The notes below the pieces were generated by a model, which was not told the origin of the DNA, searched no databases, and worked only from the letters and a program-made list of their open reading frames with translations. DNA of 32,323 bases from an uncultured Nitrospira sp. (GTDB lineage: Bacteria; Nitrospirota; Nitrospiria; Nitrospirales; Nitrospiraceae), in assembly GCA_902500705.1 (NCBI GenBank), contig CABVRR010000023.1, positions 1 to 32,323 on the forward strand, given 5' to 3'. Positions 1-32,323 of the stretch are shown here, piece by piece. Both the position numbers and the translations under genes were made by a program. Every line of letters starts with the position of its first letter. Positions within the stretch are counted from its first letter, which is position 1.

Positions 1-111
1 AGAGATAGAACGTTCAAAACAACCTTCATCTTTAGTCCGCTCGCATAGTCTCCTCCAACCATGCTAAGTGTACTATCGTTGTACAGCTACCCATGTGGTG
101 GCTGCGAGCAC

Positions 112-123
112 TTCCTGCAGGAA
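112..123. repeat. Perfect 12-bp palindrome TTCCTGCAGGAA
   Basis: A perfect inverted repeat 65 bases before the start of the small zinc-finger gene. It could be an operator or may be chance; nothing else in 1-187 is recognisable. Confidence 0.25.
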
Positions 124-187
124 ATGCCAGACCAATGATGGAACTGACGACCGGAGAACTCATACGACTTATTGTGGAGACGTAGCA

Positions 188-355
188 ATGCCTAAAGCCC
201 GTAGTGCTGGCCAGTGTTATCAATGCGAAGCCGGAGATCGAGTCAGGATGACTTTCATGACATGCAGCCGCTGCCGCCGGTATTTTTGTAGTGCGCACGG
301 CACGTCGGAATTGGATCAATGCGAAATGTGCATTGAAGGCGGTGAAGAGACCTAA
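188..355 (+). CDS. Small Cys/His-rich zinc-finger protein (AN1-like spacing)
   Basis: A 55-residue protein of unknown function. Its ligand pattern is C10-x2-C-x12-C26-x2-C-x4-C34-x2-H37-x7-C45-x2-C48, eight potential metal ligands, enough for two zinc ions. The C-x2-C...C-x2-C-x4-C-x2-H core resembles AN1-type and related treble-clef fingers; that family link is inference. The ATG at 188 is preferred over an in-frame ATG at 68 because a GGAG-like site (176-179) precedes it and the upstream residues look like low-quality sequence. It converges on the HepT remnant. It has no signal peptide and no membrane segment, so it is probably cytosolic. Confidence 0.5.
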   Translation: MPKARSAGQCYQCEAGDRVRMTFMTCSRCRRYFCSAHGTSELDQCEMCIEGGEET

Positions 356-457
356 TCGCTTAGGTGGGTGAGAAGAAAACTCTTCTGGCAGATTGAACCA
401 GTCTCAGAAACCAGAACACATCGGTATTCGAGCTATTACCGGAGTAGAGCGCGGATT

Positions 458-787
458 TCACGATCGAGCATGGGGCACTTTATTCTTCACGATGTCCCAG
501 ACGATCTCTGCATCCATTCCGAAATGCTCATGGATCAAAATGTCACGAAGCCCAGCCATTTTCTTCCATTCCAGTGTAGGGTGCTGAGCGCGGAAGTCGG
601 CAGGGAGTTTCTTGACGGCCTCGCCGATTACGTCAAGATTCCTGACTATTGCGTCCATGGTTTTCTCATCCTCTAGGAATGTGGCTTTGGAAAGGGTCGC
701 TGTGTCGAGATCGCTTCTTTGCCTCGAGCACAGGACCCAAACAGGCTGAGGCGACAGACTCTGTTCAACCAGCTGGACTGAACTCAA
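458..787 (-). pseudogene. HepT-like (DUF86) toxin remnant
   Basis: The segment from about residue 30 to the end matches the core of HepT/DUF86 proteins. It has a DEKTMDAIVRNLDVIGEAVK-type helix and then the R-x4-6-H RNase motif as RDILIHEHFG, followed by the usual VWDIVKNKVP ending. HepT proteins are normally about 110 residues and work as the toxin (HEPN RNase) of the MNT-HepT pair. Here the first 30 or so residues do not resemble the family, the usual C-terminal tail after KVP is missing, and no MNT nucleotidyltransferase lies beside it. I therefore read it as a decayed copy, though a short internal start at 658 (66 residues) could still be translated. Confidence 0.6.
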
Positions 788-865
788 GCGTCATGACGTG
801 CCATTTTCATGATCACCGTGATATCATGCCCTGCGGTATCGTCAGTTCTGCAGATCCATGGTGAG

Positions 866-897
866 GACCTTGGGTTCGAGTCTAAGCTGGCTCACCA
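866..897 (+). other. tRNA 3'-end-like sequence (possible att-site scar)
   Basis: This stretch reads like the T-arm, acceptor strand and CCA of a tRNA. CTTGG (869-873) can pair with CTAAG (882-886) around a TTCGAGT loop, followed by CTGGCTC and ACCA. The acceptor strand is close to that of many bacterial tRNA-Lys genes, which end in TGGCTCACCA. No matching 5' half (a GAGCCAG-like strand and D-arm) is present in the preceding 100 bases, and the loop has one extra base. It is therefore not a functional tRNA; it may be a duplicated 3' end left by an integrative element. Confidence 0.35.
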
Positions 898-901
898 GTT
901 T

Positions 902-922
902 TCCCGCACGATAAGGGTGCGG
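902..922 (+). other. 7-bp hairpin CCCGCAC/GTGCGGG
   Basis: A perfect 7-bp inverted repeat with a short loop lies immediately after the tRNA-like sequence and just before the A-type carrier gene. No U-run follows, so it is not a classical terminator; it may shape the leader of the next gene. Confidence 0.3.
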
Positions 923-948
923 GCGGCATGAAAGATGGGCGCGAGGCT

Positions 949-1257
949 ATGAAGCTTACACGGTCGGCGGTCGAGCGGTTGAAGGCATTAATCCTCGAGC
1001 ATCCCACTGATCCCATCGTGAGGGTGGAAGTCAAAGATATGGACGAACAGCGGCTGGCCTTCAGCATCACGCTGGAAGATCGTGTGCAGCCGGACGATGA
1101 GGCCCACACAGTCGATGGACTGACGGTAGCAATTCCCGCGGTCAGCGCGGTCCGCACGGCGGGCATTACCATGGATTATCAGGAACCAAGCGGCTTTAAA
1201 TTCCAGCATGCCGATCACCAAGACGATCTTCGGCTCGATCTCATCAATTTGAACTGA
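949..1257 (+). CDS. A-type Fe-S carrier-like (HesB/IscA fold) protein without cysteines
   Basis: About 102 residues. The order of motifs follows IscA/ErpA/HesB proteins: an LTxxAxxxLK start, the V-R-V-E-V strand, a PxD-type loop, a central V-D-G-L strand, and near the end a G-F-K-F-x-H segment that replaces the family's GFKFxNPN. True A-type carriers bind Fe-S clusters through three conserved cysteines; this protein contains no cysteine at all, so cluster binding in the usual way is excluded. It may be a scaffold or partner protein, or a divergent fold relative. The start at 949 is chosen because the fold begins there; an in-frame ATG at 928 would add seven residues. It stands alone, with 343 bases before the next gene. 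Confidence 0.55.
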   Translation: MKLTRSAVERLKALILEHPTDPIVRVEVKDMDEQRLAFSITLEDRVQPDDEAHTVDGLTVAIPAVSAVRTAGITMDYQEPSGFKFQHADHQDDLRLDLINLN

Positions 1258-1600
1258 CCCGGCATTTCTCCGAATTCCAATCCCGGCCTACGCCTCACGC
1301 TGCTTGTTTTCATCAGGGATCGACCAACAGGTTGCTTGCCCGAAACTCCAATGATATCCGTCTGCTTGTGTCACAGTGACCTTCGTTAACCTCTTTTGGG
1401 GAGATCACTGAGACCTTCTTCCTCGGATGCGCAGCGTTTCCTAGATATTCTGGAATGAGCAGATGTCTGGTCTCGCCCTTGCATTCTCACTGCTTCAATG
1501 CACTAAACAGGAAACAACTGATGCATAATGCGCCAGTCACGCTGGCTTGTTGTGGCAGTTTGGGTCTTGCAGAACCGTTCTCTTCTTGTTGGAGCATGAG
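1258..1600. other. Intergenic region upstream of the NtrC-type regulator
   Basis: No convincing gene was found in these 343 bases. The only element I can support is a sigma-54-like site at 1467-1483, listed separately. Confidence 0.5.
1467..1483 (+). promoter_or_regulatory. Candidate sigma-54 promoter upstream of the response regulator
   Basis: The sequence CTGG-N10-TTGCA has the required spacing: GG at 1469-1470 and GC at 1481-1482, ten bases apart, with a full TTGC at -12. The -24 half is weaker (TGGTC instead of TGGCAC). A start near 1494 would give a leader of about 107 nt. The site is plausible rather than proven. Confidence 0.4.
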
Positions 1601-2980
1601 ATGACTGAAGAATGGGGCGCAATCCTTGTCGTGGACGACGACGCGGATATGCGTGAATTAGCCTCTGACATGCTGAAAGACCGGGGTCATCAGGTCTCAA
1701 TGGCTGGAAGCGGCGAGGACGCACTCAAGCGGTTGACCGAGGAAGACCACGCGGTCGTCCTCACGGATCTTCGCATGAAAGGTCTGCAAGGGATCGAATT
1801 GCTGACCCGGATCAAACGGGACTATCCCGATATCAATGTGATTCTCATGACGGCGTTTGGATCGGTCGAAACGGCGGTCGAGGCGATGAAACACGGCGCG
1901 AGCGATTACCTGACGAAGCCCGTCAAGAAAGATGAACTGATCCGCGTCGTTGAACGAGTGATTCGAGAGGCGGCATTACGACGAGAAGTCAGTCGACTCA
2001 GGCGAGAAGTCCGCAAGGAATACAGCTTCCATCAGATCTTGGGTAAAAGTAAGGTGATTCAGGCGGTCTTCGATTTGATTCGGCGGGTGGCCGACAGTCC
2101 GACCAACGTGCTCATTACGGGAGAGAGCGGAACCGGGAAGGAACTCGTCGCCAAAGCCATTCACTACAACAGCGACAGAAGGGAAGCCCCGTTTATCCCG
2201 GTGAATTGCGCGGCGATTCCGGAACAGCTCTTGGAAAGTGAATTATTCGGGCATATGCGGGGTGCCTTTACCGATGCGAAGATGGACAAGCGAGGGTTAT
2301 TCGAAGAAGCGCAGAAAGGCACGCTGTTTCTTGATGAGATCAGTGAACTCCCGTTCCTGCTGCAGGCCAAAATTCTTCGTGCAATCCAGGAAAAAGAAAT
2401 CCGGCGGGTGGGAGCGACCAAGCCGATCTCGGTGGATGTGCGCATCATTGCGGCCACCAATTTGACTCTCAGCGAGGAAGTGAAGAACAAGCGATTCCGC
2501 GAAGACCTCTATTATCGCCTCAACGTGATCGAGTTGAAACTCCCGCCGCTCCGGGAACGACGGGAGGATATTCCCCTTCTGGTAGATGCTTTTCTCAAGA
2601 AGTGCGGTGAGGCTCGAGGCAAAGAGGTCAAGGGGGTCGGCGAAGCCGCGTTGGCGATGTTGATGGATTATGCGTGGCCTGGCAATGTGCGGGAACTGGA
2701 AAACGTCATCGAACGGGCTGTGACGCTTAGTCGAGGCGAAAAGATTGCTTCTGATGATCTGCCTGCGGCGGTGCAAGGGGCCCGGGGCGACCGACGTGTA
2801 CTGGATGAAGCGGCCGAGCACACGCTGACCTTGGACGAGCTGGAGAAAGAGTACATTAAGAAAATTCTCGAAAAGACCGGCGGCAATAAATATCAGGCCG
2901 CCCAGTCCCTGGGCATCGACCGCAAGACCCTGTATCGTAAACTCGCCGAAATCGAAGGCAACCCACACCCGGAAGAATAG
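1601..2980 (+). CDS. NtrC-family sigma-54-dependent response regulator
   Basis: A 459-residue two-component regulator that should activate RNA polymerase carrying sigma-54. The receiver is at about residues 6-120, with acidic pocket D12/D13, phospho-acceptor D56, T84 and K106. The AAA+ domain is at about 145-380, with Walker A GESGTGK at 174-180 and Walker B D245-E246. The C-terminus is a Fis-type helix-turn-helix (GGNKYQAAQSLGIDRKTLYR). The sigma-54 contact loop reads GAFTDA (221-226) instead of GAFTGA, a variant also seen in other family members. The start at 1601 is chosen for its GGAG site at 1591; an upstream ATG at 1547 lacks one and would add residues before the receiver. The sensor kinase at 3247 is the likely partner, although 266 bases separate them. 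Confidence 0.93.
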   Translation: MTEEWGAILVVDDDADMRELASDMLKDRGHQVSMAGSGEDALKRLTEEDHAVVLTDLRMKGLQGIELLTRIKRDYPDINVILMTAFGSVETAVEAMKHGASDYLTKPVKKDELIRVVERVIREAALRREVSRLRREVRKEYSFHQILGKSKVIQAVFDLIRRVADSPTNVLITGESGTGKELVAKAIHYNSDRREAPFIPVNCAAIPEQLLESELFGHMRGAFTDAKMDKRGLFEEAQKGTLFLDEISELPFLLQAKILRAIQEKEIRRVGATKPISVDVRIIAATNLTLSEEVKNKRFREDLYYRLNVIELKLPPLRERREDIPLLVDAFLKKCGEARGKEVKGVGEAALAMLMDYAWPGNVRELENVIERAVTLSRGEKIASDDLPAAVQGARGDRRVLDEAAEHTLTLDELEKEYIKKILEKTGGNKYQAAQSLGIDRKTLYRKLAEIEGNPHPEE

Positions 2981-3135
2981 CGACATTTCGATCATTCAAG
3001 GCCGGGGTCGATCGCACGCCGTTCGGCACGGGGCTCACCACGCACACGGTAGTCTGGGACTACCTCGCTCCTCATGATCAGAACCTTCAGACTCAGCGTT
3101 CACCGATTCCTTATGCCATCTTCACCTAAGCGTTA

Positions 3136-3148
3136 GGGCCGATAGGCC
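3136..3148. repeat. Small palindrome GGGCCGATAGGCC, copy 1
   Basis: A 13-base sequence with GGCC arms around GATA. It occurs again in reverse orientation at 15283-15295, in front of ackA. It sits about 100 bases before the histidine kinase gene. Its function is unknown; it could be a regulator site or a short hairpin. Confidence 0.3.
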
Positions 3149-3158
3149 GTTGTGGACA

Positions 3159-3175
3159 TTGGCGTAGGAGTCGCT
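3159..3175 (+). promoter_or_regulatory. Candidate sigma-54 promoter upstream of the histidine kinase
   Basis: TTGGC at -24 (GG 3161-3162) and TCGCT at -12 (GC 3173-3174) are exactly ten bases apart. A start near 3186 would leave a leader of about 60 nt. It is a moderate match (TTGGCG instead of TTGGCAC, and TCGC instead of TTGC). Confidence 0.4.
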
Positions 3176-3246
3176 ATGATAAATCTGTCAGCGCGAAGGA
3201 CAGCCCGCATCAATCAAGCAAGCCCATGCCGAGGGGAGGCATATAT

Positions 3247-5160
3247 ATGGATGCACAAGGACCGTGGGACCATAAGAATCAGGAAGCAGCGCGTGTGGCG
3301 GCCGATCACGAGGGAAGGGAAGAGCAACTCTTAATCAGCCGGCTCAGGGTGGAAAGCATCCTTGAATCCGCGATGGATGCGATCATCACCGTGGATGAGA
3401 AACAGAGAGTCTTGCTGTTCAATCACGCGGCGGAACAGATGTTTGGCTGTTCCACTCGCGAAGCCATCAGCCAGCCACTCGACCGATTTTTGCCCGTTCG
3501 TTTCCGCGACGCCCATCGCCACCATGTTCACACATTCGGGCAATCGGGAGTCACGAGTCGGAAAATGGATCGCCTGGGCACCGTGATGGGGCTCCGCTCC
3601 AACGGAGAAGAATTTCCGATCGAAGCGGCGATCTCGCAGATTAGGGTGGAGGACAAGAAATATTACACCGTCATTCTACGTGATATCACAGAACGGAAAC
3701 GAGCTGAAGACGCCCGCCAAGAGAGTCAGCGACAACTCGCCACCCTAATCGGAAATCTCCCGGGCTTCGTGTATCGGTGCCGAAATACTCGTAGCTGGAC
3801 ATTTGAATACCTCAGTAAGGGAGTGTTGGATTTAACGGGATATACCATCGAAGAATATCTCGTGCAACGAACGGTCTCGTACGGCGACAACATCCACCCA
3901 GGTGACCGCAGGCGAGTCTGGCAGGATGTACAGGTCGCCGTGGCACAACATTATCCGTTCGAGGTGACCTACCGAATCCTCACCAAATCAGGTGAGGCGA
4001 AGTGGGTGTGGGAACGGGGTGGAGGGATTTACGCGTCGGACGGCACGCTCAATTATTTGGAAGGGTTCGTCACTGATATTACGGAACGAAAGCGAGCCGA
4101 ACACTTGCTGCGACAGAGCGAAGAGCGCTATAGGCGCCTGATCGAGGTCTCGCCCTACGCCGTTTTAGTCAATCAGGGTGATCGCATTCTGTTTGCGAAC
4201 GACCAGGCTATCAAACTGTTCGGAGCGGTCAAGACCAATGAGATTGTGGGGAAACAGATGATGACTCTATTCCATCCGGATTGTCGCGTCGTCGTGTGTG
4301 AGCGGATTCATGACTTGCTCGAAGGGAACGCGCAGATGCCCATGCTCGAGGAGCAAATCTTGACGTTGGACAACAGAGCGGTGGACGTGGAAGTCAGTGC
4401 GGCGCGATTTACGGATGAAGAAGGGCCGGCCATCTTGGTCATGCTCCGAGACGTCAGCGAACGGAAACGGCTGCAGGAACAGTTGCGAAAAACCGAGCGC
4501 ATCGCCGAACTCGGCACCCTGGCCTCCGGTATGGCTCACGAGATCGGGACGCCGATGAATGTCATTCTGGGTCGTGCCGAATATCTGATGGATCGTGTGA
4601 CGGAAGAGCCGATCAAAAAGGGGCTTCAGACCATCATTACTCAGGTTGAACGGATCACCCGAGTGATGAACCAATTGCTTGCCCTTGCACGGCGCAAGTC
4701 TCCCGAGCGCACTCTGGTCGACATGAAAGCCATCGTTGAAGACGGCCTTGAGTTCTTTCAGGAACGATTCAGGAAAAGCCACATCACGGTGGAACTGATG
4801 TTCCAGGACGACTGCCCAAAGGCCTTGGCCGATCTGGATCACATGAGTCAGGTCTTCATCAATCTTGTGATGAATGCGGTACATGCCATGCCGGACGGCG
4901 GAACGCTACGGATCAGTTTGACACCGGAAAAACAGATGGTAAAACTGACGGTCGCCGATACGGGCCATGGCATTCCATCGGACGCGATGAAAAAAATTTT
5001 CGAGCCGTTTTTTACGACGAAAGAATTCGGCAAGGGGACCGGGTTGGGATTGACCGTGGTTAAGGGGATCATTGAGGAGCATCAAGGTTCCATCACCGTT
5101 GAAAGCGAAGCAGGGGAGGGCACGATCTTTACGATCCGGCTGCCTAGCAGTCAGATGTGA
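3247..5160 (+). CDS. Soluble multi-PAS sensor histidine kinase (NtrB type)
   Basis: 637 residues with no membrane segments, so a cytoplasmic sensor. Three PAS domains, each closed by a DITERKRAE-like or DVSERKR-like PAC ending, occupy about residues 35-150, 165-285 and 290-405. They are followed by the dimerisation/phospho-acceptor domain with H431 in MAHEIGTPMN, and a HATPase domain with N543 in the N-box, DTGHG, and FEPFFTTK...GTGLGL. The GTP-for-SRP change after the histidine and this overall design fit NtrB-like kinases that phosphorylate sigma-54 activators. The best partner is the regulator at 1601-2980. The start at 3247 is chosen for the strong GGGGAGG site eight bases upstream; an ATG at 3226 has none. 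The PAS ligands cannot be read from sequence. Confidence 0.92.
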   Translation: MDAQGPWDHKNQEAARVAADHEGREEQLLISRLRVESILESAMDAIITVDEKQRVLLFNHAAEQMFGCSTREAISQPLDRFLPVRFRDAHRHHVHTFGQSGVTSRKMDRLGTVMGLRSNGEEFPIEAAISQIRVEDKKYYTVILRDITERKRAEDARQESQRQLATLIGNLPGFVYRCRNTRSWTFEYLSKGVLDLTGYTIEEYLVQRTVSYGDNIHPGDRRRVWQDVQVAVAQHYPFEVTYRILTKSGEAKWVWERGGGIYASDGTLNYLEGFVTDITERKRAEHLLRQSEERYRRLIEVSPYAVLVNQGDRILFANDQAIKLFGAVKTNEIVGKQMMTLFHPDCRVVVCERIHDLLEGNAQMPMLEEQILTLDNRAVDVEVSAARFTDEEGPAILVMLRDVSERKRLQEQLRKTERIAELGTLASGMAHEIGTPMNVILGRAEYLMDRVTEEPIKKGLQTIITQVERITRVMNQLLALARRKSPERTLVDMKAIVEDGLEFFQERFRKSHITVELMFQDDCPKALADLDHMSQVFINLVMNAVHAMPDGGTLRISLTPEKQMVKLTVADTGHGIPSDAMKKIFEPFFTTKEFGKGTGLGLTVVKGIIEEHQGSITVESEAGEGTIFTIRLPSSQM

Positions 5161-5336
5161 ACGCCCAAGATGTCTTAAGCCGTCTCAACAGTTCACTGCT
5201 TCGCATGCCTGACGGTTGTAGCACTCCGCCACGGTACGTACCATTCTTTGGGGTGTTTCTCGCCACTAGTACGGTATTCGAGTGAGTTTTCCTTGTGATG
5301 GCCTTGCCATTCCCATTGTCTGCGTAGAGCTTTGTA

Positions 5337-5353
5337 TCGGCATCCCACTTGCT
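5337..5353 (+). promoter_or_regulatory. Candidate sigma-54 promoter upstream of the PAS-type activator
   Basis: GGCA at -24 (GG 5339-5340) and a full TTGCT at -12 (GC 5351-5352) are exactly ten bases apart. The T before GG is C, which weakens the match. A start near 5364 falls inside the neighbouring dyad. Confidence 0.45.
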
Positions 5354-5372
5354 CTTATCACGTCACGATAAG
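5354..5372. promoter_or_regulatory. 19-base dyad CTTATC-N7-GATAAG over a predicted start site
   Basis: A perfect 6-bp inverted repeat with a 7-base spacer begins directly after the -12 element of the candidate sigma-54 promoter. The position would suit a repressor, or an autoregulatory site for the downstream activator. No protein is known to bind it. Confidence 0.35.
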
Positions 5373-5460
5373 ACAGAACAAATGTCGCTTCTGACAAAGG
5401 GAAGAGGGATGGTCGTGGACCCAAGTCCCGCCGCCGTGTCGGTAACCCCCATCCGTCTCT

Positions 5461-6858
5461 TTGAGATACGAGATCATCTTGTCCAAAGCAGAACATGCCG
5501 ATGACGCGGCGGCGTCGGATCCCATCATTGCCGCGAGAATCGAGGCGATCAAGCAATTAGCGCAGGGAATGTCAGACCGAGTCGCGGTCATGGACCGATC
5601 GTTCAACATCGTCTACGCGAATGAAGCGGCTTGGGCGGCAGAGTCACCCACACGCTCTCATCGGTCTCCTGCCAAATGTTATGAAGCCTTTGCGCACCGC
5701 ACCGACCCCTGCGGGAGTTGTCCCGCCGTCAAGGTGTTCGAGGCGCCTGAGGTGCAGAGCGTCTCGTGTTCCGGAGGAGGAGACGGTGCCGCATGTGGAA
5801 TGCGGCAAGCCTTTCCCTTGGTGAATATGGACGGAGGGGTGTCGTCCATGTTGGTGCTCTTTAGGCTGTCGGCCCAGCCGATCTATCCTCTGATCACTGG
5901 GAGAGATCCGGCAGCGTCTGTCGTGGACCATCTCGGGCAGTTGATCGGTCGCAGTGCGATCATGCGACAGCTCTTCGACATGACTCGGCTTGTCGCGGAA
6001 AGCTCAGCGACAGTTCTCATTCAGGGGGAGAGTGGAACGGGAAAAGAACTTCTGGCACGCACCATTCATGGATTAAGCGACCGAAAGGATCAACCCTTCA
6101 TCGTGGTCGATTGCGGGTCGTTACCCGAATCGTTGCTGGAGAGTGAACTCTTCGGGCATGTGAAAGGGGCCTTCACCGGGGCTATCACAAACAAGCGCGG
6201 ACTGTTTCAAGAAGCCGATGGGGGAACGATCTTCCTCGACGAGATTGCCGATACCACGCCGATCTTTCAAGCTAAATTGCTGCGAGTGCTGCAGGAAGGT
6301 GAAATCAAACCGGTCGGCGGAACGAAGCCGATCACCATTCATGCGCGCGTCATCTCTGCGTCGAACAAGAATCTTGTCGATTTGGTGAAGGCCAAACTGT
6401 TTCGACAGGACCTCTACTATCGACTGGCGGTCTTACCCTTATATTTGCCGGCTCTGAGAGAACGACGTGAAGATATCCCGCTGCTGGTCAAGCATTTTGT
6501 CGCCACATCGTGCGCTCGCCACCATCAACCGGTTCGACAGATCGCGGAACGAACCATGCGGGCCTTACATGATGCGCCATGGCAAGGCAATATAAGAGAG
6601 TTGCAACACTCGATTGAACGGGCGGTCGTGACAACCACCGGGCCGTGGCTTGTCTGCGATGAACAGATAGAACTGGACGTCGCAAACGAAGACGAAAGTC
6701 TATGGTCAACGTCGCGCGGGGTGGTTGCCCAGGCTGAACGTGTACGGATCGTTGATGCACTGGAGAAGACGGCAGGCAATCGATCGAAAGCGGCCAAACT
6801 GCTGAAAATCAGCCGAGCGAGTCTGTACAACAAGCTTCGTGCCTATCACATCGACTAG
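5461..6858 (+). CDS. Sigma-54-dependent activator with Cys-rich PAS-like sensor domain
   Basis: 465 residues if the TTG at 5461 is the start. The N-terminal 125 or so residues are a PAS-like domain ([14 protein letters not shown]...) with a Cys cluster of the CYEAF...PCGSCPAVK type plus two further cysteines downstream, which suggests a redox, metal or Fe-S sensing role (inference). The AAA+ domain has Walker A GESGTGK at 189-195, an intact GAFTGA loop at 236-241 and Walker B FLDEI. A Fis-type helix-turn-helix ([21 protein letters not shown]) ends the protein. No receiver domain is present, so control is by ligand or redox state instead of a kinase. The start is uncertain: TTG 5461 has a poor ribosome site, and ATG 5569 (residue 37) has AGGGA only two bases away. 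Confidence 0.87.
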
Positions 6859-7211
6859 CGTCAGGTTGTTCCTTTCTGCCTCTTCCCGCAGTTACACCTG
6901 TCTAAGTGTCTGGATAGTTCAACCTATTCAAATGATGGACAACGGCTCAGCTGACTCCCAAAACTGTCTATTTATTTAGAGTGTGGGGTTCGTCCCGCAA
7001 GTCGTGAAAACGGCTGAGTGATTCACGATCGCCGCTACTGGCATGCCAATCCTCACTTCCTGCTTCTTGCGCACAAAGCTTGCTCGATTCGGAACATAGA
7101 GTCTGAGCGGTCTGACCTTGAACGCAAGAGGTCTGTTGAGGACGCTCTTGGAGATGTGTGATGGGCAGGGTCGATCATCATGTGTGTGTCTGACAGGAAG
7201 AGGGAGGAAAC
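6859..7211. other. Intergenic region upstream of amoC
   Basis: 353 bases without a supported gene. It ends in a strong ribosome site (GGGAGGAAAC) for amoC. A 6-bp hairpin, CAAGAG (7125-7130) with CTCTTG (7145-7150), lies in the probable leader. I could not assign a convincing promoter. Confidence 0.45.
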
Positions 7212-8033
7212 ATGGCTTCAATGGAATCTGAACGTTCTGGGAAAATTCATGCCTTTTGGTACAACACGATGCCGCTCAAGGCCGGCTGGCTTGGGATGCT
7301 GGCCATCGGCATCTTCTGGGTCATGTATCAACGCATCTTCGGGTACTCGCACGGGTTGGACTCCATGACTCCCGAGTTCGACTCGGTGTGGATGGGACTG
7401 TGGCGCTTCAACATTATCGCCAACGCCATCTTCTTCGCGATATCCGTCGGATGGATTTGGTCGACTCGGGATCGCAACTTGGCCAACTTGGATCCCAAGC
7501 TCGAGCTCAAGAGGTATTTCTATTGGCTGAGCTGGCTGGTTTGTTACATCTGGGGTGTGTACTACGCGGGCAGCTACACGTTGGAACAGGATGCGGCGTG
7601 GCACCAAGTGATCATCCGGGATACGAGCTTCACGGCAAGCCACATTGTGGCGTTCTACGGAAGCTTCCCCTTGTACATCACGTGTGGGGTGTCCAGTTAT
7701 CTGTATGCACAGACGCGGTTACCGCTGTACAGCCAAGCGACGTCGTTCCCGCTGGTGGCGGCGGTCGTAGGGCCGATGATGATTCTGCCGAACGTGGGCT
7801 TGAACGAGTGGGGCCATGCGTTTTGGTTCGTGGATGAGCTGTTCTCGGCGCCGTTGCACTGGGGCTTCGTGACATTGGGCTGGTGCGGGTTGTTTGGGGC
7901 AGCGGGCGGTGTGGCGGCGCAGATCGTCAGCCGGATGTCGAATCTGGCGGACGTGATCTGGAACGGCGCGCCGAAAGATATTCTCGATCCATTTTCGAAG
8001 CAGGTAGGCACCGGGACGAAGACCGGGTACTAA
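7212..8033 (+). CDS. amoC: Ammonia monooxygenase subunit C, stand-alone copy
   Basis: 273 residues, the usual AmoC length. It is a polytopic membrane subunit of copper ammonia monooxygenase, which oxidises ammonia to hydroxylamine. About six hydrophobic segments are visible. The conserved metal-ligand pattern D127-x3-H131-x12-H144 (EQDAAWH...TASH) matches the membrane copper site known from PmoC, so the protein looks functional. The start at 7212 is supported by GGGAGGAAAC just upstream. No amoA or amoB follows within this window, so this is an orphan copy like the extra amoC genes known from ammonia oxidisers, including comammox Nitrospira. Its codon use and GC look like the neighbours'. The flanking genes are sigma-54 regulators and a 2OG oxygenase. 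Confidence 0.95.
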
Positions 8034-8542
8034 ACAGAAGCCAGGAGGTCGTCGTATCAGACCAGAGCCGCCATTGGTCTGGTGAGGCTCGGCACGCCGG
8101 TGAATGGGTGTCGAGCCTCATGGCGTTGCGCCGTCTAGTCATGCAGGTCGATGGACCTTCACATCCTTCGAATTATTCCCCGCACAACCGCTGTGATCGT
8201 GCTCACTGGCTGGCTGGTTTCTGTGTGCCTCGGTGGATCTGTGGGCACCATGGACGGACCTGCAACAGCTCCTCCCTTCAGTGTCTGAGACAGACGGCCG
8301 CACCACGTCGATACAGATAGCGTTACTCATCTGTCCCTTTCCGCACTGAACTCGCAGGCGGACGTCCATCGATATAGACAGCCTAAGTGAATGATATACG
8401 AACGATCGAACGAGACGTTCTCTATGACTGTCCAAACAGATGGATTGCGTGACGACACAACACGAGATGCTGATACTCGATGAAGAGTCCCTTCTTCGCT
8501 TCTATCGTACGAATACATCGAATAAGAGGCGATAAGTCATCA
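8034..8542. other. Gene-free stretch downstream of amoC
   Basis: About 510 bases with no coding region I can support; open frames here lack ribosome sites and family likeness. It contains a long hairpin just after amoC (8084-8119) and a small inverted repeat, GAACG-AGA-CGTTC, near 8408-8420. It leads up to the sigma-54 promoter at 8543. Confidence 0.5.
8084..8119 (+). other. 12-bp stem-loop 50 nt after amoC
   Basis: GAGGCTCGGCAC pairs with GTGTCGAGCCTC (11 Watson-Crick pairs and one G-U) around a 12-base loop. No U-run follows. It could be a Rho-independent-like end, a processing site or a 3' stabiliser of the amoC mRNA. A smaller 6-bp hairpin (AGACCA/TGGTCT) precedes it at about 8060-8081. 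Confidence 0.5.
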
Positions 8543-8558
8543 TGGCACAGACGTTGCT
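8543..8558 (+). promoter_or_regulatory. Near-consensus sigma-54 promoter TGGCAC-N5-TTGCT
   Basis: TGGCAC (8543-8548) and TTGCT (8554-8558) match both halves of the sigma-54 consensus, with GG 8544-8545 and GC 8556-8557 ten bases apart. This is the best such site in the window. The predicted start is near 8569. It faces a structured, terminator-ended stretch, not a start codon. Confidence 0.75.
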
Positions 8559-8568
8559 GACCTGTTGA

Positions 8569-8717
8569 ACAGAGACACAGAGGACCGGCTCTGTACGAGG
8601 CTGAATCGTGATTCGCCCTGTCGCGATTCTGCCCATCGTTTCAAGGTGAGTGGTCGCCCCGACCGCCACATGTCAGCGGTGAGGGGGTCACCGGTGAGAG
8701 TGGCCCCCTCATTTTCT
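8569..8717 (+). ncRNA. Candidate sigma-54-driven small RNA or attenuated leader
   Basis: About 149 nt lie between the predicted sigma-54 start and an intrinsic terminator. Three hairpins are visible before the terminator: ACAGAG/CTCTGT (8577-8594, 6 bp); AATCGTGA/TCGCGATT (8604-8628, 8 bp with one G-U); and GGTCG/CGACC (8652-8664, 5 bp). No open frame with a ribosome site fills the interval. It can be read as a free regulatory RNA. Alternatively it is the leader of the oxygenase gene at 8779, whose start lies 62 bases beyond the terminator. Both ends are predicted, not measured, and I recognise no known RNA family. Confidence 0.5.
8680..8717 (+). terminator. Strong Rho-independent terminator
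   Basis: TGAGGGGGTCAC (8680-8691) pairs with GTGGCCCCCTCA (8700-8711), 12 bp with one G-U, around an 8-base loop, followed directly by TTTTCT. An alternative hairpin CGGTGA/TCACCG (8677-8693) would use part of the left arm and could act as an antiterminator. Confidence 0.85.
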
Positions 8718-8778
8718 ATCTGAGTGAATGCCGAACGAGTGCGTGCCGGCCGGATGCTTTTTTCCTGGAGAAGGTTTC

Positions 8779-9639
8779 ATGCAGTGTCAAAGGATCGATG
8801 TGGAGGAACATCTGAACAGCGCGTTGGCAGGGGTAGATCTTACGCACTCAAGCCGGACCTACTGGGAACAGAACGAATGCCTCATTCTCGACAGGTTCAT
8901 CCCCAAAGCCATCGTGAATCCTTGCCTCACTGAGGTCGAGCGGTTCCGGAAGAACATCTATCGCAATTTCGTGCCGGGCCACAAGCAGGGAGGCAGCGTC
9001 AGTTATTATGCGATTGCCAATGAGTCGGGTCGGTCATCCACTATCCTTTCGCTCTATCGCTCCCCTGCGGTGCGCCGGTTTTTAAGCTACATCGTGAAAG
9101 AAACCCTGTTGCTCTGTCCGGAGCAGGATCCCCATTCCTGTGCGCTCTATTACTACACGCAGCCGGGGGACCACATCGGGTTTCATTACGACACGTCGTA
9201 CTACAAAGGGAAGCGGTACACGGTCTTGATGGGTTTGATCGAGCGATCCGAGCACTGTCATCTGGTTGCTCACATGCCTAAACCGGGAACGAAAAAAGAC
9301 GTGTGCGAGCAGTCTATTCCGCTCGATCCGGGGTCGCTGGTGATTTTCAACGGAGACAAGCTGTGGCATGCGGTGACGCCGCTTAGGCCACGCGAAGAAC
9401 GGATCGTCCTCACGATGCAGTATGTGACCGATCAGAAGATGGGACCGTTTTACCGCGCCTTCTCGAATCTAAAAGATATCTTCGGGTATTTCGGTCCGGC
9501 TGCCTTGATCCATCGACCGAAAGAGATGCAGGCGACGAGTCACACTCGCGCATCTGTCCGATCAGATGTCCTGACCGAGCATCCGACATGGCAATTCCCC
9601 ACGGGAGCCACTGATGCGCTTGTCCATCGCGATTCCTGA
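8779..9639 (+). CDS. 2OG-Fe(II) dioxygenase-like protein (prolyl-hydroxylase fold)
   Basis: 286 residues. The facial triad of Fe(II)/2-oxoglutarate oxygenases is present: H136-Y-D138 and H197, with R208 in the ERIVLTMQY strand as the likely 2-oxoglutarate ligand. The core GDHIGFHYDTSYYKGKRYT and the LDPGSLVIFNGDKLWHAVTP block are typical of the prolyl-4-hydroxylase-like branch. The substrate is unknown; hydroxylation of a protein or small molecule is possible. It has no signal peptide. The start at 8779 is chosen for the GGAGAAGG site five bases upstream; an ATG at 8728 lacks one and sits only 11 bases after the terminator's U-run. It may be expressed by readthrough from the sigma-54 promoter or from an unseen promoter of its own. 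Confidence 0.8.
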   Translation: MQCQRIDVEEHLNSALAGVDLTHSSRTYWEQNECLILDRFIPKAIVNPCLTEVERFRKNIYRNFVPGHKQGGSVSYYAIANESGRSSTILSLYRSPAVRRFLSYIVKETLLLCPEQDPHSCALYYYTQPGDHIGFHYDTSYYKGKRYTVLMGLIERSEHCHLVAHMPKPGTKKDVCEQSIPLDPGSLVIFNGDKLWHAVTPLRPREERIVLTMQYVTDQKMGPFYRAFSNLKDIFGYFGPAALIHRPKEMQATSHTRASVRSDVLTEHPTWQFPTGATDALVHRDS

Positions 9640-9842
9640 AGCGCAGGTCGTTGAAGCTCCGGCCTTGCTCAGGGAGAGACATGAGCGGTCGTGCGACGGT
9701 GGCTGTCGTGTTTATGAATAGAGAGATGGTAAGCGCGGATCGATTATTCACCACGCTGACGACGCGGATGGCCGGATGTCCGTCAGCGGATCCTTCGTAA
9801 GAGGGCCGTGCTCCACGAAGCGTAACGAGAAGGGAGAGTGTC

Positions 9843-10532
9843 ATGCAGGTTCGGAAGGTCAGTCGTATCAGGGTGTGGGCTATCGTCGTGTTGGCCGCCT
9901 CGGCGTTCGCCTTTTGTGGGGGCGGGACTGCCTTGGCCGATGAGGCAACCACGACAGGGAATCGCGTGTTTTTTCGTGGAGGCTATGGGGACATGTTGAG
10001 CGATCGTGCCGGAGAATTGATCACCGATGGGCATGGTGCTGCCGGCAAGAACGATGGGAACGGCGGCTATTACATCGGTGGTGGAACGGAACTCATGATC
10101 ACCAAAGATCTCTGGGGGATGGTGCCGGGCGTGGCACTGACGGGCGAAATCGGATTGGAATTCAAACGATGGAGTTCCCGCGATGTTGCAAACGTGGATA
10201 CCACAGGTGTCACAGGAGTGAGCAACGGAGGGGTCAGCAAGGTACAGCTGACCATGCTGACGGTGAGTGTGGCGCCGAAAGTGAAGTTCAGACAAGGCAC
10301 TGATTTCCAACCATGGGTCATTCCCGCAGGGTTGGATTTTCATGTCATCAGTCCAACATCGAGCCAAATTAACTACTTGGACATCGGTGTTCAATTCGGT
10401 GGGGGAGCCGAATATCGCGTGTGGAAGGAGCTATGGCTGGGTCTCGACAGCCGATTCCATCTAGCTTCGAATCAAACCAATACGGTGAACAATTTCTGGA
10501 CAGCCGGGGTCTACGGAGCCATCGGGTTCTAG
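9843..10532 (+). CDS. Secreted outer-membrane beta-barrel protein
   Basis: 229 residues. A positively charged start, a hydrophobic stretch and a cut near ALADEA form a clear signal peptide. The rest is a series of alternating strands with Gly/aromatic patterns (FRGGYGDML, YYIGGGTELM, VQFGGGAEYRV) and ends in aromatic GF, as expected for an OmpA/OprF-type eight-stranded barrel. The specific role is unknown. A good ribosome site (GGGAGAG) precedes the ATG. It is followed by an intrinsic terminator, so it is likely a single-gene transcript. Confidence 0.75.
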   Translation: MQVRKVSRIRVWAIVVLAASAFAFCGGGTALADEATTTGNRVFFRGGYGDMLSDRAGELITDGHGAAGKNDGNGGYYIGGGTELMITKDLWGMVPGVALTGEIGLEFKRWSSRDVANVDTTGVTGVSNGGVSKVQLTMLTVSVAPKVKFRQGTDFQPWVIPAGLDFHVISPTSSQINYLDIGVQFGGGAEYRVWKELWLGLDSRFHLASNQTNTVNNFWTAGVYGAIGF

Positions 10533-10635
10533 CGTGATGGCCAGCGCACTCTGCATGCCGGCGCCGTGAAGGTACCCACACGGCATCTCGCCAACGGATG
10601 TTGTTGTCGATGGTCTGCATACCAAACCACGACGA

Positions 10636-10683
10636 TCCCTCGTAGGCCACATCAAAGCCTACGAGGGAGCCTTCGGATTTTTT
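10636..10683 (+). terminator. Probable intrinsic terminator after the barrel gene
   Basis: TCCCTCGTAGGC and GCCTACGAGGGA form a perfect 12-bp stem with a 9-base loop. A six-base T-run follows about ten bases later, a longer gap than in classic terminators, so efficiency is uncertain. Confidence 0.65.
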
Positions 10684-10760
10684 GAGAGCACGCTCTCTGG
10701 CGTGTTGTGACACGAAGCCTGGTCTTGAACCCATCTTTCCACATACGGTAGAAATCATCT

Positions 10761-11360
10761 ATGGATCGGCTACGAGCACAGAGATCAGCCGGCATGGTTG
10801 CTATATTGCTGACGTCGATATTTCTGATCGGCCTGATCTCACCGGTGTTCGCGCTGGATTTTTCGGCAGACCGCATCGAGAGAAACGGGGCATCCGAGGT
10901 GACGGCTCACGTCAATGCGAAGAGCGACCGCTGGCGATTTGAGTTTGCCCGTCCGCAGCGCGGCTCGAGTGTCATGATTGTGCGGGTGGATCGTGGGACG
11001 GTGTGGGTAATCTTTTCGAAGCAGCGGCAGTATGCCGAAATCCCCATTGGGAAAGACCATCGGCTCATCGCCAGTGAGCACATGCCCGGAGAGGTCTCCA
11101 GAGAACTCGTGGGTGAAGAGGTGTTGCATGGACATCTTGCCGAACTGTTCGAAGTTGCCGTCGTCGAAGGTGATGAAACGAGACACTACTATCGCTGGGT
11201 GACCAAGGCTGAGCGCTTTCCGCTGAAAACCGTCGGCAAGCAGGGACAGTGGTCGGAGGAGTTTCGTCGAGTCATGTTTACGGAGCAGTCACCCTTTTTA
11301 TTTGAATTGCCCAGACGACTTGACCCAGTCGACCAATCGACCGGCTCATCATCCGAATAG
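10761..11360 (+). CDS. Secreted protein, LolA/DUF4412-like
   Basis: 199 residues with a signal sequence ending near SPVFA-LDF. The mature part begins with FSADRI...V-T-A-H-V and continues with strands such as RWRFEFARP, SVMIVRVDRGTVWVIFSKQRQYAEIPI, a pattern like LolA-fold and DUF4412 periplasmic proteins that bind hydrophobic ligands. That family link is tentative. No ribosome site is obvious at 10761; an internal ATG at residue 12 is an alternative start. It converges on the minus-strand gene at 11531. Confidence 0.6.
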   Translation: MDRLRAQRSAGMVAILLTSIFLIGLISPVFALDFSADRIERNGASEVTAHVNAKSDRWRFEFARPQRGSSVMIVRVDRGTVWVIFSKQRQYAEIPIGKDHRLIASEHMPGEVSRELVGEEVLHGHLAELFEVAVVEGDETRHYYRWVTKAERFPLKTVGKQGQWSEEFRRVMFTEQSPFLFELPRRLDPVDQSTGSSSE

Positions 11361-11530
11361 GTCATGGGTATTGGACGGAGGGCGGTCGAGACAATCGATC
11401 GTGACGAGGTGGTTGCCGGGCAACCGGGGTCATTCCATGAGGCGTCCGTCACGTCACCACATCATATTCGGTCGAAGGAGATTGGATACGCGATGTTGCG
11501 CGAGAGGTCGGAGGATAAGTCTCGCTCGAT

Positions 11531-12160
11531 TTATCGTGGGACAGCTGGAATGTGGTCCGGCGTTGGGGCAAGCGGGCTGACCGCGTTTTGGTCTCGTCCG
11601 GGCTGGTAGGTGCTCAGTACTTTTTTGACTGCGGACAGCAAGCGTGTTTCTTCCGCGAGCGGGCCTTTCAGACGGATACCACGTCCTTCGTTGCGCCCGA
11701 GAGTAAAGATGTGATGCTCGGTAAGAGCACCTTGCGTGCTGTCCTCGTATGTGAACGTCAGGCGCTTTGCCGGAAATCCAGCCAATGACGTGTTCTGATC
11801 CGGTCGCCATTTCACGGCGATCGATTTCTTGCTGTAGAGTTCCGTGATAATGCGGCGATGAGCCGAGGCAAACTCGTCAAGGGTCTGGCGTCCGTCCTGG
11901 CTGCTGCCACTGACCACATTCATATGACCGGAGAATGCCACCAGGCTATGGTCGATCGGTGGGTAGAGTGTCACACCCACGCCGTCGGATATTGGATTCC
12001 CAAGACGCCAGTCATCGGGATAGCGAATGCTGAACCCGAATCGAGCGTTCGTATAGAGCGTCCACCCTGATTCGTTATCCTCAGGCGCTGCGGCGAACGA
12101 CACAGGAGTGCTCACGCCGATAGTCATCAGCATGGCGAGTGCGAGGGCTTTACAGATCAT
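11531..12160 (-). CDS. Secreted PsbP/DUF1795-like protein
   Basis: 209 residues with a signal peptide cut near SFA-AAP. The motif WTLYTNARFGFSIRYPDDWRLG is the hallmark opening of PsbP-like/DUF1795 domains, which are periplasmic or lipoprotein-borne and of mostly unknown function. It is transcribed away from the CopD-like gene, with only 47 bases between their starts, so they share a compact divergent promoter region. Confidence 0.6.
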   Translation of the reverse strand: MICKALALAMLMTIGVSTPVSFAAAPEDNESGWTLYTNARFGFSIRYPDDWRLGNPISDGVGVTLYPPIDHSLVAFSGHMNVVSGSSQDGRQTLDEFASAHRRIITELYSKKSIAVKWRPDQNTSLAGFPAKRLTFTYEDSTQGALTEHHIFTLGRNEGRGIRLKGPLAEETRLLSAVKKVLSTYQPGRDQNAVSPLAPTPDHIPAVPR

Positions 12161-12207
12161 GACCGTACCATGAGATTTTCCTTCAGCAGATCAATTATGA
12201 TGCCGAA

Positions 12208-12684
12208 ATGTACTCGACCCTGGTGATCCTTCACATTCTGGCTGCTGTCAGCTGGATCGGCGGAATGATTTTTCTTTCCCTGGTTTTAGCGCCGTTGGTC
12301 AGAAGCCGGAAGGCGGCGCCTGAGTTTATGGCCTTGTTTCGATCCGCTGCACTCAGATTTCGCCCCATTGTGTGGGGCGCCATGGCGATCTTGTTGATCA
12401 CCGGCCCTATCTTATTGTCGCACCGTGGAATTCACATGATGACTCCGGCTGCATGGCCCGGAGTTGTCTTGGTCAAGCTTATGCTGGTGGCAGCGCTGGT
12501 GGTCCTGACCTTGCTGCATGATCTCATCCTGGGGCCCAAGGTCAGCCGAGTCAGCGCCATTCCAGCATCACAACGAACAGCCGGGGAGCAAATGGTGTTC
12601 AAGACGGCCCGCTGGTTGCCGCGAGTCTCTCTGCTCATCGCCCTGGCGGTGTTGATGACCGCGGTGATTCTCGCACGGTCCTAG
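12208..12684 (+). CDS. CopD-like integral membrane protein
   Basis: 158 residues with four hydrophobic helices (about 2-30, 50-72, 82-106 and 134-156). The first helix reads YSTLVILHILAAVSWIGGMI, typical of the CopD/DUF4149/HemJ-like group, with a His in helix 1 and further His residues (HRGIH, LLHD) at membrane edges that might bind heme or copper. A copper link would suit an ammonia oxidiser, but the function is inferred only from family likeness. Confidence 0.65.
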   Translation: MYSTLVILHILAAVSWIGGMIFLSLVLAPLVRSRKAAPEFMALFRSAALRFRPIVWGAMAILLITGPILLSHRGIHMMTPAAWPGVVLVKLMLVAALVVLTLLHDLILGPKVSRVSAIPASQRTAGEQMVFKTARWLPRVSLLIALAVLMTAVILARS

Positions 12685-12774
12685 CCGGATTCGACCCTGT
12701 CGCCCATTCCGTTTCGAGACAGCAGGTACGCTCAAACCCATCGACGAGAGAAAGTTGATGCAGCGAGCATAGGA

Positions 12775-14013
12775 TTACTGGTTTTTTGCGCAACGAAACC
12801 CATAACCGAATTGCCGCGAAGAAGGTTCGGCATTGAAACGGAACGAGGAACGCAGAAAATCTTGCACGTACAGCCAATTGCCACCACGTACGACTTTTGA
12901 TTTCCCCGTCGTCGGTCCTTGAGGATTCTTTGTCGGACTCTTCTTGTAGTAATCATGGTCGTACCAGTCGTTGACCCATTCCAAGGTGTTGCCGGCTAGG
13001 TCATAAATGCCATACGGACTCTTGCCCATTTCAAACATTCCAACCGGCACCAAGGCCATGTGGCCAGCCCATTCTTTTCTTCCAAAATTGGCGTGAAGTC
13101 TGGTCGGAGGATCATTGCCCCAGGGATAGAGACGGCCGTCCGTCCCTCGTGCCGACTTTTCCCATTCAGCCTCGGTCGGCAACCGCTTGCCGGCCCATTT
13201 ACAATAGGTGGCCGCCTCTGACCAGCTGATATTGACGACCGGCCGTCTCTGATGATGGGGCTGATTCATAACCTCCCATTCCGGTGGCGCCTGCATGCCC
13301 GTCGCATGAAGATATTTGGCGTACTGTCCGACCGTCACGATATACTTATCCATGTAGAACGCGTTGAGGTAGACGCGATGCACGGGCTTTTCGTCGTCCG
13401 ATGTCGTGCTACCCATCGTGAATTCTCCCGCCGGCACCAGTGCCATCGGGGCATCGCTTGGTCTCGGGCTATCGGAGAAGGCGGACGAATGTCGGCCTGG
13501 GACGCTCACGCTCAGTCGTTGATAGATGGCCTGTTGATCCTTGTTGAGCCCGAGTTCCTTGGCGCCGTCCAAGGCTTCTTCAGCCTGCTTCATTTTATCG
13601 GGCGGGATCTGTCCGTTGATGATCAGATCTTTGGCTTCCTCCAGCAATCGCCAGGCCGTCACTTCTTCGAGCGATTGCCACACCTGCATTTTGCGCAACC
13701 GGGCTTCTCTCGTTCCTTGTGCTCTGGACTTTGCGTCGAGATCCAACGCCATCTCATAATGGTCTTCCGCACAAGCCCAGGCCTTTAAGCCTCGACATGC
13801 CTCAGCCAGGTTAAAATGGGCCTGCACGTTCGAGGGGTTCTTCGCAATACCGGCTTCCAGGGCTGAGCGTGCTTCCGCGTACTGGTTATTCTTCAGAAAA
13901 CGATCCCCATTGGCGAGGTCTTGGTCGTCAGGTGCGGCAGCCCACGCCGGCATGGAATGCCCGGTCAATTTCAAACAGATCAGCACCCCCAGCACTCCCA
14001 GCAACTGCCTCAT
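12775..14013 (-). CDS. Secreted TPR protein with SUMF1 (formylglycine-enzyme-like) domain
   Basis: 412 residues. A signal peptide ends near AWA-APD, TPR repeats follow at about 33-110, and a SUMF1/FGE-sulfatase domain fills about 190-412 (VPAGEFTMGS..., PVVNISWSEAATYCKWAGKRLPTEAEWEK in pieces, YDLAGNTLEWVNDWYD, RGGNW, FGYGFRCAKN). The paired cysteines that make true formylglycine-generating enzymes active are absent in the C-terminal segment (RGGNWLYVQDFLRSSFRF), so it is probably a binding or scaffold protein. GGGAGGGAGG precedes the start. It is divergent from the small gene at 14315. Confidence 0.85.
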   Translation of the reverse strand: MRQLLGVLGVLICLKLTGHSMPAWAAAPDDQDLANGDRFLKNNQYAEARSALEAGIAKNPSNVQAHFNLAEACRGLKAWACAEDHYEMALDLDAKSRAQGTREARLRKMQVWQSLEEVTAWRLLEEAKDLIINGQIPPDKMKQAEEALDGAKELGLNKDQQAIYQRLSVSVPGRHSSAFSDSPRPSDAPMALVPAGEFTMGSTTSDDEKPVHRVYLNAFYMDKYIVTVGQYAKYLHATGMQAPPEWEVMNQPHHQRRPVVNISWSEAATYCKWAGKRLPTEAEWEKSARGTDGRLYPWGNDPPTRLHANFGRKEWAGHMALVPVGMFEMGKSPYGIYDLAGNTLEWVNDWYDHDYYKKSPTKNPQGPTTGKSKVVRGGNWLYVQDFLRSSFRFNAEPSSRQFGYGFRCAKNQ

Positions 14014-14314
14014 GAAGACCTCCCTCCCAATCGGGACTGCGGAATGGAACCGGCTGACGCTCCATGCGCAGAGAGAAAACAGCTTTCACACCCACACCGT
14101 TTCGGCGGGGAACATAACACAATGAAGACTAAGCATAAAGAAGGCAAAGTGGTAGATCCGATATACCCTCCCCTGTAGTAATCCTTACACTCTCCTGGAC
14201 GACGTCCCCTGGCAAGATTCCCATCGAAAACTAGGTCATTCACTAGTTCATAGGGATCCCCCGTTTCTTCTACAGTAGTCCCAGAGACCCTAACTTAGTT
14301 AAGGAGGAAACTCC
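14014..14314. other. Divergent intergenic region
   Basis: 301 bases between the SUMF1-like gene (minus) and the small gene at 14315 (plus). It must hold promoters for both, but I could not assign boxes with confidence. AAGGAGG at about 14301-14307 is the ribosome site of the plus-strand gene. Confidence 0.4.
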
Positions 14315-14548
14315 ATGAATACAACGGATACGACGACGCTCATCGATCGAGTCAAAGCTACGCTAGAGCGAATAGATAAGAGTTGTCCGTTGGATGAAGT
14401 AATGGATCTCTGTCCTGACGTCACCTGGAATCAGCTGTTCCTCGCCATCGATGACTTGAGCAGAACGGGAGACGTGCTGGTGACTATGGAGGCTGACAGG
14501 ACGTACTGGATACAAGTTCGTCGACCGAAGGTGAACACGACGTCCTGA
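14315..14548 (+). CDS. Small hypothetical protein, winged-helix-like
   Basis: 77 residues preceded by a near-perfect Shine-Dalgarno sequence (AAGGAGGAA). The predicted layout is helix-helix-helix-beta hairpin (LIDRVKATLERI, PLDEVMDLCPDVTWNQLFLAIDDLSRTGDVLVTMEADRTYWIQV in pieces), which is like a minimal winged helix. It is acidic overall, which argues against strong DNA binding. The function is unknown; it lies 71 bases before the receiver gene and may share its transcript. Confidence 0.7.
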   Translation: MNTTDTTTLIDRVKATLERIDKSCPLDEVMDLCPDVTWNQLFLAIDDLSRTGDVLVTMEADRTYWIQVRRPKVNTTS

Positions 14549-14619
14549 TCCAATCGGTTCCGACCTTGGAGAAGAGCGCATGTGTTCACGGCATGATACA
14601 GACGTAACAGGGGTGAGGT

Positions 14620-15084
14620 ATGCCGACAGATTCCGTCTCAGCTGCCGAGAGTTTCACAGCCGACCGGCCGAAGATGAAGTGCATTCGTGTCCTGTTGGTG
14701 GACGACCACTTTCTCGTCCGGCAAGGGTTACGTAAGTATTTGAGCCATCATCTCGACATTGAGCTTGTGGGCGAGGCCGCAGATGGAGAAGAGGCGGTGA
14801 GACTGACGGACCTGCTTAAGCCTGATGTCGTGGTGATGGACATTAACATGCCGCGCATGAACGGCATCGAAGCGACTGGGTCCATCATGCGAAAACATCC
14901 GCATCTGTTGGTCATCGGCCTTTCGTTTTACGCCGGAAACGAGAATGGAGAAGCATTATTGGGGGCCGGTGCCTGCCTATTGCTTGAAAAGGGAACAGCG
15001 TATAACCATCTGCCTCAAGCTATTTATCAGGTCGTCGACAGGCGCGTCGATTTCGGTGCGAGCACTCGCAGTTCTCTTGCATAG
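14620..15084 (+). CDS. Stand-alone response-regulator receiver (NarL-type)
   Basis: 154 residues, a single receiver domain at about 22-140 with D28/D29, phospho-acceptor D74, S102 in place of the usual Thr, and K124. The sequence (RVLLVDDHFLVRQGLRKYL...VVVMDINMPRMNGIEAT) is of the NarL/FixJ branch, but the protein ends where the LuxR-type helix-turn-helix would begin. It probably signals by protein contact or as a phosphate sink. No kinase is adjacent. Confidence 0.88.
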   Translation: MPTDSVSAAESFTADRPKMKCIRVLLVDDHFLVRQGLRKYLSHHLDIELVGEAADGEEAVRLTDLLKPDVVVMDINMPRMNGIEATGSIMRKHPHLLVIGLSFYAGNENGEALLGAGACLLLEKGTAYNHLPQAIYQVVDRRVDFGASTRSSLA

Positions 15085-15361
15085 CGGAGAGAACCAACAG
15101 GGCGTCAGGGCGTGCAGGCCTCTCTTCCAATTTCCATACAGTCAGACTCTCCCGTTAACAATTCAGCCGCCCGGATGAGACATGCTTTCGGGCGGACCGC
15201 CCACCGTAGGCGGCTCCGCCACCTTGCCGTGCGGTGCACAGTTCTTTACAACTAGGCGGATGCCGCAAGGCTTTTCTGGTAGGGCCTATCGGCCCGTTGA
15301 AGAGTCTGTCGGTCTCGGGTGATGATCGGTCTTATCTCAAGAAGCTGACAGGGGAACGGGT
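15085..15361. promoter_or_regulatory. Hairpin-rich leader region before ackA
   Basis: 277 bases without a gene. CCGCCCG (15167-15173) pairs with CGGGCGG (15189-15195), while CCGCC (15197-15201) can pair with GGCGG (15209-15213), which can alternatively pair with a further CCGCC at 15216-15220. No U-run follows. It may end the receiver transcript or form an ackA leader structure. Confidence 0.35.
15283..15295. repeat. Small palindrome GGCCTATCGGCCC, copy 2
   Basis: The reverse complement of the 13-base element at 3136-3148, here 67 bases before ackA. Two copies alone are weak evidence for a shared regulator. Confidence 0.3.
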
Positions 15362-16582
15362 ATGGCGAAGTTGACTGAAACAGCATGGGCCGGCTCTATC
15401 TTGGTCGTCAATGGAGGATCGTCGACGCTCAAGTTCGCGCTTTTTCTGGACGAAGGTTCGCCGGTTCGTCATCTGTCGGGATCGATCGATCGAATCGGGT
15501 CGCCGGAAGGAACATTCACATGGAGACAGGACGGCACCGGATCCGGTGAGCATCGGACAGTCGAAGTTCCCGACCATAAGGCCTGTATTGAACTGCTTCT
15601 GGGGGCCGTTCAAAACCTGCTGGCACACCATCCGCTTCAGGCGATCGGGCATAGGGTGGTGCATGGCGGAAGGCAGTATCAGGAGCCGCAACTGGTGACA
15701 CCGGTCGTCATGGACGCCCTTCAGCAATTGAGTCCGTATGATCCGGAACATCTTCCGGGCGAGATCGCATTGATCAAGGGGTTGGCGGAGAGATATCCTC
15801 ACCTTCCGCACATCGCCTGCTTCGATACGGCGTTTCATCGAGGGATGCCCCCAGTCGCACGTCTGTTGGCCATTCCCAGGCGATATCATTCCGCCGGAGT
15901 TCAGCGATACGGATTTCATGGGCTCTCATATGCGTTTCTGATGAAGGCATTGGCCGAGATTGGGAAACCCGGTGAGGCCGACGGGCGCGTCATCCTCGCG
16001 CATCTTGGAAACGGCGCAAGCATGGCGGCGGTCAAGGATGGGCAGGTGGTCGACACGACGATGGGGTTCACTCCTGCCTCCGGCCTACCGATGAGCCGTC
16101 GGTCTGGAGATCTCGATCCGGGGTTGCTCTCCTACTTGGCACACACCGAAGGCATGACCGTGGAGCGATTCCACCGGATGGTCAATAGCGAATCAGGCCT
16201 ACTCGGTGTCTCGGAGGTGAGTTCCGACATGCGTGACTTGCTCAAACAAGAAGAGCGCGATCCTCGCGCAGCCGAGGCGGTCGAGTTGTTTTGTTATCAG
16301 GTTCGAAAAGGGATCGGTGCGTTGGCTGCGTCGTTGGGTGGATTGGATACCATGGTTTTCAGTGCCGGGATCGGAGAGCATGCGCCTGTCATTCGCGCGC
16401 GCATCTGTGCCGGATTGGAATTTTTGGGTATCATGATCGATCACGCGCGCAATAATGCCGACGAAGGGGTGATTTCCAAGGATGGATGTCCTGTGACCGT
16501 GCGAGTGATACACACGGACGAGGAGCAGGAGATCGCGCACTCCGTTATGCACCTGCTCGGTCGAACAACCATGAATAGGTAG
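15362..16582 (+). CDS. ackA: Acetate kinase
   Basis: 406 residues, normal family length. It interconverts acetyl phosphate plus ADP with acetate plus ATP. Conserved blocks are present: VVNGGSSTLKF at the N-terminus, GHRVVHGG, DTAFHRGMP, RYGFHGLS, LAHLGNGAS, TMGFTPASGLPMSRRSGDLDP and FSAGIGEHAP. The PASGLPMSRRSGDLDP variant, instead of the usual PLEGLxMGTRSGDxDP, is shared in my recollection with acetate kinases encoded beside phosphoketolase. Only six bases separate it from xfp, so the two are an operon: phosphoketolase makes acetyl phosphate and this enzyme yields ATP from it. Confidence 0.96.
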   Translation: MAKLTETAWAGSILVVNGGSSTLKFALFLDEGSPVRHLSGSIDRIGSPEGTFTWRQDGTGSGEHRTVEVPDHKACIELLLGAVQNLLAHHPLQAIGHRVVHGGRQYQEPQLVTPVVMDALQQLSPYDPEHLPGEIALIKGLAERYPHLPHIACFDTAFHRGMPPVARLLAIPRRYHSAGVQRYGFHGLSYAFLMKALAEIGKPGEADGRVILAHLGNGASMAAVKDGQVVDTTMGFTPASGLPMSRRSGDLDPGLLSYLAHTEGMTVERFHRMVNSESGLLGVSEVSSDMRDLLKQEERDPRAAEAVELFCYQVRKGIGALAASLGGLDTMVFSAGIGEHAPVIRARICAGLEFLGIMIDHARNNADEGVISKDGCPVTVRVIHTDEEQEIAHSVMHLLGRTTMNR

Positions 16583-16588
16583 GGAGCC

Positions 16589-18991
16589 ATGTTGAAAAAA
16601 CAAACGGCGACGATCAATCCGGACCTGCTCAGAAAAATGGATGCCTATTGGCGCGCGGCCAACTATCTTTCCGTCGGTCAGATTTACCTCTACGACAATC
16701 CGCTGCTGAAGAAGCCACTGACGCGCGCCCATATCAAGCCTCGCCTGCTTGGCCACTGGGGAACCACGCCGGGCCTGAATTTTATCTATGTGCACCTGAA
16801 TCGCATCATTACGCAGCATGACCTCAATATGATCTATATCGCCGGTCCGGGACATGGAGGTCCTGGGCTTGTCGCCAATGCCTATCTGGAAGGGACCTAC
16901 AGCGAGGTGTACCCGAACATCTCACAGGATGAACAGGGCATGAAACGGTTGTTCAAGCAATTTTCCTTTCCTGGGGGGATCCCTAGTCACGTGGCGCCCG
17001 AGACGCCTGGTTCCATTCATGAGGGAGGAGAGTTGGGGTACTCGCTCTCGCATGCCTTCGGCGCGGTGTTCGATAATTCGGACTTGATTGCGGCCTGCGT
17101 GGTGGGTGACGGTGAAGCGGAGACCGGTCCGCTCGCCACCAGCTGGCATTCGAACAAATTTCTCAACCCCGCTACCGACGGCGTGGTCCTCCCCATTCTT
17201 CATTTGAACGGCTACAAGATCGCGAGTCCCACGGTCTTGGCGCGGATCAGTCATGACGAAGTGGAACAACTTTTCCACGGATACGGCTATCACCCCTATT
17301 TTGTCGAGGGCCGTGATCCTCACGCCATGCATCGGCTCATGGCTGCAACGCTTGATACCGTTGTGAACGATATCCGACGAATCAAGGCTGCGGCGCGAAG
17401 AGGCGCGACCAAGGCACGGCCGCGTTGGCCCATGATCGTGCTTCGGACGCCCAAGGGCTGGACCGGTCCGACACAGGTCGACGGCAAGCGAACGGAAGGC
17501 TCCTGGCGTTCCCATCAAGTGCCGATGGGTGATATGGACAAGCGGGCCCATATCGCTCTCCTTGAGCAGTGGATGAACCGCTACAAGCCGTCAGAACTGT
17601 TCGAGAAAACCGGACGGCTGAAACCAGAGCTCACTGCGCTGGCCCCCACGGGAGACCGCAGGATGAGCGCGAATCCTCATGCGAACGGCGGTCTGCTCTT
17701 GAAAAATCTACGCGTACCGGATTTCCGTCAGTATGCCGTTGGCGTGAAGGAACCAGGCGTGATCGAGGCCCAGGCTACCCGTGTCATGGGAACGTTTCTG
17801 CGGGACACCATGACGGCGAACATGGAGAGCCTGAACTTTCGTCTCTTTAGTCCTGATGAGAACAACTCCAATCGCTGGCAGGATGTTCTGGAGGTGACGA
17901 ATCGGACGTGGATGGCGGAGCGCCATCCCGACGACGACCATTTGGCTCCGGACGGCCGAGTGATGGAAATGCTCAGCGAGCATCAGTGCCAGGGATGGCT
18001 GGAAGGGTATCTGTTGACCGGCCGTCACGGGTTTTTCTCCTGCTATGAGGCCTTCATTCACATCATCGACTCGATGCTCAATCAACATGCCAAATGGTTG
18101 AAGGCCTGTGGCCATATTCCTTGGAGGCGACCGATCGCGTCGCTCAACTACCTGTTGTCTTCCCACGTGTGGCGACAAGATCATAACGGGTTCAGTCATC
18201 AAGATCCCGGGTTCATCGACCATGTCGTCAACAAGAAAGCGGAGATCATCCGCGTCTATCTTCCGCCCGACGCCAATACCCTCTTATGTGTCACGGATCA
18301 TTGTTTGCGCAGCCGGAACCATATCAACGTGATCGTCGCCGGTAAGCAATCGGCGCCCCAGTGGCTCACGATGGACGAAGCGATCACCCATTGCACCACC
18401 GGCATCGGCATTTGGGAGTGGGCGAGCAACGACAAGGAGACCGAACCGGATGTGGTGATGGCGTGCTGCGGCGATGTGCCTACAATGGAAACGCTGGCCG
18501 CCGTCTCGCTCTTGCGTCGCTATCTACCGGACGTGAGGGTGCGAGTCGTGAATATCGTGGATCTGATGAAGCTGCAGCCACAGACCGAACATCCGAACGG
18601 CTTGTCCGACCGTGACTTTGATTCTCTCTTCACGACGGACAAGCCGATCATCTTCGCTTTCCACGGCTATCCCTGGCTCATCCATCGACTGACATACCGT
18701 CGAACCAATCATAAAAATCTTCATGTGCGTGGGTATAAGGAAGAAGGCACCACCACGACGCCGTTCGACATGGTGGTGATGAACGACATCGACCGATTTC
18801 ATTTGGTCGCCGACGTCATCGACCGTATCCCCTTGCACGGCTCCCATGCCGACTATGCCAAGCAAGCCCTCCGTGACAAGCGCATTGAGCATAAGCGGTA
18901 CATCGCGGAGCACGGTGAGGATATGCCGGAGATTCGGGATTGGAGATGGTCGGGGCGAGCAAAGGGCTCCAAACGATCACACCCTCGGTAG
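16589..18991 (+). CDS. xfp: Xylulose-5-phosphate/fructose-6-phosphate phosphoketolase
   Basis: 800 residues, typical length. This ThDP-dependent enzyme cleaves xylulose 5-phosphate or fructose 6-phosphate with phosphate to acetyl phosphate plus glyceraldehyde 3-phosphate or erythrose 4-phosphate. Visible hallmarks are [18 protein letters not shown], the [13 protein letters not shown] stretch, the ThDP motif GDGEAETGP beginning at residue 173 and followed by [21 protein letters not shown], and the C-terminal [14 protein letters not shown] block. GTAGGGAGCC precedes the ATG. It is co-transcribed with ackA, and together they give a short route from sugar phosphates to acetate and ATP. Confidence 0.97.
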
Positions 18992-19136
18992 AGTCGGTCG
19001 ACCGGCGGACCGAACGAATCGATCACACCGCAGGACCTCGCCACGGAACCTTCCCGTCGCAGTGGATGAATTTGCCATCTGAAATATGCTATCGAAAGGG
19101 TTCATTTTTGTATGACTCATTCAGGGAGCGGGATAC

Positions 19137-20114
19137 ATGGCGTTTGGAACAAGGGGAAACATGGGCCGGGTGATGGTGTTGGCGTTAGAGGTGCTCGGAG
19201 TGGTTGCCATGGTCGTGCTTCTGGTTGGGCGATCCTATGCGGATGAGACGAACGTCAACACGAAGGAGGATCCCAAGGTACAGCCGGTGGTCGATTGCCG
19301 GTACGATCGCGGCGAAGCCGGAGAAGTAAGCGAAGCGTTTCCGTCCGACGACGTGTTCCGTCCCCTCATAGCCGACCCCAAGCAACCACAGTTCTTCGCT
19401 CTCTGGCAGCACTCCCGGTCACGGACGGACGGGTCGTCGTTCAGTCTTGGATCGGTGGCCATCGGCGAGAACTTCGGTTTTTACACCAAACGGAATGGTT
19501 GCGACGGATGGCAGATAGGAATTCTCACCGGCGTTTTCGCACAATTCAATCTGAGTGAGAAGAACGCCGCACTGATCAATACCGATTTTAACGTGGGCAT
19601 TCCAATTTCATGGCGCTCGGGGAATTGGTCGATGAGACTTCGGTATTATCACCAAAGCAGTCACGTCGGCGACGAATTTTTGACGGCCAATCCCGGATTC
19701 AAGTCGATGACATTTATTCTTGAAGAGGTCGACGCGATTCTTTCCTATGACTACCGCTGGCTGCGAGTGTACGGAGGAGGCGGATACCTGGTGCATCGCG
19801 AGCCGACGGCGTACGACCGTGAGAAAGTCCAGTGGGGATTCGAAGCACGCGCGTCGCCGATGCGGACCAGGATGTTGGAGCCGTTCCTGAACCATCTGGT
19901 CGTGACGCCTATACTGTCGGGGGATTTCAAGTCCATGCAGGTGCATGATTGGATCATTGACACCAATATCCTTGGTGGTTTTGAATGGTCTCGAACGGGG
20001 TCCCGCCGGAGATTTCGGATCATGGCGACCTATTTTCATGGCCATAATCCCTATGGACAATTCTACACCCAAAAGATCGAGTCGATCGGGGTTGGCGCAT
20101 ATTTTACTTTTTAA
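19137..20114 (+). CDS. DUF1207-like outer-membrane protein
   Basis: 325 residues. An N-terminal hydrophobic segment ending near RSYA-DET is a signal peptide. The motif DDVFRPLIADPKQPQFFA is characteristic of DUF1207, and the remainder is rich in barrel-like strands (FGFYTKRNGCDGWQIGI, WSMRLRYYHQSSHVGDEF, VYGGGGYLVHREP) ending in FTF. It is probably an outer-membrane barrel of unknown cargo. It lies 48 bases before ftsH and may be co-transcribed with it. Confidence 0.8.
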   Translation: MAFGTRGNMGRVMVLALEVLGVVAMVVLLVGRSYADETNVNTKEDPKVQPVVDCRYDRGEAGEVSEAFPSDDVFRPLIADPKQPQFFALWQHSRSRTDGSSFSLGSVAIGENFGFYTKRNGCDGWQIGILTGVFAQFNLSEKNAALINTDFNVGIPISWRSGNWSMRLRYYHQSSHVGDEFLTANPGFKSMTFILEEVDAILSYDYRWLRVYGGGGYLVHREPTAYDREKVQWGFEARASPMRTRMLEPFLNHLVVTPILSGDFKSMQVHDWIIDTNILGGFEWSRTGSRRRFRIMATYFHGHNPYGQFYTQKIESIGVGAYFTF

Positions 20115-20162
20115 GCCGTCACGATACGATGCGAACGGAACGCTGATAAGGAGATCGCTCCG

Positions 20163-21965
20163 GTGAATAAAAAAGTCTCATTTTCCATCTGGTACGTGCT
20201 GCTCGCCGTGATGGCGGTGGTGCTGGTACATGATTTTATTGTTGCCCTAAATAGGGTCGAAGAACTTCCCTACAGTGAGTTCAAGCGGTTGGTCGAGGCC
20301 GGGAAAGTGACCGATGTCGCGGTCACCAGCCACGTCTTGACCGGCAAGTTGAAAGCGGAAGGAGACTCAAAGGAGCAGAGAGGGTTTGCGACGGTACGCG
20401 TTGAGGACCCGAATTTGGTTCGCGAGCTGAGTGAACATGGCGTCACGTTTACCGGTGTCATCGAATCGACCTTTTGGCGGGATCTCCTATCATGGGTTCT
20501 CCCGGTCGCCGTCTTCTTTGGAATCTGGTTCTTTATTTTTAAACGATTAGGGCAAGCGCAGGGTGGCTTCATGCAGGTCGGTCAGTCCAAGGCCAAGATC
20601 TATATGGAGAAAGATATCAAGGTGACGTTTGCAGACGTGGCCGGAGTCGATGAGGCCAAAGAGGAACTGCAGGAAGTCATTGAATTCCTGAAGACACCTG
20701 AAAAATTCACCAAGCTGGGCGGCAAAATTCCCAAAGGGATCTTACTCGTGGGACCGCCGGGGACCGGCAAGACCCTGTTGGCGCGCGCGGTGGCCGGAGA
20801 GGCCGGCGTGCCGTTCTTCAGCATCAGCGGGTCCGAGTTCGTCGAGATGTTCGTGGGGGTCGGCGCGGCGCGCGTGCGCGATCTGTTCGAACAGGCCAAG
20901 AGCAAAGCGCCATGTATTATCTTCATCGACGAGTTGGACGCACTGGGGAAGGCTCGTGGCGTAGGGCCCGCAACGCACGAGGAGCGAGAGCAAACGCTTA
21001 ACCAACTGCTGGTCGAGATGGATGGGTTCGATCCTCGGGTCGGCGTGATTCTGATGGCAGCGACCAACCGTCCGGAGATTCTTGACCCCGCGCTGCTGCG
21101 AGCAGGTCGTTTCGATCGTCAAGTGACCGTGGACCGCCCCGATAAACTAGGTCGTCTGGATATCCTCAAAGTGCATGCCAAGAAAGTCGCGATGGGCCCC
21201 GACGCCGATCTGGAGCAGATTGCCGCGATGACCCCTGGATTCTCCGGCGCCGATCTGGCCAATGTCATCAACGAAGCTGCGCTGCTGGCGGTACGCCGTG
21301 GAAAAGAACAAGTCGGCATTTCCGAATTGCAGGAGGCTGTGGAACGCGTCATTGCCGGGTTGGAGAAAAAGAACCGTGTTCTGAATAAAATGGAAAAAGA
21401 ACGTGTCGCTTATCATGAAACCGGCCATGCGCTCGTGGCGCTGTCTATACCCGGGACCGACCAGGTGCAGAAGATCTCCATCATCCCTCGGGGCGTGGCA
21501 GCACTCGGGTATACGTTGCAACTCCCGACGGAAGACCGGTTTCTCATGACAAAATCGGAGTTAGAGAATAAGGTCGCCGTCTTGCTTGGCGGGCGGATCG
21601 CTGAAGAAACCGTCTTTGGTGAGGCCTCGACCGGAGCGCAGAACGACCTCGTGAAGGCCACCAACATCGCCAAGAGCATGGTGAAGTCGTACGGAATGAG
21701 CGATAAGGTCGGCACCATCGCCTTAGAGCGAGAGCGACAGTCCCAGTTCCTTCAGCTTCCTGGCGGATCGGACAAAGGTGATTACTCTGAGGAGACGGCC
21801 CGCGAAATCGATTGCGAAGTGCGGCGAATCATCGAAGAGCAATATGGACGCGTGCAGCGCTTGCTGCAAGAAAAGAAAGCGGTGTTGCAGCGAGGGGCCA
21901 CACTGTTGTTGGAACGTGAGGTGATTACTGGGGCGGAGCTGAAGGCCGTCATGGGGTCCCTGTGA
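20163..21965 (+). CDS. ftsH: ATP-dependent zinc metalloprotease FtsH
   Basis: 600 residues. A membrane-bound AAA+ protease that degrades misfolded and regulatory proteins. Two membrane helices (about 8-28 and 103-123) flank the periplasmic domain. The AAA+ module has Walker A GPPGTGKT at 197-204, Walker [10 protein letters not shown] and the second-region-of-homology [21 protein letters not shown] in pieces. The zinc site is HETGH at 418-422 with D495 as third ligand. It starts with GTG at 20163, supported by AAGGAG upstream. FDALGKARG replaces the more common DAVGRxRG. It may be a second, specialised copy rather than the only FtsH; that cannot be judged from this window. Confidence 0.97.
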
Positions 21966-22079
21966 GCGGAGCCTGGCGTGGTCGCCATGGTTTGTTTCTC
22001 TAACGAGAGCGGAGGGATCTACCGACGAGACGTTTGTCTGTGTGCATGAGTCGGCGGAGATGCAATCAACAGAGGGCAG

Positions 22080-22844
22080 TTACGGCTGCTCCGGACCACA
22101 CGGTTTCAGCGCATCGACTCGCTGAGCTGCAACCGCAGCTTCCCATCCCTGGCCACAAGAGAGCAGGTAAACTTGTAACGGATTCTGGAATCGAGGACCC
22201 AATCGGGTCCGCACATCTGCCTCGACTTCTTCCGTCTCAAACAAGATCTCGCAGTCGGACAACCCCTGGAGACCGATCCCTTCTGCCTTGAGCAGCGCCT
22301 CCTTCGCGACCCAGTAGCGGAAGAATTTCGTCGCGCGATGCCCCTCTCGACACTGCATGATGGTTGCGTGTTCGGAGCGCGTGAAGTAGCGCTCGGCTAG
22401 TGTGGCGACCTCGACACCCGAACGAACACATTCAAGATCGACGCCGACCTCTTGCGCTCGCGAGACCGCAATGAGTGCGCGGCCATGGGCATGAGACAAA
22501 TTAAAAGTGATGCCTGACCGACCTGGTTGTTTCTCTGTCAGGAAAGGCTTGCCCGTTGCACGGCGATCCAGAGTCACCTCATCCGGACGGACCCTAAGAT
22601 ATCTCCCTAACAATGTTCTCAGACCTCCGTGAGCCAGCACGTAGTGTTGCCGGATGTCCTCGCGAACAAAACGAGCGGCTCGTTGCCGCTCGACGTCATC
22701 CAGCCATCCCACGCATTGCTCCACGCACTGTGGTGACCCGTCGAGCTCAATCCCCCACAGGTGTATGGCGTACGGCTCAAGCTCGATGGAATTCTGTCCA
22801 TGCGATTCGATGAGATGCTCAATAGACTGGAACGAGATCAGCAC
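22080..22844 (-). CDS. Sfp-type 4'-phosphopantetheinyl transferase
   Basis: 254 residues. It transfers phosphopantetheine from CoA to the active serine of carrier proteins. Signature motifs are GVDLE (Mg-binding Asp/Glu) and FFRYWVAKEALLKAEG (the WxxKEA motif), along with TGKPFL and FNLSH before them, in normal order and spacing for the Sfp/AcpT group. It lies 57 bases downstream of the NRPS gene on the same strand, which makes it the obvious activator of that enzyme's three carrier domains. It converges with ftsH. The start at 22844 gives the expected length. Confidence 0.93.
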   Translation of the reverse strand: MLISFQSIEHLIESHGQNSIELEPYAIHLWGIELDGSPQCVEQCVGWLDDVERQRAARFVREDIRQHYVLAHGGLRTLLGRYLRVRPDEVTLDRRATGKPFLTEKQPGRSGITFNLSHAHGRALIAVSRAQEVGVDLECVRSGVEVATLAERYFTRSEHATIMQCREGHRATKFFRYWVAKEALLKAEGIGLQGLSDCEILFETEEVEADVRTRLGPRFQNPLQVYLLSCGQGWEAAVAAQRVDALKPCGPEQP

Positions 22845-22901
22845 AGTGCTCCGGTGGATGCCGACGGCCTCTTTACTGTGCGGCAGGGCAAATGATGAAG
22901 A

Positions 22902-25900
22902 TCACGCCGCCTTGTTGTGCGGTTGGACAGGCGCATCGTGAGAATGTTCGGCGACATAATGTCGAATATAAGAGGATACGTCTTCGACATGCGGGGAAAC
23001 AACCAGGTCTGTCGTTCGAAGGGTCGGAATATGGATGGTTTGGCAATTGCCGCCGGACAGCTCATTCCATCCGTACCGGGTATCGTGCGCATCAATATGT
23101 TGAGAAGCCATGATGTTGAGGAGGTGTCCGGCATATGGACGCATCGTATAGCGAGCAGCGGCGTGGAACATCGCTTGCCGGACGCGCTTGATCTGGCGTC
23201 GTCTTAACGTATCTCCGCTGGGAGGATCAAAATAGGACATGAAAGAGGTGTACTTACGACGAATGACCGCCAGTTGCTTGCTCAGTGGGATACGCCGGAG
23301 ATCGGCGATGGTTCGCCACAGCTTCCAAAGAATGCCCAACGGTAAGACAAATCGGCTTGGGCGAGCAACCTCAGCGGTATCATAATGCCGGTGATACGAA
23401 CTCGGCTGCCAGCTGTTCACGATGCAGAGAACGACCGGTGCACCCTGTTCCACTAATTGTTGTGCCATTTCATAGGCAACCAGCCCACCGGTGCAGGCAC
23501 CGACGATAACATAGGGTCCTTGCGGGAGGCGTGTGCGCATTTCAGTGATGTATTGCGTTGCCATCTCCGGCACGGAAGCGAATGGTGCCGCAGTCCCGTC
23601 CAATCCCCTGGCTTGTAAGCCGTACACCGGGTGTGTCTGACCCAACAGTCTTCCCAACTGTGCGAGCCACAACACATTGCCCATGACGCCCGGCACCAAA
23701 AAAATGGGGACGGCCGACCCGCTTGGCTGCATCGCTACCAGTGATTGCCACGGGGGCGTCCAGTGTTCTTGCGTCAGAACCGACGTGAGCCCGGCGATAG
23801 TCGGTGCTTGAAACAGGGTGGGAAGCGGAAGGTGTCGGCCGTAGACCTGCTCGATGAGATAGAACAGTTGAGCGGCTTTGAGAGAGTGGCCGCCGAGATC
23901 GAAAAAATTGTCGTGGATGCCGATCCTGTCGATCCCGAACACTTGGTGCCACAAGGCCGCCATTTGTATCTCCATCCGATCGCGCGGCGCAACCTGAACA
24001 GCATCGGTTGAGGGCGTGGTGGTTGGAGCCGGCAAGGCTTTCCGGTCGACCTTATTATTGGCCGTCAAGGGTAAGGCCGGCAAAAAGACGAAGAGCGAAG
24101 GGACCATATATTCCGGAATCTCCGACCGCAGAAATGAACGAAGGTCCGATTGGCTTGGAGCCGCACCGTCCTGGCAGACCACATAGGCCACGAGTTGCTT
24201 CACACCCTGTTGATCTTCCCGAGCGACAACCACGGCTTGACGGATAACATGATAACGGTTCAGCGCCGACTCGATCTCACCCAACTCGATCCGGAATCCT
24301 CTGATCTTGACCTGGTTATCCATTCGTCCCAGATGCACGATGCGTCCATCCGGACGATAGCGGGCCAGATCTCCCGTTCGATATAGTCTTGCGAACGGCT
24401 CCGGAGAAAATGGATGAGGAATGAATCGATCGGTTGTTAACTCCGGCCGTCCTCGATAGCCTCGGGCCAATCCATGGCCTCCGATGTAGAGTTCACCGGA
24501 TACGCCGATCGGAACCGGTTGGAAGTACTGATTCAAGATGTACACATCGGTATTCGCAATGGGTTTTCCAATCGTGATCTCATGGTCGGCCCGTTCGATG
24601 TGTTCGATCGTCGACCAAATCGTCGTTTCGGTCGGGCCGTACATATTCCAGAGCGCACCGCTCCGATCCAACAACGATGTCGCCAGATCAGGAGGAAGAG
24701 CCTCTCCACCGCAGAGGACCGTCAAGTTCTTACCGCCCAGCCATCCGGCTTCGATCAACATGCGCCATGTAGCGGGGGTCGCTTGCATGATCGTCGGCTG
24801 AACGGTTTCACAGAGGGCCCGCAGTTGTCGCCCGTCCATGGCGACCGCGCGGCCGGCAATCTCGACACGGGCTCCGACCAGTAACGGCACATACAATTCT
24901 AAGCCGAAAATATCGAAAGAGATCGTCGTCACGGAGAGCATGACATCGTGAGCCGAACAACCCGGTTCGTGCCGTATGGAGCACAAAAAGTTCACCAGCG
25001 CTCGATGTGGAATTTCCACCCCCTTGGGCTGCCCTGTCGATCCTGAGGTATACAGAATGTACGCCAGGTCTTGGGGCGTCGCGCTCGGCGGAAGGTTCTG
25101 ATCGGCTTCTTGCGCGATCCGTTCCCATTCGCGATCGAGGCAGAGCATGCGATAGAGTCGAGCATCGAATCGATCGGAAAGATCCGTCGTCGTGATCACG
25201 ACGGCAGCCGAGGCGTCTTGAGCCATAAACCGAAGCCGATCTCGTGGAAACTCGGGATCGAGCGGCACATAGGCCGCACCGGTTTTCAGCGCGGCCACCA
25301 ACGCGATGACCATCTCCACGGATCGCTCAAGACTGATGCCCACCGCGACTCCCGGCCGAGCACCCAGCGTGTGGAGATGGCGTGCCAGCTGATTGGCTCG
25401 CGCATTGAGCTCACCGTACCGCAGCGTCTTCTGTCCCATCGAGACCGCAACGGCATCAGGTGTCCGTTCAACTTGAGCTTCAAACAGCTGAGGAAAACAG
25501 TCGAACTGTGGATACTCTTTTTGCGTACGGTTCCACTCCAGCAGCATCTGTCGGCGTTCGGATACCGTCAGCGTCGGAAGCTCAGACAGCTTGCTCTGAG
25601 GATTGGCTAAGGCACTCTGGAGCAGTATTTTATACTGTCCCAACATTCGTTCGGCGGTCTGAGGTTCGAAGAGATCGGTATTGAACGTCAAATAGGCTTT
25701 TCGTGAAAACTCGGTCTCGATTGTCAAGCTCAAGTCGAATTGTGCGGCTTGTGCTTCGACCTCAAACGGCACCCAGCTCAATGCTTGGACATTGATCTCT
25801 CTGATCGGCGCATTCGGCACATTGAAGAGGACCTGCACCAGCGGGGCAGAGCTATGGTCGCGCGCGGAGTGCATGGTCTCGACCAGTTTATCGAAGGGAA

Positions 25901-28900
25901 AGTCTTGATGTGCGTAGGCCTCCAGCGCCGTTTCACGCACTTGCGCCAACAACTCGATGAATGTCGGATCGCCGGAGAGATCGGTGCGCAAAACAAGGGT
26001 ATTGACGAACGAACCAATGATCGACTCGACTGCAGATTGAGTTCGGTTGGCGATCGGAGAACCCACGGCAACATCGGCTTGACCGGAGTAGCGACTCAAG
26101 AGAATCTGGAAACAGGTCAATAGGGTCATGAAGGTCGTCGCATGCTGTTCCGCGCTGAATTGCTTCAGTTGCTCGATCAACGATACGGGCAACTCCAGCA
26201 TGCGATGGGAGCCGTTGAATGTCTGTGTTACGGACCGTGGGTAATCGGTCGGCAACGACAGTTTGGAAAGCCCGGCCAGCTTCTTTTGCCAATACTCCGA
26301 TTGTGCGCGCAGCCAGTCATCGGTCAGCGAACGCCGCTGCCACACCGCGTAGTCGGCATACTGAAGGAGGATCGGTTTTGCGGGCGGCGAGTCTCCACGG
26401 CAAAAGGCGTTGTAGAAAACCGCAAACTCATAACCGATGATCCCGAACGACCATTGGTCACCGATGATATGGTGCATCGTGAGCACCAACACATGATCCT
26501 CGGGTTCGACCTCAATCAAAAGAAACCGCGCGAGCGGGCCGTTCTCAAGATCGAACGGCTGGTTCGCTTCCTGCTCCACCAGCCGCGCCGCCTGCTGCCG
26601 TCGCTGGTCGGAGGGGAGGTGCAAGAGAGCTACTTCGGTCCAATGAGGCGGGCGAAAAGGATGGACGATTTGGACCGGTCCCTCGCCCGTCATCATGAAC
26701 GTTGTTCGAAAGGCCTCATGCCGTGTGCAGATGGCATCGATCGTGTTCCGGAGGGCCGCTTTGTCGAGGCGCCCCATCTGCCGCGACGCAAACGGCATGT
26801 TATACGCCGTGCTTTTCGGAGCCAGTTGATACATCAACCACATGCGTTGCTGAGAATAGGAAAGAGGAAGTGGTTGGTCTCTGGGTACCGGAATGATCGG
26901 CGGCATCGCGGAGGCCTTCTGATCTCGTTGGCGCAGCCGCGCCACTTCCTCGGCCAACGCCGCGATCGTGGGGCGATCAAAAAGCGCGGACAGCGAGACG
27001 TCCACGTCGAAAATCTCGCGTATCCGGGAGACGAGCTGGGTTGCCAACAGCGAGTGACCTCCGTGCTCGAAGAAATGGTCGTGGATGCCTGCCTCCGGAA
27101 CTTCCAGCACGGTTTTCCAGAGCTCGGCTAAGGATTCTTCGACCTGGTTTCTTGGAGCCGTCCTTGGGGCCGCATGACCGGCTGCCTGTTCCGGAGCGGG
27201 AAGCGCGCGACGATTCACTTTGCCTGTGGCGTTGAGCGGCATCGTATCAAGGCACAGAATGACGGACGGCATCATATAATGCGGGACTCGCGCGGCGAGA
27301 TATCCGCGAATCTGCTCGAGCTGTTTGCTGAGCGACGACTCACCTGCGACATACCCGACCAACCGGTGCTGATCCCGTTTATCCTCACGAAGCAGCACTG
27401 TGGCGTGACGCACCCCCGGGAAATTGCTCAGTGCATATTCGATTTCTCCGAGTTCGATCCGATAGCCGCGCAGCTTGACTTGCTGGTCCATCCGTCCAAG
27501 AAATTCCACATTGCCGTCGGCGCGATATCGAGCCAGGTCGCCCGTCCGATACAGCCTGGTCCCGGCCACATAAGGATTTGCGAGAAACCGCTCTTGGGTC
27601 AACTGCGGTTGGTTGACATAGCCGCGGGCCAGACATTCTCCCGCGATATAGAGTTCTCCTGGTACGCCGATCGGCGTCGGTTGCAGGCGGGCATCCAGCA
27701 CGTAGAGCTGCATATGCGCGATGGGTTTGCCGATCGGAACTCGGGCGCCGACTTCCTCACGAGTCGTCTGATACACGCTGCACCAGACCGTGGCTTCCGT
27801 CGGTCCATATTCGTTGTACAGCACGGCCTGAGGGAGCAACTGGTAATGCCGTCGTACAAGTTCGAGGGGAAGGCTTTCTCCGGCCGTCACGACGACACGG
27901 AGCGAGTCCAGTTGATCGCTCACCGCTTCGCCCAGCACCGCATGATACAACGAAGGAACCCACACCACGTGCGTGATACGGTGATGTTCGATGAGCGCCG
28001 AAAGCTCGGCGGGGTCGCGATGAACGGTTTCTGAGGGGATGACCAGCTCTCCTCCCTGCAGCAATGTCCAAAAGATGCCCGTCACGGCCCCATCAAAAGC
28101 CAGGGAGAAACTGAGCAAGAACCGGGATACCGGTTCAGGATAGTACTGAAATCTGGCATGAAGAGAGGTCATCAGACTGCGGTGTGTCACGGCCACGCCC
28201 TTCGGTCGGCCGGTCGAGCCTGATGTGTAGATGATATACGCGAGCCGATCCGGGGAAGCGGACAGCGCGAGGTTCTGGTCCTCGGCTCCGTCCACGGTGG
28301 ATGCAGACAACGCCTCCACGTCGCAGACTAGGCCGCCATAGCTCTGTAAATGGTTTCGAAGGTGAGTCTGTGTGACGACGATGGAAACCTGTGCGTCCTC
28401 CAGTATGAGCTGAAGGCGGTGATCAGGGAAGGAGGGATCCAGCGGAACGTAGCCTCCTCCCGCTTTGAGAATGCCTAAGAGGCCGACGAGAGCGTCCACC
28501 GAACGCTCGACACAGAGACCCACCGGGAAATCTGCACTGACCCCCAGTTTCTGAAGCGCGTGCGCGACCCGATTCGCTCGCCGGTTCAGCTCATCGTAGC
28601 TGAGGGACTGGTCTCCGCACCTGACGGCGAGGGCATGGGGAGTTCGCTCAACCTGCGCCTCGATGAGCGCATGAATTCCGGAGGCTGAAATGGACGGCTT
28701 GGCCCATGTCAGGGGAATGTTTCGCCGCTCATCCGAGGTCAGCAAAGACAGTTGATCAAGGCGGGCTTCAGGTTTCGTAAGAAATTCCTCAAGCAGGATC
28801 TCAAGCTGCTCCAACATTCGGGCGATCGTCGAGCCGTCAAAAATCGTGGAGTCATGGAGAAATGCCAGTTCCAAACCGTCCGCTTTGTTGATCACCATCA

Positions 28901-31900
28901 ACACGAGATCGAATTCCGCTGCCGTCGGCTCCCAGGGGAGATGCGTCACCTCAATGTCCTTGACGGTGAACGTGGACAAGGGATCGTCTTCACCCACGAT
29001 CATGACGTTAAACAATGGGGACAACTGACGCGCTCGCTGTAGCGAGAGCGCTTCGATCACCTCTTCAAACGGGAGTTCCTGATGATCGTACGCATCCACG
29101 ATCACTCGGCGTGCCTGCTGCAACAGCTCTTCTCCCGTCAGCCCATCCGACAGGTCGGCCCGCAACGCCACCGTATTGACGCAATACCCCATCACGTCTT
29201 CGAATTCTTTCCGTCGTCTGCCGGCCACGATCGACCCGATCACGACATCCGATGTTTGGGTGTAGCGATGCAGCCATGTCGCAAAGACGGCAAACAGCGT
29301 CATGAATGTCGTGACGTTCTGGCGTTGACAGAAGAGATCGAGGCGGGCTGAAAGCTCCGGAGGCAGCGATCGTGACCGTACGCCTCCCTCGAACGTGCGC
29401 GTCCGTAGTCGCTGCCGATCGATCGGGAGTTCAACGGGAGGGAGGGCGTCGCTCAATTGCCGAATCCAGTAGGCTCGCTGGGTCGCCCGCAGGCCTTGCT
29501 CAAGCCTGGTTTTCTGCCAAGCGACATAGTCCGCATATTGAACGGCCGAGGCGGAAAGTCGAGCGCTTTGCCCGTCGCCGCCGGCCTTCCACAACCGGGC
29601 CAATTCCTTGAAGAAGATACGGAGCGACCATCCGTCGGCGACGAGACGGTGGACTGTCAGCACCAGGACATGCACATCTTGTGAAAGCGCCAGCAGGGCC
29701 ACTCTGAACAGCGGTCCCTGTCGTAAGTCGAACGGTCGACCTCTTTCCGTTCGCAGGAATTGTTCTACGTGAAGGTTTTGCTTTTCGGGATCTAAGGTTT
29801 GGAAATCATGTCGACCTATGGTGAGGATCGTCTCAGCAGAGGCTTCCGCGAACCCCTCGCCCTGCTCCGATCCGAAACGAGTTCGAAGAATCTCGTGACG
29901 CCGAGTAATTTCCCGAACCGAGCGCTCCAATACTTCGGGGTCGACCGATCCTCGTAGACGCACAGCCATGGAGATATGATTGATCGCGCTTCCGGGATGC
30001 ACTTGCTCGAGGAACCACAGTCGCTGTTGTGAGGGGCTGAGGGGAAGCTTGCCTTGTCTTGTAGATGCCGGGGGAAGCGGAGCGAGAGGAATCCCTGCCT
30101 TGCCGTCTCCCTCTGTCTGTCCCGGCCCCTCCTCGGTCCGGTCCGCGCCGTCAGGACTCGCGCTCAGTTCGCCGATCCGAGCGGCCAGTGCGGACAAGGT
30201 CGGATATTCAAACAGCACACTGATGGGGAGTTCGATGTGGAAGACATCGAGGATGCGTGCGACAACCTGCGCTGCGAGGAGAGAATTACCTCCGAGTGCA
30301 AAGAAGTTCGCATGGCGATGCGGAGAAGATCCGCCCAACACCTCATGCCAGATATCGGCCAGTTGTTTTTCGACGGCAGTGTACGGAGGCTCGCTCGATC
30401 CCTTCTCGGTCTCAGCTTCCGAAGCTTGGTCCAACGTGCTCGTTCCGACGACAGCAAGTCGACCCGACTCAAAGGCGGCTTTGCAGGCGCCCCGCTGAAT
30501 TTTTCCGCTGGACGTTCTCGGGATCGTGCCGGACTTGATCAGCACGATCCGGTGGATTTCAAGCTCGTAGTCGTCAGCCAACGCGCGACGGATGCAGGTC
30601 AGCACATCCGCTAACTCGGATTCGGGTACGTGTTTCTCGATCTCATGGACCAGCACCACCTGTTCTCCGGTCGTGCCGTCAATCGAGAAGGCTGCTCCAT
30701 ATCCTCGTCGCAAGCCGGGATGCGCTTGTTGGGCCGCCCACTCCAGATCTTGAGGATAATAGTTCCGTCCGCGCACGATGATCAGATCTTTGAGGCGTCC
30801 GGTCAGGAACAGTTCCCCACGGTGAAGAAATCCTAGGTCGCCTGTTCGTAAATACGGACCCTCTCCTGACCCGGCGAGCGTGGCGTGAAAGGTCGCGTCG
30901 GTTTCTTCCGGTTTGTTCCAGTACCCAGCGCCGATCCCGGCTCCGGCCAACCATACTTCTCCTACCACGCCTGGCTGGCACTCAACGCGAGTCGTAGGGT
31001 GTATGATCCGTACCTGCGTCGCTTCGAGGGGTTCCCCGCATCCGATCAAGGTTCTCGTGCTCTGCTCCGATGCAGGAGACGTATTGACGACCGAGTCAGC
31101 CAACGCGTCGGCATCAACGGACAAGAGGCTCGGTTCCATGCCGGTCCGTTTCATCGTCACCAAGAGCGTCGCCTCCGCCAGCCCGTATCCTGGGGTAAAC
31201 GTCGTCCGCCGAAAGCCTCGCGGGCCGAAGGTGTCGAGAAACTGCCGGACCGTACTTGGATGGATCGGTTCGGCCCCGCAACTCGCAACCCGCCATGTGC
31301 TCAAGTCGGCCCGCCACTCGTCCTGTTGCCGCACAGCTCTGAGACAAGCCTCATAGGAAAAATTCGGTCCCCCACTGTGAGTAATCGCGAATCGAGACAC
31401 CGCATCGAGCCACCGTAACGGCCGCCGGAGAAACGTGATGGGCGACATCAGGTAGGCAGGAATACCGGCATAGAACGGAGCGATGAGTCCGTGCAGCAAC
31501 CCATAGTCATGGAAATAGGGTAACCAGCAGAGCGACCGGCTGCCGTCCGACACGTCTCCGGCCAAGCTCAAGGCCCGGCAGTGAGCAAGCACGTTCCCAT
31601 GGCTGATCATGACGCCGCGAGGCGTCGCCGTCGACCCCGACGTGTATTGCAAGTAGGCAAGAGCGTTGCCGTGAGACCGTGGCCACTCAATCGAATCGAC
31701 TGCATTGATCGGCTGATCCGTCGCGATCCACGTGATCGAATGTCCGTCCTGCATGAACGCAAGCTCGGAAGAGAGTGTCTGGATGCTCGAGGTTGTGAGT
31801 ACCAGCGATACCTGGGCATCGTTGATCATGGCGCGAAGCCTCGGGAGGCTGTACTTTCGCCTGATGGGATCAGGGGCCGGAGCAGGAATCGATACAAGAC

Positions 31901-32165
31901 CCGCGCAGGCACAGGCCCAAAATGCGCACGCGGCATCGAGCCCTGGCTGGTAGAGGAGTAGGGCTCTGGTTCCTGGTGAAAATTCGCGCACGAGCCGGTC
32001 AGCGAGCGCACGCACGCGCTGTTCCAGTTGGCGATAGGTCAGTTGGCTCTCAAGTTCAAGGTTGTCACGGACAAAGGCATAGGCAAGCTCATCCGCCTGG
32101 TGCCGGCATCGAAACCAAAAAAGGTCAGCGAGGTCCTGAATGGTCGGAGGCAGCGAGGTTGACAT
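22902..32165 (-). CDS. Lipopeptide synthetase: FAAL-ACP-C-A-PCP-C-A-PCP-TE
   Basis: 3087 residues. In order: a fatty acyl-AMP ligase (about 1-565, YTSGSTATPRG, GYGLAEATL); a carrier with S628; a condensation domain C1 (about 700-1130); an adenylation domain A1 (about 1160-1660); a carrier with S1705; C2 (about 1760-2190, HHIIGDQ at 1898-1904); A2 (about 2215-2710); a carrier with S2761; and a thioesterase (about 2820-3075). A fatty acid is activated as AMP ester, loaded, joined to two amino acids and released. From motif alignment to GrsA the A2 code reads DILQLGMIWK, a glycine code; A1 reads DGTVVAEVWK, nearest in my memory to Tyr codes (DGTxTAEVAK), low certainty. C1 has HRLVADG (839-845), lacking the second catalytic His. 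The thioesterase elbow is GACTGG with C2891, Asn2917 at the usual Asp position and H3059. The product is predicted as N-acyl-X-Gly. No clear ribosome site precedes the ATG. The gene for its PPTase follows. Confidence 0.95.
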   Translation of the reverse strand: MSTSLPPTIQDLADLFWFRCRHQADELAYAFVRDNLELESQLTYRQLEQRVRALADRLVREFSPGTRALLLYQPGLDAACAFWACACAGLVSIPAPAPDPIRRKYSLPRLRAMINDAQVSLVLTTSSIQTLSSELAFMQDGHSITWIATDQPINAVDSIEWPRSHGNALAYLQYTSGSTATPRGVMISHGNVLAHCRALSLAGDVSDGSRSLCWLPYFHDYGLLHGLIAPFYAGIPAYLMSPITFLRRPLRWLDAVSRFAITHSGGPNFSYEACLRAVRQQDEWRADLSTWRVASCGAEPIHPSTVRQFLDTFGPRGFRRTTFTPGYGLAEATLLVTMKRTGMEPSLLSVDADALADSVVNTSPASEQSTRTLIGCGEPLEATQVRIIHPTTRVECQPGVVGEVWLAGAGIGAGYWNKPEETDATFHATLAGSGEGPYLRTGDLGFLHRGELFLTGRLKDLIIVRGRNYYPQDLEWAAQQAHPGLRRGYGAAFSIDGTTGEQVVLVHEIEKHVPESELADVLTCIRRALADDYELEIHRIVLIKSGTIPRTSSGKIQRGACKAAFESGRLAVVGTSTLDQASEAETEKGSSEPPYTAVEKQLADIWHEVLGGSSPHRHANFFALGGNSLLAAQVVARILDVFHIELPISVLFEYPTLSALAARIGELSASPDGADRTEEGPGQTEGDGKAGIPLAPLPPASTRQGKLPLSPSQQRLWFLEQVHPGSAINHISMAVRLRGSVDPEVLERSVREITRRHEILRTRFGSEQGEGFAEASAETILTIGRHDFQTLDPEKQNLHVEQFLRTERGRPFDLRQGPLFRVALLALSQDVHVLVLTVHRLVADGWSLRIFFKELARLWKAGGDGQSARLSASAVQYADYVAWQKTRLEQGLRATQRAYWIRQLSDALPPVELPIDRQRLRTRTFEGGVRSRSLPPELSARLDLFCQRQNVTTFMTLFAVFATWLHRYTQTSDVVIGSIVAGRRRKEFEDVMGYCVNTVALRADLSDGLTGEELLQQARRVIVDAYDHQELPFEEVIEALSLQRARQLSPLFNVMIVGEDDPLSTFTVKDIEVTHLPWEPTAAEFDLVLMVINKADGLELAFLHDSTIFDGSTIARMLEQLEILLEEFLTKPEARLDQLSLLTSDERRNIPLTWAKPSISASGIHALIEAQVERTPHALAVRCGDQSLSYDELNRRANRVAHALQKLGVSADFPVGLCVERSVDALVGLLGILKAGGGYVPLDPSFPDHRLQLILEDAQVSIVVTQTHLRNHLQSYGGLVCDVEALSASTVDGAEDQNLALSASPDRLAYIIYTSGSTGRPKGVAVTHRSLMTSLHARFQYYPEPVSRFLLSFSLAFDGAVTGIFWTLLQGGELVIPSETVHRDPAELSALIEHHRITHVVWVPSLYHAVLGEAVSDQLDSLRVVVTAGESLPLELVRRHYQLLPQAVLYNEYGPTEATVWCSVYQTTREEVGARVPIGKPIAHMQLYVLDARLQPTPIGVPGELYIAGECLARGYVNQPQLTQERFLANPYVAGTRLYRTGDLARYRADGNVEFLGRMDQQVKLRGYRIELGEIEYALSNFPGVRHATVLLREDKRDQHRLVGYVAGESSLSKQLEQIRGYLAARVPHYMMPSVILCLDTMPLNATGKVNRRALPAPEQAAGHAAPRTAPRNQVEESLAELWKTVLEVPEAGIHDHFFEHGGHSLLATQLVSRIREIFDVDVSLSALFDRPTIAALAEEVARLRQRDQKASAMPPIIPVPRDQPLPLSYSQQRMWLMYQLAPKSTAYNMPFASRQMGRLDKAALRNTIDAICTRHEAFRTTFMMTGEGPVQIVHPFRPPHWTEVALLHLPSDQRRQQAARLVEQEANQPFDLENGPLARFLLIEVEPEDHVLVLTMHHIIGDQWSFGIIGYEFAVFYNAFCRGDSPPAKPILLQYADYAVWQRRSLTDDWLRAQSEYWQKKLAGLSKLSLPTDYPRSVTQTFNGSHRMLELPVSLIEQLKQFSAEQHATTFMTLLTCFQILLSRYSGQADVAVGSPIANRTQSAVESIIGSFVNTLVLRTDLSGDPTFIELLAQVRETALEAYAHQDFPFDKLVETMHSARDHSSAPLVQVLFNVPNAPIREINVQALSWVPFEVEAQAAQFDLSLTIETEFSRKAYLTFNTDLFEPQTAERMLGQYKILLQSALANPQSKLSELPTLTVSERRQMLLEWNRTQKEYPQFDCFPQLFEAQVERTPDAVAVSMGQKTLRYGELNARANQLARHLHTLGARPGVAVGISLERSVEMVIALVAALKTGAAYVPLDPEFPRDRLRFMAQDASAAVVITTTDLSDRFDARLYRMLCLDREWERIAQEADQNLPPSATPQDLAYILYTSGSTGQPKGVEIPHRALVNFLCSIRHEPGCSAHDVMLSVTTISFDIFGLELYVPLLVGARVEIAGRAVAMDGRQLRALCETVQPTIMQATPATWRMLIEAGWLGGKNLTVLCGGEALPPDLATSLLDRSGALWNMYGPTETTIWSTIEHIERADHEITIGKPIANTDVYILNQYFQPVPIGVSGELYIGGHGLARGYRGRPELTTDRFIPHPFSPEPFARLYRTGDLARYRPDGRIVHLGRMDNQVKIRGFRIELGEIESALNRYHVIRQAVVVAREDQQGVKQLVAYVVCQDGAAPSQSDLRSFLRSEIPEYMVPSLFVFLPALPLTANNKVDRKALPAPTTTPSTDAVQVAPRDRMEIQMAALWHQVFGIDRIGIHDNFFDLGGHSLKAAQLFYLIEQVYGRHLPLPTLFQAPTIAGLTSVLTQEHWTPPWQSLVAMQPSGSAVPIFLVPGVMGNVLWLAQLGRLLGQTHPVYGLQARGLDGTAAPFASVPEMATQYITEMRTRLPQGPYVIVGACTGGLVAYEMAQQLVEQGAPVVLCIVNSWQPSSYHRHYDTAEVARPSRFVLPLGILWKLWRTIADLRRIPLSKQLAVIRRKYTSFMSYFDPPSGDTLRRRQIKRVRQAMFHAAARYTMRPYAGHLLNIMASQHIDAHDTRYGWNELSGGNCQTIHIPTLRTTDLVVSPHVEDVSSYIRHYVAEHSHDAPVQPHNKAA

Positions 32166-32233
32166 CGATACTATGCGAGACGCCGATCGTTCATTCGGAA
32201 AATCCTATGAAGTGCTGCAGTCAGCTATCCGTC

Positions 32234-32262
32234 TACCGATGATAAAATTATGGTGATCGGTA
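32234..32262. promoter_or_regulatory. 7-bp inverted repeat TACCGAT-N15-ATCGGTA upstream of the NRPS
   Basis: The perfect arms are 32234-32240 and 32256-32262, with an AT-rich centre, 69-97 bases before the NRPS start. The geometry suits a dimeric regulator bound across the promoter. No protein can be named. Confidence 0.35.
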
Positions 32263-32274
32263 CAAAAATGGAAG

Positions 32275-32288
32275 AATATTTCAATATT
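32275..32288. promoter_or_regulatory. AATATT-N2-AATATT repeat in the AT-rich NRPS upstream region
   Basis: Two self-palindromic AATATT blocks two bases apart, in the most AT-rich stretch of the window. It may be part of a promoter or an operator. The window ends 35 bases further on, so the full upstream region is not visible. Confidence 0.25.
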
Positions 32289-32323
32289 AAACCAGCGTTA
32301 GAGCCGATCCGTTCAGTCTGTAC

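Follow-up and report, generated by a model that had tools for sequence, protein, structure and literature searches.

In the window, by which we mean the whole 32,323-nucleotide stretch of Nitrospira DNA analysed here, positions 8569-8717 (+) carry a predicted structured non-coding RNA of ~149 nt, RNA-I, which lies behind a conserved sigma-54-type promoter. Comparison of related genomes establishes, at the level of sequence, the predicted promoter, a pair of putative activator sites, the fold, the terminator, the linkage to an activator gene and the sharing of these sites with a lone amoC gene. Taken as a whole, it seems likely that RNA-I is a stand-alone regulatory RNA within a five-step chain involving a neighbouring activator, amoC and pairing in trans. 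Its architecture is best read as that of an Hfq-independent regulatory RNA with the adjacent enhancer-binding protein as its putative switch, resembling CbrB-CrcZ. An earlier note on this DNA had proposed a structured small RNA behind a sigma-54 promoter, and this is borne out by the compensatory changes and the lack of an Rfam match described below.

The region encodes an NtrC-type response regulator carrying a sigma-54 activation domain (1547-2980, +; Response_reg, Sigma54_activat and HTH_8), followed by a PAS-repeat histidine kinase, an upstream neighbour conserved by synteny (3226-5160, +; PAS, HisKA and HATPase_c), and by a sigma-54 enhancer-binding protein with AAA+ and Fis-type HTH domains and a Cys-rich N-terminal domain, the proposed activator (5461-6858, +; PF00158, E 3e-66, and HTH_8). 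Both sigma-54 activators that the earlier note placed upstream of the RNA are thus recognizable by their Pfam domains. The lone amoC, a probable co-target, lies at 7212-8033 (+; PF04896, E 2.5e-105), and a 2-oxoglutarate/Fe(II) oxygenase gene is found downstream of RNA-I at 8779-9639. Elsewhere in the window, a single ORF of 3087 aa resembling non-ribosomal peptide synthetases occupies 22902-32165 (-) and is accompanied by a putative phosphopantetheinyl transferase (22080-22844).

The predicted sigma-54 (-24/-12) promoter of RNA-I, TGGCACAGACGTTGCT, is located at 8543-8558 (+), with a predicted +1 at ~8569. The exact pattern TGGCAC-N5-TTGCW occurs at 5 sites in the whole 3.6-Mb genome, so that ~0.04 sites would be expected per 32-kb window. 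The near-consensus promoter reported at 8543 is present, and its position is kept in every intact homologue: GGCA(C/T)-N5-TTGC stands at a constant position in 36/36 intact RNA-I copies, all of which also have the GG-N10-GC core of the -24/-12 box at the correct distance from the RNA.

A BLAST search of 59 Nitrospira genomes found RNA-I homologues in 15, counting the genome of the window itself. From 13 of these homologues we built a covariance model, which was run over 79 Nitrospira genomes and identified an intact RNA-I in 35 of them (in one, G027, it is cut by the contig end), for a total of 36 intact copies in the neighbourhoods read. The conservation of promoter, stems and terminator in relatives, which the earlier note had suggested looking for, thus extends to 35/79 genomes. 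Carriers include Nitrospira sp. UW-LDO-01, CG24B, RSF1, RSF5, RSF12, UBA2082, UBA2083, UBA5698 and BO4. A survey of 197 genomes from 35 genera across the order, made with stricter filters, detected RNA-I in none of the 34 genera other than Nitrospira. An intact copy is present in 34/62 amo-positive vs 1/17 amo-negative genomes (Fisher p 2e-4), a value inflated by shared ancestry; many of the genomes are metagenome-assembled (MAGs) and incomplete, and genome counts are phylogenetically non-independent. Deletions at the RNA-I locus have occurred repeatedly. In three genomes (G101:C43, G028:C67 and G012:C3) a deletion took the promoter and the 5' part of RNA-I while amoC was retained; in three others (G018:C1, G031:C104 and G086:C52) amoC and RNA-I were both lost and the amoC-type promoter was kept.

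The segment 8560-8722 has a folding energy of -75.3 kcal/mol (z = -5.2 relative to shuffled sequences), which was equalled by 0/200 shuffles. The predicted structure comprises four stems. H1 (8577-8582/8589-8594, +) has 6 bp, with compensatory changes in 3/6 pairs. H2 (8600-8612/8620-8632, +) has 13 consensus pairs, 9 of them with compensatory changes, and a conserved C-rich apical loop, TTCGCCC. H3 (8646-8654/8662-8669, +) consists of 8 pairs and a bulge below a C-rich loop, with compensatory changes in 2/8 pairs and 96.5% of cells paired. The fourth stem is that of an intrinsic terminator (8678-8691/8700-8713, +), the best-paired stem of RNA-I (98.6% of cells), with the T tract TTTTCT at 8712-8717 and a highly conserved loop (CACAGGTGAGAGTG in the consensus, CACCGGTGAGAGTG in the window copy). 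The earlier note had read three hairpins of 6, 8 and 5 bp followed by a terminator with TTTTCT; all are present and the length of H1 was right, but H2 and H3 are longer than it stated.

Across 36 RNA-I sequences, standard pairs account for 95.1% of pair cells. Compensatory changes on both sides, which the earlier note had also proposed to seek in related genomes, were detected in 17/41 base pairs (9.5 expected from shuffles), and double changes affected 72 cells (22.8 expected); the observed score was reached in 0/500 shuffles. When the pairing partners were slid as a control, the covariation score collapsed. The 36-sequence alignment leans towards structure because it was fitted to the covariance model; the outcome was similar when 13 sequences were aligned with MAFFT without reference to structure. 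It could be objected that RNA-I has no function and owes its stable fold to chance or GC content, given that GC-rich sequence folds readily and that three genomes have lost its promoter and 5' part. However, the covariation, the fixed position of the promoter and the spacing of the upstream sites over 36 copies make this extremely improbable. A peptide-coding reading was also considered and rejected: the longest internal ORF has between 1 and 28 codons, depending on the copy, with no common frame, and no conserved ORF was found among the copies, in agreement with the claim that what follows the promoter is not a gene. The same holds for the claim that the RNA was an unrecognized one, as comparison of RNA-I with Rfam at gathering and permissive thresholds returned nothing meaningful and no curated model matched.

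The neighbourhoods of the 36 copies indicate which gene accompanies RNA-I. A sigma-54 activator gene of the 5461-6858 type lies directly upstream in 27/36 copies, amoC is inserted between the activator gene and RNA-I in 7/36, and 2/36 copies are at contig ends. The constant partner of RNA-I is thus the activator gene and not amoC. The lone amoC that the earlier note set beside the RNA is indeed its neighbour in the window; among intact copies this is a minority arrangement. On the other side, the following gene varies (an oxygenase, a 168-aa Cys-rich protein, a beta-barrel or genes on the opposite strand). This bears on the proposal that RNA-I works in cis on the oxygenase gene, as a leader or attenuator, with the RNA-I terminator as a conditional switch. 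Leaders are frequent on sigma-54 transcripts, the oxygenase gene starts 30-100 nt past the terminator in several genomes, and RNA-II, a related RNA described below, does precede a gene. However, RNA-I stays constant while the downstream gene changes between genomes, which argues against its being the leader of one gene; moreover, no alternative antiterminator pairing is evident, and the terminator is the stem with the best pairing. We therefore regard a leader function as quite improbable and retain the reading of RNA-I as a stand-alone RNA.

Upstream of the promoter we identified two palindromes of the form GTCYA-N6-TRGAC. In nearly all copies the distal one, GTCCA-TCGATA-TAGAC in the window (8364-8379, +), is 176-181 nt and the proximal one, GTCCA-AACAGA-TGGAT in the window (8430-8445, +), 111-115 nt upstream of the box; this spacing is kept though the intervening sequence has diverged. 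An equivalent pair precedes amoC, with a distal GTCTA-AGTGTC-TGGAT (6900-6915, +) and a proximal GTCTA-TTTATT-TAGAG (6966-6981, +), the latter conserved in 10 aligned genomes, and the spacing of 66 nt within this pair is identical to that of the RNA-I pair. A strict search for the pair found exactly 2 occurrences in the window's genome, before amoC and before RNA-I, and likewise 2 each, before the same two units, in G024 and G091, which are finished or near-finished relatives. In G061 and G068, both devoid of the amoC insertion, it occurs once each. The reversed-pattern control gave 0 hits. A looser pattern of one palindrome plus box, applied to 16 genomes, yielded at least one match per genome and 2 control matches in total; the matches were mostly the promoters of RNA-I, RNA-II and amoC. 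Extra matches near the amo cluster in G019, G061, G066 and G068 look incidental, the two that were read (L234 and L241) being inside coding sequence. Separately, a palindrome and a sigma-54 site precede a different long ORF at G062:C10:393595-393792 (L232), a possible further member of the regulon.

A candidate variant sigma-54 box, GCGCACAAAGCTTGCT, is found before amoC at 7069-7084 (+). It is weaker by consensus because -25 is occupied by a base other than G; we argue that it is used because it is conserved within a diverged region at a constant distance from the sites. G(C/T)GCAC-N5-TTGC is present in 10/10 aligned upstream regions of amoC genes that follow the activator gene, and the same 10 regions carry the palindrome pair. 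As judged from these shared elements, RNA-I and the lone amoC are probably switched on together by a common activator. The AmoC protein of this locus is mostly 91-96% identical to its same-locus orthologues and about 86% identical to other AmoC copies. According to a review (PMC6311188), one or more non-operonal amoC genes are present in comammox genomes.

The protein encoded at 5461-6858 is our candidate for the common activator. Its N-terminal region occurs in 71/79 Nitrospira genomes. Five Cys of this region are unchanged throughout an alignment of 18 sequences, a hint of redox or metal sensing. This region had no Pfam match and no convincing relative in the PDB by sequence, and a structure model of the domain (mean pLDDT 51.7) was too low in confidence for use. 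In G069:C64, three matches to the region within ~9 kb suggest a tandem duplication. The true activator might instead be the NtrC-type regulator encoded at 1547-2980, together with its kinase, as both regulators are in the cluster in most genomes and AAA+ and Fis-type HTH domains are found in each. However, in most genomes examined that lack an intact RNA-I, the palindromes begin 40-45 nt past the stop codon of the 5461-6858-type gene; moreover, the copy number of RNA-I tracks this gene in G075 and G100, each of which has two copies of both. We thus consider the NtrC-type regulator a somewhat unlikely activator, and infer that the sites are bound by the Cys-rich 5461-6858 protein.

Canonical Nitrospira, and some others, have the same palindromes and a sigma-54 box behind the activator gene, but the RNA that comes next is a different one, RNA-II. 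As the activator gene of canonical Nitrospira has this other RNA after it, the activator can do without RNA-I. RNA-II is structured and very conserved, has the core GGACCGGCCTCCGAATGACCC and precedes a multicopper-oxidase-like gene (an example is at G000:C27:8008-8028, L190). Its core is present in 71/79 Nitrospira genomes, almost always once and including genomes with RNA-I, with the box ~53 nt and the palindrome ~235 nt upstream at nearly fixed distances. Where RNA-II was compared with Rfam, no match was obtained; this RNA is possibly a leader with a link to metals or redox state. Six further genomes have RNA-III behind this activator gene (L085 in G009, L157 in G076, L148 in G080, L145 in G082, L135 in G083 and L140 in G084), an RNA that keeps the terminator type of RNA-I, with the loop CACAGGTGAGAGTG in 4/6, and has an unrelated 5' half. 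Somewhat tentatively, we propose that the Cys-rich sigma-54 activator could run a genus-wide, RNA-centred regulon, which would comprise a leader RNA of the multicopper oxidase in the whole genus and, essentially in comammox, an independent small RNA and, in some lineages, a spare AmoC.

The mechanism that we propose can be outlined as follows. The 5461-6858 protein would bind the two phased palindromes GTCYA-N6-TRGAC, which precede the -24 box by ~180 and ~113 nt, and would activate sigma-54 RNA polymerase. An RNA-I of ~150 nt would be made and would stop at its own intrinsic terminator. Through the equivalent pair of sites, the same protein would activate the lone amoC, so that a spare AMO subunit and RNA-I would be produced together. 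Finally, and here we can only conjecture, RNA-I might be a trans-acting, Hfq-independent RNA whose C-rich H2 and H3 loops and conserved GGUGAG terminator loop would probably pair with mRNAs; any signal proposed for the circuit, such as the nitrogen or redox response named in the earlier note, is equally conjectural. The H2, H3 and terminator loops were no more complementary to 26 amoC translation starts than shuffled sequences were (z scores scattered about 0), and therefore no target is supported. Hfq (PF17209) was not detected in the window's genome and 8 relatives (nine Nitrospira, G060 included), with positive controls detected elsewhere.

RNA-I might also sequester a protein instead of pairing with mRNAs, as CrcZ does with Hfq/Crc and CsrB with CsrA. 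The cbrB-crcZ-like gene arrangement, the compact multi-hairpin form of the RNA and the failure to detect Hfq, which would favour pairing, in the nine genomes are consistent with this. However, the CsrA-type motif ANGGA occurs in only 4/36 RNA-I copies, once in each, with no repeated binding motif, and the CrcZ-type AANAANAA in 0/36; a sponge of the CsrA or CrcZ type was rejected on these counts. Hfq, a partner of CrcZ, was itself not detected, though another protein could take its place. Overall, sequestration appears unlikely, and with no Hfq detected, no sponge motifs and no loop complementarity to amoC starts above that of shuffled sequences, RNA-I is best called a regulatory RNA without an assigned target.

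Sigma-54-dependent RNAs under NtrC-class activators include the Qrr RNAs with LuxO in Vibrio and GlmY/GlmZ with GlrR in enterobacteria, some of which are encoded beside their activator; Qrr and GlmY work in association with Hfq or RapZ. RNA-I resembles them in its predicted sigma-54 and NtrC-class control but has no match in Rfam. The closest described arrangement is CbrB-CrcZ, in which crcZ adjoins cbrB and which has in common with RNA-I a sigma-54 activator, phased upstream sites and a sigma-54 promoter (predicted for RNA-I). In Pseudomonas, CbrB is a sigma-54-class activator of the small RNAs CrcZ and CrcY that acts from multiple phased upstream sites (PMC6296734). However, CbrB recognizes three non-palindromic subsites (PMC6296734) whereas two palindromes precede RNA-I; the A-rich motifs of CrcZ occur in 0/36 RNA-I copies, no Hfq was detected and Rfam gave no sequence relation. 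For amoC, the singleton amoC3 of Nitrosomonas europaea is likewise non-operonal; it is linked to stress and under an alternative sigma factor, sigma-32 (cited in PMC6311188), whereas the lone amoC here has predicted sigma-54-type elements. In contrast to the lone amoC with its paired RNA, no RNA is mentioned there for amoC3.

A search of open-licence papers yielded no account of a regulatory RNA in comammox or other Nitrospira, and in one published Nitrospira transcriptome small RNAs were removed during preparation. The regulation of ammonia oxidation in comammox has been little understood so far, and a conserved RNA and an amoC with common switch elements suggest that these nitrifiers have an RNA-based control circuit not described before. 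The present analysis offers a specific candidate activator, a binding motif, promoters and predicted transcripts, all of which are checkable by RNA-seq of existing enrichments, and the RNA-I sequence model could be used to find this RNA in metatranscriptomes. It also proposes a regulator for the non-operonal amoC, a type of gene found in comammox genomes without an explained role. If the proposal is true, comammox bacteria would have connected part of their acquired ammonia-oxidation machinery to an older sigma-54/RNA circuit of Nitrospira, which may serve in copper, redox or starvation stress.
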